DNA of 61,148 nt from Nitrospirota bacterium (GTDB lineage: Bacteria; Nitrospirota; Thermodesulfovibrionia; Thermodesulfovibrionales; UBA1546): positions 1-61,148 of the forward strand of contig JACQXE010000038.1 in NCBI GenBank assembly GCA_016208915.1, in the 5' to 3' direction. This document shows positions 1 to 61,148 of this stretch, one piece after another (within the stretch, counting starts at the first letter, position 1; every line of letters starts with the position of its first letter). The notes beneath the pieces are model-generated. The model ran no database searches. It saw only the letters and a program-made list of their open reading frames with translations, and was not told where the DNA came from. The translations under genes were made by a program, and so were the position numbers.

Positions 1-50
1 GAGACGGCTCACAACCGGCAAGCTTCCCTTTTTGAGGGAGCGTTATGACT
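1..50 (+). mobile_element. Right end of an IS200/IS605-type insertion sequence (cut by window edge)
   Basis: These bases match the right end of the complete insertion sequence ending at 18707. Both end with a small terminal hairpin whose 3' arm is GAGGGAG, followed by CG, one variable base and TATGACT. The transposase of this copy lies outside the window. The element abuts a membrane protein gene that has lost its 5' part. Confidence 0.75.
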
Positions 51-431
51 ATTTTGTTTTTGTTGTCTATTTTGGTGCATCTTATACTTGCAAAAAAAGC
101 CGGCAGTTATGCACAACTGGTTCAGAATAGAAATTATTTTACTATTATAGAAACAGTAACCCCATTTCTATTTATAGTTATTGCCAGATTTTTAATATCT
201 ATTCGACAAATTAACCAATACGTGTCTTCCCCGTATGTATTAAGCATTGGCGTACTCAGCTTACATTTTTATTTCATCTCTAATTTATTGCTGGGTCTTT
301 CCAGCATTACAAAAGATAGCGCAACATATACAAAGATATTAGGGCTAATAGGAATAGCAAGCCTTTCCTATATGTTTACATATTGGAGATTTCGATCCAA
401 ATATGAGATTCAACAGGTTAGGAATGCTTAA
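45..431 (+). CDS. Membrane protein fragment, 5' truncated by the IS
   Basis: The frame encodes 128 residues with about four hydrophobic segments (near residues 2-16, 35-52, 66-84 and 98-113) and a short basic tail, so it is an inner-membrane protein. I do not recognise a family. The ATG at 45-47 lies inside the right end of the insertion sequence and follows GAGGGAG (34-40), a usable ribosome binding site. The natural start has therefore been lost upstream, and the IS end may supply a replacement. The position ahead of sulfotransferase and glycosyltransferase genes suggests a role in polysaccharide export or assembly, but that is only context. Confidence 0.5.
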   Translation: MTILFLLSILVHLILAKKAGSYAQLVQNRNYFTIIETVTPFLFIVIARFLISIRQINQYVSSPYVLSIGVLSLHFYFISNLLLGLSSITKDSATYTKILGLIGIASLSYMFTYWRFRSKYEIQQVRNA

Positions 432-474
432 TCTTATTTAAGACTCATCCTTTCGTTTTTAAAAGAACATTTTT

Positions 475-1449
475 ATGAATCCAATTTTTATAGTCTCAGT
501 GCCGCGTTCAGGCTCGACAATGCTGAGGATGATACTCAATTCTCATCCCCTGATTTTTTCAGGAAACGAAATGCCTTGGCTTGCAGGCAATTATATTGTA
601 GATAATTTGGGTCCTGAGGTAAGCTTAAGAGGTTTATATTTGAGAATGATTTTGGATGACCGGTCTTTCGTTAAAAGCTCGCATATTGATAAAGAGTCTG
701 CAAAAAAAGTTTTTAGTTCTTTTGTGAAGAATATAACAGAGCTTCAATTAGAAAAAACCGGGAAAAAAATTTGGGTTGAGAAAACCCCTGATAACATAAT
801 ACAAACTTCATTTTTACATGAAATTTTTCCACAAGCTAAATTTATCCGTATCGTGCGTGATGGCCGTGATGTAGCTCTTTCAACAATAAAAGTTGACTGG
901 AAAGGATTGCATTATTTCATTGACAACAAAAAAACGAATTTGAAATTCAAAAATTTGCGTAAGTCCATAAATTCCAGATTGTTATATGAGCTGCCCAAAA
1001 CATTACAGGAAATTCTTTTGCGCGCAAAACTCGAACCTGCATATAATAATTTAGAAAAAACAGTTTTTTATCCGATTGCTAACACTTATTACAATGCCCT
1101 CTACAGGTGGGAAAAATGGAATCAAATCTATGAAAATGATGTGGAAAGACTCAATATAAACGAATTATCCATTAAATATGAGGACATGCTTCTAAAACCA
1201 CATGAAGCCTTTTCAAAAATCTTTGATTCCATTGGAATAGATTGGGATAAAAATATATTGAACTATTCAAACTACAAACATGATCATATTCAGGGAGACA
1301 CTGGCGCGACTTCCGCCTTAAAATTCTCTTCACTCGAGCCAAGCAATGCTTACAAATGGAAAAAAGAATTAACTTCGTGGCAGAAAAGAGTAACCAAGAA
1401 ATATTTTGACAACTATCTTTATTCGTCAGGATACGAAAAGACCATATAA
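475..1449 (+). CDS. Sulfotransferase family protein
   Basis: A 324-residue PAPS-dependent sulfotransferase. The N-terminus has the 5'-phosphosulfate-binding loop VPRSGSTMLR (about residues 9-18). The second PAPS motif region is IRIVRDGRDVALS near residues 123-135, where Arg and Ser contact the 3'-phosphate in this fold. The length fits the bacterial Sulfotransfer_1/3 group. It would transfer sulfate to a hydroxyl of a sugar or other acceptor at the cytoplasmic face. It precedes a glycosyltransferase by 11 bases and shares the locus with a second sulfotransferase (14403) and with PAPS genes cysC and cysQ, which supports sulfated surface glycan synthesis. The substrate is unknown. Confidence 0.88.
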   Translation: MNPIFIVSVPRSGSTMLRMILNSHPLIFSGNEMPWLAGNYIVDNLGPEVSLRGLYLRMILDDRSFVKSSHIDKESAKKVFSSFVKNITELQLEKTGKKIWVEKTPDNIIQTSFLHEIFPQAKFIRIVRDGRDVALSTIKVDWKGLHYFIDNKKTNLKFKNLRKSINSRLLYELPKTLQEILLRAKLEPAYNNLEKTVFYPIANTYYNALYRWEKWNQIYENDVERLNINELSIKYEDMLLKPHEAFSKIFDSIGIDWDKNILNYSNYKHDHIQGDTGATSALKFSSLEPSNAYKWKKELTSWQKRVTKKYFDNYLYSSGYEKTI

Positions 1450-1460
1450 TAGAGATAATA

Positions 1461-2459
1461 GTGACTCTTTTAGTTTCAATCTTAATCCCTGCGTATAATG
1501 CAGAAAAGTGGATTTCTGAGACCATAAAGTCTGCTTTAGAACAAACATGGCCAAGAAAAGAAATCATAATCGTTGATGATGGTTCAACTGACAATACCCT
1601 TAAAGCTGCTAAACAATTCGAATCGAAAATAGTTAAAGTTATAACACAAGAAAATAGAGGCGCAAGTGCCGCAAGAAATAAAGCTTTATCTTTTGCTCAG
1701 GGGGATTACATCCAGTGGCTTGATGCAGATGACCTTCTATCTCCTGATAAGATTGAACAACAACTTAAATCAATAGACATAGATAAAAACGCAAAAGTCT
1801 TACTATCTTCTGCTTTTGGTGAATTCTATTTTCGTAAAAATAAGGCAAAATTTATTCCGACTTCCCTTTGGCAAGATTTGGAGCCTATTGAGTGGATGTT
1901 GAGAAAATTTTCTGAAAACATCTGGATGAATCCGGCAACATGGCTCATAAGCAGGAGGTTAACTGAACTTGCCGGCCCTTGGGATGAGAGATTATCACTT
2001 GATGATGATGGTGAATATTTCTGCAGGGTTGTTGCTGCAAGTGAGAAAATAAAATTTGTCCCAGATGCAAAGGTCTATTACAGGCAATGCAATATCAGTA
2101 GCATAAGTAAGAGCACATCTGATAATGCATGCAGGTCTTTATTTTTATCTCACAGTTTGTGCATTAATTATCTTTTAAGATTAGAAAATAGTGAGCGAAC
2201 AAGGACAGCGAGTTTAAAACTTTTACAGATCTGGTTTATTTATTTCTATCCCGAAAAAAAAGACTTGCTAAATCAAATTAATAAACTTACTCACAAACTT
2301 GGAGGACAACTAATGCCTCCAAAGCTAAGCTGGAAATATTCTCTTATACAAAAAATATTTGGCTGGGAGTCAGCTAAGAAATTTAGATATTCATCACGAA
2401 AAGCAAAATCATTATTCCTTATAAACTGGGATAGATTTCTTTATAAATTAAGCATCTAA
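1461..2459 (+). CDS. Glycosyltransferase family 2
   Basis: A 332-residue inverting glycosyltransferase with a GT-A fold. It begins VSILIPAYNAE and has DDGSTDN (nucleotide-binding loop, about residues 38-44) and the metal-binding DADD near residue 91. A probable catalytic acidic stretch, LSLDDDGEYF, lies around residue 178. No C-terminal transmembrane helices are evident, so it is probably cytoplasmic or peripheral. It follows the sulfotransferase by 11 bases and is probably co-transcribed with it. The donor and acceptor cannot be read from sequence. A 7-base periodic tract starts right after its stop codon. Confidence 0.9.
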   Translation: MTLLVSILIPAYNAEKWISETIKSALEQTWPRKEIIIVDDGSTDNTLKAAKQFESKIVKVITQENRGASAARNKALSFAQGDYIQWLDADDLLSPDKIEQQLKSIDIDKNAKVLLSSAFGEFYFRKNKAKFIPTSLWQDLEPIEWMLRKFSENIWMNPATWLISRRLTELAGPWDERLSLDDDGEYFCRVVAASEKIKFVPDAKVYYRQCNISSISKSTSDNACRSLFLSHSLCINYLLRLENSERTRTASLKLLQIWFIYFYPEKKDLLNQINKLTHKLGGQLMPPKLSWKYSLIQKIFGWESAKKFRYSSRKAKSLFLINWDRFLYKLSI

Positions 2460-2461
2460 AT

Positions 2462-2545
2462 GCGTTTCGGGTTACGAGTTGCGAGTTGTGGGTTTCGAGT
2501 TACGTGTTGAACCTTAAACCTTATACCGTATGCCTTATACCTTTT
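2462..2545. repeat. 7-base periodic degenerate tract
   Basis: The intergenic sequence can be read in consecutive 7-base words: first GGGTTAC, GAGTTGC, GAGTTGT, GGGTTTC, GAGTTAC, then ACCTTAA, ACCTTAT, ACCGTAT, GCCTTAT. The words drift but keep phase, so this is not a perfect microsatellite. It ends about 10 bases before the -10 box of the next cassette. Confidence 0.85.
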
Positions 2546-2549
2546 ATTT

Positions 2550-2560
2550 TTGCTATAATG
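2550..2560 (+). promoter_or_regulatory. Extended -10 promoter of TA cassette
   Basis: TTTGCTATAATG carries a TG extended -10 with TATAAT at 2554-2559. It lies just after the periodic tract and 44 bases before the antitoxin start. The same TGNTAWAAT arrangement recurs before other cassettes in the window. No clear -35 is seen. Confidence 0.6.
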
Positions 2561-2602
2561 AGAATACAAAGGAATGAATTATGAATAAATGGAGGCCTAA
2601 AA

Positions 2603-2815
2603 ATGAACAGCACAATAGATAAGTTGATTGATGATTTCAGGGAATTACCATTGAATGATAAGGAATATGCAGTTGATATTATAAGAAAACAGCTTATAGA
2701 TGCTAAGAGAGAGTCTATTGCTAAAAGGGCCAAGGAGGCTATGGCAAATTTTAAGAAAGGCATGATCAAAAGAGGAACAACAAGAGAATTGTATAAGGAT
2801 TTAGAGAGTGATTAA
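2603..2815 (+). CDS. Antitoxin-like protein of a RelE pair
   Basis: A 70-residue, charged, probably helical protein, overlapping the downstream RelE-type gene by 8 bases. The layout (small acidic/basic helical protein first, RelE-fold toxin second, overlapping) is that of a type II toxin-antitoxin operon. A GGAGG-like site precedes the ATG. The N-terminal half resembles the helical antitoxin at 3163 in style. I assign antitoxin by position rather than by a recognised DNA-binding motif. Confidence 0.65.
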   Translation: MNSTIDKLIDDFRELPLNDKEYAVDIIRKQLIDAKRESIAKRAKEAMANFKKGMIKRGTTRELYKDLESD

Positions 2816-3077
2816 AATAATCTGGGATCAGGGATTCAAGAGAATTTACAAAAAGAAAATTAAGAATGATGAAGAACTTAAAAAGAAATTCTGGAATGCT
2901 ATTGAATTATTCTCAAATGAGCCGTTTAATTCTCGCTTAAGAACACATAAATTGACCGGAAGACTTGAAGGTCTATGGGCATTTAGTGTGAATTACGATT
3001 GTCGAGTAGTCTTCAGGTTCTTAGATAAGAGTGAAGTTTTATTAATAGACATCGGCGGACATGACGAAGTTTATTGA
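2808..3077 (+). CDS. RelE/YafQ-type mRNA interferase toxin
   Basis: An 89-residue RelE-superfamily protein. The sequence HKLTGRLEGLWAFSVNYDCR followed by VVFRF and IGGHDEVY at the C-terminus is typical: the L-x-G-x-L-x-G-x-W turn, a central Arg (RVVF) and a terminal His-Asp-x-x-Tyr. Family members cleave mRNA on the ribosome; the His and Tyr near the C-terminus are the usual catalytic candidates and are present. It overlaps the antitoxin, is full length, and looks intact. Confidence 0.85.
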   Translation: MIKIIWDQGFKRIYKKKIKNDEELKKKFWNAIELFSNEPFNSRLRTHKLTGRLEGLWAFSVNYDCRVVFRFLDKSEVLLIDIGGHDEVY

Positions 3078-3129
3078 TGTCTTAACCAATTAATCTTTAA
3101 ACCTTATGCCTTTAACCTTGCGCCTGTAC
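3078..3129. repeat. 7-base periodic degenerate tract
   Basis: Words such as AACCTTA, TGCCTTT, AACCTTG and CGCCTGT follow each other in 7-base phase. They are of the same word family as the second half of the tract at 2462-2545. The tract starts right after the RelE gene stop codon and leads into the next -10 box. Confidence 0.7.
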
Positions 3130-3140
3130 TTTGCTATAAT
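3130..3140 (+). promoter_or_regulatory. Extended -10 promoter
   Basis: TTTGCTATAATG with TATAAT at 3135-3140, identical over 12 bases to the promoter at 2550. It lies 23 bases before the antitoxin ATG, with AGAGGAGG as ribosome binding site in between. Confidence 0.65.
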
Positions 3141-3162
3141 GATATTATAGAGGAGGCATAAA

Positions 3163-3405
3163 ATGTTAAAAACAGTTTTAGATACAAACGCAGATAGGCT
3201 TAAAAAAGCTGTTAAGGCTTTGCCATTAGAAAAGAAAATCGAAGTGCTAACCATGCTGGAAAAAGAACTTTTTGCAACGAGGTTTAGGAGTCTTCTAAAA
3301 GAATTCCGGGAATCTGCAAAAAAATATCCTATAACAATGGAGGAAATCACCGAGGAAGTAGAGGCTGTCAGACGCAGAAGATATGAAAGTCGTAATTGCT
3401 ATTAA
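3163..3405 (+). CDS. Orphan antitoxin-like protein
   Basis: An 80-residue helical protein, with LPLEKKIEVLTMLEKEL near residues 20-36 and EEITEEVEAVRRRRYESR near the end. The C-terminal EEVEAVRRRRYE segment is typical of antitoxins encoded ahead of PIN-domain toxins. A start for such a toxin (ATG AAA GTC GTA ATT, reading MKVVI) overlaps its 3' end at 3383, but the toxin stops after a few codons. The antitoxin is therefore likely an orphan. The last residues NCY read through the deletion junction. Confidence 0.6.
   Translation: MLKTVLDTNADRLKKAVKALPLEKKIEVLTMLEKELFATRFRSLLKEFRESAKKYPITMEEITEEVEAVRRRRYESRNCY
3383..3400 (+). pseudogene. Start of a deleted PIN-domain (VapC-like) toxin
   Basis: Overlapping the antitoxin in another frame, codons from 3383 read MKVVI. 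This matches the usual first residues of PIN toxins, where an invariant Asp follows (MKVVIDTN). Here the frame continues AIKNANE and stops at 3442, so the conserved Asp and all later parts are missing. The junction runs straight into the start of the next gene. Only about five codons remain, so the call rests on position and the antitoxin type. Confidence 0.45.
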
Positions 3406-3407
3406 AA

Positions 3408-3698
3408 ATGCCAACGAAATATTACACAATAAATCTTTCTAATGAAGCAGAAATTCATGTATACTTCGAAACTATTAATGGGGTTATCGTTAGCTTTGTG
3501 GTAAAATTAATAGTTTCAATTGGTGGCAGGCTTTATGAGGTTGTCAGATACGATAGTGCTCATGAGTGTCCTCATAAAGATGTCCTCGATCCTAATGGAG
3601 CAATAAAACGGAAAATTTGGTACAACCTACTTGATAATAAGCAGGCGCTGGATATAGCAGTAAGAGATCTGAAAGATAATGCTGACATATATATATAG
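3408..3698 (+). CDS. DUF7718-type small protein
   Basis: About 96 residues from ATG 3408; an upstream TTG at 3396 is in frame but has no ribosome binding site. It is a paralogue of the protein at 23954: both share a segment like EVVRYDSAHECPHKDVLDPNG followed by AIRDLKDN-type endings, with conserved RYD, H and PHKD. I recognise it as the DUF7718 family, usually found beside DUF5647 genes in accessory loci. No function is established. Its usual partner is not next to it here; a 47-residue ORF takes that position. Confidence 0.65.
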   Translation: MPTKYYTINLSNEAEIHVYFETINGVIVSFVVKLIVSIGGRLYEVVRYDSAHECPHKDVLDPNGAIKRKIWYNLLDNKQALDIAVRDLKDNADIYI

Positions 3699-3709
3699 AG
3701 GTTTAAAAA

Positions 3710-3853
3710 ATGGCTAAAAAAGTAAGACTAACACAGGAAGAAGAGATCATCAGGATACTGAGAAAAGAGGGGTTTAGGAAGGTAAGCGAGAAAGATCTCA
3801 GAAAAGAGCCCTACAAGTCTCTTGCAAAGCTCCCTTCTTGTTTTAAAAAATAG
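3710..3853 (+). CDS. Short hypothetical protein (47 aa)
   Basis: An ATG 11 bases after the preceding stop, with AGAGG upstream, opens a 47-residue frame rich in Lys, Arg and Glu (LTQEEEIIRILRKEGFRKVSEKDL). It could be the N-terminal part of a larger small protein cut short, or an antitoxin-like partner of the DUF7718 gene. The stop codon coincides with the start of a periodic tract, so truncation by the tract is plausible. Not a recognised family. Confidence 0.4.
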   Translation: MAKKVRLTQEEEIIRILRKEGFRKVSEKDLRKEPYKSLAKLPSCFKK

Positions 3854-3854
3854 T

Positions 3855-4003
3855 TTAACCAATAAACAAATAAACTATTCAACAGTGCTCTTTGCTCTCT
3901 GTGCCTTACCCTTTGCCCTATGCATCATGCAGTACGTAGGAAAAGAATATAAACCCGTAACCAATAACCCATAACCCATTGCCCATAACCTATGACTAAT
4001 AAA
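3855..4003. repeat. Compound 7-8-base periodic tract
   Basis: Three word families follow one another: 8-base words like AATAAACA; 7-base words GCTCTTT, GCTCTCT, GTGCCTT, ACCCTTT, GCCCTAT (about 3887-3932); and 7-base words AACCCGT, AACCAAT, AACCCAT, AACCCAT, TGCCCAT, AACCTAT (about 3951-3992). The last family runs directly into the ATG of a glycosyltransferase fragment. Confidence 0.85.
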
Positions 4004-4114
4004 TCGTACGTTCTAATCACCCCTGCCCGGAACGAAGAGGCGGCTTGTAAGAGTATTGTATGGCCTTTTGGGCATAGCTATTTCATAAAATATTATAATA
4101 TAATAAAACAATAG
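3992..4114 (+). pseudogene. 5' fragment of the family 2 glycosyltransferase gene
   Basis: From ATG 3992 the frame reads MTNKSYVLITPARNEEA and then diverges, stopping at 4112-4114. The segment 4006-4041 is nearly identical to 4914-4950 of the intact glycosyltransferase gene at 4876. Between the two copies sits the HTH/PIN toxin-antitoxin cassette. So the cassette is bracketed by a direct duplication of the start of the glycosyltransferase gene. Confidence 0.75.
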
Positions 4115-4133
4115 GTGTAAAAGGAGTTAAAAA

Positions 4134-4469
4134 ATGGGTTATGCCACATATTATGAAGATGTCTTTTCAATAGAAGAAGTTTCTGAAATATTAAGAGTAT
4201 CCAAAAAATATATCATGAAATTGATAAAAGAAGGAAAATTTGGCGCTATAAGAGTTGGCAATGAATACAGAGTGCCGAAATCAGTAATAGATTCTTTTTT
4301 TTGTCAGGCAATTACCAAGCCTTCTGCGACAGAAGAATATGCCTTTGGGATTTGGTCTCATAGGAGATTTCCTAAGGACAGCTTTGAGATCATAGACAAA
4401 ATCAGGGCTAAATCAGATAAAAAAAGCATGTCAGTTATCACGTCCGAAGCTGAAAAAGATATTGGATGA
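4134..4469 (+). CDS. HTH (excisionase-type) antitoxin of a PIN pair
   Basis: A 111-residue protein with a MerR/excisionase-type helix-turn-helix at residues 10-50 (FSIEEVSEILRVSKKYIMKLIKEGK followed by AIRVGNEYRVPKS). It overlaps the PIN-domain gene by 4 bases (ATGA). Together they form a toxin-antitoxin operon in which this protein would bind both operator and toxin. AAAAGGAG precedes the ATG. The C-terminal half (residues 60-111) is the probable toxin-binding part. Confidence 0.75.
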   Translation: MGYATYYEDVFSIEEVSEILRVSKKYIMKLIKEGKFGAIRVGNEYRVPKSVIDSFFCQAITKPSATEEYAFGIWSHRRFPKDSFEIIDKIRAKSDKKSMSVITSEAEKDIG

Positions 4470-4846
4470 ACTATCTTCTTGACACTGACATTTTTATAGA
4501 CTGGCTTCGCGGGAACAAAAATATTGCAAATTTTATTCATAAAACTCAAGGCATTTTTTTTTACTCGTCAGTAACGCGAAAAGAACTTCTATCCCTTGGT
4601 AATAGTACCTCAGAAAGAGAAAAGATATTAAACTTATTAAGGACAATGAGGATTATAAGAATTGATTCTGTCATAGCATTAAAGGCTTCTGAATTGCTTA
4701 ATAAATATCACAATAGACCACTGTATAAAGCTGATTCTTTGATTGCAGCTACTGCTTGTGTAAAAAAGATGATTCTCGTGACACGAAACAGGAAACACTT
4801 TGAGTTTATTGAGGAGATTAAATTGCTTATTCCAGTTATAAAGTAG
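4466..4846 (+). CDS. PIN-domain ribonuclease toxin (VapC-like)
   Basis: A 126-residue PIN-domain protein. It begins MNYLLDTDIFIDWLRG with the first acidic residues, has Glu in SSVTRKELL near residue 36, and YKADSLIAATA near residue 90 with the third Asp. A fourth polar position lies at VTRNRKHFE. All four PIN positions are present, so it should be an active metal-dependent RNase. It overlaps the HTH antitoxin. Confidence 0.85.
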   Translation: MNYLLDTDIFIDWLRGNKNIANFIHKTQGIFFYSSVTRKELLSLGNSTSEREKILNLLRTMRIIRIDSVIALKASELLNKYHNRPLYKADSLIAATACVKKMILVTRNRKHFEFIEEIKLLIPVIK

Positions 4847-4918
4847 TCAACCTTGCACCCTATACCTTATACCTTATGGAAACTCGCAACACGCAACTCG
4901 GAACCCGTAACTCTTACG
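4847..4918. repeat. 7-base periodic tract running into a coding start
   Basis: Words ACCTTGC, ACCCTAT, ACCTTAT, ACCTTAT are followed by AACTCGC, AACACGC, AACTCGG, AACCCGT, AACTCTT in unbroken 7-base phase. The second half lies inside the glycosyltransferase reading frame that starts at 4876, so the tract encodes its first dozen residues. Confidence 0.85.
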
Positions 4919-5802
4919 TCCTAATCACCCCTGCACGGAACGAAGAGGCATTTATAGAAAAGACAATCCAATCTGTTATATCTCAAACTATTCTGCCGAA
5001 AAAATGGGTTATTGTAAGTGACGGCTCAACTGATAAAACTGATGAGATTGTTAAGAAATATTTAGCAGATAATCCTTGGATGGAATTAATACGCATGCCT
5101 GAACATCGAGACCGAACTTTTGCTGCAAAAGTTACCTGTTTTAATGCCGGTTATGAGAAAGTGAATGACCTGCAATATGACATCATCGGCAATCTTGATG
5201 CAGATATATCATTTGACAAGGATTATTTAGAGTTTCTTCTTAATAAATTTGCTGAAAATTCGAAACTTGGCGTTGCAGGAACACCTTTTGTTGAGGACTC
5301 TGTTCATTATGACTACAGATTCACAAATGTTGAGCATGTCTCCGGTGCATGCCAATTATTCAGACGAAAATGTTTTGAGGAAATCGGAGGATATATTCCT
5401 ATCAAAGGCGGCGGCATTGATTGGACTGCAGTAACAACCGCGAGAATGAAGGGATGGGAAACAAGGACTTTTACTGAAAAAACCTGCTTCCATCATAAAA
5501 AAATGGGTACAGGCAATGCCTTCAATGCTCTAACAGTAAATTTCAGACATGGAAAAAAAGATTATTATCTTGGTGGACATCCTGCATGGCAGTTGTTCAG
5601 ATCCATTTATCAAATGACGAGAAAACCCTATATCATTGGAGGATTGTTACTTTTTATTGGATATGTATGGGCATTAATAACCAGAATGGAACGGCCTGTT
5701 TCCAGAGAGCTTATGCAATTTCACAGGACTGAGCAGATACAGAGGCTGAAGAATACTTTTTTGAAATTTTTCAAATTAAAATCTTTCAATTGCATACTCT
5801 AA
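4876..5802 (+). CDS. Glycosyltransferase family 2
   Basis: A 308-residue GT-A glycosyltransferase: VLITPARNEEAFIEKTIQSV, then SDGSTDKTDE and the metal-binding DADIS near residue 110. One hydrophobic segment near residues 255-272 (GGLLLFIGYVWALI) suggests membrane association. The first 14 residues (METRNTQLGTRNSY) are encoded by a periodic repeat tract, not by conserved family sequence. The true ancestral start is probably close to SYVLITP; the duplicated fragment at 3992 has MTNKSYVLITP. It lies in the polysaccharide locus and may act with the gene at 6005. Confidence 0.88.
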   Translation: METRNTQLGTRNSYVLITPARNEEAFIEKTIQSVISQTILPKKWVIVSDGSTDKTDEIVKKYLADNPWMELIRMPEHRDRTFAAKVTCFNAGYEKVNDLQYDIIGNLDADISFDKDYLEFLLNKFAENSKLGVAGTPFVEDSVHYDYRFTNVEHVSGACQLFRRKCFEEIGGYIPIKGGGIDWTAVTTARMKGWETRTFTEKTCFHHKKMGTGNAFNALTVNFRHGKKDYYLGGHPAWQLFRSIYQMTRKPYIIGGLLLFIGYVWALITRMERPVSRELMQFHRTEQIQRLKNTFLKFFKLKSFNCIL

Positions 5803-5817
5803 TAAAGTCATTGACCA

Positions 5818-5986
5818 GAAAATGCACCCCCCTTAAGTCCCCCCTTGGCAAGGTGGGATTTAGAGGAGTGGTTTTCATGCTCCTTTGTGCCGACTTGCCA
5901 GCATGATGTCATTCCTGCGGAAGCAGGAATCCAGATATAAAAATGCCTTGGATTCCGTGTCATGCACGGAATGACAACTCGGTAGT
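5818..5986. repeat. REP-like palindromic repeats
   Basis: The gap holds a C-rich block (CCCCCTTAAGTCCCCCCTT, 5827-5845) and a compound palindrome at 5908-5975. The palindrome starts GTCATTCC, ends GGAATGAC and contains two inner hairpins (CCTGCGGAAGCAGG, and CCGTGTCATGCACGG). Repeats of this style are scattered in many bacterial genomes. No gene is seen here. Confidence 0.7.
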
Positions 5987-6004
5987 AACTAATAAGGTTA
6001 AGAA

Positions 6005-7180
6005 ATGAAATAAACATTAGAAAATAGCATACATAAACTCGAGAAATGGGTAGAAGGCTATCAGTATAAAGGCTATGAACCATTTGATGGCCTCTCCTCT
6101 TATGTAAGACCACTGACCTTTGGCAATTTGTTCTTAGAGCGTATTTTGCAGCAACTCGTGAGACAAAGCCCTATCAATCTCCGACCAATTCTTGGTATCA
6201 AACCACAGGAATCTACGAAAGGCAGGGGATACATGGCACGGGGCTATCTTAATATGCTGAGGCTTACGAAAGACCATAGATATGAGGAAAAAGCTGTAAA
6301 GTGTCTTGACTGGCTGATTAAAAACAAATCTCCATATTATGAAAAATACAGTTGGGCCAATCACTTTGATTTTGCAAGCAGGTCAGGCAGATATGCGAAA
6401 CACGAATCAATTATTGTATGGACTGCTCTTATTGGCCAGGCATTCCTTGATGCATATGAAGTGCTGGGAGATAAAAAATATCTTGATGTTGCAACGAGTG
6501 TATGTGGTTGGATTCTTAATTTGCCAAGAGAAAAGACTGATTCCGGTACATGTATAAGTTATCTTGCTTGCGAACAAAGTTCAATCCACAACTCCAATAT
6601 GCTTGGTTCTGCAATGCTCGCAAGAACAGCTAAATTTACAGGTAATAAAGAACTGCTGAAAGTTGCAAAAGAAGCAATGGAATATAGCTGCTTAAGGCAG
6701 TTACAAAATGGAGCATGGTACTACGGTGAGGCAACAAATCAACACTGGATTGATAATTTTCATACAGGATACAATCTGGACAGCCTTAAATGCTACATTG
6801 AAAATACAAATGACAAAGCTTATGAAGATAATCTTCGAGTAGGTTTCGAATTCTTTAAGAATAATTTTTTTGAAGAAAGCGGAAGACCTAAGTATTATCA
6901 TAATCGCACGTATCCTGTTGACAGCCAGTGCGCTTCTCAGGCGATAGAGACATTGGCCAACTTTGCTGATTACGATAAAAACTCTCTATCATTAGCGATG
7001 AAGGTTGCAAAATGGACAATTGCTAATATGCAGGATAAAGATGGTCATTTCTATTACAGACAATACCCTATTGGTATTAAGGCAAAAACACCCATGCTTC
7101 ATTGGGCACAGACAACGACTTATAAGGCATTAGTACTTTTATTATCGAAAATAAGGACAAATCAACAACTGAATCCATAG
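6005..7180 (+). pseudogene. Polysaccharide-locus helical-barrel-like protein with stop at codon 3
   Basis: The frame from ATG 6005 reads M K stop (TAA 6011-6013) and then continues open to 7180. The residues after the stop (LEKWVEGYQYKGYEPFDGL, SSYVRPLTFGN) look like family sequence, so the protein originally began here. Translation from TTG 6128 would lose about 40 of them. The body (YMARGYLNML, W-x-NHFDFASRSGR, HW-x-DNFHTGYNL, MLHWAQTTTY) has repeated aromatic-rich helical segments like (alpha/alpha)-barrel sugar epimerases or lyases; I am not certain of the family. It lies just upstream of an epimerase/dehydratase and oxidoreductase. It is either a fresh nonsense mutant or uses re-initiation. 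Confidence 0.65.
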
Positions 7181-7190
7181 GGATATAGAA

Positions 7191-8246
7191 ATGGGGCATA
7201 ATTTTATGACTGACTATAATGAGCGCATACTTATAACCGGCGCCAATGGTTTTATCGGTTCACGGGTTGTTGAAACACTTCTATCTCATGGATTTACGAA
7301 CCTGCGATGTTTTGTAAGGCCTTCAAGTGACCTTACTGCATTAAACAAAATTATCACTTTATTTGATAAGGCTCGGATTAAAATAGTTCAAGGCAATCTG
7401 CTGTCACAGGATGATTGTAAAAGAGCAACAGATGGAATTTCAGTAATATATCATCTGGCTGCTGGGAGGGGAGAAAAATCTTATCCTGATGCCTTTATGA
7501 ATTCTGTTGTAACAACAAGAAATTTGCTTGATGCAGCCTTGCAGAACTCTGTTCTCAAGCGTTTTGTAAATATTAGTTCTTTTACAGTTTATTCTAATTC
7601 AAAAAATCAAAGAGGCAGTTTACTTGACGAGACATCTGAAATAGAAGACCATCCTGAATTAAGAGGTGAAGCATATTGTTATGCAAAGGTGAGGCAAGAG
7701 CAATTGGTTATGGAATACGGCAAAAAATATAATATGCCTTATGTAATATTACGCCCCGGCGCTGTTTACGGTCCCGGAAATATTGGAATAACACAGAGAG
7801 TTGGTATCGGGACTTTTGGTCTTTTCCTTCATTTAGGTGGTTCTAATATAATTCCGCTGTCTTATGTTGATAATTGTGCTGAGGCAATAGTGTTGGCCGG
7901 TATTATAAAGGGTGTTGATAATGAAGTCTTTAATGTTGTAGATGATGATCAGCCCACAAGCAGACAATTCCTTAAGATGTATAAAAAAAACGTGAGACAT
8001 TTTAAGTCAATCTATCTCCCCAAAACAATAAGTTATTTGCTTTGTTATTTATGGGAAAAATATTCTAAATGGTCAGAAGGACAGTTACCACCAGTGTTCA
8101 ACAGAAAAAAATGGGCTTCGAATTGGAAAGGCAATAGGTATTCCAATAAGAAATTAAAAAGATTGTTAGGCTGGAAACAAAAAGTTGTTTTTTCTGATGC
8201 ATTAGAACAATATTTTAAATACCAAAAGGAAGCAGGAAATAAATGA
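7191..8246 (+). CDS. NAD-dependent epimerase/dehydratase (extended SDR)
   Basis: A 351-residue extended short-chain dehydrogenase. The Rossmann motif ITGANGFIGS lies at about residues 15-24, and the catalytic Tyr-x3-Lys is in YCYAKVRQE near residue 164, with Ser in NISSFTVY. RPGAVYGPGN is the typical substrate-loop motif. It likely interconverts a nucleotide sugar or a lipid-linked sugar. An internal ATG at 7206 is an alternative start and places the motif at a more usual distance from the N-terminus. It overlaps the oxidoreductase gene by 4 bases, so the two are translationally coupled. Confidence 0.88.
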   Translation: MGHNFMTDYNERILITGANGFIGSRVVETLLSHGFTNLRCFVRPSSDLTALNKIITLFDKARIKIVQGNLLSQDDCKRATDGISVIYHLAAGRGEKSYPDAFMNSVVTTRNLLDAALQNSVLKRFVNISSFTVYSNSKNQRGSLLDETSEIEDHPELRGEAYCYAKVRQEQLVMEYGKKYNMPYVILRPGAVYGPGNIGITQRVGIGTFGLFLHLGGSNIIPLSYVDNCAEAIVLAGIIKGVDNEVFNVVDDDQPTSRQFLKMYKKNVRHFKSIYLPKTISYLLCYLWEKYSKWSEGQLPPVFNRKKWASNWKGNRYSNKKLKRLLGWKQKVVFSDALEQYFKYQKEAGNK

Positions 8247-9352
8247 TTAAAGTCGGCATTATAGGCTGCGGTAAGATTGCAGATTCACATGCTGAGCAAA
8301 TTCAGAGGATTGCAGGCTCTGAGATTGTCGGAGTCTGCGACAAAGAAAAGTTGATGGCAAAACAATTGTATGAACGATTTCCTGTCAAACAGTATTTCAG
8401 CGATGCAAATAAATTATTAGAATTAAAACCTGATATTGTACACATAACAACTCCTCCTCAAAGCCATTTTGTATTAGGGAAACTATGCTTAGAGGCAGGA
8501 AGCCATGTCTATATGGAAAAGCCTTTTACTCTGAATACCAGCGAGGCAGAGCAACTTATTGGACTTGCAACTGAAAAAAAGCTGAAAATTACAGTTGGTC
8601 ATGATGATCAATTTACCCACGCTACAAGACGAATGCGTGAATACATAAAAAATGGCTATTTGGGTGGGACTCCTGTACATATGGAAAGTTACTATTGTTA
8701 TGACCTTGGCAACATTAATTACGCAAAATCACTTCTTGGTGATAAAAGGCACTGGGTGAGGTCCCTGCCCGGGCAGTTATTACAAAATAATATCAGCCAT
8801 GGTATTTGCAGAATTGCCGAATTCCTAAAAGATGATAATCCTAAAGTAATAGCTAATGGTTTTACAAGTAAGTTTTTACAAAGCATGGACGAAACTGATA
8901 TTATTGACGAATTAAGAGTTATTATTGAGGGCTGCGATAATGTGACAGCATACTTTACCTTTTCTTCACAAATGCGGCCTGTACTCCACCATTTTAGAGT
9001 ATACGGACCCAAGAATGCATTAATTGTTGACCACTATAATCAAACAATTATCAAGGTTAATGGATGTAAATATAAAAGCTATTTAGATAAATTCATACCA
9101 CCAGTTGTTTTTGCAAAGCAATATGCCGCTAATTTTATTCATAATATAAATCTTTTTTTAAAAAGAGATTTTCATATGAAGTCAGGAATGAAATATCTGA
9201 TAGAGTCGTTTTATAAATCTGTTACTGAGAATGCACCTCTGCCAATTTCATACAGAGAAATTCTTTTAACGTCTAAGATTATGGACAGTATTTTTGAACA
9301 GATAAATGCTCAAAAATTAATTCGCAATAAAGACTTAGCAACAAAATGTTAA
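8243..9352 (+). CDS. Gfo/Idh/MocA family oxidoreductase
   Basis: A 369-residue NAD(P)-dependent oxidoreductase. The N-terminal dinucleotide-binding motif is VGIIGCGKIADSH, and the family EKP motif lies in VYMEKPFTL near residue 94. Such enzymes reduce or oxidise sugar carbonyls during deoxy- or amino-sugar synthesis. It overlaps both neighbours (4 and 7 bases) and thus sits in one translationally coupled run with the SDR and the deacetylase. Confidence 0.9.
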   Translation: MIKVGIIGCGKIADSHAEQIQRIAGSEIVGVCDKEKLMAKQLYERFPVKQYFSDANKLLELKPDIVHITTPPQSHFVLGKLCLEAGSHVYMEKPFTLNTSEAEQLIGLATEKKLKITVGHDDQFTHATRRMREYIKNGYLGGTPVHMESYYCYDLGNINYAKSLLGDKRHWVRSLPGQLLQNNISHGICRIAEFLKDDNPKVIANGFTSKFLQSMDETDIIDELRVIIEGCDNVTAYFTFSSQMRPVLHHFRVYGPKNALIVDHYNQTIIKVNGCKYKSYLDKFIPPVVFAKQYAANFIHNINLFLKRDFHMKSGMKYLIESFYKSVTENAPLPISYREILLTSKIMDSIFEQINAQKLIRNKDLATKC

Positions 9353-10074
9353 TTATAAATGCAGATGATTGGGGAAAAAACCGTTTAGCGACAAATAATA
9401 GTTTGACATGTTTTAAAAATGGGAGAATCACATCGGTGAGTGCAATGGTTTTTATGGAAGATTCTGAGCGATCAGCAGAGTTAGCTTTGGAAAACAGCAT
9501 TGACGTTGGGCTACATTTGAATTTTACGGAAAAATTTAGTAGCCATATTAAACCTACCCTAAAAGAATATCATCAGCATATTGCTAATTTTTTACTTAAA
9601 AATAAATATTGTTCTCTTGTATATAATCCTTTTTTAAAAAAACAATTTGACTATGTTTATAAAGCTCAATATGAAGAATTTGTTCGTTTATATAACAGAA
9701 TTCCAACACATATAAATGGTCATAAGCACATGCATTTATGTACAAACATGATCATTGATAAACCAATTCCAAAAGGATTTAAAGTCCGCAGAAGCTTTTC
9801 GTTTGCTTCAGGTGAGAAAAGCGTATTTAATAGATTTTACCGCTACATTGTTGATAAGCAACTCACCAACAGGTATATTTGCACAGATTTTTTTTTCAGT
9901 ATTTCGCCAGTAAATAATCCTGGGCGCTTACAACGTGTCATTAATATATCAAACTCTTCGAATGTTGAATTAATGGTTCATCCTGAAAAAGAAGATGAAT
10001 ACAATTGTTTAATGAGCGCAGAATACTTGAGCATGATTTCTAATGTTAAAAAATGTGCTTACTCAGAATTATAA
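9346..10074 (+). CDS. YdjC/ChbG-type carbohydrate deacetylase
   Basis: A 242-residue protein of the ChbG/HpnK (YdjC) family. The metal and catalytic motif NADDWG is at residues 4-9, GLHLNFTE near 57 and HINGHKHMHL near 122, with the His residues that bind the metal. VMVHPEK-like sequence (LMVHPEKEDEY) is near 208. Members remove N-acetyl groups from sugars. It probably deacetylates an amino sugar of this locus. It overlaps the preceding gene by 7 bases. Confidence 0.85.
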   Translation: MLIINADDWGKNRLATNNSLTCFKNGRITSVSAMVFMEDSERSAELALENSIDVGLHLNFTEKFSSHIKPTLKEYHQHIANFLLKNKYCSLVYNPFLKKQFDYVYKAQYEEFVRLYNRIPTHINGHKHMHLCTNMIIDKPIPKGFKVRRSFSFASGEKSVFNRFYRYIVDKQLTNRYICTDFFFSISPVNNPGRLQRVINISNSSNVELMVHPEKEDEYNCLMSAEYLSMISNVKKCAYSEL

Positions 10075-10093
10075 AAATTAAAAGGGACTTAAT

Positions 10094-10969
10094 ATGATAA
10101 ATTCAATACAGATTGATGATAAAGAATTTGTTATTATAGGGAAATTAATTAAAAAAATCAGATTAAATGATGAATGGATTGCTGATATCGAAAACCCTGA
10201 TTCAATAATAAAGAAGTTACAGGCCGAAATGCATCGGCCAGATATTTTTACCTTTATGCAAAGGCTTCCAGAAACCACACCAAAATACAACTACTACATT
10301 GAATGGGAAAACATCGCAGCAATTCCTCTCAACGGATTTGATTATTGGTGGGGGAAAAAAATATCTTCAGACTCAAGGAATAAGGTTAGAAAGGCTCCCA
10401 AAAGAGGAGTTGATGTAAGGGTTGCCAAGTTTAATGATGAACTTGTAAAAGGGATAATGAATATATTTAATGAGATGCCAATAAAAAGAGGCAAATCTTT
10501 TCGTCATTATGGTAAAGACTTTGATACTGTCAAAAAAGAGTTAGCTGATGCATTAGATAGCTCAGAATTTATAGGAGCCTATTATCAAAATGAATTAATT
10601 GGATTTATTAAACTTAACTATACCGATAGATATGCCATGATTACTATGATTCTTTCACTTATGAAGCATTTTAATAAGTTTCCTAATAATGCTTTGATAG
10701 CTAAAGCAGTAGAAATTTGTGCAGAGAGAAAAGTCCCGTATATTACTTATACGACTTGGCGTAGCGGAACTCATGGTGATTTCCAACGACTCAATGGGTT
10801 CGAAAAATTTCCTGTTCCAAGATATTACGTTCCGTTGACTCTTAGAGGAAAAATAATCTTAAAATTAAAACTTCATCATGGAATTAAAGGAATGCTCCCA
10901 GAATGGGTAATAGGTCGCCTGCTGGATTTGCGAACAAAGTGGTATGAGAGAAAACTTGTAGGGAAATAG
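10094..10969 (+). CDS. GNAT/FemAB-like acyltransferase
   Basis: A 291-residue protein in the FemAB/GNAT style used for acyl transfer to sugars or peptidoglycan. The section YWWGKKISSDSRNKVRKAPKRG (cited as positions 76-97), followed by FIGAYYQNELIGFIKL near 156-171, is the GNAT core strand. No clear signal or membrane segment is seen. It likely adds an acyl or aminoacyl group to a glycan precursor, for example to an amine freed by the deacetylase just upstream; that link is inference. Its stop codon TAG is part of the first unit of a periodic tract. Confidence 0.6.
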   Translation: MINSIQIDDKEFVIIGKLIKKIRLNDEWIADIENPDSIIKKLQAEMHRPDIFTFMQRLPETTPKYNYYIEWENIAAIPLNGFDYWWGKKISSDSRNKVRKAPKRGVDVRVAKFNDELVKGIMNIFNEMPIKRGKSFRHYGKDFDTVKKELADALDSSEFIGAYYQNELIGFIKLNYTDRYAMITMILSLMKHFNKFPNNALIAKAVEICAERKVPYITYTTWRSGTHGDFQRLNGFEKFPVPRYYVPLTLRGKIILKLKLHHGIKGMLPEWVIGRLLDLRTKWYERKLVGK

Positions 10970-11155
10970 TTGAATGGTTAATTGGTAACTATTGATTACT
11001 GTATAACTAATGACCTATATAACCTTTTCCTTAATCTGTTACTCCCGCAGAGCCTGTCCTCGCTTTGTCGGGGATCACGGGAGTCCTTCTGAAGAGAGAT
11101 TCCGGGCAAGTCCGATGCGGATCTCCGCGAGGAGTCGCTACGACCGGAATGACAA
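10967..11155. repeat. 8-base periodic tract followed by REP-like palindrome
   Basis: From the stop codon the sequence runs as 8-base words AGTTGAAT, GGTTAATT, GGTAACTA. At 11041-11084 a palindrome begins ACTCCCG and ends CGGGAGT, and a further G/C-rich block ends with ACCGGAATGAC. No gene is visible between 10970 and 11204. Confidence 0.65.
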
Positions 11156-11204
11156 AAATGGGACATTACTTTTGCATCTTTGAATAGTTGAAAGGTAAAT
11201 TAAA

Positions 11205-13034
11205 ATGCCGGGAATTGTTGGAATTATAAGTAAAATATCTCAACGAGTAAACAATGAACACTTAAGCCTCATGCTTAACTGTATGATGCATGAGCCTTTT
11301 TATGCGTCTGGTAAGTATGTCAATGAACATCTTGGTCTTTATGCAGGCTGGACTACTCTTGAAGGCTCATTTTCAGACTGCATGCCTGTTTATAATGAAA
11401 AGAAGGATTTAATATTACTTTTCTCAGGAGAAAACTTTGTTGATAAAGAAGTGGTTGATCAGCTCAAAAGCCAAGGTCATGAATGTGGCAATTCTACTGA
11501 AGCAAGGTATTTGATACATCTTTATGAAGAGCTTGGAGAGGAAAGATTTCTGCAACAACTTAACGGATGGTTTAGTGGTTTACTGGTTGACTTGCGGCAG
11601 AATAAGACAATCCTTTTTAATGATAGATATGGAATGGGAAGAATTTATTATTATGAAGGAAAAGATGCTTTTTATTTTTCATCTGAAGCAAAGGCACTGC
11701 TTAAAGTTTGTCCGGAATTAAGAGAGATAGATTTAAAAGGATTAGGCGAATTTTTTACCTGCGGCGCTGTACTTGAGAATCGAACTTTATTCCCAAAGAT
11801 ATTTCTGTTGCCCGGAGGTTCTAAATGGACCTTCAACAATAGCAGTATAAAAAAAGATTTTTATTTCAGGCCGAGCGAATGGGAGAATCAACCTATTTTA
11901 GACAAAGAAACATTTTATAAAAAATTTAAAGAGACTTTTTTGCATATTCTACCCCGTTATTTTGATGCTAAACAACCAATTGGAATGTCTTTGACTGGTG
12001 GATTAGATACCAGAATGATTATGGCATGTATGAACCTTCATCCATGGACATTGCCTTGTTATACCTATGGGGGCATGTACCGTGACTGTTATGATGTGAA
12101 AATTGCAAGAAAAGTTGCTCAATTATGCCAGCAAACACATCAAGTTCTAAGGCTTGATGAGAATTTTTTGTCTGATTTTTCAGAAAATGCTGAAAAGACG
12201 ATATATATCACTGATGGATGTACTGATGTCTCTGTTTCGCATGAAGCGTATCTTAATAGATTGGCACGCTCAATTGCTCCTGTTCGCATAACAGGAAACT
12301 ATGGCAGTGAAGTCATCAGAAGCATTAATTATTTGAGAGCGGATATTCTCCCTGTTGGACTGCTTCAACCTGATTTTGAAAACTTAACCAAAGAGGCAGA
12401 ACAAATATTTACCAAAGCAAATACAGGACATCAGTTGTCCTACGCAGTGTTCAGATTAGTGCCATGGCATCTATATGGTCGTCTCATTGCCGGACAATCA
12501 CAGGTGACAACAAGGACGCCGTATATGGATAATGATCTTGTTGGTTTAATGTATCAGGCTCCTGAGGAAATTCGCAGAAGTAAAGAACCCTCTTTTCGTT
12601 TAATAGCTGACAGCAATCAAGCTTTAAGCGGAATTATGACTGACAGAGGTGTTGGCTGGAAATCAAACTATTTTTTTTCAAAACTGGCAAGGCTTTTCCG
12701 AGAGACATCATTTAAAGCAGAATATTTCTATAACCACGGAACCCCTGATTGGCTCGCAAGGCTCGATTACCGTTTCCGCAAGCTTCATCCTGAAAAACTT
12801 TTTCTTGGTCGCCACAAAATAGAACATTACAGGATATGGTTCCGTGATAACCTCTTTGATTACATCCAAAGTATTTTGCTTGATGAAAAGAGCCTGAAGA
12901 GACCCTATGTGAATAGACATTTTCTCGAGAAAATTGTCCAAGGCCATGTGAATGGACAAGGTAACTTCACAAGAGAGATCAATAGAATGCTCACAGCAGA
13001 ACTTATTCAAAGGCTTTTGATTGAAAATATATAA
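11205..13034 (+). CDS. Asparagine synthetase-like protein lacking the glutaminase Cys
   Basis: A 609-residue two-domain protein: N-terminal glutamine amidotransferase class II domain (about 1-200) and C-terminal ATP-pyrophosphatase domain with the PP-loop SLTGGLDTR near residue 263. Functional enzymes begin Met-Cys-Gly-Ile, with Cys2 as nucleophile; here the start is MPGIVGI, so Cys is replaced by Pro. It therefore cannot hydrolyse glutamine in the usual way and may use ammonia or perform another ATP-dependent ligation. Such proteins are common in O-antigen and capsule loci. An AGGTAAATTAAA stretch precedes the ATG. Confidence 0.85.
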   Translation: MPGIVGIISKISQRVNNEHLSLMLNCMMHEPFYASGKYVNEHLGLYAGWTTLEGSFSDCMPVYNEKKDLILLFSGENFVDKEVVDQLKSQGHECGNSTEARYLIHLYEELGEERFLQQLNGWFSGLLVDLRQNKTILFNDRYGMGRIYYYEGKDAFYFSSEAKALLKVCPELREIDLKGLGEFFTCGAVLENRTLFPKIFLLPGGSKWTFNNSSIKKDFYFRPSEWENQPILDKETFYKKFKETFLHILPRYFDAKQPIGMSLTGGLDTRMIMACMNLHPWTLPCYTYGGMYRDCYDVKIARKVAQLCQQTHQVLRLDENFLSDFSENAEKTIYITDGCTDVSVSHEAYLNRLARSIAPVRITGNYGSEVIRSINYLRADILPVGLLQPDFENLTKEAEQIFTKANTGHQLSYAVFRLVPWHLYGRLIAGQSQVTTRTPYMDNDLVGLMYQAPEEIRRSKEPSFRLIADSNQALSGIMTDRGVGWKSNYFFSKLARLFRETSFKAEYFYNHGTPDWLARLDYRFRKLHPEKLFLGRHKIEHYRIWFRDNLFDYIQSILLDEKSLKRPYVNRHFLEKIVQGHVNGQGNFTREINRMLTAELIQRLLIENI

Positions 13035-13063
13035 TTTGACATCACTTTTTGAGAAAAAATATT

Positions 13064-14416
13064 ATGCCTCCTAAAATAGCCCTCATACTCTGTATTATCT
13101 TTATCGTTTATCTATTCAGAATCGACATTAAGCGGGATTCCAAGGTTTCTTATGCCCTTTGGATTCCATTGATTTGGCTACTAATTACAGGATCGAGACC
13201 CATTTCACTATGGCTAAATTTAGCGCCTATTTTGGATTCACCTGATGATTATTTGGAAGGCAGTCCTGTTGACAGGGCATTATATTTTGGACTCATTCTT
13301 GCAGGATTATTTATACTTTTAAAAAGAAAAATATTAGTCGTTCAGTTTGCCAAAGATAATCCTTGGATTTTCCTGTACTTCCTGTATGGTTTTATCAGTA
13401 TTTTATGGTCTGACTATCCGCTTGTTTCATTCAAGCGGTGGATTAAGTTTGCAATTGGAAATAGTATCATGGTACTCATTATCCTCAGCGAACACTATCC
13501 CCTCGAAGCCATAAAAACACTCATCAGGAGATGTGCATACGTGCTTATCCCTCTATCAATTGTGCTTTATAAATATTATCCACATTTAGGCAGAAGATAT
13601 CATAGTATGTCAGGTAAATTGACGATTACCGGTGTTTCTTATAGCAGCAATCTTTTAGGTACTTTGTGTCTGATTTGTGGCTTTGTTCTCGTCTGGAACC
13701 TTCTCAGTATATGGAAGGAGAGGAAAATATCCTCTGATAAAAAAAAAATATATGCTCACATTCTGCTGTTGGCTATGACATTTTGGCTGTTATGGAATGC
13801 TGACGCAGCAACATCATCTTTGAGTTTGATTGCCGGCATGTGTGTTATGCTTGGTCTCAGAATGCCAGCTATCAGGGAAAATATACAATCAATAGGGCGT
13901 TTTATTACTGTCATTTTTTTTCTTTTTTTACCATTGATCTTTCTGGTAGATTTTAGTGCTTTTTTGTCTGCATCAGTAGACGTTACCGGTCATTCTCAAA
14001 CATTTTGGGGAAGGACCCAGCTATGGAAAGAGCTTATCACTATGGTGCCGAACCCACTTACTGGAGTTGGCTTTGAAAGTTTTTGGCTTGGGGACAGAAT
14101 TGCAAAACTCTGGGAAAAACACTGGTGGCGTCCAACTGAAGCCCATAATGGCTATATTGAAATTTATTTAAATCTTGGTTGGATTGGACTTTTTTTGCTT
14201 GCTGGTTTCATAGTCTCAGCGTATGGAAAAATTCGCAGATTACTTCTTTCAGACTTTGATTATGGGCGATTCCAAATGGGTTTTTTCATAATGATTATAC
14301 TTTATAATATTACCGAAGCAGCCTTCAAAGGAATACATCTCATGTTTATCTTTTTACTTTTTATTGGAATAGAATATCCACGTCTGCATCAGAAAAGTTT
14401 AAATGAACATGATTAA
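13064..14416 (+). CDS. O-antigen ligase/polymerase family membrane protein
   Basis: About 450 residues with 10-12 hydrophobic helices. The Wzy_C/WaaL-type region includes TGVGFESFW and AHNGYIEIYLNLGWIGLF (about residues 345-370 and 360-378), where the conserved His-Asn is present. A long periplasmic loop precedes it. It would polymerise or ligate glycan repeat units at the periplasmic face. A TTG at 13049 is in frame, but ATG 13064 is the better start. It overlaps the next gene by 14 bases. Confidence 0.85.
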   Translation: MPPKIALILCIIFIVYLFRIDIKRDSKVSYALWIPLIWLLITGSRPISLWLNLAPILDSPDDYLEGSPVDRALYFGLILAGLFILLKRKILVVQFAKDNPWIFLYFLYGFISILWSDYPLVSFKRWIKFAIGNSIMVLIILSEHYPLEAIKTLIRRCAYVLIPLSIVLYKYYPHLGRRYHSMSGKLTITGVSYSSNLLGTLCLICGFVLVWNLLSIWKERKISSDKKKIYAHILLLAMTFWLLWNADAATSSLSLIAGMCVMLGLRMPAIRENIQSIGRFITVIFFLFLPLIFLVDFSAFLSASVDVTGHSQTFWGRTQLWKELITMVPNPLTGVGFESFWLGDRIAKLWEKHWWRPTEAHNGYIEIYLNLGWIGLFLLAGFIVSAYGKIRRLLLSDFDYGRFQMGFFIMIILYNITEAAFKGIHLMFIFLLFIGIEYPRLHQKSLNEHD

Positions 14417-15362
14417 AAGTCCCATTTTCATTATAGGTCTTCCCCGCTCTGGTAGCACTCTATTTCACAATCTCATTGTGATGAATCCTAAGATCTTCAG
14501 ACTGGCAGAAATGCATTATCTTAATCCATGGAGAAAGGATTTCAGATATTTCCTTAAAAATAAGGTTGGCGATTTATCGAAAGAAGAAAACATTAGAAAA
14601 ATGATAGACATGATTTTTTCATCTGAGACCATTGATGGTATTACAGGCGCTTTCTGGCGATTTGAAAACATTGAGGCAGTTAAAAATCCTGAATTTAAAA
14701 GAGAACTCTATAACAAAATTTCAGAATCTGATAAATCTCTGGAAAGCATATTCAAAATATTGCTTGAAGAGCTTACCCGTTTCAGCGGATATAATAGATT
14801 TTGTGTAAAATTTCCTGTATATGTAAATAATGTTCCTGAATTATTAAAGTGGTATCCTGATTGTAAGATTATTCATGTTACCCGTGATCCGAGGGCAATA
14901 GCAATGTCAAAAACAAATGACCCTGGAGGAACAGCTGTAGTAATAAAAAAGTATCCCTACCTGAAATTTTTTATTAGAAAAGCAATGATAGCATTTGTTA
15001 TAGTGCAATATATATGGTCCTCAAGACTACATCAGAAGTATAAAAATTATAAGAATTATGCCCTTTTCAAACACGAGGATCTATTGGCAGAACCTGAAAA
15101 GGTTTTGAAAGAATTATGCGAATTCATGGAAGTTGATTATGATCCCTGCATGCTGGAGCTTGATAAAGGAAGGCACGAACATCAATCATCAAGCGTGACT
15201 GAGAAAAAGACAAGGAACATTGACAAGAAAGCAGCAGTTAGATGGAAGGCGATAATTACTCCGTTTGAGAATATTATCATCACATGGCTGACCAAGAAAA
15301 GTATGAAGAGATTTGAATATAATCCTGAAACACATCCTGTTTTTAAAAATGATAAAGTGTGA
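14403..15362 (+). CDS. Sulfotransferase family protein
   Basis: A 319-residue sulfotransferase with the phosphosulfate-binding loop IIGLPRSGSTLFHN at residues 9-22. The 3'-phosphate region IIHVTRDPRAIAMS is near residues 155-168. The family is the same as the protein at 475, but the two are only distantly alike. Its overlap with the O-antigen polymerase gene suggests that sulfation targets the glycan assembled here. PAPS would come from CysC (27665). The acceptor is not determinable. ATG 14409 is an alternative start. Confidence 0.88.
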   Translation: MNMIKSPIFIIGLPRSGSTLFHNLIVMNPKIFRLAEMHYLNPWRKDFRYFLKNKVGDLSKEENIRKMIDMIFSSETIDGITGAFWRFENIEAVKNPEFKRELYNKISESDKSLESIFKILLEELTRFSGYNRFCVKFPVYVNNVPELLKWYPDCKIIHVTRDPRAIAMSKTNDPGGTAVVIKKYPYLKFFIRKAMIAFVIVQYIWSSRLHQKYKNYKNYALFKHEDLLAEPEKVLKELCEFMEVDYDPCMLELDKGRHEHQSSSVTEKKTRNIDKKAAVRWKAIITPFENIIITWLTKKSMKRFEYNPETHPVFKNDKV

Positions 15363-15438
15363 GAAGAATCACATTATTAAACCTATTCTTCCTTTAAAAT
15401 GATAGAGTAAATGACATATTTTATTTGAGGAGGACGCT

Positions 15439-16746
15439 ATGAAAACAAAGAAACTTATTCTATGTTTGATTATTGGACTTTTATTAAATATTGTTTGGAA
15501 TTCTGAATCTTATGCTGCAATAAAAAATGTTGTTAATAGCTCAGGGCAACCGAGTTGTGAGGCAGCAGATGTCCAGACAGCCATAAATATTGCAAGTGAC
15601 GGTGATACGGTTTTTATTCCTGCTGGCAGTTGCACTTGGGATACGCAGGTCACTGTACCAAATACGAAGGGAATTATTTTGATGGGGGCTGGCGTTTCCA
15701 AGACTACGATAATTCATGGAACTGGGTCAACGGCATCATTAAAAATTACTGGGGCAGAAGGCAAACCATTTGTTGTGACTGGTTTTACTTATGATGCGAA
15801 TTATACTGCACCTTCTACAGGGATTTTTAACGTAGTTGGGGATTGTAAAAACTTCAGAATCCACCACATGACAATGAAGAATAATACTGGTGGAGGCAGA
15901 TTTTTGCATATATCTGGGTACACTTATGGAGTGATAGACCATGTAACATTTGATAATGACTATATGGGTATTGGTGTTTATAGTGGTGATGCCACTGGCG
16001 CTGATGCTGCATGGGAAAGACCATTAACTTTGGGAACTGCAAATGCTGTCTACATTGAAGATTGTACTTTTACACAAACAGGGGCAACTGGATATTTTTC
16101 TAATGATGGCTACCATGGAGCGAGAGTAGTGTTCCGATACAATACTGTCATAAATGAAGGGCTCAGTTTTCATGGATATGATACTGGTGCTCGGTCAATA
16201 CATTCTTGGGAGATTTATAATAACACTTTTACTGTTACAAGCGGGCTTAGTCGGGGAAGAGCTATAAACATAAGAGGTGGCACAGGGGTTATTTTTAATA
16301 ATACAATTACTGGGAATTATACAAACGCAATTATTTTTGATTATTACAGAAGTTGTACAAATCCGGACCATGTAGATTGTGGAGGTTCTACAACATGGGG
16401 ACAATGTCAGACATTGGGTAAGGGCAGATGTGATGGCACAAATCCTGCGGATGGCAACCAAGACTCAACTGGTTATCCATGTAAAGACCAACACGGAAGA
16501 ACTACTGATGCAGACCTCAACGGGATTCAAGATTCATCGCCTGTTTATGAATGGAATAACACTATAAATGGTGCAGATGCAGATATATCTATAAATACTT
16601 GGAATGGATGTGCTAATCCAGCAGCGTCTGACCATCTTCAATCTGGAAGAGATTATAACAATGATACTGAGCATCCGACTTACACATCTTACACCTATCC
16701 ACATCCATTGACTAAAACACCCAGCAAACCAGAATCTCCAAGGTAA
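15439..16746 (+). CDS. Secreted right-handed beta-helix protein (pectate lyase-like)
   Basis: A 435-residue protein with a signal peptide (MKTKKLILCLIIGLLLNIVW, cleaved near SYAA). The mature part starts with a pectate-lyase-3-like segment (DVQTAINIASDGDTVFIPAG) and continues with beta-helix coils rich in Asn and Gly (YEIYNNTF, GVIFNNTITGNYTN). A Cys-rich loop (DHVDCGG, GQCQTLGKGRCDG) may be disulfide bonded. There is no PEP-CTERM or other C-terminal anchor, so it is periplasmic or released. It may bind or cut the locus polysaccharide. A GAGGAGG site is 8 bases before ATG. Confidence 0.8.
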   Translation: MKTKKLILCLIIGLLLNIVWNSESYAAIKNVVNSSGQPSCEAADVQTAINIASDGDTVFIPAGSCTWDTQVTVPNTKGIILMGAGVSKTTIIHGTGSTASLKITGAEGKPFVVTGFTYDANYTAPSTGIFNVVGDCKNFRIHHMTMKNNTGGGRFLHISGYTYGVIDHVTFDNDYMGIGVYSGDATGADAAWERPLTLGTANAVYIEDCTFTQTGATGYFSNDGYHGARVVFRYNTVINEGLSFHGYDTGARSIHSWEIYNNTFTVTSGLSRGRAINIRGGTGVIFNNTITGNYTNAIIFDYYRSCTNPDHVDCGGSTTWGQCQTLGKGRCDGTNPADGNQDSTGYPCKDQHGRTTDADLNGIQDSSPVYEWNNTINGADADISINTWNGCANPAASDHLQSGRDYNNDTEHPTYTSYTYPHPLTKTPSKPESPR

Positions 16747-16749
16747 AAG

Positions 16750-16862
16750 AACAAATAGTTGATTGGTTGAATAGTTGATCAGGGCTGTTTTTAATAAACT
16801 AATAAACGAGTTACCAGTAAACTAAATGTGGTTGAATGGTTGTTGATATGCCAATGGTTACC
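16750..16862. repeat. 8-base periodic tract sharing 59 bases with 24673-24731
   Basis: The 8-base words AGTTGATT, GGTTGAAT, AGTTGATC are followed by AATAAACT, AATAAACG and related words. Bases 16782-16840 match 24673-24731 with a single difference. The tract leads to an extended -10 and the HicBA operon. Confidence 0.85.
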
Positions 16863-16867
16863 TTTTC

Positions 16868-16876
16868 TGCTAAAAT
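16868..16876 (+). promoter_or_regulatory. Extended -10 promoter of hicBA
   Basis: TCTGCTAAAATAGG has a TG extension and TAAAAT at 16871-16876, 29 bases before the hicB ATG. A GGGAGGA ribosome binding site lies between. It is of the same type as the promoters at 2550 and 3130. Confidence 0.55.
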
Positions 16877-16904
16877 AGGGTAGGATAAACTAAGGGAGGA
16901 AACA

Positions 16905-17114
16905 ATGGAAAAAGAAATAATTTTCGTTATAGAAGAGTCTGTGGAAGGTGGATACGAGGCCAGAGCTCTTGGATATTCTATTTTTACTGAAGCAGACACA
17001 TATGAGGGTGTAAAAAAAATGGTTCTCGATGCAGTCACGTGTCACTTTGACGAGCCGGAGCGGCCCAAAGTTGTACGTCTTCATATGGTCAAGGATGAAC
17101 TTCTTCCAGTATGA
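16905..17114 (+). CDS. hicB: HicB-family antitoxin
   Basis: A 69-residue HicB-type partial RNase H fold protein: IFVIEESVEGGYEARALGYSIFTEADTYEGVKKMV (positions 5-39). The family usually reads pathway-like 'gyvasvpelpgcitqGdTleEA' in this part. It lacks the C-terminal DNA-binding extension found in longer HicB proteins. It overlaps hicA by 4 bases, in the hicB-first order. It would neutralise HicA and repress the operon. Confidence 0.85.
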   Translation: MEKEIIFVIEESVEGGYEARALGYSIFTEADTYEGVKKMVLDAVTCHFDEPERPKVVRLHMVKDELLPV

Positions 17115-17356
17115 AACTGCCGAGAGATATCGGAGGGTCAGAATTAGTAAAACTGCTTTTGCGTTTTGGATATAGACAAACTCGTCAGACAGGAAGTCAT
17201 ATCAGGTTGACATCTTCAATAAGAGGCAAAGAACATCATTTAACAATTCCTAATCATTCGCCTATCAAAGTAGGCACATTAAATTCCATAATCACTTCCA
17301 TTGCAGAATACCTTGAGATTGATAAACAAAGCGTTATTAACGAATTTTTTAAATAA
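17111..17356 (+). CDS. hicA: HicA-family mRNA interferase toxin
   Basis: An 81-residue HicA protein with the double-stranded-RNA-binding-like fold. It has GSELVKLLLRFGYRQTRQTGSHIRL with the catalytic His in GSH (about residue 36), followed by HHLTIPNHSPIKVGTLNSII, a standard ending. It looks intact and full length. Confidence 0.9.
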   Translation: MKLPRDIGGSELVKLLLRFGYRQTRQTGSHIRLTSSIRGKEHHLTIPNHSPIKVGTLNSIITSIAEYLEIDKQSVINEFFK

Positions 17357-17368
17357 TAAATTCCGCAG

Positions 17369-17470
17369 GTTTTCTTTGAACAGGCTCAAAGTAGTCATAC
17401 GGCATTAACAAAACGTTTGAATGGTTATATTGCATATCTCAAAAAGAGAAAACAAGAAGATACAGAATAA
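17369..17470 (+). pseudogene. C-terminal remnant of a four-helix-bundle protein
   Basis: The frame reads VFFEQAQSSHTALTKRLNGY followed by IAYLKKRKQEDTE and a stop. This is the usual end of the small four-helix-bundle proteins (23S intervening-sequence family). No start or N-terminal helices precede it. A shorter related remnant is at 26630-26686. Confidence 0.55.
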
Positions 17471-17530
17471 TCCAGTCAACTAATAAACCAATCAACCAAT
17501 TTACCAGTAAACTAAGCGTGGCGCAAGGAG
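17471..17530. repeat. 8-base periodic tract
   Basis: Words AATAAACC, AATCAACC, AATTTACC and AGTAAACT follow in 8-base phase after the remnant's stop codon. The motif CCAGTAAACTAA is shared with tracts at 16750, 22165 and 24648. Confidence 0.75.
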
Positions 17531-17551
17531 AAATGGAAAACAAGAGGGTTG

Positions 17552-17560
17552 TGATATAAT
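17552..17560 (+). promoter_or_regulatory. Extended -10 promoter
   Basis: TTGTGATATAATA with TATAAT at 17555-17560 and a TG extension, 33 bases before the ATG at 17593. An AAGGAGGTG ribosome binding site lies at about 17579. Confidence 0.55.
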
Positions 17561-17592
17561 ATTTTTAAGTATAGCCTTAAGGAGGTGCAGAA

Positions 17593-17826
17593 ATGTTAAA
17601 AGTCGAAAGTTTAACAATAAAAGAAATAAGAGAAAAGTATCCGAATGAATGGGTGCTCGTAGAATACGAAGATGTTGATTCTGAATTTAATGTGATTAGA
17701 GGCCACGTGATTGCCCATTCACCAGTAAAAGAAGAAATTTATAAGATTCTTATGGAAACAAAAGGCAAAAATGTTGCTATAGAATATACCGGTCGCATTC
17801 CTGAAGATCTCGCTGTAATGTTTTAA
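17593..17826 (+). CDS. Small protein paired with a retropepsin-like gene
   Basis: A 77-residue protein whose ending, VAIEYTGRIPEDLAVMF, and the segment GHVIAHSPVKEEIYKIL are typical of short proteins encoded next to clan AA aspartic proteases in accessory regions. I do not know a proven function; the pairing has a toxin-antitoxin-like layout. Its stop overlaps the partner's ATG by one base. Strong AAGGAGGTG site. The partner is broken here, so this gene is now orphaned. Confidence 0.6.
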   Translation: MLKVESLTIKEIREKYPNEWVLVEYEDVDSEFNVIRGHVIAHSPVKEEIYKILMETKGKNVAIEYTGRIPEDLAVMF

Positions 17827-18161
17827 TGAAAAAATACAAGCTGGAAAATTCAGGCTCTCTTCTTATTACAAAGGCAGCTATTGCAGGCACTGATGGTATT
17901 AAGATATTGAACTTGTTGGTAGATACAGGTTCTTCCTTTACAATTATTCCATTCGAGGCTTTAGAATCCTGCGGTTGCAGTCCTGTTGAATCAAATAAAC
18001 ATATCCGCATTGTTACCGGCAGCTGATTTATTGTTGCTCCTGTCACTCAATTAAATTGGTTCAGCACATTAGGTGTGAAAATAGATAATTCATCAACAGG
18101 TAAACCACTGGTTTGACCAGTGAGACTTGAAAAGGTTTGACCTAAAAGGATTAAGTAAGGT

Positions 18162-18207
18162 ATTCCTCCTGAGAGGCTTGACGGAGTCAAAGTCAATCAG
18201 GAGGAAT
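18162..18207 (+). promoter_or_regulatory. Hairpin sequestering the tnpA ribosome binding site
   Basis: ATTCCTCCTGA (18162-18172) pairs with TCAGGAGGAAT (18197-18207), and an inner stem CTTGAC/GTCAAAG lies between. The 3' arm contains AGGAGG, the ribosome binding site of tnpA (ATG 18209). In the copy at 61085-61130 the arms are AAACCTCCAGA and TCTGGAGGTTT, so the pairing is kept by paired changes. In IS200 a similar 5' stem-loop is known to limit transposase translation. Confidence 0.85.
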
Positions 18208-18208
18208 A

Positions 18209-18634
18209 ATGGACAATTACAAAAGCTTAACACACTCGCGGTATGATTGTAAGTATCACGTAGTGTTTGTCCCGAAGTTCAGGAAGAAAACCCTGTTCGG
18301 GAAGATCAGGCAGTATCTGAAAGGCGTGTTTCACGAACTGGCAAGGCAGAAGGGATGTGAAATCATGTCTGGGCACATGGCGGTTGATCATGTGCATATG
18401 TGTATTTCGATTCCGCCTAAATATGCGGTATCCGAAGTGGTCGGATATCTGAAGGGCAAGAGTGCTATTGCAGTGGCCCGACAGTTCGGACAAAAGCAGA
18501 AGAATTTCAATGGTGAGAATTTTTGGGCAAGAGGCTACGCGGTATCTACGGTAGGCTTTGAACTGGAAAAGGTCCAAGAGTATATAGCTCACCAAGAAAC
18601 GATAGAAAAGGAACAAGAAGAGGGCAGATTCTAA
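18209..18634 (+). CDS. tnpA: IS200/IS605-family TnpA transposase (Y1, HUH)
   Basis: A 141-residue single-domain Y1 transposase. It has the family opening YDCKYHVVFVPKFRKK, the HUH metal motif in DHVHM near residue 64, and the catalytic Tyr in VQEYIAHQE near residue 127. Length and motifs are complete, so it is likely active. Cleavage and joining of single-stranded DNA use the Tyr linkage; no accessory tnpB is present. Confidence 0.93.
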   Translation: MDNYKSLTHSRYDCKYHVVFVPKFRKKTLFGKIRQYLKGVFHELARQKGCEIMSGHMAVDHVHMCISIPPKYAVSEVVGYLKGKSAIAVARQFGQKQKNFNGENFWARGYAVSTVGFELEKVQEYIAHQETIEKEQEEGRF

Positions 18635-18891
18635 AAAACTGTAAACGGCCGTCTTTGAGACGGCTTATAAACCGTCAAGCCTCCCTCTCTGAGGGAGCGA
18701 TATGACTTTAATGTTGTTGCGCATACCCTTCCTTTTAGCGGCCCGATTGATGGACTTCTCGGCATGGATTTTCTAAAAAGAATAAAGGCACGAATTGATT
18801 TAGAAAATGGGCTTATTGAAATTTCTGAAAAATAAATAAAAAATTCTACTCAATTCTCGAATTTAGTTTTTAAAAAAACAATCCTTTAAAC

Positions 18892-20034
18892 ATGACTAAA
18901 CAAACATCTCACAAAATCGCATACAACTGTAAGCATTTCTTAGGTGATCGGCCATGCAAATGGCACAAGCAAGAAGGGGTGATTTGTGAATGTGAGCACT
19001 ATATCCCCTTAAAAGAAAACTTGCTCATAATCAAGCTTGATGCCATAGGTGATGTGCTGAGAACTACCTGCCTGTTGCCGGTTATAGCAAAGGCATGGCC
19101 TGAATTGCGAATCTCATGGATAACCCGTCAGGAATCAGTTCCATTGCTTGAAAACAATCCGTATATCACAGAAGTTATTCCCTACGGGGCTGATGCATTG
19201 GTTAATCTCGCATTAAGAAAATTTGATAGGGTAATTAATCTGGATGCAGGCAAGATATCTTCTGGCATGGCAGCGATAGCCAAGGCTAAAGAGAAGATTG
19301 GATATGTACTGCATGAAGGCGGCTATGTCACGGCCACGAACAATGCTGCTGAGGAATGGCTACAAATGGGTGTTTTTGATGATCTGAAAAGGGCAAATAT
19401 ACGCACCTATCAGGAGATTATGTGCTCTATTCTCAGTCTTCCAACAGATGGGATGAAATATGTACTTGAATTAACTGAAACTGAAAAAGCAGAGGGTCAA
19501 AGGCATCTCTTGAACTTAGGCCTTGATTTAAAGAAACCAATCATAGGAATCCATACCGGAGGCGGTGGAAGGTGGCGGCTGAAACAGTGGGAAGAAGAAA
19601 AATTTATTGAACTGATATCCCAATTGGCGCTTAAAGATTTGCAGGTTCTGTTGTTTGGAGGACCGCTTGAAAGAGAACTAAACAAACGGATTATGGCAAG
19701 GGGTAACAGCTTAGTCTTTGATGCAGGCTGTGACAATGAAGTCAGATATTTTGCGTCGTTAATCAATTGCTGTTCAGTTGTTCTGTCTGGGGATTCGCTT
19801 GCAATGCATATAGCGCTTGCAATGGGTCAGCGTGCGGTTGTGCTGTTTGGGCCGACAAGCAATACAGAAATTGAACTTTTTGGATTAGGTGAAAAGGTTA
19901 TTTCTGACTTGGACTGCCTTGCCTGCTACAAAAAGGATTGTGATTTCATCCCGAATTGCATGGATTCGATTTCAGTTGATATGGTTAAACAGGCGATTAT
20001 AAGGCAAGTGACTAAAAGCAGTGATGGAAAATAA
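18892..20034 (+). CDS. Glycosyltransferase family 9 (heptosyltransferase-like)
   Basis: A 380-residue GT-B enzyme. The core starts at about residue 43 (LLIIKLDAIGDVLRTTCLLPV, positions 44-64), and IGIHTGGGGRWRLKQW near 222 is the donor-site region. LVLSGDSLAMHIALAMGQRAVVLFGPT (positions 296-321) is the usual GT9 signature. Extra Cys clusters at both ends (NCKHFLGDRPCKWHK, CECEHY, CLACYKKDCDF, PNCM) might bind a metal. It overlaps the GT4 gene. Two deleted copies of this operon occur at 23532 and 25551. Substrate unknown; heptose or another LPS-type sugar is the family norm. Confidence 0.88.
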   Translation: MTKQTSHKIAYNCKHFLGDRPCKWHKQEGVICECEHYIPLKENLLIIKLDAIGDVLRTTCLLPVIAKAWPELRISWITRQESVPLLENNPYITEVIPYGADALVNLALRKFDRVINLDAGKISSGMAAIAKAKEKIGYVLHEGGYVTATNNAAEEWLQMGVFDDLKRANIRTYQEIMCSILSLPTDGMKYVLELTETEKAEGQRHLLNLGLDLKKPIIGIHTGGGGRWRLKQWEEEKFIELISQLALKDLQVLLFGGPLERELNKRIMARGNSLVFDAGCDNEVRYFASLINCCSVVLSGDSLAMHIALAMGQRAVVLFGPTSNTEIELFGLGEKVISDLDCLACYKKDCDFIPNCMDSISVDMVKQAIIRQVTKSSDGK

Positions 20035-21211
20035 TAAAATGAAGGTGTCTTTGCTCACTGGCGGTATGGACCCGCACTATGCATTGAGCCTGATGTCTGG
20101 ATTAATAACAAGAGAACTTCATATTGATTTTATCGGGAATGATGAGATGCAGAAGTCCGAGTTTGTTAAAAACGCAAATGTTAATTATTTCAATCTGCGC
20201 GGAGACCAGAATTCTCAGGTGTCTCTTAGAGAGAAGATGCTTCGTGTCATAAGATATTATTTAAAGCTATTAAAATATGCGGCCTTTGCTGATTCAAAAC
20301 TATTTCATATCCTGTGGCTGAATAAACTCATGTTTTTCGACAGCATTTTATTGAACACATACTATAAACTCCTCGGCAAAAAAATTGTTTTTACAGCTCA
20401 CAATGTCAACGCAGGGGAACGGGACGATAATGATTCCCTTATTAACCGGTTCTCCTTAAGATTTCTATACAAAATAGTTGATCATATATTTGTACATACA
20501 GAAAGGATGAAACTGCAAGTAGTTGAAGATTTTAATATAGAAAAAAACAAGGTGACAGTGATTCCTTTCGGAATAAATAAATATACTCCAAAAACTTCTT
20601 TATCAACTGAACAGGCAAGAATAAGATTACAGATTAGAAAGGATGAAAAAGTTATTCTTTTTCTGGGGAACATTGCGCCATATAAGGGACTGGAGTTCTT
20701 GATATCAGCATTAGCCCGGCTGAAAGAAAGAAATTACGAAACAAAATTGCTTATTGCCGGAAGAATAAAAAATTGTGAGTCATACTGGAAAAGTATTATG
20801 CAACTAATAAAAGAAAATAATCTGGAGGATTGTATCATCAGCAAAGTTGAATATATTCCGGAAGAGGATATTGAAATGTATCTTAAATCTGCGGATGTTT
20901 TGATACTGCCATATAAACATATTTTTCAGTCAGGTGTTCTCTTTTTGGCCTACAATTTCGGTCTGCCGGTAATCGCAACTGACGTCGGTTCTCTGAGAGA
21001 AGACATCATTGAAGGCAAGACAGGTTTCATCTGCAAACCCGAAGATCCTCAGGACTTGGCTGAAAAAATTGAGATGTATTTTCAAAGCGACTTATATAAA
21101 AATTTAGAAACTAACCGCCAAAATATTATCGAATATGCGAATGAAAAATATTCATGGGAAAAGATCGGGGAGAAGACAATGGAGGTGTATAAAGAATTGT
21201 TGATTGGTTGA
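20024..21211 (+). CDS. Glycosyltransferase family 4
   Basis: A GT-B glycosyltransferase of about 395 residues. The GT4 core has VILFLGNIAPYKGLEFLI near residue 207 and the EX7E-type region with LPYKHIFQSGVLFLAYNFGLPV (positions 299-320), then VIATDVGSLREDI. ATG 20024 or ATG 20039 are the likely starts; the GTG at 20021 is in frame. It overlaps the GT9 gene and probably acts after it in the same glycan. Its last codons (LLIG stop) lie within an 8-base periodic tract. The 3' 270 bases are duplicated twice downstream. Confidence 0.88.
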   Translation: MENNKMKVSLLTGGMDPHYALSLMSGLITRELHIDFIGNDEMQKSEFVKNANVNYFNLRGDQNSQVSLREKMLRVIRYYLKLLKYAAFADSKLFHILWLNKLMFFDSILLNTYYKLLGKKIVFTAHNVNAGERDDNDSLINRFSLRFLYKIVDHIFVHTERMKLQVVEDFNIEKNKVTVIPFGINKYTPKTSLSTEQARIRLQIRKDEKVILFLGNIAPYKGLEFLISALARLKERNYETKLLIAGRIKNCESYWKSIMQLIKENNLEDCIISKVEYIPEEDIEMYLKSADVLILPYKHIFQSGVLFLAYNFGLPVIATDVGSLREDIIEGKTGFICKPEDPQDLAEKIEMYFQSDLYKNLETNRQNIIEYANEKYSWEKIGEKTMEVYKELLIG

Positions 21212-21240
21212 ATGGAAAATTGGTTGATTGGTGGAGCAGT
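21197..21240. repeat. 8-base periodic tract starting at a stop codon
   Basis: Words GTTGATTG and GTTGAATG recur (TTGATTGGTTGAATGG, then TTGGTTGATTGG). The stop codon TGA of the GT4 gene is the end of the first TTGGTTGA unit. Confidence 0.7.
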
Positions 21241-21245
21241 GATTA

Positions 21246-21464
21246 ATGACGGATGAAAGACTCTTAAGACTGATTGTTATTGATCCTAAAATAATGCTTG
21301 GGAAGCCGATTATTAAGGGGACAAGGCTAACTGTAGAAATAATTGTCGAAAAGATTGCCTACGGTGGGACAACAGAAAGCATTAAGAAAGACTATCCTTT
21401 TCTTACAGAAGATGATATAAAAGCTGCTCTTCTCTATGCTGCCAAGAGATTGGCTCACGAATAA
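21246..21464 (+). CDS. DUF433-family antitoxin-like protein, orphan
   Basis: A 72-residue DUF433 protein: IVIDPKIMLGKPIIKGTRLTVEIIVEKIAYGGT (positions 10-42), the winged-helix-like part, then DDIKAALLYAAKRL. The family is normally found next to DUF5615 PIN-like toxins as antitoxin. No toxin follows; a periodic tract begins instead, so it is likely an orphan after toxin loss. A second DUF433 gene is at 23072. Confidence 0.75.
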   Translation: MTDERLLRLIVIDPKIMLGKPIIKGTRLTVEIIVEKIAYGGTTESIKKDYPFLTEDDIKAALLYAAKRLAHE

Positions 21465-21477
21465 GTATACGCTGCAT

Positions 21478-21590
21478 AACTTGACCTCGGCCTGAAAAGC
21501 AAGGCATAAGGCGTAGGGTTGAAGGCATAGGGTGCTATGCACGAGGCAGAAAACAAGGTTAAGGTCAAGGTATGAGGTAAAGGCGGATGC
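21478..21590. repeat. 6-7-base periodic tract
   Basis: Includes GACCTC and GGCCTG words, then 7-base AAGGCAT, AAGGCGT, AGGGTTG, AAGGCAT, AGGGTGC, then 6-base AAGGTT, AAGGTC, AAGGTA. Several word families are thus chained in one tract. No gene is seen. Confidence 0.75.
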
Positions 21591-21619
21591 TATAAAAAAC
21601 AACGATTAGTTCCGAAATT

Positions 21620-21628
21620 TGGTATAAT
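21620..21628 (+). promoter_or_regulatory. Extended -10 promoter
   Basis: TTTGGTATAATTG with TATAAT at 21623-21628 and a TG extension, 20 bases before the antitoxin ATG; AAGGAGGTG is the ribosome binding site. Confidence 0.6.
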
Positions 21629-21647
21629 TGTCAAGGAGGTGATTTAA

Positions 21648-21875
21648 ATGTCTTCAACAGTTTTGAAGGAAAGGACAGTAAAAGATTTAACAGTCGGAGA
21701 ATTTAAACGCTTAATACAAGAAAGTATAGCAGAAGATATAGAAGCATGGGAAGAAACGTTTAAAATTATGGCTGATAAAAGTCTTATGGGGCAGATCGAA
21801 AAGGCTGAGAAGGCACGAATTGAAGGAAGGAAAACTGATTTTATTTCATGGGAAAAAGTAAAGAGCGGTGTATAA
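21648..21875 (+). CDS. Antitoxin-like protein of a RelE pair
   Basis: A 75-residue helical protein (VKDLTVGEFKRLIQESIAED, then EKARIEGRKTDFISWEKVK). The ending DFISWEKVK is common in antitoxins of the RelE/ParE pairs of this type, where the toxin gene overlaps. It overlaps the RelE-type gene by 8 bases. Ribosome binding site AAGGAGGTG. Function by context and family style. Confidence 0.75.
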   Translation: MSSTVLKERTVKDLTVGEFKRLIQESIAEDIEAWEETFKIMADKSLMGQIEKAEKARIEGRKTDFISWEKVKSGV

Positions 21876-22128
21876 GCTTGAATTTTATAAACAGGCAGCC
21901 AGATATTACAAGAAACTCGATGCAAAAACACAAAAAAGAATTAATATTGCTGTAGATGAAATGATTAAAAACCCATTTGAAGGACTTCACATCAAAAAAC
22001 TTAAGGGAAGATTGGAAGGCAAATATCGGTATAACATAGGGAGTCTTAGGATTATTTATTATGTAGATGTAGCAGATAAGACTATTTATGTGGATGCTAT
22101 TGGCCCAAGAGGAGATGTATACAAATAG
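21868..22128 (+). CDS. RelE-family mRNA interferase toxin
   Basis: An 86-residue RelE-fold protein: YKLEFYKQAARYYKKLDAKT at the start, then KKLKGRLEGKYRYNIGSLRI and IYYVDVADKTIYVDAIGPRG (the L-x-G...Y-R-x-x-x-G-x-x-R-x-x-Y core). All common basic residues are present. The start is GTG, inside the antitoxin 3' end. Looks intact. Confidence 0.88.
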   Translation: MYKLEFYKQAARYYKKLDAKTQKRINIAVDEMIKNPFEGLHIKKLKGRLEGKYRYNIGSLRIIYYVDVADKTIYVDAIGPRGDVYK

Positions 22129-22164
22129 TTTTTGTCCATCCGCAAAACCCTCGTCATTTCATAT

Positions 22165-22218
22165 ATAAATAACCAATAAACCAGTAAACAAGTAAACTAA
22201 GTGTGACATAAGGCGTAA
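22165..22218. repeat. 8-base periodic tract
   Basis: Words ACCAATAA, ACCAGTAA, ACAAGTAA, ACTAAGTG in 8-base phase. The string AGTAAACTAAGTGTG is close to AGTAAACTAAGCGTG at 17508. Confidence 0.75.
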
Positions 22219-22264
22219 TAACTTAATTCTTTATTAAATAACTGATTTCAACTATCATATCAAT

Positions 22265-22657
22265 ATGAGAAAAGATGCTGAGAACTATCTGCTTTCTTCT
22301 GAATATGATCTTCAGACAGCTGAACATATGCTTAAAACTGGCAGGTTTGTATATGTAATTTTCATGTGCCATCTCGCAATTGAAAAAATCTTAAAAGCTA
22401 TAACAGCTGAGAAAACAGACAAAATACCGCCAAAAACACACAACCTGATTTATCTTATGAAACTTGGCGATATTACACTACCTGAAGCCCTCTTTGAATT
22501 TATCACGAAAATAAATAATGCGAGTATTGTTACAAGGTATCCTGAAGATTTTGAAAAACTCATCGAGTCATACCCTGAGAATATATCTGTGCAATACCTC
22601 GCAAAAACAAAGGAGACCATTGTATGGTTAAAACAGAACGAGAGATTAAAGAAATAA
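22265..22657 (+). CDS. HEPN-domain protein of a HEPN/MNT pair
   Basis: A 130-residue HEPN protein with the usual start YLLSSEYDLQTAEHMLKTGR and helix FMCHLAIEKILKAI near residue 38. HEPN proteins of this type are RNase toxins neutralised by AMPylation by the MNT partner. It overlaps the MNT gene by 34 bases. No strong ribosome binding site precedes the ATG. The canonical R-x4-6-H motif is not obvious to me in its usual place, so activity is uncertain. Confidence 0.8.
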   Translation: MRKDAENYLLSSEYDLQTAEHMLKTGRFVYVIFMCHLAIEKILKAITAEKTDKIPPKTHNLIYLMKLGDITLPEALFEFITKINNASIVTRYPEDFEKLIESYPENISVQYLAKTKETIVWLKQNERLKK

Positions 22658-22956
22658 TTGATAGATTTAAGCTCGAAGTAGAGAGGTTGGGCGTTAAGTC
22701 AGAGAAATTAATACTGTATGGGTCATATGCAAGAGGGAATCCTAAGGAAGAGAGTGATATAGACCTTGTGGTTATATCTGATGATTTCAGGAATATGAAT
22801 CTCAGAGAGCGGCTTGAATTGCTTGGCATTGCAGCAGGCAGGGTTTTTGAGCCGATAGAGGCGTTGGGATATACAGAAGAGGAAATAGAACGTGAAAAAA
22901 AGGGAACTTTTTTAGAAGAAATATTTGAAAGCGGAAAACAGGTTGCTTTAATCTAA
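22624..22956 (+). CDS. MNT-type nucleotidyltransferase antitoxin
   Basis: A 110-residue minimal nucleotidyltransferase. The motif LYGSYARGNPKEESDIDLVV (positions 30-49) has GS and the D-x-D metal-binding pair. These antitoxins transfer AMP to the HEPN partner. It overlaps the HEPN gene. The C-terminal EEIFESGKQVAL is the common ending. Confidence 0.88.
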   Translation: MVKTEREIKEIIDRFKLEVERLGVKSEKLILYGSYARGNPKEESDIDLVVISDDFRNMNLRERLELLGIAAGRVFEPIEALGYTEEEIEREKKGTFLEEIFESGKQVALI

Positions 22957-22977
22957 GATGGCGTAGCTCACTGGTGC

Positions 22978-23020
22978 CGGGCGCTGAGCGCAAAGGGCAA
23001 AGAGCAAGGCGGAAGGCAAT
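22978..23020. repeat. 7-base periodic tract
   Basis: Words GAGCGCA, AAGGGCA, AAGAGCA, AGGCGGA, AGGCAAT in phase. It is the reverse-complement style of the GCTCTTT/GCCCTAT words at about 3887-3932. Confidence 0.7.
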
Positions 23021-23071
23021 TGAACTTCTTGGCTTGTTGTTTTAAAATATATCTGAAAGGATGTAGATGAT

Positions 23072-23380
23072 ATGCCCTTTATACAGACGCTATATGAGCA
23101 CATTGCATTAGATGAAAAAGGCATGCCAGTGATTGCCGGCACCACAATGAAAGTGGTTGAGCTTGTAGTTGAGAAATTGGCACATGGATGGAGTGCGGAA
23201 GAACTGCATTTTCAGCATCCATATCTTACGCTTGGCCAGATTTATTCGGCGCTTGCATACTATGCTGACCATCAGGACAAGCTTGAAAAGGACATTGAGA
23301 GGCGTCTTAAATTAAGCGCTGATCTTGAAAAAAACACATTACCATACGCCAACGTGCCGGTCAAGTCTTTTATGGTGTAA
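23072..23380 (+). CDS. DUF433-family antitoxin-like protein
   Basis: A 102-residue DUF433 protein: HIALDEKGMPVIAGTTMKVV followed by ELVVEKLAHGWSAEELHFQH, then LGQIYSALAYYADHQ. The first 85 residues are family-like. The last ones (KNTLPYANVPVKSFMV) appear to result from joining to the damaged DUF5615 gene that follows. GAAAGGATG precedes the start. It would be the antitoxin of the now truncated toxin. Confidence 0.8.
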   Translation: MPFIQTLYEHIALDEKGMPVIAGTTMKVVELVVEKLAHGWSAEELHFQHPYLTLGQIYSALAYYADHQDKLEKDIERRLKLSADLEKNTLPYANVPVKSFMV

Positions 23381-23502
23381 TATATGCCCATCATCTGAAG
23401 GTTTCGATAGTCACCTGTGTTAAAGATATCGAACAGATATCAAAATTTGGTGATATTGAAGAAATGAAAAATCAGGTTATATTTTTGCCCCTCAAGAAAT
23501 AA
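23374..23502 (+). pseudogene. 3' remnant of a DUF5615 PIN-like toxin
   Basis: A frame different from the DUF433 gene reads GVIYAHHLKVSIVTCVKDIE, then EEMKNQVIFLPLKK and stop. That is the C-terminal end of DUF5615/Mut7-C-like toxins (G-I-x-Y/F-A-H ... N-x-V-x-F-L). The N-terminal half with the catalytic Asp residues is missing. The cut joins directly to the DUF433 gene. Confidence 0.7.
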
Positions 23503-23531
23503 GAAAAACTCCGCCTGATTTTTGAGTAATG

Positions 23532-23866
23532 AAACAATCCTTTAAACATGACTAAACAAACATCTCACAGAATCGCATATAACTGTAAGCATTTTTTTGG
23601 CCTACAATTTCGGTCTGCCGGTAATCGCAACCGACGTCGGTTCTCTGAGAGAAGACATTATTGAAGGCGAAACAGGTTTCATCTCCAAGCCCGAGGATCC
23701 TCAGGACTTGGCTGAAAAGATTGAGCTTTATTTTCAAAGCGACTTATATAAGAATTTAGAGTCTAAACGGCAAAAGATTATTGACTATGCAAATGAAAAA
23801 TATTCATGGGAAAAGATTGGGGAGAAGACAGTTGAAGTGTATAAGAAACTCATAGAAGAAGGTTAA
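23532..23866 (+). pseudogene. Deleted copy 1 of the GT9-GT4 operon
   Basis: Bases 23532-23595 copy the GT9 start region (18878-18940: AAACAATCCTTTAAACATGA and on). At a run of seven T the sequence jumps to GGCCTACAATTTCGGTCTGC, the GT4 gene at 20947, and continues to the GT4 end. About 2 kb between these points is missing. The second copy (25551) has the same junction. The frame after the junction stays open for about 89 residues but lacks the donor-site half of the enzyme. Confidence 0.9.
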
Positions 23867-23905
23867 GGTTGAGGGTGAGGTTAAGGCCGAGGTTAAGGCC
23901 GAGAA
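23861..23905. repeat. 6-base periodic tract starting at a stop codon
   Basis: Consecutive 6-base words GGTTAA, GGTTGA, GGGTGA, GGTTAA, GGCCGA, GGTTAA, GGCCGA. The TAA that ends the GT4 remnant is the last half of the first word. Confidence 0.85.
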
Positions 23906-23953
23906 GAAAAGCGGTAAGCGGCAAAAAACGGAATCGGATAAGAACAGGAAGGG

Positions 23954-24268
23954 ATGCAGGAGAAACAATATCTCATTTTGCTTGATGTCAACGCAAGAAA
24001 GAGACATTATCATATTACAGAATCAGGCGTTGTGATAAAATTTGTTGTTCAGTTAGAAATAAAGGCAGGAGGAGACTGGAAAGAGGTAATCCGCTACGAC
24101 TGTGAACATGATTATGCACATAAAGATTGTTATAATATAAAAGGTGATGAAAGGAAAATAAATATCTTCCTCAGCTATGAAGATGCTATGACACTGGCAG
24201 ATGAAGATATAAATGATAACTGGGAGAAATACAGGGAGAAGTTTTTGAAAGGAGATTTTACATGTTAG
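23954..24268 (+). CDS. DUF7718-type small protein
   Basis: A 104-residue protein with VIRYDCEHDYAHKDCYN near residue 54, and DEDINDNWEKYREKFLKG near the end. It is a paralogue of the protein at 3408, with the same RYD...H...HKD pattern. It overlaps the DUF5647 gene by 7 bases, so the two act together. Function unknown; the pairing resembles toxin-antitoxin organisation. Confidence 0.7.
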   Translation: MQEKQYLILLDVNARKRHYHITESGVVIKFVVQLEIKAGGDWKEVIRYDCEHDYAHKDCYNIKGDERKINIFLSYEDAMTLADEDINDNWEKYREKFLKGDFTC

Positions 24269-24537
24269 ATAATAAAAATCGATTTACAGAAAAGAATACG
24301 ATTCTTGTAAAAGAGTTTGACAGATATGTCATGGAACATCCTGATTTTGCAGAACAGTTGCCCGACAATGCCCTGATAGTGATGCAGATGGAGGGTGATG
24401 ATGAATTTAACAAGTGGGCAAGGGAAACTGCAACCAAAATGGCTGAAGGGGATAACCCGATTGTTTATGTAATTATTACTGAAATAAAACCTGTGAGGTC
24501 TCGAATCGAAAGACTGAAACTCGAACTGGTTGCTTGA
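24262..24537 (+). CDS. DUF5647-type small protein
   Basis: A 91-residue protein: FTEKNTILVKEFDRYVMEHP, then FAEQLPDNALIVMQMEGDDE and the ending LKLELVA. I recognise this as the DUF5647 type that travels with DUF7718 genes. AAAGGAG precedes the ATG. No known catalytic motif. Confidence 0.7.
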   Translation: MLDNKNRFTEKNTILVKEFDRYVMEHPDFAEQLPDNALIVMQMEGDDEFNKWARETATKMAEGDNPIVYVIITEIKPVRSRIERLKLELVA

Positions 24538-24647
24538 TTTTTATCCTGAAGGAGAGATATCAAAAATGGCTACTCGCTTCACTTGTCCATAAATGAAAAG
24601 CTCCGCTCGGTTTTTGGAAGAATCGTGAAAAGAAAATACTATAGAAA
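24538..24647. other. Gene-free stretch with a degraded pre-remnant sequence
   Basis: Bases 24597-24630 (GAAAAGCTCCGCTCGGTTTT and on) resemble the sequence just before both GT9-GT4 remnants (23505 and 25522). Here no glycosyltransferase fragment follows. I see no gene. Confidence 0.4.
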
Positions 24648-24750
24648 TAGTTAATTGGTTGAGTAGTTGAATGGGCTGTTTTTAATAAACTAATAAACGA
24701 GTTACCAGTAAACTAAATGTAGTTGAATGGTATGCCGTATGCAGTATTTA
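24648..24750. repeat. 8-base periodic tract, near-duplicate of 16782-16840
   Basis: AGTTAATT, GGTTGAGT, AGTTGAAT are followed by AATAAACT, AATAAACG words. Bases 24673-24731 equal 16782-16840 with one change. A short 7-base ending (ATGCCGT, ATGCAGT) follows. Confidence 0.85.
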
Positions 24751-24790
24751 TGTTAAAATTATATTAAAATAACGCAATGAGGTGATAAAT

Positions 24791-25048
24791 ATGGAAAAAG
24801 TCAAACTATTAGATAAAGGGATAATAGAACTACCACAAGAGGTATGCAAAAAAAACAGACTTGAAAAAGGCGATGAGTTTGATCTCTTTTTTGATTCTGA
24901 AACAATATATCTTAAGAAGGTTTATAAATCCATCAAAAATACTTCTTTTATAGAGATAGCTGCTCCTTTCAGGGCAATGGCAAAGAAGGAAAAATTAAAA
25001 GCAGAGGATGTTGCTGATGAAATAAGAAAATATAGGAAGACAGGGTAA
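24791..25048 (+). CDS. AbrB/SpoVT-like antitoxin of a PIN pair
   Basis: About 85 residues with a swapped-hairpin AbrB-type N-terminus: VKLLDKGIIELPQEVCKKNR, then LEKGDEFDLFFDSETIYLKK. The C-terminal helix (DVADEIRKYRKTG) is the toxin-binding part in related antitoxins. The start is ATG 24791 with GAGGTG before it; an in-frame GTG at 24782 lies within that site. The PIN gene starts 8 bases later. Confidence 0.8.
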   Translation: MEKVKLLDKGIIELPQEVCKKNRLEKGDEFDLFFDSETIYLKKVYKSIKNTSFIEIAAPFRAMAKKEKLKAEDVADEIRKYRKTG

Positions 25049-25056
25049 GAACACTT

Positions 25057-25482
25057 TTGAAAAGAATTGTCCTTGACACAAATACCCTTATTTCAGGGCT
25101 TTTATGGGATGGGAAGGAAGCCGGGATTATCGAAAGAACAGAAAAAAAAGAAATTAAGCTGTTTATATCTCCAGCGCTGCTTGATGAGTTAGAAGGTGTT
25201 CTGAAGAGAGAGAAATTTTGCAAAAGGCTTGAGGGAAAAGAATATACGGTAGATAAAGCGATTTCGAAAATTGTATTAATAGCTACTTTAGTAGAGCCGA
25301 TTCATAAAATAAATGTAATTAGAAATGACCCTGAAGATAATCGAGTATTAGAATGTGCTGTTTCTGCAAGGGCAGACATTATTGTTTCTGGTGATAGCCA
25401 TTTGTTAGACATAAAAAATTATTCTGGAATTGATATTATGACAGCCACTGAGTTTATAAAAAAACTCAAAGGCCATGTTTGA
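25057..25482 (+). CDS. PIN-family toxin (COG1569 type)
   Basis: A 141-residue PIN protein from TTG: KRIVLDTNTLISGLLWDGKE with the first Asp, SPALLDELEGVL with Glu, IRNDPEDNRVLECAV with the third acidic group, and IIVSGDSHLLD with the fourth. All are present. The family is annotated as putative TA toxin component. It follows the AbrB-like gene. Confidence 0.85.
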   Translation: MKRIVLDTNTLISGLLWDGKEAGIIERTEKKEIKLFISPALLDELEGVLKREKFCKRLEGKEYTVDKAISKIVLIATLVEPIHKINVIRNDPEDNRVLECAVSARADIIVSGDSHLLDIKNYSGIDIMTATEFIKKLKGHV

Positions 25483-25550
25483 TAACTGCCTAACCTGCTT
25501 TAATTGCCTGTGAATTTTACAAGAAAAACCCTGTCTGATTATTGGATAAT

Positions 25551-25880
25551 AAAACAATTTTTTTAAAATGACTAAACAAACATCTCACAAAATCGCATAT
25601 AACTGTAAGCATTTTTTTGGCTTACAATTTCGGTCTGCCGGTAATCGTAACCGACGTCGGTTCTCTGAGAGAAGACATCATTGAAGGCGAAACAGGTTTC
25701 ATCTGCAAACCCGAGGATCCTCAGGACTTGGCTGAAAAAATTGAAATGTATTTTCAAAGCGACTTATACAAAAACTTAGATGAGAATCGTGAAAAGATCA
25801 TAAAATATGCAAATGAAAAATATTCGTGGGAAAAGATCGGTGAGAAGACAGTCGAAGTGTATAAAAGATTGATTAATTGA
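25551..25880 (+). pseudogene. Deleted copy 2 of the GT9-GT4 operon
   Basis: Starts AAACAATTTTTTTAAAATGA and copies the GT9 start, then the same seven-T junction, then the GT4 3' end from GGCTTACAATTTCGG onward. The ending diverges (KRLIN stop). The identical junction shows that copies 1 and 2 derive from one deletion event followed by duplication. Confidence 0.9.
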
Positions 25881-25925
25881 GTGGTTGAATGGTCGAATGG
25901 TTGATTTATTGGTGATAGATAAATA
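25873..25925. repeat. 8-base periodic tract
   Basis: GATTAATT, GAGTGGTT, GAATGGTC, GAATGGTT, GATTTATT in phase. The remnant's TGA stop lies in the first units. Confidence 0.7.
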
Positions 25926-25933
25926 GCTGGATA

Positions 25934-25942
25934 TGGTAAAAT
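25934..25942 (+). promoter_or_regulatory. Extended -10 promoter
   Basis: ATATGGTAAAATG with TAAAAT at 25937-25942 and a TG extension, followed by AGGAGGTG before the GTG/ATG start of the next pair. Confidence 0.5.
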
Positions 25943-25967
25943 GAAGAAAAAGAGGAGGTGAGTCAAG

Positions 25968-26282
25968 GTGTCTATTCTGACATTATCTACACCGATAAAA
26001 GAGATACTTGAAAAGATAGGCGGTGAGCCTGAAAACAGAGCAGTCGAGTTATTAATCTCTGGTATAAAAGAAAATCTGAAAGAATGCGAGCTTGAAATAT
26101 TGGAGTTCGAAACAAAATACGGTTATTCCTTTGACGTATTTAAAGAAAAATTAGCCTCCGGACACCTTGGTGATGAATTTTCATATAGCGTAGAGAAAGA
26201 TGCCATGCGGTGGGAGGATTTGATTATTGAGAAAAAAAACTGGATAGAGGCAATTAAGAAAATAGAACATCTGATGAGATGA
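25968..26282 (+). CDS. TumA-like antitoxin of a DUF6516-type pair
   Basis: A 104-residue helical protein from GTG (STPIKEILEKIGGEPENRAV, then ECELEILEFETKYG and ending EAIKKIEHLMR). It overlaps the downstream gene by 4 bases. The helical E-rich form and the order fit the small partner of TumE/DUF6516-like toxins. AGGAGGTG precedes the start. Family assignment is moderate. Confidence 0.6.
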   Translation: MSILTLSTPIKEILEKIGGEPENRAVELLISGIKENLKECELEILEFETKYGYSFDVFKEKLASGHLGDEFSYSVEKDAMRWEDLIIEKKNWIEAIKKIEHLMR

Positions 26283-26614
26283 AAGTTGAGGATTTCAAAG
26301 ATGATCTCATCTCAGCATTAAAACATGCATTTCCTGATGCAAATATCGCCCTCATAGAAAAAAGAGGAGTAATTTTAGAGGCAAGAGTTCAGATTTCAGA
26401 TACAATTTTCATTGAAGTCTATTTTAGTTCTGTCACTTCTAAGAAAAGTTTTGCATTAATCAAGAACAATCAAAGGATTTTTGGTTATGACAATTATCAG
26501 TATTGGCATATCCATCCTATAAATGATCCAACAACTCATGCTAAATGTGAAGAGCCCTCAGTTGAGAAGGTTTTCGAAGAAATGAGAAAAATTATCGCAG
26601 CGACAAACTTTTAA
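26279..26614 (+). CDS. TumE/DUF6516-like toxin
   Basis: A 111-residue protein with FIEVYFSSVTSKKSFALIKN, then RIFGYDNYQYWHIHPINDPT. The Y-D-N...W-H-x-H-P pattern with a later H and E is typical of the DUF6516 group, in which TumE is a proposed toxin. The order antitoxin-toxin is as at 25968. The C-terminus (KVFEEMRKIIAATN) is intact. Confidence 0.65.
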   Translation: MKVEDFKDDLISALKHAFPDANIALIEKRGVILEARVQISDTIFIEVYFSSVTSKKSFALIKNNQRIFGYDNYQYWHIHPINDPTTHAKCEEPSVEKVFEEMRKIIAATNF

Positions 26615-26629
26615 ATCATTTTTAATCGG

Positions 26630-26686
26630 GAAATATTGAAAGGTTATATCGCATTTCTCGAGAGAAAGAAACAAGAAGACCTGTAA
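26630..26686 (+). pseudogene. C-terminal scrap of a four-helix-bundle protein
   Basis: The frame EILKGYIAFLERKKQEDL then stop is related to the remnant at 17369 (LNGYIAYLKKRKQEDTE). Only about 18 residues remain, directly followed by a periodic tract, as at 17471. Confidence 0.45.
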
Positions 26687-26730
26687 TTTATCCAATAAGC
26701 AGTCAACAAATAAACGAGTAAACCAATCGA
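26687..26730. repeat. 8-base periodic tract ahead of cysQ
   Basis: CAATAAGC, AAATAAAC, GAGTAAAC, CAATCGAA words. The tract reaches the cysQ ATG with no ribosome binding site visible. Confidence 0.65.
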
Positions 26731-27609
26731 ATGAAGAAATACCTGCCGTTTATTTTAAATATTGCTATTAAAGCAGGTAAAGCAATTCTTGATATCTATT
26801 ATAATAAAAACTTTGATGTTACATACAAGGATGACAAGTCGCCATTGACTATTGCTGACAGGCAGTCGCATGAAATCATTATGAGGCATTTGTCTGAAAA
26901 ACCCTTTGGTGATTTTCCCATTCTCAGCGAAGAAGGAAAGGATATCCCCTACGAAGAAAGAAAAAGATGGGAATATTTCTGGCTTGTTGATCCGCTCGAC
27001 GGCACAAAAGAATTCATCAAAAGGAATGGAGAGTTCACTGTAAATATAGCCTTAATCCATAAGGACAGACCGGTTCTCGGCGTTATATATGTCCCTGTAA
27101 AGGATGTGCTTTATTTTGCAGCAGAAGGCATCAATGCATATAAGTTAGTGAAAACCGGGATTGTCGAGGAATTCAGCAGAGAGTCAGGCAATAGAATGGA
27201 GATATTGCAGAGTATAATAAACAATTCCGCTGAACTCCAGCTCGGCCAATCAACCAATCAACCAATCAACCATGTCACGATTGCAGGCAGCCGTTCACAT
27301 TCTACAAAGGAGCAGGAAGAGTTTCTGGATGAGATTAAGAAGAAATATAAAGAGGTTGAGTTTATATCTGCCGGAAGTTCTCTGAAGCTCTGTCTTGTTG
27401 CTGAGGGCAGGGCAGATATTTACCCGCGTTTTGGATCAACTATGGAATGGGATACTGCAGCAGGACAGGCAATTGTTGAGCAGGCAGGAGGGCAGGTTTT
27501 AGATATGAAGACAAAGAATCCCTTGGGATATAATAAAGAGAGCCTTTTAAACCCATGGTTTATTGTGTATGGAGAAAAAAAATATAAACATGCTATATCC
27601 TGTTTATAA
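26731..27609 (+). CDS. cysQ: 3'(2'),5'-bisphosphate nucleotidase CysQ with repeat insertion
   Basis: A 292-residue inositol monophosphatase-fold enzyme. It has ILSEEGKDIPY with the first metal Glu, LVDPLDGTKEFIKRNGEFTV (positions 87-106) with the signature DPLDGT, and MEWDTAAGQAIVEQAGG near 235. It hydrolyses PAP, the by-product of sulfotransferases. It is 25-40 residues longer than usual; the extra part includes residues 172-181, encoded by an 8-base repeat (27246-27271). All active-site motifs are present. It precedes cysC, so the two form a PAPS unit. Confidence 0.9.
   Translation: MKKYLPFILNIAIKAGKAILDIYYNKNFDVTYKDDKSPLTIADRQSHEIIMRHLSEKPFGDFPILSEEGKDIPYEERKRWEYFWLVDPLDGTKEFIKRNGEFTVNIALIHKDRPVLGVIYVPVKDVLYFAAEGINAYKLVKTGIVEEFSRESGNRMEILQSIINNSAELQLGQSTNQPINHVTIAGSRSHSTKEQEEFLDEIKKKYKEVEFISAGSSLKLCLVAEGRADIYPRFGSTMEWDTAAGQAIVEQAGGQVLDMKTKNPLGYNKESLLNPWFIVYGEKKYKHAISCL
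27246..27271 (+). repeat. 8-base repeat inside cysQ
   Basis: AATCAACC repeats three times without change (27248-27271). This is the same word as in intergenic tracts at 17471 and elsewhere. It stays in frame and encodes Q-S-T-N-Q-P-I-N-H in a surface loop region before VTIAGSRSH. Confidence 0.85.
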
Positions 27610-27664
27610 CAAATGTGAATAAATGCTTTCTGCTTCGCAGATATTTATAAAAAGGGAGAATTAA

Positions 27665-28294
27665 ATGAACGAAAAGGAAAAAAATCTTTATTGGCACGCG
27701 CATTCTGTAACAGCCGACGACAGATGGGAAGCATATGGATACAGGAGCTGTGTTATCTGGTTCACCGGTTTATCAGCAGCAGGTAAGTCCACTATAGCAA
27801 ATGCATTCTGCAGGAAACTGCATGACACGAAGATTCAAAGCTATGTGCTGGATGGCGACAATGTCCGTCATGGACTGAACAAAAATTTAGGATTCAGCCC
27901 TGAAGACAGGAAGGAAAATATACGCAGGATTAGCGAGGTTGCAAAGCTTTTTGTTGATGCAGGATTAATTGCAATGACTGCGTTCATATCGCCGTACCGG
28001 GAAGACCGCAATGGTGCAAGAAACCTTTTAAAAACCGGAGAATTTCTTGAGGTGTTTGTAAAATGTCCTATCTCAGAGTGCGAAAATCGTGATCCCAAAG
28101 GAATCTATAAGAAAGCAAGGGCTGGTGAGATAAAGGAGTTTACAGGAATCTCAGCGCCTTACGAAGAGCCTGAAACCCCGGAAATAATATTGGAGACAGA
28201 TAAGATGAGTCTGGAGGAATGCACAGATAAACTTCTGAACTATCTGATAAAGAGAGACTATATACATCAGTCGAAATTGGTGGAAAAAGGTTAA
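27665..28294 (+). CDS. cysC: Adenylylsulfate kinase CysC
   Basis: A 209-residue APS kinase. It has the P-loop GLSAAGKST near residue 36, DGDNVRHGLNKNLGFS (positions 58-73), and FISPYREDRNGARNL near 102 with the family R-x-x-R. It makes PAPS, the donor for the two sulfotransferases. AAGGGAG precedes the ATG. Its TAA stop starts a 6-base periodic tract. Confidence 0.95.
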   Translation: MNEKEKNLYWHAHSVTADDRWEAYGYRSCVIWFTGLSAAGKSTIANAFCRKLHDTKIQSYVLDGDNVRHGLNKNLGFSPEDRKENIRRISEVAKLFVDAGLIAMTAFISPYREDRNGARNLLKTGEFLEVFVKCPISECENRDPKGIYKKARAGEIKEFTGISAPYEEPETPEIILETDKMSLEECTDKLLNYLIKRDYIHQSKLVEKG

Positions 28295-28345
28295 GGCCAA
28301 GAAAACTTGACCTCGGCCTCAGCCTCGGCCTGTTTCTAAGGAGGT
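28292..28345. repeat. 6-base periodic tract between convergent genes
   Basis: GGTTAA and GGCCAA are followed by GACCTC, GGCCTC, AGCCTC, GGCCTG. On the minus strand the last part also encodes the final residues (HSHPRPP) of the VanZ/LamG gene. Confidence 0.75.
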
Positions 28346-29430
28346 CGAGGATGAGAGTGAAGAATAATGAGCCTGAAAAGCACTATTCCGAGGAATGTTC
28401 CGAATATGTTACATATCAAATCCGTAAGGGAAGAATTTCTTGTCGGGAGATAGACCTGAATCAGTTCAATGGAAAGACTGATTAAACTGCCCAGAAGCAG
28501 GGTTATAAATGAGATGCTATTTTTTGAAAAGAATTTTGATTTATTAAAAAGGGCTGAAAAGAAAAAGCCAAGAGGAATGAATCCAATAATATTAATAAAT
28601 ATGTCTTGGAAGTGTAGTGCTTTTATCCTGAAATCTTTCAATGGCGTATCTAAAATATGTTTCTGGAGCATCTGAAAGGTTGATGGCATTAAGAGAGGGT
28701 TCTGTTGTCCTGCCTGGTTATGCACAGATGTTCCTTTCTGCTCATCAAAGAGGTAGAGGGCAATCGGTTCTTCTTTTTTTAATAATGCCGCTTCTCCTTT
28801 TGTCCATGCCTGATAATGCTGGAAGACCTTATCCTGCGCTAATGAATGATTATAAATGGCAATTCCAAAAATATTTCCTTTCCACGGACTTTTGCCTGAC
28901 GGAGAGTTGCCGAGGATAAGTTGAGCTGCTATTTCACTATTCGCGATAAGACTAAAGTTTGGATAAAATTTTGCAAAATTACCATTTAAGTAGATTTTCG
29001 TCCCCTCTTTTTCAGAGGATACAGTGATTAATCGTTTTTCATTGGATATAAGAGCATCTCGAAGCCTGATTCTGCTGTCAGGGAAAGACCGGAAAATCTC
29101 AAGAGTTGATTTCCACTGTCTGAAGGCAATTATTTCAATCTCTTTGCCATCATAGAAGGAAAGGAAATGTCCGGCATCTGATTTGGTCGCTCTAAAAGGT
29201 TCTAATAAAATTTCAAAAGTGATTGGGTTGTTGTGTAAAAGAGAGCTTTTTAAGTTGAATGATCCGGTATATGTTATTCCACGACCGTAAAAAGAGACGC
29301 CATTACTATTCTGTAACCACTCCACTTCATTTTTGGGATGAAAGGACAGAGGCCATAGCCCAACCAGAAAGATTATTATTAAAGTAATAATGACGGTGAC
29401 TAAAAGAAGTTTATTATTCATATTCTTCAT
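28336..29430 (-). CDS. LamG-domain and VanZ-like membrane protein
   Basis: About 364 residues from the start MKNMNNKLLLV at 29430; an in-frame ATG at 29490 would overlap the divergent exosortase gene. It has one N-terminal transmembrane helix (VTVIITLIIIFLVGLWPL), then a concanavalin/LamG-like region (about 25-240: FEILLEPFRATKSDAG, LTVSSEKEGTKIYLNG, AIYNHSLAQDKV), then a VanZ-like membrane part (FINIIGFIPLGFFFSAL, then SLSIELIQVYLPTRNSSLTD). Related proteins lie beside exosortases. The C-terminal residues come from a repeat tract. Likely binds or senses surface glycan; inference. Confidence 0.75.
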   Translation of the reverse strand: MKNMNNKLLLVTVIITLIIIFLVGLWPLSFHPKNEVEWLQNSNGVSFYGRGITYTGSFNLKSSLLHNNPITFEILLEPFRATKSDAGHFLSFYDGKEIEIIAFRQWKSTLEIFRSFPDSRIRLRDALISNEKRLITVSSEKEGTKIYLNGNFAKFYPNFSLIANSEIAAQLILGNSPSGKSPWKGNIFGIAIYNHSLAQDKVFQHYQAWTKGEAALLKKEEPIALYLFDEQKGTSVHNQAGQQNPLLMPSTFQMLQKHILDTPLKDFRIKALHFQDIFINIIGFIPLGFFFSALFNKSKFFSKNSISFITLLLGSLISLSIELIQVYLPTRNSSLTDLICNIFGTFLGIVLFRLIILHSHPRPP

Positions 29431-29481
29431 AGTTTTACTGTATATTATTATATATAAATTTTCTGAATCAAGGACAAATCT

Positions 29482-30339
29482 ATGAAACAAAGAAATCTAT
29501 TATTTATATTTTTCTTTCTGGTGATAGCAGCAATCTTTTATGCTCCGGTAAAGAACCTGCTAATCCTGTCTCTGCGTTATAATGAGCTTTACTCTCATAT
29601 TGTGTTAATTCCTTTTGTAAGCATGTATTTTATTTATATTGATAAAAATAAAATATTTTCGAACATAGGATACTCTGCTAAAGCCGGAATCCCTTTAATC
29701 ATTATTGGGGTCATATTATTTCTTTGGGGTAAGACGCAGGGTTCAGGGTTTAATCAAAACGATTATCTCTCATTAATGACATCTTCAGCAATAGTAATGC
29801 TGATAGGAGGCTTTGTCTTATTTTATGGTTTGAAAGCCTTTAAAGCTGCCATGTTCCCTTTGTTTTCTCTTGTATTCATGATACCTGTTCCCAGTTTAAT
29901 AATGGACAGTTTCATTGCCTTTTTACAAAGGGCCTCTACTGAGGTTGCCTATATTCTTTTTACCCTCACAGGGGTCTCTTTTCTAAGAGAAGGTTTTGTC
30001 TTTCATCTTCAGGGGATTAGCGTTGAGGTTGCAGAACAGTGCAGCGGGATACGCTCAAGCCTTGCCCTATTTATCACCAGTATTATTGCAGGCAAGATGT
30101 TTCTGAATACGTCATCAAGAAAAGTGATTCTGGCATTATCAGTTTTCCCAATTACTGTATTTAAAAATGGCGTAAGAATAGTAACGCTTACACTCTTAGG
30201 CATGTATGTAGATCCGAGGATACTTGACAGCAATCTTCATAAACGGGGCGGGATTCCTATTTTTATCCTTGCCATTATGCTTTTGCTGTCTGTGCTTTGG
30301 ATTCTGAGAAAATCCGAAGCGATTAAAAAGAAAGGCTGA
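29482..30339 (+). CDS. Exosortase/archaeosortase family protein
   Basis: A 285-residue protein with about eight transmembrane helices. The catalytic triad positions are Cys187 in VAEQCSGIRSS, Arg232 in FKNGVRIVTL and His253 in DSNLHKRGG. Exosortases cut PEP-CTERM tails and attach the proteins to surface polymer in EPS-producing bacteria. It lacks the fused EpsI domain seen in some XrtA proteins. I see no PEP-CTERM protein in this window; the nearest candidate substrate-like protein has a CFI-box-type end (31574). It is divergent to the LamG/VanZ gene. Confidence 0.92.
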   Translation: MKQRNLLFIFFFLVIAAIFYAPVKNLLILSLRYNELYSHIVLIPFVSMYFIYIDKNKIFSNIGYSAKAGIPLIIIGVILFLWGKTQGSGFNQNDYLSLMTSSAIVMLIGGFVLFYGLKAFKAAMFPLFSLVFMIPVPSLIMDSFIAFLQRASTEVAYILFTLTGVSFLREGFVFHLQGISVEVAEQCSGIRSSLALFITSIIAGKMFLNTSSRKVILALSVFPITVFKNGVRIVTLTLLGMYVDPRILDSNLHKRGGIPIFILAIMLLLSVLWILRKSEAIKKKG

Positions 30340-30400
30340 GGCTAAGGTCGAGAAAAAGGAAAGGTTTAGGTTAAGGTCAAGGAAGAAAGAAAGGATTAGA
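30337..30400. repeat. 6-base periodic tract starting at a stop codon
   Basis: GGCTGA, GGCTAA, GGTCGA, then AGGTTT, AGGTTA, AGGTCA, AGGAAG. The exosortase TGA stop is part of the first word. Confidence 0.8.
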
Positions 30401-30421
30401 CTAAACCAGTTTCAGAAACTT

Positions 30422-30880
30422 TTAAGGTGTTTTGGGGACCTCAGTAGAATAGTCGCTATCATTTCCGAGCGAATTGTACGCTGTTATGACTATATAATAT
30501 GTTGTACCTGTAGTAAAATTTGCATTTCCAGTAAGGGCAAAACTGCACTCTGTTGATGTGGATGGACTAGTGCATGATGTAGGACAGGGATCGCATCCCA
30601 AATCTATGGCCCTGGTATACTGACCTGAAGAAGTACCGTAATATATCCTATATCCAACAAGATCATTGGGCGCAGTTAAAGGTGTTGTATCTGTATTTGT
30701 CGTCGGCGAATTCCACGTGATGGTTACGGATGGTGTAGATGGTGGTTGGGTACTTCCGCTGCTACCTCCGCCTCCGCCACCGCAGCCGGCAAGAGCTAAC
30801 GATAAAGCGAGAAAGCAAGAAAGCGTGAAAGGAAGAAAACGGGCAAGCTTGAAAGCGTGATAATTAGAAAGATTACCCAT
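30422..30880 (-). CDS. Fibronectin type III lipoprotein
   Basis: A 152-residue lipoprotein with lipobox LALAGC at about residues 28-33, a Gly/Ser spacer, then one Fn3 domain ([57 protein letters not shown]). The Fn3 domain is close to the first one of the large surface protein at 31574. Part of the signal peptide is encoded by an 8-base repeat (30795-30862). Function unknown; an accessory of the surface protein is plausible. Confidence 0.75.
   Translation of the reverse strand: MGNLSNYHAFKLARFLPFTLSCFLALSLALAGCGGGGGGSSGSTQPPSTPSVTITWNSPTTNTDTTPLTAPNDLVGYRIYYGTSSGQYTRAIDLGCDPCPTSCTSPSTSTECSFALTGNANFTTGTTYYIVITAYNSLGNDSDYSTEVPKTP
30795..30862. repeat. 8-base periodic tract in a signal-peptide region
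   Basis: AGCGAGAA, AGCAAGAA, AGCGTGAA, AGGAAGAA in 8-base phase on the plus strand. On the minus strand this encodes residues 7-29 of the lipoprotein (PFTLSCFLALSLAL region). Related words (AAGCGTGAAAGC) occur at about 31540 on the minus strand. Confidence 0.75.
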
Positions 30881-31082
30881 GTTTACGCTTTTTCTTTATT
30901 TCAGCAACTATATCTTCAACGCGTGTTGTTCCCAGCCACTGCTCTCTCTCTTTACTATAATCTCCAGTGCCGGTTTCAAATTGTTGAAGGAAGCGAATCA
31001 TCCCTATGGGGCCTAAGGCTTTGGTAAGAGCCTTTATTCCCTTTTGTCTCATAATCGTTGGATTCATTATTTCTGTTTTCAT
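30873..31082 (-). CDS. Small protein following the PIN gene (antitoxin-like)
   Basis: A 69-residue protein with a basic end (KKRKHG). It has [21 protein letters not shown], a segment often seen in small antitoxin partners of COG-type PIN proteins. It overlaps the PIN gene by 4 bases. In this unit the PIN gene is first. Assignment by context and style. Confidence 0.6.
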
Positions 31083-31531
31083 TTTTCCAATACCTCCAGT
31101 AACCAGTTAACAGGATTTTTCAGGTATATTTTTAGTATATCACTATTTTGTAGAGCTTTACGAAGTAGACTGTCATCTGTTGTTAATAAAACATTGACGG
31201 TACCTTTTTCGGCACATGCAATGTGTAAAGCATCATAAGGTTTAAACCCTAAATTTTTCAGTTCTACTGCACGATTTTCGATGTTCTCGTTAATGTTAAT
31301 ATAGGCGGTATGCATGTCTGATAAAATATGGACCTTATGTTTTCTTTCTTCCTCAGGAATTTTGGAAATTTCTATATCTATTACTTCGCTGCCAATCAAA
31401 TCCCAATTTTTCTTTTGACAATGGCTTAAAATTGAAAGAACCGCCTCTGATTCAAGATGTACTCTATCTTGAGTTTGGTCATCAAAAGGGCGATTTAAAC
31501 AACATACATCAAGATAAATTCTCATGGTCAT
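31079..31531 (-). CDS. PIN-domain protein
   Basis: A 150-residue PIN protein: [20 protein letters not shown] with the first Asp, VIDIEISKI with Glu, [14 protein letters not shown] with the third Asp, and [12 protein letters not shown] with the last. The '[13 protein letters not shown]' form marks a distinct PIN subfamily. Probably the toxin of a type II pair with the gene at 30873. ATG 31525 is an alternative start. Confidence 0.85.
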
Positions 31532-31573
31532 GTTTTTTATTTAAGCTTTCACGCTTGTAAGCCTGTAATCTTT

Positions 31574-33433
31574 CTATCTACCCTCTTTTTTATGAAGTTT
31601 TAGATATACAATACCAATAACCATAACAAAAATAACAAAAACAATCAAAATATATTGTATATATTTTACGCTGTAAAATATTGGTGTCAATAGAATTCTT
31701 GTTAATGTCCTGAGGTTCTCATGCCTTGAGATAATATCTGCACTTGGAGGAGATGTCCTGTAATATAATGATACAAATATCTTTCCTAATGGATTTGTGA
31801 GCAGATATTTGTCCCTGAAGCGTCTGAGCACCATAACATGTGGATCAAGATAGCTTCCATAGGCTGCGGTTGCAATGAAGCAACCTCCACCGCCTCCGCT
31901 GCCTGAAGAACTGGAAGCGCCTGAAACAGTAATTGTGGTTTCGCCTGTGGCTGTGGCTCCCTGATTGTCTGTAACCCTTACCCTGACTGTATAGGTGCCA
32001 GGGTTGTTATATGTATGAGAGACAGGATTGTTTGATGTTGTTGCATCATAAGTGCCGTTTCCGTCAAAGTCCCATTCATACTGAACTATTGTTCCGTCAG
32101 GGTCTGATACTATAGTTGAGAATGTGACTGCAAAAGGTGCTGTACCGCTGGATGAGCTTGGAGTCAAAGACTGTACAGAGGGCGGCTGGTTTGTAGCTGA
32201 TTCAACTATAATTGTGTCGTCTGATGTGTCATCTGTGATGTCGAGCCTTATCCTAACTCTTTGGAGGTTAGAAACTGCTGATGCTCCCCCATTGTCTGTG
32301 ACCCTCAGCTTTGGCTTGTATGTGCCGGCATTTATATAGGTGAAGGATGTGCTTGAAAGAGTAGCTGTGTTATTCTCATATGCTCCGTCTCCGTCAAGGT
32401 CCCATTCATAGGTTGCGATATAGCCGTCTGAATCTGAGGCAGATGCAGAGAAATTTACAATCAGCGGCTTGACGCCTCGCGCAGGGGCTGCAGCAAAAGA
32501 TATTATCAGAGGTGATGTGTTGGATGTAGTGAAGGTGTAATTTGTTGATACTGCCTCATTGTCTAAAGTATCCTTTGACCTTACACTGAAATTATAACGG
32601 GTGTAGCCTGTGAGTCCTGTAAGATTAACAGTGTGTGTGGTTACAAGGGTTGATGAGAGGGTTGTAAAGCTTCCGTATGAAGTGGTGAGGCCATATTGCA
32701 CCTGAGATGTTGATGCCTCATCTGTTACCCATGTGATGGTTGCTGAAGATGCTGTAATGGTTGTAACCTGCACATTAGATATTACAGGCGGTGTGGTATC
32801 CGGGGCTGCCGCTGTTGTGAATATATAAACAGTGGATATTGTCAGATTTCCTGAAAAATCACGACTGCGTACCCGATAATAGTATTGTGTAGAAGGCAAG
32901 AGATTGCTAATTGTCTGGCTGTGAGCTATGACGAGCGTGCCGTTAAGTGTGGTGGCGCTTCCGTATGAAGAGGTGGTTCCATATTCGACCTGTGTGTCTG
33001 AGGCCTCATCTGTTGTCCAGTTGATTGTTGCGCTGGTGCTTGTTATGTTATTTGTATATACCCCTGAGATCTGTGGCGGAGTGCTATCCGTGGATTCTAT
33101 TGTCTTGCTGACTTCATTGGAATATGCACTTTCGTTTCCAATTGTGTTATAGGCGGTTATTGCAAAATAATATGTCATACCGTCAATAAGATTATTTATT
33201 ACAGAAGTTGTTACATTGCCGACATCTATGGCTTTCGTATACGCACCTGATGAAATTCCATAATAAATCCTATAACCGACAAGATCAGTCAGGGCAGTTC
33301 CGTCAGTATTTGTTGTGGGCGCATTCCATGAAAGTGTGGCAGTGCTTGCAAACAGCAATCCTGAATTTGAGAAGATGACAGCGATGATGAAGAGTGCTGT
33401 GCATAACAATTTATTTTTTAGTTTTTTGCTCAT
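31574..33433 (-). CDS. Fn3/PKD surface protein with CFI-box C-terminus
   Basis: About 619 residues from ATG 33433 ([10 protein letters not shown]), which has AGGAG 8 bases before it. The in-frame ATG at 33454 lacks a site. Order: signal peptide; Fn3 domains at about 25-105, 115-205 and 210-300; PKD domains at about 310-400 and 415-505; a Ser/Gly spacer; the CFI box ([17 protein letters not shown]) near 525; and a C-terminal helix ([20 protein letters not shown]) with a basic tail. The CFI-box-CTERM layout suggests lipid or protease-mediated surface anchoring. Expression is controlled by a c-di-GMP riboswitch. Probably an adhesin or matrix protein. Confidence 0.85.
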
Positions 33434-33462
33434 ATGTTTTTCTCCTATAGTCATCAGCCAAT

Positions 33463-33520
33463 AAAAAAGCCGCCAGAAGCTTGTTCCTGACCTGATCAGG
33501 AAACTATTCCTCTGGCGGCT
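33463..33520 (-). terminator. Intrinsic terminator of the riboswitch
   Basis: On the minus strand AGCCGCCAGA and TCTGGCGGCT form a 10-bp stem with an inner TCCTGA/TCAGGA stem, followed by TTTTTTA. It ends 30 bases before the surface protein start. Its 5' arm shares CAGA with the 3' strand of the aptamer P1 helix. Confidence 0.88.
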
Positions 33521-33680
33521 CGGCGGACGATAAAGACAGTCTTTAGTGAATAGTTGTCAGTGAACAATCAAAATGGATACTTTTTTGCTAATTACTATCC
33601 ACTGTTCACTAACCACTGTCTCTTTAGTCCCGTTGCTCTGCGTCTCCACCTTTCGGCGGGTTTGCTCTGAGCAGAGGGCC
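33509..33680 (-). ncRNA. c-di-GMP-I (GEMM) riboswitch with extended P3
   Basis: On the minus strand: P1 CCTCTG...CAGAGG; then GCAAACC; P2 CCGCC-GAAA-GGTGG with its GNRA loop; then GACGCAGAGC and ACGGGACTAAAG, matching the GEMM-I core. P3 is GGGAC...GTCC plus GACAGT/ACTGTC. The P3 end carries about 77 extra bases of 7-base repeat words that also fold back (TTAGTGAA, TTCACTAA). Since P1 competes with the terminator arm, ligand binding should allow read-through (an ON switch). The 3' end CGTCCGCCGAG is a bit unusual. Confidence 0.82.
33541..33625. repeat. 7-base periodic tract inside riboswitch P3
   Basis: On the minus strand the words CAGTGGT, TAGTGAA, CAGTGGA, TAGTAAT are followed by TTGTTCA, CTGACAA, CTATTCA, CTAAAGA. 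The two halves are roughly reverse complements, so the tract forms its own hairpin. Confidence 0.75.
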
Positions 33681-33760
33681 AATTAAACTATAAACTCAAA
33701 GAACATTGGGATTACTCCCTTGCTCTTAATTTAACTTTACAAGAGAAGTTCACTGAAAGA

Positions 33761-33776
33761 TGTGATTGAAATCACA
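33761..33776. promoter_or_regulatory. CRP-like binding site
   Basis: TGTGATTGAAATCACA has perfect TGTGA and TCACA half sites with 6-base spacing, as in the E. coli CRP consensus. It lies between the divergent surface protein and VanZ/Crp-family transcription units. The Crp/Fnr-type gene is 500 bases away. Confidence 0.65.
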
Positions 33777-33844
33777 GGCTATAAACAACAGCAAGAACTT
33801 TTTGATATCTTTGTAATAAAATAAAGGTGTAAGCTTTAAAAACT

Positions 33845-34249
33845 ATGACGAAAGATCAAAAGGGCAAAACATTTCTTAAGGTGGTATTTTTTGTCTGTCT
33901 GGCAACTATCACTGTATTATCCCTCATACCTTCTCCAGAAATAGATATCTCTAAAGATATATCGGATAAGTTCATGCATTTTATGGCATATTTTATTACT
34001 ACAGCGCTCTTATGTTTTGCCTTTAGACCTGTGCGTATATCTCTTAGCCTTATTTATGGTTTATTAATATTTTTTTACAGTATTGCTATTGAAATTTTTC
34101 AGTACTTTTTGCCATACAGAACTTGTAGTCTCGGAGACATGATTGCAAATCTTTCCGGCATACTATCATTTATCTTCCCGTATGTTGTTTATATAAAAAA
34201 AAACGGATTGAGAGGAATGTATAGAAACACTTTTAAAGTATCCGGCTGA
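33845..34249 (+). CDS. VanZ-family membrane protein
   Basis: A 134-residue VanZ-like protein with four transmembrane helices (FLKVVFFVCLATITVLSLIP, FMAYFITTALLCFAF, LSLIYGLLIFFYSIAIEIFQ, IANLSGILSFIFPYVVYI). It has the usual SDKFMHFMAYF and EIFQYFLPYRTCSLGDMIAN motifs. It is common in exosortase-linked EPS loci. The biochemical role is unclear. Probably transcribed with the Crp/Fnr gene 27 bases downstream. Confidence 0.85.
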   Translation: MTKDQKGKTFLKVVFFVCLATITVLSLIPSPEIDISKDISDKFMHFMAYFITTALLCFAFRPVRISLSLIYGLLIFFYSIAIEIFQYFLPYRTCSLGDMIANLSGILSFIFPYVVYIKKNGLRGMYRNTFKVSG

Positions 34250-34276
34250 AAATGGATATATAAAGCGAAACTTTGT

Positions 34277-34972
34277 ATGAAGGAAGACGGCAAGATAGAA
34301 TTTCTTAAAAAATTGGGACTATTCTCTTCACTAACACATGAAGAGGTAAGTCAGATTGCAGAGAAAATAGCGATAAAAAATTTCAAAAAGAACCAGACGA
34401 TCCTCTATGAAAGAGATACGAATGAATTTATGTATATTATCCTGGATGGAAAAGTAAAGGTGGTGCAGACAACGGACGAGGGCAAAGAGGTGATTCTTGC
34501 CATGCATCAGTCAGGAGATTTTTTCGGAGAGATGTCTCTGATAGACGGCAAAACGGCTCCTGCTACAGTATTAGCAACATGTGGTTCTACTGTTGCTGTT
34601 ATTTCGAAGAAAGATTTCCTTTCTATGATATTCAATCAGAATAAAGTGCTCGAGAAATTACTGCAGATATTGTGCGTCAGACTTCGCGAAGCGTGGAATA
34701 GGATACAGATGCTGAATTTTAATAATGCAACGCAAAGGATAAAGTTGTTGTTTGTCATGCTTTCGGAAAGATATGGGAAAAAAGAGGACGGAGGGATAAT
34801 ATTAAATGTTAAACTCACCCACCAGGAGATAGCAGATATGACAGGTATGGCACGCGAGACTATCACGAGGGTAATTGACAGATGGCAGAAGGACGGAGAG
34901 ATAGTTATTTTAAAGGATAAATATATACGCCTGAATCCTGATTTTTGCAAAGATTTCAGGTATGAGAATTAG
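34277..34972 (+). CDS. Crp/Fnr family transcription regulator
   Basis: A 231-residue regulator: cyclic-nucleotide-binding fold at about 10-125, with the phosphate-binding cassette FFGEMSLIDGKTAPATVLA; a long dimer helix; and a winged helix at 170-225 (LTHQEIADMTGMARETITRV). There is no N-terminal Cys cluster for an iron-sulfur centre, so it is not FNR-like. The helix R-E-T-I-T-R fits recognition of TGTGA-type sites such as 33761. Ligand unknown (cAMP or another nucleotide). It abuts prsK by 2 bases. Confidence 0.88.
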   Translation: MKEDGKIEFLKKLGLFSSLTHEEVSQIAEKIAIKNFKKNQTILYERDTNEFMYIILDGKVKVVQTTDEGKEVILAMHQSGDFFGEMSLIDGKTAPATVLATCGSTVAVISKKDFLSMIFNQNKVLEKLLQILCVRLREAWNRIQMLNFNNATQRIKLLFVMLSERYGKKEDGGIILNVKLTHQEIADMTGMARETITRVIDRWQKDGEIVILKDKYIRLNPDFCKDFRYEN

Positions 34973-34974
34973 CC

Positions 34975-37020
34975 ATGTTTGAGATTATTTTATCAACAGT
35001 AGCTGCATTATTCCTGATTATCCTTTCTTTTTATGCCTTGATAAGGCAGAGGACCGCTGCAAATATAGCCTTTTCTATTATTGCCTTTTTTATTGCGTTA
35101 ATCGAGGTTTTGGATCAATACACATTATATAGTTCGTATGATCCATTGGTATTAAAAAGGGTTGTAATCTTTTTTGAATCTTTTCTGCCTTTAACATTCT
35201 TATTCTTCAGCCTTATCTATTCCCGCCGGAATATTGCTAAATCGCTGTCTTTTTTATGGTGGGTTTTGATTTCTTTGACTATTCTCTTCCCTGTAAGCGT
35301 GTCTCTGCTTTCAATAGATAATTTTTTCTATTCTCCGGATCTTCTGACTGAGAGGATGTTATTTCTTGAGAAAATTGGTTATTGGTTTTATATAGGTGTA
35401 ATGCTCTATTGTGTAATAGCGCTTATAAACTTGGAGGCTACCTTTTCTTATACTGCAGGCAGGGACAGATGGAAGATGAAGTTTGAGGTTATAGGTATGA
35501 GCAGTATTCTGGCTGTCTTAATCTTCTATTTCAGTCAGGGACTCTTGTACAGGGCGATAAATATGAATCTGATACCTATAAGATCAGGGGTTTTGATAGT
35601 GGCCTCAATGCTTATAGGCTATTCCAGATTTTTCAGAGGCAATGGCGCAAGAATCGCAGTATCAAGATATATTGCCTACAGGTCGGTAACTCTTCTCGTA
35701 GTCGGGATTTATCTGCTCGCCCTCGGATTAATCGGTGAAGGGATGAAATATCTGGATGTTGCATTCAGCAGGGATCTGACAATATTTACTGCCTTTGCCA
35801 CTGGTATTGCTATAATAATCGTCTTATTTTCTGAAAGGCTGAGAAGGCTGACAAAGGTATTTATCAACAAACACTTCTATGCGCACAAGCACGATTATAG
35901 GAATGAGTGGTTAAAGTTTACCGGAAGGCTTACAGAATGCAGGACAATAAGTGATGTTCAGGATGCGATACTTGATACATATAAGGAGACGTTTGTTCTT
36001 AAGGGCGCATCATTGTATCTTTTTGACAAAGGGGCAGACAGATACAGGCTCTCTGCTTTCCATTCAATGCCCCATGAACCTGTTCACCTGAACGCAGAAG
36101 GTCTGATATCTTATTTTATAGAGAAGGGGAGGGTTTACAACCCCCTGGATCATGAGTACATCCCTTCTCAGGAAGAGGCAGAGTTTGTGCGCCTTGTGAG
36201 GGCAAGGCTGATAGTCCCATTGATAGGCAATGAAAGTGTAGAGGGGTTTGTAGTCTTAGGTGAAAAGCAGGTTAAGGATGAGTTTACATATGAGGACTAT
36301 GACCTGATGAAGACCTTTGCACGTCAGGCTTCCTCTGTGATAGTGAATCTAAGGCTTTCAGAGGAACTCTCAATGGCAAGGGAGATGGAGACGATAGGCA
36401 AAATCTCTACCTTTGTAATGCATGACCTCAAGAATCTTACATCTGCCTTATCTCTTGTTCTTGAGAATGCTAAGGAGTATATTAATGACCCTGATTTTCA
36501 AAAAGACACGCTCGATTCAATAAGCAATACAGTGGTAAAGATGAAATCAATGATGTTAAGACTCAGAAACCTCAGAGAGAAAGAGGCATTAAGGACAGAG
36601 CCTGCTGATCTTCATAAAATAATACGCGATGCGATAAGCATGATGAATTCAGAACATGTAAGAATAGAAGGCAGTTCTGTTATTGCGAATGTTGATAGGG
36701 AAGAGATAGAGAAGGTTGTACTAAACCTTATACTGAATGCCATAGAGGCTAATAAAGGAGAGGGTAAAGTTATTGTTGAGGTTGGACAAGGCGACGCGCC
36801 TTTTATAAGGGTAAGAGACAAAGGATGCGGGATGACAGAAGAGTTCATTAATAACCACTTATTTAAGCCTTTTAGCACTACCAAAAGTAAAGGGCTGGGA
36901 ATCGGTCTTTATCAATGCAGGCAGATAGTGCATAGCCATGGAGGAAGCATTGATGTGAGCAGCGAACCGGGCAAAGGGTCTGTATTTACAGTGTATCTGC
37001 CTTTATGTAAAATTAAATGA
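34975..37020 (+). CDS. prsK: PEP-CTERM system histidine kinase PrsK
   Basis: A 681-residue sensor kinase: eight or so transmembrane helices at 1-290, a GAF domain at about 320-455, and a kinase part with H box FVMHDLKNLTSALSL near 478. The ATPase has the N box VVLNLILNAIEANKG, G1 RDKGCGM and G2 TKSKGLGIGLYQ. The form is that of PrsK, the partner of PrsR in exosortase genomes. It probably phosphorylates PrsR (39840), separated from it by galE and the UDP-sugar dehydrogenase. Confidence 0.88.
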   Translation: MFEIILSTVAALFLIILSFYALIRQRTAANIAFSIIAFFIALIEVLDQYTLYSSYDPLVLKRVVIFFESFLPLTFLFFSLIYSRRNIAKSLSFLWWVLISLTILFPVSVSLLSIDNFFYSPDLLTERMLFLEKIGYWFYIGVMLYCVIALINLEATFSYTAGRDRWKMKFEVIGMSSILAVLIFYFSQGLLYRAINMNLIPIRSGVLIVASMLIGYSRFFRGNGARIAVSRYIAYRSVTLLVVGIYLLALGLIGEGMKYLDVAFSRDLTIFTAFATGIAIIIVLFSERLRRLTKVFINKHFYAHKHDYRNEWLKFTGRLTECRTISDVQDAILDTYKETFVLKGASLYLFDKGADRYRLSAFHSMPHEPVHLNAEGLISYFIEKGRVYNPLDHEYIPSQEEAEFVRLVRARLIVPLIGNESVEGFVVLGEKQVKDEFTYEDYDLMKTFARQASSVIVNLRLSEELSMAREMETIGKISTFVMHDLKNLTSALSLVLENAKEYINDPDFQKDTLDSISNTVVKMKSMMLRLRNLREKEALRTEPADLHKIIRDAISMMNSEHVRIEGSSVIANVDREEIEKVVLNLILNAIEANKGEGKVIVEVGQGDAPFIRVRDKGCGMTEEFINNHLFKPFSTTKSKGLGIGLYQCRQIVHSHGGSIDVSSEPGKGSVFTVYLPLCKIK

Positions 37021-37066
37021 TATGTGTACAGGAATGGAGAACCTTTTTGGTTATTATCGGTTGTTA

Positions 37067-37190
37067 GAGGCTGAAGATAGCATTTTCGCTCATTTTCGGC
37101 CTTATGGCCTCCGAGGTATTTTGCCTCTCGATTATTTAATGAGTGAATATCGGCAAAATAAAACCGCTCAAATACTATCTTCAGCCTCAG
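37067..37190. repeat. Hairpin element, copy 1
   Basis: Outer arms GAGGCTGAAGATAG and CTATCTTCAGCCTC enclose a conserved core: TTTTCGCTCATT, an inner hairpin GGCCTTATGGCC within CGG...CCG, then TATTTTGCC...GGCAAAATA and CCGCTC. Related copies are at 39687, 46761 and 57553. It lies after prsK. Confidence 0.8.
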
Positions 37191-37207
37191 GCTAAAAAAG
37201 TCTTTTT

Positions 37208-37283
37208 GTGTCACCCTGAATTTATTTCAGGGTCTTATAACTATTAGATTTGATTAGATGCTGAAACAAGTTCAGCATGACAT
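37208..37283. repeat. REP-like palindromic repeat
   Basis: TGTCACCCTGAATTTATTTC and on, ending TTCAGCATGACA. CCCTGAA/TTCAGGG and GCTGAA/TTCAGC form two hairpins. It has the style of widespread interspersed repeats. Confidence 0.65.
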
Positions 37284-37336
37284 TTTGTACGTATCCCAGA
37301 GTTTTTTAGCAAACTGTTAGACTAAAAAGGGGTTAA

Positions 37337-38353
<1,017 letters not shown>

Positions 38354-38356
38354 GGG

Positions 38357-39664
38357 ATGAATTTGATTGAAAAGATTAAGGCAAGGCAGGCACGGATTGG
38401 GATTATAGGTCTCGGGTATGTTGGCCTTCCGCTTGTTATCGAATTCTGCAGGGCAGGTTTCCACGTAGCAGGATTTGATGTTGATGAGGAGAAGATTAAA
38501 CTGCTCATGGAAGGCAAAAGTTATATAAAACATATTGATAGTTCAAGGCTTAAGGAGCAAGGTTCAAGGTTTACCCCGACTACTGACTTCTCCAATTTAT
38601 CAGAGATGGACTGCATTATCATATGTGTCCCGACGCCTCTTAGTAAAAATAGGGAGCCTGATATGACATATGTATTCAGGACATCCGAGACAATAAGGCA
38701 GTATTTACGCAAAGGACAGATTGTCATACTGGAATCAACCACCTATCCGGGCACGACAGATGAGGATGTAAGAGCAATACTCGAAAAAACAGGGCTGAGG
38801 GCAGGAGAGGATTTTCACCTTGCATTCTCTCCTGAGAGGGAAGACCCCAATAACAAGGACTTCTCGACTTCTACAATTCCAAAGATTATCGGAGGTTATA
38901 CAGAGAGATGCCTTGCTGTTGCAAAGACACTGTATGACTCGATTGTTGTCATGACCGTCCCTGTATCCTCAACAAGGGTTGCAGAAGCAGCAAAGCTTCT
39001 TGAGAATATTTACAGGGCAGTGAATATTGCCTTGGTGAATGAGTTGAAGATGCTTTTTGACAGGATGGGCATAGATGTATGGGAAGTTATCGAGGCGGCA
39101 AAGACAAAGCCTTTCGGCTTCCAGGCATTCTACCCCGGACCAGGGCTTGGTGGCCACTGCATCCCTATAGATCCGTTTTACCTCACATGGAAGGCGCGTG
39201 AATATGATTTCGCTACCCGATTCATTGAGCTTGCCGGAGAAATAAATACAAATATGCCTTACTATGTTGTGGCAAAGGCAGGATGGGTTCTGAATAATTT
39301 TTCGAAATCACTCAAGGATTCTAAAATACTCATACTTGGAATGGCATATAAAAAAGATATTGATGACCAAAGGGAATCTCCTTCGTTAAGAATTGTGGAG
39401 ATTCTCAAAGAGCTTGGCGCGAATGTTGCTTATAATGACCCGTTTGTGCCTGTTTGCAGGGGACACAGGCATTACCCGGACATTGATATGACCTCTGTAG
39501 AACTGAATGAGGGAATATTAAGCGCTGCAGATTTGGTGCTATTGCTGACAGACCATACAGTGTATGACTATGCTTTTATTGAAAGAAATGCACAGTGCAT
39601 TGTTGATACAAGGAATGCCTTTGTAAACAACGGCATTAACAGCGTGAAGGTTTACAAGGCATAA
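38357..39664 (+). CDS. Nucleotide sugar dehydrogenase (UDP-GlcNAc/UDP-sugar 6-dehydrogenase)
   Basis: A 435-residue enzyme: GIIGLGYVGLPLVIEFCRAG at 13-32, ESTTYPGTTDE, and the catalytic Cys in GPGLGGHCIPIDPFY near 256. The C-terminal GMAYKKDIDDQRESPSL is typical of WbpA/TuaD-like enzymes. It oxidises C6 of a UDP-sugar to the uronic acid with two NAD. The codons around 38540-38570 form 7-base words (TTCAAGG, CTTAAGG, AGCAAGG, TTCAAGG) in a loop region. It is in one unit with galE. Confidence 0.92.
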   Translation: MNLIEKIKARQARIGIIGLGYVGLPLVIEFCRAGFHVAGFDVDEEKIKLLMEGKSYIKHIDSSRLKEQGSRFTPTTDFSNLSEMDCIIICVPTPLSKNREPDMTYVFRTSETIRQYLRKGQIVILESTTYPGTTDEDVRAILEKTGLRAGEDFHLAFSPEREDPNNKDFSTSTIPKIIGGYTERCLAVAKTLYDSIVVMTVPVSSTRVAEAAKLLENIYRAVNIALVNELKMLFDRMGIDVWEVIEAAKTKPFGFQAFYPGPGLGGHCIPIDPFYLTWKAREYDFATRFIELAGEINTNMPYYVVAKAGWVLNNFSKSLKDSKILILGMAYKKDIDDQRESPSLRIVEILKELGANVAYNDPFVPVCRGHRHYPDIDMTSVELNEGILSAADLVLLLTDHTVYDYAFIERNAQCIVDTRNAFVNNGINSVKVYKA

Positions 39665-39686
39665 ACAATTGTATGATGAATGATAA

Positions 39687-39815
39687 GCAGGAGGAAATTG
39701 TCTTAGAGCGGTTTTTTTTGCCGATATTCCTACAATCTGCATAAGATAATCAAGAGGCAAAAACCTCGGAGGCCAAAGGCTGAGAATGAGCGAAAAGATT
39801 ATTTCCTCCTGCTTG
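39687..39815. repeat. Hairpin element, copy 2 (inverted orientation)
   Basis: Outer arms AAGCAGGAGGAAAT and ATTTCCTCCTGCTT. The inside has GAGCGG, TTTGCCGATATTCC, then GAGGCAAA, an inner hairpin GCC-AAA-GGC region, and GAGCGAAAA. It lies between the dehydrogenase gene and prsR. Confidence 0.8.
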
Positions 39816-39839
39816 AGTATTTACTGGTAATACACAAAC

Positions 39840-41219
39840 ATGGAAAAGATACTAATTATTGATGACAGCGAAGATATAAGGAAACAGCTCAAATGGGGTC
39901 TCATAAAGGACTATTCTATATTCCTTGCAGGCAGCAGGCGGGAGGCGCTGCCTCTTTTTAGAAAGAATCGTCCAAAGGTTGTTACGCTTGACCTTGGTCT
40001 TCCGCCCCATGAAGACGGGACAGAGGAAGGATTCAGATGCCTTCAGGAGATTCTTGAAGCGCAGCCTGCTACAAAGATTATATTAATAACAGGCAATGAT
40101 CAGAGGGAAAGTGCTCTCAGGGCTATAGAGATGGGCGCCTATGATTTTTACCAAAAGCCGATAGAACTAAAGGAGTTGAGCGTTATCATACAGCGCGCCT
40201 TTTATCTCTTTAACATTGAGGAGGAGAATCGCAATCTGCATTCTGAGGTTCAGAGAAAACCATCCGAATTTTCTAAAATGATAGGGCAGTGCCCTGGGAT
40301 GCTTGAGGTCTTCGAAACTGCGAGGAAGGTTGCATCTTCTGATGTCGCTGTATTTATTCAGGGCGAAAGCGGGACAGGCAAGGAACTTGTTGCGAGGGCA
40401 ATACATTCGATGAGCCTGAGGAAAGAAGGGCCGTTCATACCGATAAACTGCGGGGCAATACCTGAGAACCTTCTCGAGTCAGAACTTTTCGGATATGAGA
40501 AGGGCGCTTTCACAGGCGCGAATACACGGGTTCAGGGCAGGTTTGAATATGCAAATAAAGGTACGCTCTTTCTTGATGAGATTGGAGAATTTCCGCTCAA
40601 TCTTCAGGTTAAACTGCTAAGGTTTCTTCAGGAGAAGACCATTCAGAGGGTAGGTGGCAGAGAGGATATAGCTGTGGATACGAGGATAATAGCTGCAACA
40701 AATGTAGATATACTGAAGGCGATAGAAGAAAACAGATTCAGGGAAGACCTCTATTACAGGATAGGAGTCATAACAATAAAACTTCCTCTTTTAAAGGAGC
40801 GAGGCTCTGATATAATTCTTCTTGCAAATTTCTTTCTGAAGAGATTCAGCCAGGAGTTTAATAAAAAGATTAAGGGTTTCAGTTCTTCAGCATTAAACCT
40901 GATACAGTCGTATGAATGGCCGGGAAATGTTAGGGAACTCGAGAACAAGATACAGCGGGCTGTTATCATGGCGGATTCCTCAATAATAGGCCCTGATACC
41001 CTTGGTTTTGGTATGGATAATGAATTACTGCAGATTCCCGAAATAGAATTAATGACCCTGAAAGAGGCAAAGGATAAAACAGAAAAAGACATAATAGCCT
41101 CTGCAATTGAGAGATATCATGGTAATGTCTTGAAGGCAGCAGAAATTCTCGGCGTAAGCAGACCTACCTTATATGAACTCATGAAAAAGCACAATATTAA
41201 TAATGTGCCTGAGGAATGA
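39840..41219 (+). CDS. prsR: PEP-CTERM system sigma-54 response regulator PrsR
   Basis: A 459-residue NtrC-type activator. Receiver domain 1-120 (DDSEDIR acidic pair, phosphorylated Asp in VVTLDLGLPP); AAA+ domain 140-375 with GESGTGKELVARAIH, the sigma-54-contacting GAFTGA, and the second Walker motif GTLFLDEIGEF; Fis-type HTH at the end (VLKAAEILGVSRPTLYELMK). The N-terminal form matches PrsR, the regulator of PEP-CTERM/exosortase systems. It should act on sigma-54 promoters such as that at 45684. Confidence 0.9.
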   Translation: MEKILIIDDSEDIRKQLKWGLIKDYSIFLAGSRREALPLFRKNRPKVVTLDLGLPPHEDGTEEGFRCLQEILEAQPATKIILITGNDQRESALRAIEMGAYDFYQKPIELKELSVIIQRAFYLFNIEEENRNLHSEVQRKPSEFSKMIGQCPGMLEVFETARKVASSDVAVFIQGESGTGKELVARAIHSMSLRKEGPFIPINCGAIPENLLESELFGYEKGAFTGANTRVQGRFEYANKGTLFLDEIGEFPLNLQVKLLRFLQEKTIQRVGGREDIAVDTRIIAATNVDILKAIEENRFREDLYYRIGVITIKLPLLKERGSDIILLANFFLKRFSQEFNKKIKGFSSSALNLIQSYEWPGNVRELENKIQRAVIMADSSIIGPDTLGFGMDNELLQIPEIELMTLKEAKDKTEKDIIASAIERYHGNVLKAAEILGVSRPTLYELMKKHNINNVPEE

Positions 41220-41222
41220 TTC

Positions 41223-43493
41223 TCAGAAAGAGTTTAAAAGCCCTCCGACAGCTTCCACGACCTTGGGATCGAATACCGACCCTGATGCTTCCCTGAGCAT
41301 CTGAAGCGACCTTTCTTTTCCGATTGCCTTTCTGTAAGGTCTTTCAGATGTCATGGCGCAGAACGCATCAACAACAGAAAGAACTCTTGACAAGAGAGGT
41401 ATATCTTCTCCTTTCAGGCGGTCAGGATATCCTGTTCCGTCATATCTTTCATGATGATGCAGTATTGCGTTTTTTATGTCATCTGAGAATTCAAAACTGT
41501 TAAGCAGGCTGACAGTGGCAGAAGGGTGTGTTCTGACTATGCGTGAGTCAGAAAGAGAGAGTTTTTCTTTTTTCAGCAGACTCTCGTCAATGGTTGTAAG
41601 TCCCAGGTCGTATACCGTGGATATATAGATAGCTTTCTTCTTGTCCTCTTCATCGGCGCCGAGCCTGTCCATAACCTTCAGGCTAAGGTCAGGCAGAAGA
41701 TGCGTCTTCTTCTGATATTTTTTGGCAGCATTAATAAACCCTTCTAAAGAAAGAAGGGTTTGTTTCAGGTCCTCTGCTTTATACTCGCCAGAATAGAGCT
41801 TTTCGATAAAATGGGATATTCTTTCGCTCAACACAGATGCTATGTAAAGATCCATTTTTGTAAAATCTTCCCCTGTTCTTTTGTTGTTAAGATTGAGCAC
41901 TCCTATTACCTTTTCACCTGTCTTTAACGGCAGGGAGAGAAGCGACTTTGTATTATACTGCGGGATATTTTTTCTTCCGAATCGCATATCGCTCTCTATG
42001 TTATTTATGAGGAGCGGGCTGCCTTTGAGCGCTACCCACCCTGCGATCTTGTCTCCGGGTTTTATCCTCGTTTGTTTGATTACACTTTCATCAAGCCCCT
42101 TTGCACTTGTAATCGTAAGTTCCCCTGTAAGGTTATCGCTTAACATGATTGAACATGTATCAATATCCAGCATCTCAGATATAAGCTCTATGAACATATC
42201 CATTGTAGTTCTGGTGATCATCTCAGTCTTCTGTTTTAAACCCTGCGGAATACTAAGGGCTATGGTGAAGGAATTATCAGTATTTTCTGTATGGAGCTTC
42301 CACCCCTGATATTCTGATATCTTTCGTGCCAGATAGAGCTTTAATTGTTCCTCAGGCTGGCTGAAACGGAATATGTGGTTTGAGTCAAAAAAATGGGGTA
42401 TTACGGTTTCAGGCAGTCTCCGTGGGAATATTAGGGTTACAGTAACAAGAGCACCGTCGAATGCAGAAAGCTCTATGGTGTCTCCTTTTTCGAGATATTG
42501 TGTCATACCGCTTATCAGATTAATAAAGAACTGCGCAAACCGTGTCTTGTCAATAATAATGTCTGAGTTTGCTTTTGAGCTATTTATATTTAAATGCAGA
42601 TTCTTTCTTGTGAGCACGGTCTTTAGCAGTTTAGACGTATCGAGGGTTTTGTTAAGAAGTTCTGAGAAGTTTACTATAGATTTTTTTATTATCTTAGCCT
42701 CGTCTTCAAGTTTTAGGAAATCCAATAGATTCTCAATGCTGTTGCTGAGACTGCCTGTCTCATTTGAGATCATATGAAAGAATTCCTTCTGCTCGTGTGT
42801 TGCTGTTTTGTCAGAGTGTTGCAGATAATAAATTGCGCCATTTATCGAGTTTAATGGTGTTCTGAGCTCATGCGAGGTACGGGTCAGAAATTCGGTCTTG
42901 ATGATGTCTGTCTCGATGAGGTTTTTGTTTATATCTTCGAGTTCCGCAGCCTTGGTCTTGAGCTGGTTCATAAGAAAGGCATTTTCTAATATGATGGCTG
43001 CCTGATTGGCAATTGTTTTCAGGAGGGAAAATTCATCCTCGGTGAATAATGATTTATCTTTTTTATCGTTTATATTGATTACTCCAAGGAGTTTGTTCTT
43101 AATTACTATTGGGCAGGAAATAAATGACCTTGTCTTATAGCGGTCTCTTTTTTTGTTTTTAAATCTGTTGTCTTTTTCTATATTAGTGACTAGGACAGGG
43201 ACTCTGTTTTTGGCAACTGTGCCTGCAATACCTTCGCCGATCTTTATCCTGTAGGTCTTTATAAGATAAGGATCTATACCCCTTGAGGCAAATATCGAGA
43301 GTTCTTCCTTGCTGTTCAGCAGCATAAGGGATCCCTTTTCAGCGTTAGTGTAGTTTACGGCAAGGTCGAGCATCAAATTCGAGATTACATTTATGTTGTC
43401 TGTAGCTACAATAGTATTGGAGATCTCATCGAGTATAGAGAACTTTTTTTCGAACAGGACATAATTTTCTGCCGAAAAGTTTTTATGATCCAT
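41223..43493 (-). CDS. GAF / degenerate histidine kinase / GAF / degenerate HD-GYP protein
   Basis: A 756-residue signalling protein: GAF at about 20-170, a HisKA helix pair with H box RTSHELRTPLNS near 210, a poorly conserved ATPase region (about 310-415, without a clear N box), a second GAF (425-575), and an HD-GYP domain (595-750). In HD-GYP the usual H-D-I-G-K reads YDLGL, so the first metal His is lost; RTHP, HHERYDGTGYP and VDAF remain. It may bind, but not efficiently degrade, c-di-GMP. It is 23 bases after the diguanylate cyclase gene in one operon. Confidence 0.8.
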   Translation of the reverse strand: MDHKNFSAENYVLFEKKFSILDEISNTIVATDNINVISNLMLDLAVNYTNAEKGSLMLLNSKEELSIFASRGIDPYLIKTYRIKIGEGIAGTVAKNRVPVLVTNIEKDNRFKNKKRDRYKTRSFISCPIVIKNKLLGVININDKKDKSLFTEDEFSLLKTIANQAAIILENAFLMNQLKTKAAELEDINKNLIETDIIKTEFLTRTSHELRTPLNSINGAIYYLQHSDKTATHEQKEFFHMISNETGSLSNSIENLLDFLKLEDEAKIIKKSIVNFSELLNKTLDTSKLLKTVLTRKNLHLNINSSKANSDIIIDKTRFAQFFINLISGMTQYLEKGDTIELSAFDGALVTVTLIFPRRLPETVIPHFFDSNHIFRFSQPEEQLKLYLARKISEYQGWKLHTENTDNSFTIALSIPQGLKQKTEMITRTTMDMFIELISEMLDIDTCSIMLSDNLTGELTITSAKGLDESVIKQTRIKPGDKIAGWVALKGSPLLINNIESDMRFGRKNIPQYNTKSLLSLPLKTGEKVIGVLNLNNKRTGEDFTKMDLYIASVLSERISHFIEKLYSGEYKAEDLKQTLLSLEGFINAAKKYQKKTHLLPDLSLKVMDRLGADEEDKKKAIYISTVYDLGLTTIDESLLKKEKLSLSDSRIVRTHPSATVSLLNSFEFSDDIKNAILHHHERYDGTGYPDRLKGEDIPLLSRVLSVVDAFCAMTSERPYRKAIGKERSLQMLREASGSVFDPKVVEAVGGLLNSF

Positions 43494-43516
43494 TTATATC
43501 AGCTTTCTATTTTAAA

Positions 43517-45559
43517 CTAAAGTTCCTTGGTATCTTCGACATCGCCGATAAGATTATTCCATACGGCTGTGATGTTTTTCCCTAATCTTTTGGCTTTGTA
43601 TAATGCCATGTCAGCGCACTTTATAAGCTGGCTTATTGGTTCTCCGCAGTCAGGAAACATTGCTATACCTATGCTGACTGTCAGGCTGCCCTTTGGATAT
43701 TTTTTCCATGTCGGAGGTATCATGTTTTTTGTGATTTTTCTTATTCTTTCAGCTACATAGAATGCCTCTGCCTTTTTTGTCTGGGGCATGATAATTGCAA
43801 ATTCCTCACCGCCATATCTCACAATTATGTCATTAGCCCTGATGACACTGTTCATGCTTGAGGCGACTTCCTTTAGTATGTCATCACCGGCGAGATGACC
43901 TTCTGTATCATTGAAGATTTTGAAGTCATCTATATCCACCATTGCGAGAGAAAACGGCATATTGAACCTCTTGGATCTCTGGAATTCCTCTTCAAATCTG
44001 ACATCAAAATATCTTCTGTTGAACAGGCCAGTGAGAGGATCAGTCATAGAGAGATGTTCCATTTCTCCTGAAGTTATATGGCAGAAGGCGAGTTTCAGGA
44101 GAAGCGAGGTCTGGAGTATGAACGGGCTGAGCATAGAAATGTCCTCTTCTGAGAAGGGCGCTCCAGAGTTTTTGTCAGAGAGATTCAGAATACCGATTGT
44201 CTCGTCTTCTATCTTGAGCGGAAGGCTGACGCAGGAATATGTATTAAATGAAGGCTTTGGTGTTATGCCGAAATCCTTGAACATTTCCTTGTTCTCGATG
44301 AGTATTGGAAAGCCTTGCTTGAATGCCTTGCCTGCAATCCCTTCGCCGGTCCTGACCCGTATATCATCCATAAGCCATTTTGTTATGCCTTTTACAGCAT
44401 TCACCCGCAGGACACTTTTGTCGGTATCAGGCAGCATAAGAGAGCATTTCTCAGCGCCCACAATATCTGATGCCTCATGGACAATGCTGTTATAGAGGCG
44501 CTGCGGGTCCTTATGCAGGAAATAAAGCTGAGATATTTTCTGGGAGGCCAGTTTAAATGTCTCCGAATGCTTTTCAAACTTCTCAGCCATATACTTTGCA
44601 TTGCATATATGAGCCAAGAGCCTGCATATTTCTGATATCGAATCAAATGATTCTTTATCGAGCAATGTATTAAAGATGCCGAGGATATTGAAGAATCCTG
44701 AGCCAGGGGATATCGGGAAAAGATACATTGATATAACCTCTTCTGGTAATCCATCATGCCAGAGGTGGCGGCTGTCTATTACTGAAACAGGTCTGTTAGA
44801 GGTGATTGCCTCGCGTACGAACTTGTCCTTATCAGAGAGTTCGATCTTTTTTATTACACTCCTCAGCCTTCCGCTCGATATCTCTGCATGTAAAGAACCG
44901 TTGCCCTGCACAAAGACTGCAGCGGTATCAACATTAAAAAGGAAGATTGCAAGGTCAATAATTGCTTTATAGATATCTTTCATTGGAGTGTCAGATTTAA
45001 CATTTGAAATAAGATTTATGATTGTCTTTGACCATTGATGCTGTTTTTTCAGGTCTCCCTTTTCATAGCCGGCAGATATCAGAATCTCGAGAATCTCTTT
45101 TATGTGACTTGTATTGCTTTTAATTTTTTCCAAAGGAACAACCTGAATGTCTTTCAGAAACTTTGGAATGTTATTTTCTGTCAGGCCGAAATCACTGCCC
45201 TTTTCCCTGTAGAATTTTTTAAAATCATCGGTTGATGCATAGAATGACTCTGAAAGCACGACCATTGACATTCCCTTATAATGCAGGGGGATGAATATAT
45301 GGTATTGTCCTGTTGGACCCTGCACTATCAGTGGATCTTTTCTCCTTAGTGAGTGGTTAAGATATCTGTCAATAAAATTGTTGTAAATCTCCTGACCTTT
45401 TTTATGCGACTTTATGGATGAGAGAAGTGCGTCTTCTTTTGTAGAGGCTATCAGCAGGTGACGCCTGTCATCATACAGGAAATAATTCAGCCCTGTCAGA
45501 TGCGAGAGAGACTCGAATGCCTTTGTGATAGATTGTATATCAAGAAACTGGTATGTCAT
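43517..45559 (-). CDS. Diguanylate cyclase with GAF domains
   Basis: A 680-residue protein: an N-terminal sensory region (1-170), two GAF-like domains (about 180-325 and 345-495), and a C-terminal GGDEF domain (510-665). The active site is GGEEFAII, with the inhibitory I-site RAND five residues earlier, and the substrate region DIDDFKIFNDTEGHLAGDD (positions 545-563) is intact. It should synthesise c-di-GMP with product inhibition. A sigma-54-type promoter lies upstream (45684). The product could feed the riboswitch at 33509. Confidence 0.9.
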   Translation of the reverse strand: MTYQFLDIQSITKAFESLSHLTGLNYFLYDDRRHLLIASTKEDALLSSIKSHKKGQEIYNNFIDRYLNHSLRRKDPLIVQGPTGQYHIFIPLHYKGMSMVVLSESFYASTDDFKKFYREKGSDFGLTENNIPKFLKDIQVVPLEKIKSNTSHIKEILEILISAGYEKGDLKKQHQWSKTIINLISNVKSDTPMKDIYKAIIDLAIFLFNVDTAAVFVQGNGSLHAEISSGRLRSVIKKIELSDKDKFVREAITSNRPVSVIDSRHLWHDGLPEEVISMYLFPISPGSGFFNILGIFNTLLDKESFDSISEICRLLAHICNAKYMAEKFEKHSETFKLASQKISQLYFLHKDPQRLYNSIVHEASDIVGAEKCSLMLPDTDKSVLRVNAVKGITKWLMDDIRVRTGEGIAGKAFKQGFPILIENKEMFKDFGITPKPSFNTYSCVSLPLKIEDETIGILNLSDKNSGAPFSEEDISMLSPFILQTSLLLKLAFCHITSGEMEHLSMTDPLTGLFNRRYFDVRFEEEFQRSKRFNMPFSLAMVDIDDFKIFNDTEGHLAGDDILKEVASSMNSVIRANDIIVRYGGEEFAIIMPQTKKAEAFYVAERIRKITKNMIPPTWKKYPKGSLTVSIGIAMFPDCGEPISQLIKCADMALYKAKRLGKNITAVWNNLIGDVEDTKEL

Positions 45560-45683
45560 ATCTTAAAATTCCCTAAGTTCATCTTATTCAAAGTCTAAAT
45601 TTTATACCAGACCTATGTACCAATTCAACTACACTTTTTTAAAGTTTTTGCTTGGCATAGGCATACCTCTCCCTTTTTAAGAT

Positions 45684-45702
45684 AAGCAAATACTGTACCA
45701 AT
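45684..45702 (-). promoter_or_regulatory. Sigma-54 (-24/-12) promoter
   Basis: On the minus strand TTGGTACAGTATTTGCTT keeps GG-N10-GC spacing and resembles TGGCAC-N5-TTGC. It is about 125 bases before the diguanylate cyclase start. PrsR carries the sigma-54 contact motif GAFTGA, and upstream repeated motifs are present, as expected for an enhancer-dependent promoter. Confidence 0.65.
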
Positions 45703-45757
45703 CTGTAACTACCTGATTTTTATAGGAATAATTAGAAAACACTAAAAATGTGATTTT

Positions 45758-45779
45758 AAAGTGTAAAGTTTTCCGACAT
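45758..45779. promoter_or_regulatory. Candidate PrsR enhancer site 1
   Basis: GTGTAAAGTTTTCCGACA (45761-45778) lies about 60-80 bases upstream of the sigma-54 promoter. An exact copy is at 46030-46047, and a nearly matching inverted copy at about 46074-46094. Confidence 0.5.
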
Positions 45780-46025
45780 TTCTGCAAGACAAGTCATGAG
45801 ATTGATAGTTGAAATGGCAATGTGGACAAAAAAACAACAAGTTTTTGGCGATTTTTTTGTAAAAATCTTTGTTTTTTAAACAGTTATTCTCTTTCTTCCA
45901 AAATACATAGGACTGAAGAGGCTAAAACAGTAAAGAAAAATTGCAGACTGTTCATAAAATAACCATTTAATTTTATAACACCCTGATTTTAAAAGTTTTT
46001 TTGAAAATAAAGATTCTGTGTGATG
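45780..46025. other. AT-rich gene-free stretch
   Basis: Between the two motif copies I see no open frame, RNA gene or strong hairpin. T and A runs are frequent. It may serve as spacing between regulator sites. Confidence 0.4.
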
Positions 46026-46094
46026 AAAAGTGTAAAGTTTTCCGACATATTAACTCTAATTAGCTCTAAAACTGTCGGTTTTCTTTACACTTTT
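46026..46094. promoter_or_regulatory. Candidate PrsR enhancer sites 2 and 3 (inverted pair)
   Basis: AAAAGTGTAAAG, TTTT and CCGAC at 46026-46046 are mirrored by GTCGG, TTTT and CTTTACACTTTT at 46074-46094. This gives an inverted pair around a 27-base centre, with AAAG/CTTT and CCGAC/GTCGG pairing. It could be two protein sites or a hairpin. Confidence 0.45.
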
Positions 46095-46128
46095 GAATCT
46101 GCTCTTTTAGATGAAAAATAAAATTTTT

Positions 46129-46205
<77 letters not shown>

Positions 46206-46317
46206 ACTGCTTAGAGTAACCTATGAGCAGTTGCATTGTCAATCATCATCAGACAGCACGAACTTGACAAAATATAATCCCTCTGATTAAATTAGCAAAA
46301 ATCATTAGGAGGATGAA

Positions 46318-46737
46318 ATGTCTGAGGCAAAAGTCACTTATGTGGCAGGTCTTCAGTTTATTGGTCAGGCAACATCCGGTCATGCAATAGTGATGGACGG
46401 AGATGCAGGAAGCGGCGGCAGTAACACAGGCTCAAGACCGATGGAGCTACTTTTGATGGGAATCGGCGGGTGTTCAGGAATGGATATCATTTCAATTCTT
46501 AAAAAGAAGAAGGAAAATGTAAGAGGTTTAGAGATAAATGTGAAAGGTACGAAGGCTGAGAATTATCCGAAGAAATTTACTGATATAAATTTAGAGTTTG
46601 TAGTGAAAGGAAAAAATATCTCTGAAGAAGCGATAAAAAAAGCTGTTGAACTCTCAATGGAAAAATACTGCTCTGTGAAGGCAACGCTTGAAGGCTCTGC
46701 AAAGATAACCTGGGGCTGGAAGATAATAGAGGAATAG
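46318..46737 (+). CDS. OsmC-family peroxiredoxin-like protein
   Basis: A 139-residue OsmC/YhfA-type protein. The two Cys are in GIGGCSGMD near residue 53 and KYCSV near 118. GSNTGSRPMELLLMGIGGCS (positions 35-54) is typical. It could reduce organic hydroperoxides with thiol chemistry. TTAGGAGGATG precedes the start. A hairpin element follows. Confidence 0.9.
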   Translation: MSEAKVTYVAGLQFIGQATSGHAIVMDGDAGSGGSNTGSRPMELLLMGIGGCSGMDIISILKKKKENVRGLEINVKGTKAENYPKKFTDINLEFVVKGKNISEEAIKKAVELSMEKYCSVKATLEGSAKITWGWKIIEE

Positions 46738-46760
46738 GCTATAATCTTGACTATATAAAA

Positions 46761-46940
46761 AAGGCAAGATATAGTATTTGAGCGGCATTATTTTGCCGAT
46801 ATTCCGACAGCCCACCCCCCTTATATCCCCCCTTGCTAAGGGGGGAATAAAAGAGGGGTGAGGCAAAATACTTCGGGGGTCGGAACGACCGACCTGCCTG
46901 CCGGCAGGCAGGGAATGAGCGAAAATGCTATGCTTGCCTA
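46761..46940. repeat. Hairpin element, copy 3, with nested repeats
   Basis: Outer arms AGGCAAGATATAGTATTT and AAAATGCTATGCTTGCCT. The core GAGCGGCATTATTTTGCCGA and GAGCGAAAA is kept. The loop of one inner stem holds a C-rich/G-rich palindromic block (46811-46861). Next to the other inner stem (GGTCGGAACGACC) sits the palindrome CCTGCCTGCCGGCAGGCAGG (46893-46912). Confidence 0.8.
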
Positions 46941-46962
46941 AATTAAAACAGGGAGGGTTATT

Positions 46963-48318
46963 ATGCAGGAAACAAAGATAGTTTTGTCTGACAAAGAGAT
47001 ACCAAAACAATGGTACAATATTATGGCTGATATGCCAAATCTGCCGAAGCCGCCGCTTCATCCTGGAACCCTTAAACCTGCGGGTCCTGATGATCTTTCT
47101 GCTATATTTCCTATGGCATTGATCGAGCAGGAGGTTTCAACCCAGAGGTGGATAGATATCCCTGAGGATATTTTAAATATATATACCATGTGGAGGCCGT
47201 CTCCGCTATATAGGGCACATAGATTAGAAGCCTTTTTAAAAACACCTGCAAAGATTTACTACAAGTATGAGGGTGTAAGTCCTGCAGGAAGCCACAAGCC
47301 TAATACGGCCATACCTCAGGCGTATTACAACAAAAAGGCAGGCATAAAGCGGATTGCAACAGAGACAGGTGCGGGGCAGTGGGGTTCTGCATTATCACTT
47401 GCTGGAAGCCTATTTGGACTTGAGATTACTGTTTATATGGTTAAGGTCAGCTATAACCAGAAGCCATACAGAAGGATAGCAATGGAGACATGGGGCGCAA
47501 CAGTGCATTCAAGCCCTTCAACTGTCACGAATGCAGGGAAAAAGATACTTGAGGCAGACCCTCAGAGTCAGGGGAGTCTTGGCATAGCAATATCAGAGGC
47601 TGTAGAGGATGCAGCAACGCATAAGGATACAAACTATGCGTTAGGCTCTGTGCTGAATCATGTTCTGCTTCATCAAACGGTTATAGGGCTTGAGGCGAAA
47701 AAACAGTTTGAGCTTGTCGGCGACTATCCGGATATTATAATCGGATGCTGTGGAGGAGGAAGCAACTTGAGCGGAGCAAGCTTCCCGTTCCTTCATGACA
47801 AGATAAACGGAAAGGCGCTGAGGGTTATTGCAGTTGAGCCCATATCATGTCCTACGCTGACAAAAGGAGAATTCAGATATGATTTCGGAGATACGATAGG
47901 GCTTACCCCTTTGCTTATGATGTATACACTCGGTCATGATTTTATGCCTCCCGGAATACATGCCGGAGGTTTAAGATATCATGCCGATGCTCCGTTGTTA
48001 TGCCAGCTTTATCACGATAAATTGATTGAAGCAGTGGCATATGGACAGACCGCTGTATTTGATGCTGCAGTTAAGTTTGCAAAGACAGAAGGTATAATCC
48101 CTGCCCCTGAGACTGCACATGCGATAAAGGCTGTAATTGACGAGGCAATTAAATGCAAAGAAGAAGGAAAACAGAAGACCATATTTTTTAATCTGAGCGG
48201 CCATGGTTATCTCGATCTTACAGCTTATGCAGATTATATTTCAGGAAAACTCGAGGATTACGCCTATCCTGACGAGAAGATAAAAGAGTCGTTGGCAAAA
48301 CTACCTGTCATTAAATGA
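46963..48318 (+). CDS. trpB: Tryptophan synthase beta chain, TrpB2 type
   Basis: A 451-residue PLP enzyme. The PLP Lys is in [13 protein letters not shown] near residue 110, [11 protein letters not shown] near 262 binds the cofactor phosphate, and [10 protein letters not shown] near 384 is typical. The length and the N-terminal extension (about 60 residues) mark the TrpB2 subfamily, often encoded away from trpA, as here. It condenses indole with serine. GGGAGGG precedes the ATG. It overlaps pgpA by 4 bases. Confidence 0.93.
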
Positions 48319-48773
48319 CATTAACAGACTTATCCAAGCCTATATCTACACTGGGAGGTATAGGCTATTTCCCTTTTGCGCCAGGCACAGCCGGTTCGCT
48401 GGCAGGACTGCTTGTGATTGCTTTCCTTAAACCTTCCCAGCCATTTCATATAGGGCTTTCTGTTTTTTTTGTAACAATAGGCATTATGTCATCAGCTCAT
48501 GCCGAGGAGCTTTTCGGAACGAAAGACCCCGGCTGTATTGTCATTGATGAATTTGCAGGGACCATTGTCTCTCTGTTATTTCTTCCTCAAGGCTGGGGAT
48601 ATCTGATATCAGCATTTATCTTATTCCGATTTTTCGATATAACGAAGCCGCCACCCTTAAGAATGATCGAACGCAATTTTAAAGGCGGCTGGGCTGTAAT
48701 GGCAGATGACATAGGAGCCGCAATATATGCAAATCTGGTTTTACAGGCATGGAGACTGCTGAGATTAGGCTGA
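48315..48773 (+). CDS. pgpA: Phosphatidylglycerophosphatase A
   Basis: A 152-residue integral membrane phosphatase: [19 protein letters not shown] near the start, [20 protein letters not shown] (positions 73-92) with the conserved D-E, and [16 protein letters not shown] near 120. It dephosphorylates phosphatidylglycerophosphate in phospholipid synthesis. It overlaps trpB and the following pncC. Confidence 0.93.
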
Positions 48774-49237
48774 TAAAAAAGATTCACATGATTTTTAAAT
48801 CAAAGAGACTTAGTCTTTCGGTTGCTGAGTCATGCACTGCCGGACTGATCAGCCATATGCTTACCTTATTGCCAGGCGCATCAGAGTTTTTTGATTCTTC
48901 CATAATATGCTATTCGTCAGAGTCAAAACAAAGACTGTTAAATATCAAGGAGGCTCAGATCAAAAAACACGGCACTGTGAGCGAAGAGACTGCAATAGCG
49001 ATGGCAGAGATGGTGAGAAAAAAGACAGGAGCTGATGTCTCGCTCTCAATTACAGGAAACCTCGGTCCTGTTCCGATAGAAAACAGGAAGGCAGGTCTTG
49101 TCTTTATTGCCGTGTCATTTAACAGAGGTACAGAATCAAAGGGCATGATATTTGACGGTTCAAGGAATGAGATAAAACAGTCAGCCTCTGTTGCTGCATT
49201 GGAATTTCTTTATGAGGTTGTGTCTGTATGGACCTGA
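48749..49237 (+). CDS. pncC: Nicotinamide-nucleotide amidohydrolase (CinA C-terminal)
   Basis: A 162-residue CinA_C/PncC protein. It has LSVAESCTAGLISHMLTLLPGA (positions 22-43) with the catalytic Ser in AESCTAG, GTVSEETAIAMAE near 80, and SITGNLGPV near 102. It deamidates NMN and is placed with recA as cinA often is. The start within pgpA gives a 25-base overlap; ATG 48788 is an alternative. Confidence 0.88.
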   Translation: METAEIRLIKKIHMIFKSKRLSLSVAESCTAGLISHMLTLLPGASEFFDSSIICYSSESKQRLLNIKEAQIKKHGTVSEETAIAMAEMVRKKTGADVSLSITGNLGPVPIENRKAGLVFIAVSFNRGTESKGMIFDGSRNEIKQSASVAALEFLYEVVSVWT

Positions 49238-49806
49238 GATGTTTTATAGCAGTCGAACTGTCTGACGACATCAGGAATGTTATTGATCTGCATATAACAA
49301 GACTCAGAGAAACAAGGGCAGACATAAAATGGGTCCAGGCTAAAAATCTGCATTTGACATTAAAATTTCTCGGAAAAACATCCGATGAATTAATACCAGA
49401 GATACAGAAAAGGCTTTGCTCAATAGCAGGGAAGCATGAAAACTTTTTCCTCAATCTGTATGGCGCAGGCGTGTTCCCTAATATAAAAAATCCGCGTGTT
49501 GTATGGTTGGGTCTTCAGGATTCAGAAGAGATAGTAAGAATCCAGCGTGATATAGATGAGTCAATGGCAGGACTGGGATTCGAAAAAGAGGGCAGGGGGT
49601 TTAGCCCTCATCTTACTATCGGAAGGGTAAGGTCGCTAAAAAATATAGATATGGTGATAAAAGAACTTGCTACACTTGATAAAACAGATTTTGGTAAGAT
49701 AGAAGTGAAAAACATTGCGTTGATGAAGAGTGAGCTGAAACAGGGTGGTGCAGAGTATTTTAGGTTATGTGAAATAAAGGTTGGTGAAATAAAACCACTC
49801 GAATAA
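49228..49806 (+). CDS. thpR: RNA 2',3'-cyclic phosphodiesterase
   Basis: A 192-residue 2H phosphoesterase. The two H-x-T motifs are HLTLKF near 45 and HLTIGR near 129, spaced as usual. It begins MDLRCFIAVELSDDI, typical of the family. It opens 2',3'-cyclic phosphates in RNA. It overlaps pncC by 10 bases. Confidence 0.93.
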   Translation: MDLRCFIAVELSDDIRNVIDLHITRLRETRADIKWVQAKNLHLTLKFLGKTSDELIPEIQKRLCSIAGKHENFFLNLYGAGVFPNIKNPRVVWLGLQDSEEIVRIQRDIDESMAGLGFEKEGRGFSPHLTIGRVRSLKNIDMVIKELATLDKTDFGKIEVKNIALMKSELKQGGAEYFRLCEIKVGEIKPLE

Positions 49807-49837
49807 TATATCCTGATTAATAAAATTTTTAGGAGGA

Positions 49838-50851
49838 ATGATGAACAAGGACAAGACTAAAGCACTTGAGATGGCGATCTCTCAGATAGAGAAGAGTTTT
49901 GGCAAAGGCGCAATAATGAAACTTGGCGCAGGAGAGATTACAGAGGGGATTCAGGTCATACCAACAGGCTCAATAGCCCTTGATATTGCAACAGGCGTAG
50001 GGGGCTATCCGAGGGGAAGGGTTGTAGAGATATTCGGACCTGAATCATCAGGGAAAACCACATTAGCCCTGAATGCAATAGCTCAGGCTCAGCGGACAGG
50101 AGGTGCTGCAGCATTCATTGATGCAGAACATGCCCTTGATACAAACTATGCGAAAAAACTTGGCGTAAAGGTTGAAGACCTTCTTATATCACAGCCTGAC
50201 ACAGGCGAACAGGCACTTGAGGTAGCAGAGGCGCTTGTAAGAAGCGGCGCATTGGATGTTATTGTCATTGATTCTGTTGCAGCGCTTGTGCCGAAGGCAG
50301 AGATAGAAGGAGAAATGGGAGATTCGCTTCCAGGCTTGCAGGCAAGGCTCATGAGCCAGGCATTGAGAAAACTCACTGCAGCAATCTCAAAGTCTCTGAC
50401 CACAGTAATATTTATAAATCAGATACGCATGAAGATAGGGGTGATGTTCGGAAGCCCTGAAACTACAACAGGCGGAAACGCCCTGAAGTTCTATTCTTCG
50501 ATGAGACTTGATATAAGGAGGATAGATAGTATAAAGGAAAATCAGGAGATGATAGGCAACAGGGTGAGGGTTAAAGTAGTAAAGAATAAGGTGGCGCCGC
50601 CATTCAGGCAGGCAGAGTTTGATATATATTTCAATGAGGGAATTTCAAGGGTTGGAGAGCTTGTGGATATGGGCGTTGAAAAAGGTATCGTCGAAAAATC
50701 AGGCGCATGGTACAATTATAGCGGTAACAGGATAGGACAGGGAAGGGAAAATGCAAAGGAATATCTTAAGAACAATCCTGATGCAGCAAAAGAGATCGAG
50801 AATAAAATCTTAGAACCTAGCATACGAGGAAATAGCCATGGAACTAAATGA
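49838..50851 (+). CDS. recA: Recombinase RecA
   Basis: A 337-residue RecA: Walker [10 protein letters not shown] near residue 68, [29 protein letters not shown] (positions 142-161) with Walker B and loop 1 start, and [20 protein letters not shown] (positions 187-206) with loop 2. No intein. It forms DNA filaments for repair and SOS. TTAGGAGGA precedes the start. It overlaps pilT by 14 bases. Confidence 0.98.
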
Positions 50852-51977
50852 ACTGCTTAAAGCAGCCATTGAACAGGAGGCATCTGATCTTCATCTGAAG
50901 GTTGGTTCTCCTCCAATACTTAGGATTTATGGCGAACTTGTTCCGATGACTTCGGAAAAGAAACTCGCACAAGAGGATACATTGAAGATTTCGTTCTCAG
51001 TAATGAATCCGAACCAGCGTGAGGTATTCAAAAAGAGAAATGATATTGACCTTGCCTACAGCGTTTCAGGACTCGGAAGGTTCAGATGTAATATCTTTAT
51101 GCAAAGAGGCGCTATTGGTATGGTCTTCAGATCAATACCTTTTAAGATCGCAAGCTTTGAAGAACTAAATCTTCCTGATGTAGTTAGAAAAATAGCACTT
51201 GAACAGAGGGGACTGATACTTGTAACAGGCACTACAGGATGCGGTAAAACAACAACGCTTGCTTCGATGATTGATTATATCAACGCCGCAAGGACGAGTA
51301 ATATCATCACCATCGAAGATCCGATAGAATTCCTTCACAGGGATAAAAGAAGCATTGTAAACCAGAGAGAGATTGGTGTTGATACAGAATCATTTGCAAG
51401 GGCATTGAGGGCTGCTCTGAGGCAGGATCCGGATGTTATACTTGTCGGAGAGATGCGCGATTTTGAGACTATACAGACATGTCTTACGGCTGCTGAGACA
51501 GGACACCTGGTGCTCAGCACCCTTCACACAATAGATGCAACAGAGACAGTAAACAGGATTATAGCAGTATTTCCGCCGTATCAGCACAAGCAGGTCAGGA
51601 TGCAGTTGTCATCTATACTCAAGGGGATCATCTCGATGAGACTTATGCCGAGGTCAGATAATCGGGGGAGGGTGCCGGCTGTAGAAGTGCTTATTGCCAC
51701 ATCAACTATAAGAGATTGTATCATAGACCCTGACAAGACAAAGCTCATTCCAGACATGGTAGCCCAGGGAGCTGTTCATTACAATATGCAGACCTTTGAC
51801 CAGTCATTGTTAAATCTATACAAGTCAGGCCTTATAACATACGAAGAGGCGTTGAGAGGAGCAACTAACCCTGACGACTTTATTCTTAAGGTAAAGGGCG
51901 TTCAGTCTACAAGCGATCTGACATTTGAGTCGTCGAAGGACCAGATGAAAATTGAAAGATTCACAAAGCAAGGCTAA
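50838..51977 (+). CDS. pilT: Type IV pilus retraction ATPase PilT
   Basis: A 379-residue hexameric ATPase: N-terminal PAS-like part, Walker [11 protein letters not shown] near residue 133, the Asp and His boxes ([23 protein letters not shown]), and Walker [13 protein letters not shown]. The retraction motif AIRNLIRE-type region appears only loosely, as [10 protein letters not shown] near the end, as in some PilT homologues. It powers pilus retraction; no other pilus gene is seen nearby. It overlaps recX. Confidence 0.93.
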
Positions 51978-52449
51978 AGAGAGTTCTAAAAAGCCTGATG
52001 CGCTTCAATATGCCTATAAACTTTTGAGCTATCGCGACAGAAGTGAAAAAGAGCTTGCGGAGAGGCTCAGGAAAAAAGGTTTTCAAGATGAGGCGGTCGC
52101 GAATACAATCAGATGTCTTAAGAGTAAGGGATTCATAAATGAGGAATCACTTGCAAGATCTCTTAAAAGGATCGCAGAGGAAGTTAAACTTCTCGGTGAT
52201 AAAGGGGTCAGGACTTTGCTGCAGCAAAGAGGCATATCAAGAGAAATAATCGAAGATATTATTGCGGACAACCCTTCTGACGAAGTAGTCAGGGTAAAAA
52301 AATTTGTGGACAGAAAGCTCAAAACTATGGAAAATTATTCTGGCGAGAAGATAAAGAAGAGAATCTGGGGAGCCCTTATGAGAAAAGGATATTCTTTTGA
52401 AACAATCAGAGAGGTATTCAAACAATTAAAGGTCAAGGAGGAGGAATGA
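51952..52449 (+). CDS. recX: RecX regulator of RecA
   Basis: A 165-residue RecX: YAYKLLSYRDRSEKELAERL followed by RKKGF, then repeated three-helix units (SLARSLKRIAEE; VRTLLQQRGIS; IWGALMRKGYSFETIREVF). It starts at TTG inside pilT. RecX inhibits RecA filaments; the gene order recA-pilT-recX fits. Confidence 0.85.
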   Translation: MKDSQSKAKESSKKPDALQYAYKLLSYRDRSEKELAERLRKKGFQDEAVANTIRCLKSKGFINEESLARSLKRIAEEVKLLGDKGVRTLLQQRGISREIIEDIIADNPSDEVVRVKKFVDRKLKTMENYSGEKIKKRIWGALMRKGYSFETIREVFKQLKVKEEE

Positions 52450-52802
52450 AAAGAAGTATTTTGTTATTTTTGATCTTTTTGCTGCTGGTGCAGATCGGAT
52501 GCATTGCAGGGGTGAGGTATTCGCCTGATGAGATAAAAGATTTTCCGCCGGCCATACAGGAACGCATAAGAGACGGCGAGGTTGTTACCGGCATGACCCT
52601 CCAGCAGGTCAGATATGCATGGGGTGAGCCTACATATGTTAATGTTCTTCCGCCGGCAGAAGGGGGAAAATATAGTGAGGAGTGGGTATATACAAAGATG
52701 CTGGTTTTCAAGACAAGACTTATATTTGTTGATGGAAAACTTACAGAGATAATAACCAATGAGCCGGGAGTTATGAGGTCCGAGACCCGAAGGGCGCAAT
52801 AA
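52446..52802 (+). CDS. Small lipoprotein, SmpA/OmlA-like
   Basis: A 118-residue lipoprotein with signal peptide and lipobox VQIGC at residues 16-20. The mature part has GMTLQQVRYAWGEPTYVN near 57-74 and a beta-rich end, EEWVYTKMLVFKTRLIFVDG (positions 79-98), recalling the BamE-type fold (G-M-T...V...G-x-P). It overlaps recX by 4 bases. Probably outer-membrane linked; exact role unknown. Confidence 0.75.
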   Translation: MKRSILLFLIFLLLVQIGCIAGVRYSPDEIKDFPPAIQERIRDGEVVTGMTLQQVRYAWGEPTYVNVLPPAEGGKYSEEWVYTKMLVFKTRLIFVDGKLTEIITNEPGVMRSETRRAQ

Positions 52803-52827
52803 ATATATTTGCTCAGGAGTTTTTTAG

Positions 52828-55461
52828 GTGAAAAGCAGTGACATAAGAAAGGCATTTCTTGATTATTTTTTCTCTAAAGGGCATGAGAGGGTAAAGAGCT
52901 CTTCTCTGATCCCCAGGAACGATCCGACCCTGCTTTTTACAAATGCGGGCATGGTTCAGTTCAAATCAGTTTTTCTTGGTGAAGAGAAGAGGTTATATAC
53001 AAGGGCAGCCACATGTCAAAAATGCCTAAGGGCAGGAGGAAAACATAATGATTTGGAAAACGTGGGGCATACTGCGAGGCATCATACATTTTTCGAGATG
53101 CTCGGCAACTTCTCATTTGGCAATTATTTTAAGAAAGATGCAATAATCTTTGCATGGGAACTTCTCACAGAGTGTTTTAAGCTTCCAAAGGATAAGCTGT
53201 GGGTCTCTGTATTCGAAGAAGATGATGAGGCAGCAGAGCTATGGAAGGAATTTGCAGGGATAGCTGCAGGCAAGATAGTAAGGCTTGGCGCCAAGGATAA
53301 TTTCTGGCAGATGGGAGACACAGGTCCGTGCGGTCCATGTTCTGAGATAATAATAGATCAGGGAGAGCATGTTGGTTGCGGCAAGCCTGAGTGCAAAGTC
53401 GGATGCGATTGCGACAGATTTCTGGAGCTCTGGAATCTTGTATTCATGCAGTACAACAGGGATGAGTCAGGCACTCTCACACCTTTGCCAAAACCGAGCA
53501 TAGACACAGGCATGGGGCTTGAGAGAGTCTCTGCGGTTCTTCAGAAAAAGTTGAATAATTTTGATACTGATTTGTTCTCGCCTATAATATCAACGATAGA
53601 ATCCTGTGCCAATATCAGTTACGGCAGGAAGCCTGAGAGCGATACATCCATGAGGGTGATCGCTGACCACATCAGGGCAATCGGATTCCTGATAGCTGAC
53701 GGGCTCATGCCTTCCAATGAGGGAAGGGGGTATGTGCTGAGAAGGATTATAAGAAGGGCATCAAGACATGCAAAGCTTTTAGGCATAAGCGAGCCTGTCC
53801 TGTACAAATTTATTGAGCCTCTATCAGATGTTATGAGCGGCTTATATCCTGAACTTATCGAAGAAAAAGAGAGGACATCAAAGGTCTTGCGGTTTGAAGA
53901 GGAGCGTTTTTCAAGGACGCTTGAACAGGGCATAAAGATAATAGATGAGATAATAGCAAAAACAAAGAATGCAGGTTTGAAATTAGTTCCTGGAGATGAG
54001 ATATTCAAATTGTATGATACTTACGGATTTCCGCTTGATCTTGCCAGAGATATAGCAACAGATAACGGACTCATACTGGATGAAGATGGTTTTCACAGGG
54101 AAATGGAGATGCAGAGGGAGCGGGCAAGGGCATCATGGGTGGGAGAGGAGGATGCTGTTGCATCAATCTATAGGGAATTGCTCTCTGAGACAGGCGGGAC
54201 AGAGTTTGTCGGATATGAGACCATGCAGTCAGATTCTGTTGTAAGAGCGATATTAAAAGACGGCAAGGTTATCAAAGAGGCTTTAAAGGATGAGGATGTT
54301 GAGATATTTATGGATAAGACCCCGTTTTATGGAGAATCCGGAGGACAGGCAGGGGATACAGGTGAGATAGCATCTGATGGATTCAGGGCAGTGGTTAAAG
54401 ACACAAAAAAAGTTCTTGAGGGGCTTCATTCCCATATTATAAGGATTAAAGAAGGCAGGTTAAGGGTTTGGGATAAGGTTTACTGTTCTGTGGATGTTCA
54501 TAAAAGAAATGCTACAATGCGAAACCATACTGCAACGCATCTGCTACAGGCATCGCTTAGAAGCATTGTTGGCGAGCATGTAAAACAGGCAGGCTCTCTG
54601 GTTGCTCCTGACAGATTGAGATTCGATTTTACTCACTTCTTCCCGCTGGGCAACAATGAGATAGAAGAAATAGAGGATATGGTTAATCAAAAGATACTGG
54701 AAAACCTTAATGTTGATACTACAACTATGGATATCAAGGATGCGATTGTGTCAGGTGCAACTGCACTGTTTGGCGAAAAATACGGCGAGACAGTCAGAGT
54801 TATAAATATTCATGCATTCAGTTCTGAACTATGCGGCGGTACCCATTGTAAGACCACAGGGGAGATAGGTTCTTTTGTGGTTGTTTCAGAGGGAAGCGTT
54901 GCATCAGGCATAAGAAGGATAGAGGCCTTGACTGGCGCTGCAGCCCTTGGGCATTTCAGAAGAGAAGAGCACGAATTGAGGAAGATATCCGAGATATTGA
55001 AGACAGATACGCCATCTGAAAAAATCGAAAAGCTTATTGCTGAAATAAAGGAGACGGAAAAAGAGATAGAAAGGCTGAAAAGCAGGGCGGCATCTGAAAG
55101 TTCGGCATCGCTTATCAACAAAGCAAGAGACATAAATGGGATAAAGGTCATTTCATACAGAATTGATGGGCTTGAAAAGAAGGACTTAAGGGTTCTCGCA
55201 GACAATCTTAAGGAAAAACTCGGTTCAGGAGTTATTGTCCTTGCATCTACAAGGGATGGTGATGCAGCTATCCTTTCAATGGTAACAAAAGACCTAACTG
55301 ATAAAATTAAGGCAGGCGCAATACTTAAAGATGTTGCACATATTGCAGGTGGCAGAGGTGGCGGGAAACCGGAGATGGCAGAGGGAGGCACAAAGGAGAT
55401 TGATAAATTGGACAAGGCACTTGAGGCAGTGTACGATATAATTAAAAAAGCTGTTAGCTGA
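52828..55461 (+). CDS. alaS: Alanyl-tRNA synthetase
   Basis: An 877-residue class II synthetase. The N-terminal catalytic part is SSDIRKAFLDYFFSKGHERV (positions 3-22) with RNDPTLLFTNAGMVQFK, and the editing domain has HTATHLLQASLR near 573 with CGGTHCKTTGEIG near 670. The C-terminal DHHA1 domain contains GGRGGGKPEMAEGG. All zinc ligands (HTATH, C-x3-H) are present. Start GTG 52828 after CAGGAG. The stop lies in a 7-base periodic tract. Confidence 0.97.
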   Translation: MKSSDIRKAFLDYFFSKGHERVKSSSLIPRNDPTLLFTNAGMVQFKSVFLGEEKRLYTRAATCQKCLRAGGKHNDLENVGHTARHHTFFEMLGNFSFGNYFKKDAIIFAWELLTECFKLPKDKLWVSVFEEDDEAAELWKEFAGIAAGKIVRLGAKDNFWQMGDTGPCGPCSEIIIDQGEHVGCGKPECKVGCDCDRFLELWNLVFMQYNRDESGTLTPLPKPSIDTGMGLERVSAVLQKKLNNFDTDLFSPIISTIESCANISYGRKPESDTSMRVIADHIRAIGFLIADGLMPSNEGRGYVLRRIIRRASRHAKLLGISEPVLYKFIEPLSDVMSGLYPELIEEKERTSKVLRFEEERFSRTLEQGIKIIDEIIAKTKNAGLKLVPGDEIFKLYDTYGFPLDLARDIATDNGLILDEDGFHREMEMQRERARASWVGEEDAVASIYRELLSETGGTEFVGYETMQSDSVVRAILKDGKVIKEALKDEDVEIFMDKTPFYGESGGQAGDTGEIASDGFRAVVKDTKKVLEGLHSHIIRIKEGRLRVWDKVYCSVDVHKRNATMRNHTATHLLQASLRSIVGEHVKQAGSLVAPDRLRFDFTHFFPLGNNEIEEIEDMVNQKILENLNVDTTTMDIKDAIVSGATALFGEKYGETVRVINIHAFSSELCGGTHCKTTGEIGSFVVVSEGSVASGIRRIEALTGAAALGHFRREEHELRKISEILKTDTPSEKIEKLIAEIKETEKEIERLKSRAASESSASLINKARDINGIKVISYRIDGLEKKDLRVLADNLKEKLGSGVIVLASTRDGDAAILSMVTKDLTDKIKAGAILKDVAHIAGGRGGGKPEMAEGGTKEIDKLDKALEAVYDIIKKAVS

Positions 55462-55483
55462 AAGCTGATAGCTTATAGCTAAA
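55449..55483. repeat. 7-base periodic tract starting at alaS stop
   Basis: Five 7-base words, AGCTGTT, AGCTGAA, AGCTGAT, AGCTTAT and AGCTAAA, follow without gap. The first two words hold the last alaS codons (GTT AGC) and the TGA stop (second word, AGCTGAA). Confidence 0.88.
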
Positions 55484-55495
55484 AAGGAGGTTTTT

Positions 55496-55840
55496 ATGAC
55501 ATTATTTGAAGCTGTAAGAAATGCATTGTTAGCAGGCTTTGGCATGCAGCAGAAGGTTAATGAATTCATTGATGATCTTGTTAAAAAAGGGGAGCTTAGT
55601 GAATCGCAAGGCGTAAAACTCATAAAGGAATGGACTGAGAAGGCAGAGAAAGGCACAGATCACTTCACAAAAAACTTTTCAGAGATATTCACCAAGACTA
55701 TGGAAAAAATGAATCTTCCAACAAGGGACGATATAGAAAAATTAAATAAAAAAGTCCAAAACCTGTCAGGCAGGGTCAAAAAACTTGAAGGGGTAAAAGA
55801 GGAGGGGCAGGCCGAAGGCTCGCTGAGGAGAGAAGAATAA
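55496..55840 (+). CDS. Phasin-like coiled-coil protein
   Basis: A 114-residue helical protein: LVKKGELSESQGVKLIKEWT near 30, ending with coiled-coil heptads (DDIEKLNKKVQNLSGRVKKL, positions 79-98). It is of the phasin / PHA-granule regulator type common beside ABC1 kinases. AAAGGAGG precedes the ATG. It lies 3 bases before the kinase gene. Function in polymer granules or quinone metabolism is inferred. Confidence 0.75.
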   Translation: MTLFEAVRNALLAGFGMQQKVNEFIDDLVKKGELSESQGVKLIKEWTEKAEKGTDHFTKNFSEIFTKTMEKMNLPTRDDIEKLNKKVQNLSGRVKKLEGVKEEGQAEGSLRREE

Positions 55841-55843
55841 CCC

Positions 55844-57547
55844 ATGCCTTTCAGCCTGTTTAAGCTCAGGAGCACTTATAAGAACCTAAGCCGGGTAGGG
55901 CAGATAGTTAATGTTTTTTGGAAGTATGAATTCGGTTATATAATAGATCAGATACGCCTAAACAGGTTTGTACCCCTCAGAAAAAGGCTCAAGGCATTCG
56001 GACAGTGGCCACCAGTAAAAGGTCAGACAATTCCTGAAAGGCTTAGGATGGCGTTTACAGAACTTGGCCCAAGTTTCATAAAGCTTGCCCAGCTGCTCTC
56101 AGCAAGACCTGATCTTATCACTGTCCAATACGCCAATGAGTTCAAGAAACTTCAGGATAAAGTACCGCAATTTCCTTCTGAGGAAGCAAAAAAAATTATA
56201 GAGGAAGAAACGCATTTCCGTATAAACCAGATATTCTCTAATTTTCAGGATGAACCAATAGCTGCAGCATCTATTGCACAGGTACATCATGGAGTCCTTT
56301 TTGACGGCAGTGATGTAATTATAAAAGTGCAAAGGCCTAATATAGAAGAGCAGATAGAGACAGACATAAACATACTTACAACGATCGCCCAGCTTATGGA
56401 GAAATATATACCAGAAAGTAGATTTTTTAATCCCATAGGCATTGTAGAGGAATTTTCAAAGACAGTCAGAAAAGAGCTGGATTTTTTTGAAGAGGCAAAA
56501 AACTCCTACCGTTTTAAAAAGAATTTTGAAGGAAATCCAGATGTCTATATCCCAAGAATACATGGAAAGTTTACTACAGGAAAAGTCCTTGTAATGGAAA
56601 GAATTGAAGGCGTCAGGATTGATGATATTGCTGCAATAGAGGCTCAGGGGCTTGACAGAAAGAATCTTGCCAAAATAGGCGTAAATGCATATTTCAAAAT
56701 GACACTTGAGGATGGATTCTTTCATGCAGATCCTCATCCTGGAAATATCTTTGCAATGCCGACAGGACAGATCGGATTTATGGATTTTGGGATAGTTGGA
56801 AGGGTTACTGATGAGATGAAAGAAACAATGGCGAATACATTCCTTGCCCTTATAAATAAAGATTTTGACAGACTTATTGATCAGTATATCGAACTCGGCC
56901 TTGTCCCTGATGAGATTGATCTTATTGCTTTCAGAAAGGGATTTAAGGCAGATCTTGTTGACTTTCTGGAGCCGATGTATGGATTGACCCTGAAAGATAT
57001 AAACTTTTCAGAATACATGGACACGGTTACGCATTTAGCAATAAAACATAATATGAAGATACCATCGGATCTATTATTGGTCAATAAGGCAATGCTGATC
57101 CTTGAAAACATAGGGAGGGAACTTGATCCCAATTTTGACTTTACAGCCGCAGCAGAGCCTTACGCATCCAAGCTTGTTAGGGAAAAGTTCAGCCCCTCAA
57201 GAATATATGAAAAGACAAAGAGAAATATCGAGGAGATAACTGACTTTGTTGCCCTCTTCCCAAGGCAGATGAAACAGATAGTGAGAAAGGTGCTAAAGGA
57301 TGATATTCATTTTAAGCTGACCCATATCGGTCTCGAGAGATTCATAAGGGATATGGACAAATCGAGCAACAGGATTTCCTTCAGTATGATTGTAAGTTCT
57401 GTTATCCTTAGCTCTGCCATAATGCATGCAACAGGTGTGGGGCCCAAGATATTTGGAGTGTCAATACTTGCACTTTTGGCATTCGGCTTTGCATCTCTTC
57501 TTGGTATTTGGCTGATTATTTCTATAATACGTTCAGGAAGGTTATGA
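55844..57547 (+). CDS. ABC1/UbiB-family atypical kinase
   Basis: A 567-residue UbiB/COQ8-type protein. The N-terminal motif is FIKLAQLLSARPDL near 79-92 (family KxGQ; here Gly is Ala). AAASIAQVHHGVL near 143 is the Ala-rich loop, DVIIKVQRP has the Lys, and EDGFFHADPHPGNIFAM with IGFMDFGIVGR carries the catalytic and metal residues. Two transmembrane helices end the protein. Members act in ubiquinone or isoprenoid lipid metabolism. Confidence 0.92.
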   Translation: MPFSLFKLRSTYKNLSRVGQIVNVFWKYEFGYIIDQIRLNRFVPLRKRLKAFGQWPPVKGQTIPERLRMAFTELGPSFIKLAQLLSARPDLITVQYANEFKKLQDKVPQFPSEEAKKIIEEETHFRINQIFSNFQDEPIAAASIAQVHHGVLFDGSDVIIKVQRPNIEEQIETDINILTTIAQLMEKYIPESRFFNPIGIVEEFSKTVRKELDFFEEAKNSYRFKKNFEGNPDVYIPRIHGKFTTGKVLVMERIEGVRIDDIAAIEAQGLDRKNLAKIGVNAYFKMTLEDGFFHADPHPGNIFAMPTGQIGFMDFGIVGRVTDEMKETMANTFLALINKDFDRLIDQYIELGLVPDEIDLIAFRKGFKADLVDFLEPMYGLTLKDINFSEYMDTVTHLAIKHNMKIPSDLLLVNKAMLILENIGRELDPNFDFTAAAEPYASKLVREKFSPSRIYEKTKRNIEEITDFVALFPRQMKQIVRKVLKDDIHFKLTHIGLERFIRDMDKSSNRISFSMIVSSVILSSAIMHATGVGPKIFGVSILALLAFGFASLLGIWLIISIIRSGRL

Positions 57548-57552
57548 AGAAC

Positions 57553-57692
57553 ATATACAGCGGGTATAGCATTTTCGCTCATTCTCGGCCTTACGGCCTC
57601 CGAGGTATTTTGCCTCTTGATTAATTTGTATTAGATACTGTCGGAATATCAGCAAAATAATGCCGCTCAAAAACTATACCCGCTGTATGTTT
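57553..57692. repeat. Hairpin element, copy 4
   Basis: Outer arms ATACAGCGGGTATAG and CTATACCCGCTGTAT. The core TTTTCGCTCATT, the inner hairpin GGCCTTACGGCC in CGG...CCGAGG, TATTTTGCC...GCAAAATA and CCGCTC match copy 1. It lies between convergent genes. Confidence 0.82.
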
Positions 57693-58824
57693 ATGCGTAA
57701 AAAGCACATCTGTATAAATCCTTGCCTAAGTGATTTTCTGAAAGCTCTGCCCTGTATCTGCAACCGCCCCTGCATTGTTCAATGTATTCACAGTATTCAC
57801 AGTCGCATTTTAGCTCTGCGAGTTTTATCGGTTTTATTCTCTTCCAGCATTTTCTGAGACCTTCCTTGTCTGTGCCGATAGCCCTGTCTGCATAAAAACT
57901 GCATTTTGCGACATTCCCGTCTGCCATCACAGACATTAGGTGTAATCCGCAACCGAAACCGGATTTGCCTAAATGAAGCCCCTTTCCATAGCCATACCTG
58001 AGATATTCACCAGCCATTTCAGGGCTTATCTGAAATTCTTTATTTTCCTTCAGTCTGCCTGAAATACATGGGACATCTACTGTCCAGTCTTTTATACCGA
58101 TATCCCTGAACATCTGTTCCATTTCATCAAAATCCTTCAGGTTTTTAGGATGTACCATTGTTGATACAGATACCTCAAGATCGTTTTCAGCAGAGAGCCT
58201 TGCTGCATTTATGGCTTTTTTAAAAGCGCCTTTTCCCCTTAAAGAATCATGAGCATCTTCAAGCCCATCTATGCTTATCTGGATCTCATCAACATTGAGC
58301 GTCTTGAGATTCTTTTTTGTGAGAAGAAGGCCGTTTGTAAACAATACCTTTCTTACGGAATAAGCAGGAAGCATCTCATTGATTTCTACTAATCGGGAAT
58401 GAAGCAAAGGTTCGCCGCCTGTGAGCATTACCCGTAAGCCCTGCATTTCTTCGAATTCATCCAGTATCTTTTTGACTTCAATTGCTGAGAGTTCTTTAGC
58501 TTTATTTTCATTTATAAAACAATGCCTGCATCTTAGATTGCATCTTTCTGTTATCTGTAACTCAAGGTATCTGAGAGAAGGCACAGGTGATTTTATGAGG
58601 GTGGGGCGGTTAACAGAAATCATGTCTTTGGTTAATATTTCTTCCTCGAGACAATAATCAATGAAGTCCTTGTCGCTCAATGTGCAGCCGTTCTTATCCG
58701 CGCATTTTTTAAGTATTTGAAATGATTCGTTATCAAGTTCGTAAAGTTCATCTTTTTTTATATGATAAACATGAGGTTTCTCGATCTGTTTTAGGGCACA
58801 ATCTGCTGATAAAAAATATCTCAT
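57691..58824 (-). CDS. Radical SAM/SPASM protein with PqqD-like N-terminus
   Basis: A 377-residue radical SAM enzyme. The N-terminal 80 residues look PqqD/RRE-like (YHIKKDELYELDNESFQILK). The cluster motif is CNLRCRHC near 113 (C-x3-C-x2-C). GGEPLL follows, and the SPASM region has CGL, CSFYAD and CDCEYCEYIEQCRGGC. Such proteins modify ribosomally made peptides, or act in cofactor or heme-type pathways. No precursor peptide is recognised within 1 kb. The gene is alone on the minus strand. Confidence 0.88.
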   Translation of the reverse strand: MRYFLSADCALKQIEKPHVYHIKKDELYELDNESFQILKKCADKNGCTLSDKDFIDYCLEEEILTKDMISVNRPTLIKSPVPSLRYLELQITERCNLRCRHCFINENKAKELSAIEVKKILDEFEEMQGLRVMLTGGEPLLHSRLVEINEMLPAYSVRKVLFTNGLLLTKKNLKTLNVDEIQISIDGLEDAHDSLRGKGAFKKAINAARLSAENDLEVSVSTMVHPKNLKDFDEMEQMFRDIGIKDWTVDVPCISGRLKENKEFQISPEMAGEYLRYGYGKGLHLGKSGFGCGLHLMSVMADGNVAKCSFYADRAIGTDKEGLRKCWKRIKPIKLAELKCDCEYCEYIEQCRGGCRYRAELSENHLGKDLYRCAFYA

Positions 58825-58971
58825 AAATTAATTATACACGAGAACACAGTTGTCCAAAAAAGGCTGAACGCCTCATAAATACAATGAATTGACAAGATAT
58901 TAAGATGTGCAACCTCGTTTTGACAAGCAGCTTTAAAGGGAACAATACGACTGATGTTTTATAAATAAGAT

Positions 58972-59025
58972 GTGGATTAATTTTATAAGGTGTCGTCAGT
59001 GGATTAATTTTATAAGGTGTCGTCA
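58972..59025. repeat. Two 27-base direct repeats
   Basis: A 27-base unit (starting GTGGATTAATTTTATAAGGT) occurs at 58972-58998 and again, unchanged, at 58999-59025. It lies between divergent genes, in the 290-base gap before the peptide-binding lipoprotein. It may hold regulator sites; no gene is seen. Confidence 0.8.
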
Positions 59026-59118
59026 TTGTATTTTTTCATCATTCAGCCTTTTTTCAGTTATTTTGGATAGTACTGATACATGAGCCAAAATTATATTCTG
59101 ATGTGATAAAGTATATTG

Positions 59119-60714
59119 ATGAAAATTTATTCCCGCTTGTTATTTTTAAGCATTCTTATAATATCCCTTTTCTCCTGTACGAGAGAGCCTGGTATCAAAA
59201 ACCCCAATTCCATAACAGTCGGCTCTTCTGCAGATGCAAAGAGACTGCTGCCCCTGCTTGCAACTGACAGCGCCTCTGGAGACATAAGCGGATGGATATT
59301 CAATGGCCTCACAAAATACGATAAGAACATAAAAATCACTGGTGAGCTTGCAGAGTCATGGGATATTTCTCCAGACGGATTAACGCTTATATTCCATTTG
59401 AGAAAAGGCGTGCTCTGGCACGATCTAAAAGAATTCACATCAGATGATGTGGTCTTTACTTACAAGACTGTGACTGATCCAAAGGTGCCGACTCCGTACA
59501 GCAGTAATTATGGGCCTGTTGAAAGGGTAGAGGCATTGGACAAATATACTGTTAAAGTGATTTATAAAGAGCCTTATGCCCCTGCGCTTGAGTCATGGGG
59601 CATGGGTATAATTCCTAAACATATACTTGAAGGAAAAGATATAAGTATTGAATATTACAACAGAAATCCAATAGGAACAGGACCTTATAAATTAAAGGAA
59701 TGGGTGACAGGCCAGAAGATAGTGCTTGAGGCATTTGATGATTATTTTGAGGGAAGGCCAAAGATAGATAAATACATTTCGAGGGTAATCCCTGACACAG
59801 CAACAATGTTTCTTGAACTGAAATTTGGCGGCATAGATTTCATGGGGCTTACGCCACCGCAATATAAACTTCAGGCTGAAAAAGAGATCTTCAGGAAATA
59901 CTTTCAGAAATTCAGGTATCCGTCTTTTGGATATACTTATCTTGGATATAATCTTCTTGACCCGAAATTCTCTGATAAAAGGGTTAGGCAGGCAATAACA
60001 CATGCGATAAATAAAAATGACATTATAGACGGTGTGCTGCTCAGTTACGGGACTCCATGCACAGGACCATTCCCTCCTGAATCATGGGCATATAATCCTG
60101 ATGTCAAAGACCTCGGATACGATACTGAAAAGGCGATAAAGCTTCTTGGAGAAGCAGGGTGGAAGAAAGGCCAGTCAGGTTTTCTTGAAAAAGACGGCAA
60201 GCCTTTTGCCTTTACTGTGCTTGTGAATCAGGGAAATGAGGCAAGGCTAAAGACAGCACAGATAATAAAAGAGGGCTTGAAAAAGGTCGGTGTTGAGATG
60301 AACATTAAAGTACTTGAATGGCAGGCCTTACTCCATGAGTTTATTGATAAAAAGCGTTTTGAGGCAATCATCATGGGATGGGCGCTCTCAAGAGACCCTG
60401 ACTTATATGACATATGGCACTCATCAAAGACGAAAGAGGGAGAATTTAATTTTATCTCATACAAGAATGAAGAAATAGACAGGCTATTGCTCGAAGGCAG
60501 GCGAATATTTGATATCAATAAAAGGAAAAAGATTTATCACAGGATACACGAAATCCTTGCTGAAGAACAGCCTTATACATTCTTATATGTGCCTGACGCC
60601 CTTCCAGTGCTTCATAAGAGATTCAAAGGAGTTGAAAAAGCGCCCTTAGGAATCTGGTATGACTTCATCCACTGGTATGTGCCAAAGAACAGGATGGAGT
60701 GGTACGGACCGTAG
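59119..60714 (+). CDS. Peptide/nickel-type ABC transporter substrate-binding lipoprotein
   Basis: About 531 residues of the SBP_bac_5 family (DppA/OppA-like). The lipobox is LFSC at residues 18-21. It has WDISPDGLTLIFHLRKGVLW near 85, GTGPYKLKEWV near 190 and DKRVRQAITHAINKNDI near 290, all typical. It delivers peptides or similar ligands to a permease, which is not in the window. The TTG at 59116 is in frame; ATG 59119 is preferred. Confidence 0.92.
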   Translation: MKIYSRLLFLSILIISLFSCTREPGIKNPNSITVGSSADAKRLLPLLATDSASGDISGWIFNGLTKYDKNIKITGELAESWDISPDGLTLIFHLRKGVLWHDLKEFTSDDVVFTYKTVTDPKVPTPYSSNYGPVERVEALDKYTVKVIYKEPYAPALESWGMGIIPKHILEGKDISIEYYNRNPIGTGPYKLKEWVTGQKIVLEAFDDYFEGRPKIDKYISRVIPDTATMFLELKFGGIDFMGLTPPQYKLQAEKEIFRKYFQKFRYPSFGYTYLGYNLLDPKFSDKRVRQAITHAINKNDIIDGVLLSYGTPCTGPFPPESWAYNPDVKDLGYDTEKAIKLLGEAGWKKGQSGFLEKDGKPFAFTVLVNQGNEARLKTAQIIKEGLKKVGVEMNIKVLEWQALLHEFIDKKRFEAIIMGWALSRDPDLYDIWHSSKTKEGEFNFISYKNEEIDRLLLEGRRIFDINKRKKIYHRIHEILAEEQPYTFLYVPDALPVLHKRFKGVEKAPLGIWYDFIHWYVPKNRMEWYGP

Positions 60715-60787
60715 GGTTGTTGCAAGAGATGAGCGTATATCGGTGTGGGCTTGCCATCTGTCTTAGAAAATATAGACGGTTTTTCTC

Positions 60788-61012
60788 TCAATTTTTGTCA
60801 TGCTGTTGTTCATTCAGGAAATCTTTTATAAAATTGCGCTTGCTATGAATCAATGCGAGGACTTCAACCTTATTGGGGAATACTTCATAAATAAGGCGAT
60901 ATGAATAAATGAGCAACTCTCGTATATTGGAATCTCCTATCTCAGGAACGATTCTGCCGACTTCAGGAAAGAATTTCAATTTTTCAGATTTTTCAACAAG
61001 ATCAACAGTAAC
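60788..61012 (-). pseudogene. ParE/RelE-type toxin, 5' part removed by IS
   Basis: The minus-strand frame reads VTVDLVEKSEKLKFFPEVGR followed by IVPEIGDSNIRELLIYSYRL and IYEVFPNKVEVLALIHSKRN. This is the C-terminal two thirds of a ParE-like toxin (FPEVGR, IRELL, Y-R-x-I-Y). An in-frame stop at 61013-61015 and the IS start at about 61021 replace the N-terminal part. Its antitoxin would lie beyond the IS. A TTG at 60979 could start a 63-residue stump. Confidence 0.75.
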
Positions 61013-61020
61013 TCACTGAT

Positions 61021-61148
61021 AGGTAAGCCACTGGTTTGACCAGTGTGACTTGAAAAGGTTTGACCTTGCAGAATTAAGTAAGATAAACCTCCAGAGAGGC
61101 TTGACGGAGTCAAAGGCTATCTGGAGGTTTAAATGGACAGTTATAAAA
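61021..61148 (+). mobile_element. Left end of an IS200/IS605-type element (cut by window edge)
   Basis: Matches the left end at 18098: AGGTAAGCCACTGG, the same CACTGG/CCAGTG hairpin, and the RBS hairpin with changed but paired arms (61085-61095 and 61120-61130). The two copies are clearly related but not identical, so this is a sister element rather than the same copy. Confidence 0.88.
61133..61148 (+). CDS. tnpA: tnpA, first codons only
   Basis: ATG GAC AGT TAT AAA reads MDSYK, matching MDNYK of the complete transposase at 18209. The rest lies outside the window. Confidence 0.8.

Follow-up and report, generated by a model that had tools for sequence, protein, structure and literature searches.

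A GEMM-I riboswitch of the A20 subtype with an expanded P3 arm, predicted to be a transcriptional ON switch for a surface protein gene in a Nitrospirota bacterium

Several 3',3'-cGAMP riboswitches of the GEMM-Ib type (those of pilM, pgcA/GSU1761 and Gmet_0970) have been described in Geobacter. They have the GEMM-I fold, an A at position 20 (A20) and a terminator formed from the 3' strand of the aptamer, and their targets are pili, envelope and extracellular proteins. In the pilM element of Geobacter metallireducens, an ON switch, the RNA folds either as aptamer or as terminator, and P1 needs the ligand to form (PMC9262584). In the GEMM-Ib element Gmet_0970, the substitution A20G alone shifts the selectivity from cGAMP to c-di-GMP (PMC6456294); other work describes position 20 as a selectivity factor and not as a hard filter (PMC9262584). 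The Hypr GGDEF proteins, which include GacA (GSU1658/Gmet_1914), are recognized by a signature consisting of Ser in place of Asp, GGDEF and a residue other than Arg at the cross-dimer position (PMC6456294). Among the Rfam families, RF01051 (c-di-GMP-I) has the same overall fold with G as the consensus at position 20, and RF03167 (c-di-GMP-I-GGC), a member of the same clan, has a consensus G after the P2-closing pair (GCGAA).

An element of this known kind was identified on the minus strand of the stretch of DNA analysed here (61,148 nt; the window), which comes from a Nitrospirota bacterium. The element has the fold, the A20 and the terminator arrangement of the Geobacter switches, and the ON logic is predicted to be common as well. 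It differs from them in its host phylum, in a P3 arm of about 98 nt made of dispersed repeats and in its Fn3/PKD/CFI-box target, and its ligand is a prediction. The expanded arm is its unusual feature. The aptamer, the overlap of aptamer and terminator, the covariation, the A20 and the Ser signature of a GGDEF protein on another contig are read from the sequence; the ligand, the ON behaviour, the source of the signal and the harmlessness of the arm are inferred. It is probable that the element works as a transcriptional ON riboswitch (GEMM-I, A20 subtype), most likely responding to 3',3'-cGAMP that is probably supplied by a Hypr protein encoded on contig C54, with an arm that does no harm.

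A covariance model of the A20 subtype (R1) was built from 30 unexpanded aptamers of other organisms, leaving out the source genome, with the structure written out by the author. R1 matches the window at a single site within the 61 kb (33677..33509, minus strand), with 81.1 bits and an E-value of 1.3e-21 over all 93 model positions, which is where the preliminary description had placed a GEMM-I core. The R1 alignment contains the P1/P2/P3 three-way junction, the conserved pocket and the GAAA tetraloop of P2. The 5' strand of P1, CCUCUG, lies at 33672..33677 and its 3' strand, CAGAGG, at 33509..33514. P2 with its tetraloop (CCCGCC GAAA GGUGGA; R1 and RF03167 alignments) occupies 33645..33660, and the 5' base of P3, CGGGAC (33627..33632), is partnered by GUCCGCCG (33528-33521) according to R1 and the pair counts of the subtype. 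In the 30 aptamers, 93.5% of the cells of the structure are paired, against 80.2% after shuffling; helix covariation is 0.389, against 0.146 in shuffled alignments and at most 0.105 in slid versions, and P1 is among the co-varying helices.

Rfam models at their gathering cut-offs detect only a tRNA in the window. This outcome formally speaks against the earlier claim of a GEMM-I family match but is misleading, and the claim is borne out by the R1 score. RF01051 gives the element 30.8 bits (cut-off 35) with an alignment cut short at 33605, because a hairpin of about 98 nt lies inside the P3 arm; relatives without the insertion reach 61-68 bits. Over the whole genome, RF01051 finds four places, three above the cut-off and the window element below it. 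The best permissive local match is that of RF03167 at 33675..33510 (36.1 bits, E 6e-7, cut-off 59), and since it carries a 92-nt insertion, the 3' half of the aptamer lies beyond that insertion. The 72-nt RF01051 match at 33605-33676 was therefore rejected as the entire aptamer, in agreement with R1. RF03583 (MIR781) matched both strands of the P3 arm, far under the cut-off of 88, and these matches were rejected as an effect of the palindrome. Judged by its sequence, the element is a genuine GEMM-I riboswitch of the A20 (GEMM-Ib-like) subtype.

The expanded P3 arm, which the preliminary description had not mentioned, comprises 98 nt at 33626-33529 (minus strand) that fold into one imperfect hairpin of TTAGTGAACAGTGGATAGT and ACTATTCACT repeats (z = -4.05 and -4.78 in two computations). 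Similar repeats occur at eight further sites of the genome (C37:23232, C57:20220, C74:21702, C20:6077, C26:14930, C3:57906, C79:35932 and C61:15289 of G000), with AGTGAATAGTGAACAGTG-type units and their complement. The dispersed repeat is degenerate and palindromic, with units of 6-7 nt (AGTGAAT/AGTGAAC and complement), a variable arm length and no fixed ends, and at least several copies look intergenic. The arm was also considered as an insertion element bounded by GACAGT...ACTGTC, which was rejected because the other genomic copies are without those ends; the GACAGT/ACTGTC flanks are more likely part of the P3 stem. A literature search on the repeat sequence and on transposable elements in aptamers found no relevant paper.

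The genome contains a second A20 switch, L003 (1550-1648, corresponding to G000:C57:30482-30580), upstream of a gene for an SLT/LysM protein. Its aptamer is nearly equal to that of the window and identical in the last 20 nt, but its arm of about 100 nt is different, consisting of AGCTGATRGCTG-like units unrelated to the window arm; no copies of the L003 arm were found elsewhere in the genome at E 0.01. Of 99 A20 aptamers, 75 have arms of 20-54 nt and 24 have arms of 66-134 nt. In several of the long-armed aptamers, mostly from Nitrospirota metagenome-assembled genomes, comparable unit repeats sit at the corresponding position, with z as low as -6.4. The long-armed copies tested score 67-85 bits with R1 and keep P1 and the terminator intact, which argues that the arm is tolerated and that the aptamer, on this comparative evidence, is permissive for recurrent P3-arm expansion.

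It is accordingly very unlikely that the inserted repeat broke the aptamer and left a decayed riboswitch whose 5' UTR now simply terminates. Decay would fit the 98-nt insertion, the Rfam score under the cut-off and a change in the tetraloop receptor of P3, where the 5' side CUAAA is kept and the 3' side reads UAUCGU, one C more than the UAUGU of relatives; the extra C could weaken tetraloop docking. Against decay, the pocket, P1 (6/6 pairs) and the terminator (10/10 pairs and a U-tract) are intact in the window element as in other long-armed switches, with the scores just given, the arm is a closed hairpin (z of -4 to -5), and L003 has the same aptamer ends around a different arm. In the functional switch that we favour, the repeat-derived hairpin would replace the P3 arm and lengthen P3 while sparing the pocket, P1 and the terminator.

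The intrinsic terminator (33463..33521, minus strand) consists of a 5' arm, GAGCCGCCAGAGG (33521-33509), a loop hairpin, a 3' arm (33479-33467) and a T6 tract (33468-33463). Its 5' arm includes the 3' strand of P1, CAGAGG, which forms the distal part of the arm and is the presumptive switching strand. This overlap, already noted in the preliminary description, is kept in relatives: 65 of the 99 A20 aptamers have a terminator on the same strand, with a matching downstream arm followed by a U-tract. In 45 distinct pairs of P1 strands, 5.22 of 6 positions are paired, against 4.23 after permutation (maximum 4.62 in 2000 permutations). For the terminator, 3.40 of the four positions that it has in common with P1 are paired, against 2.73 after permutation (maximum 3.10). 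These figures are inflated by kinship among the 99 aptamers. The P1 5' strand, the shared strand and the terminator 3' strand co-vary as triplets (for example, CUUUG/CAAAG/CUUUG, CUCUG/CAGAG/CUCUG and CGCUG/CAGCG/CGCUG). Such three-strand covariation is the expectation of competition between ligand and terminator, and the ON switch predicted earlier from this competition is thus well supported across species as a prediction from comparative sequence data.

In folding calculations, the P1 fold lies 1.4 kcal/mol off the minimum free energy before the 3' arm of the terminator exists, and it is 20.7 kcal/mol worse once that arm is present; the decision would therefore be taken while RNA polymerase covers the loop, which fits a kinetic switch of the pilM kind. 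The same 20.7 kcal/mol, the advantage of the terminator fold over the P1 fold once the transcript is complete, would also suit a constitutive intrinsic terminator or attenuator on which the ligand acts in the opposite sense (an OFF switch) or not at all. We regard this as extremely unlikely, given that the shared strand is complementary to both partners across relatives, of which an uncoupled terminator would have no need, and that the homologous pilM element is an ON switch (PMC9262584). In the ON switch, RNA polymerase would make the aptamer (33677..33509) and the ligand would bind the P1/P2/P3 junction during the next 30-40 nt or so. Bound ligand would hold P1 (CCUCUG/CAGAGG) and keep its 3' strand from the terminator, so that the surface protein is made. 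In the unliganded RNA, the shared strand would pair with 33479-33467 and transcription would stop. An alternative anti-P1 helix, CUCUGC:GCAGAG, was rejected, as it is not kept where P1 becomes CUUUG or CGCUG; its probability in the folds is 0.09 for the window and 0.45 for L003. A consensus promoter scan for the switch gave no match on the minus strand.

The spacing between the shared strand and the 3' arm of the terminator is bimodal in Nitrospirota A20 loci, being about 8-13 or 31-37 nt (for example, L081, L094, L152 and L156 versus L100, L102 and L140). A longer terminator loop would widen the decision window of the switch. The two other GEMM-I switches of the genome, L001 (1501-1620) and L002 (1501-1610), also have terminators that start from the 3' strand of the aptamer (GGCCGAGCUGCC... 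and GCCGAGCUGCC..., respectively), and from their sequences they look like ON switches too.

The preliminary description had named c-di-GMP as the ligand, which is probably wrong: it had overlooked position 20 (33666, minus strand), which carries A, the cGAMP-type letter. In the RF01051 alignment of the four GEMM-I copies of the genome, this position is A in the window switch and L003 and G in L001 and L002, suggesting two regulons. Position 11 of the RF01051 model was equated with position 20 of Vc2 from the P2-closing pair (model positions 12-13 and 36-37). The window reads GCAGA where the RF03167 consensus reads GCGAA. Its P2-closing pair is G21-C46, as in the c-di-GMP switch Vc2. C15 and G40 are among the contacts listed for the crystal structure with cGAMP (PMC6274999), suggesting a C-G closing pair there.

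A GEMM-I ON switch that senses c-di-GMP, in which A20 merely relaxes the selectivity and many canonical diguanylate cyclases supply the signal, is unlikely, if a more serious contender. It draws on the Vc2-like closing pair, on the Asp kept in 18 of the 19 GGDEF domains of the genome and on the softness of position 20 as a filter (PMC9262584). It is opposed by the split between two A20 and two G20 switches in one genome, by the effect of A20G alone on the selectivity of Gmet_0970 (PMC6456294) and by the presence of a Hypr GGDEF protein in the genome. As cGAMP riboswitches can bind c-di-GMP, a dual response is possible.

The preferred ligand, cGAMP, was also considered across 395 Nitrospirota genomes. 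A Hypr-pattern match occurs in 50 of the 55 genomes with an A20 switch (sorted by eye from matched strings; two of the 50 matches, in G015 and G270, look like chance) and in 167 of the 340 other genomes, where random matches are included (Fisher p 1e-9). This association is confounded by phylogeny, both features being missing from large clades such as f29, and the Hypr pattern is frequent where A20 switches are absent as well. The co-occurrence supports cGAMP as the ligand but does not prove it.

Of the 19 GGDEF domains, one has Ser for Asp. It belongs to a GAF-GGDEF protein on contig C54 (NDIHGHLVGS...GGDEF), with Ser at the guanine-contacting position and Thr as the cross-dimer residue (44 residues back, as in the spacing of GacA). 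Like GacA, this candidate has Ser for Asp, GGDEF and not GGEEF, and a residue other than Arg at the cross-dimer position; it differs in being a putative enzyme of GAF-GGDEF architecture with an N-terminal part without domain assignment. It is the sole candidate cGAMP synthase of the genome by these motifs, and it is encoded away from the window. The gene (L014; G000:C54:79169-79642) is immediately followed by what looks like a small-GTPase (MglA-like) gene and preceded by what looks like the end of secA, and the Ser signature of the Hypr GAF-GGDEF protein recurs in many Nitrospirota genomes.

The window does encode the diguanylate cyclase and the degenerate HD-GYP protein reported earlier, but the analysis does not support the earlier proposal that the circuit is readable from the window. 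The PocR-GAF-GGDEF cyclase (43517..45559, minus strand), about 10 kb from the switch, is canonical in its motifs (GD, GGEEF and a cross-dimer Arg) and is not the predicted source of the signal, which would probably be the genome's single Hypr GGDEF protein on C54. The GAF-HisKA-GAF-HD_5 protein (41223..43493, minus strand) carries VYDLG where the HD dyad would be expected, an HHxxxDGTGYP-like motif and no recognized HATPase domain, and it is possibly a cyclic-dinucleotide receptor or a dead phosphodiesterase.

The regulated gene (31574..33433, minus strand) lies downstream of the switch, as the preliminary description had stated, and starts at 33433 after a ribosome-binding site, AGGAG (33442..33446). 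It encodes a 619-aa protein with a signal peptide (called by eye), an Fn3 domain, two Pur_ac_phosph_N (Fn3-like) domains, two PKD domains and a CFI-box C-terminus (NCBIfam NF041770, CFI_box_CTERM, 106 bits). The gene is located in an exopolysaccharide/exosortase region whose exosortase, PrsK and PrsR genes (NCBIfam) lie at 29482-30339, 34975-37020 and 39840-41219 of the plus strand. The best NCBIfam model of the exosortase is XrtC (VPDSG-CTERM), under the cut-off; the neighbouring PrsK and PrsR belong to the XrtA/PEP-CTERM system. The first genes after A20 switches in Nitrospirota and related bacteria often encode Fn3 proteins (10 of 36), and others encode PilM (two) and an SLT/LysM protein; one long-armed switch precedes a gene for a class III cytochrome-like protein. 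The PilM, cytochrome-like and surface proteins partly resemble the cGAMP targets of Geobacter.

If the reading presented here is true, cGAMP and not c-di-GMP sets the expression of surface matrix proteins in uncultured Nitrospirota, and a pathway characterized mainly in Geobacter extends to organisms in which Hypr-like GGDEF proteins are common. Standard Rfam screens would under-count such switches because the P3 repeat lowers the score below the cut-off while the functional parts are kept. Two near-identical aptamers with unrelated arms in one genome form a natural experiment on the length of P3 in a kinetic riboswitch. More tentatively, and with doubts that outweigh our confidence, a cGAMP signalling branch, in which Hypr GGDEF enzymes act through A20 ON switches that control surface proteins of the Fn3/Ig type, may run through much of the Nitrospirota, with the P3 arm as a preferred and repeatedly refilled landing site for palindromic repeats that add about 100 nt and possibly tune co-transcriptional folding.
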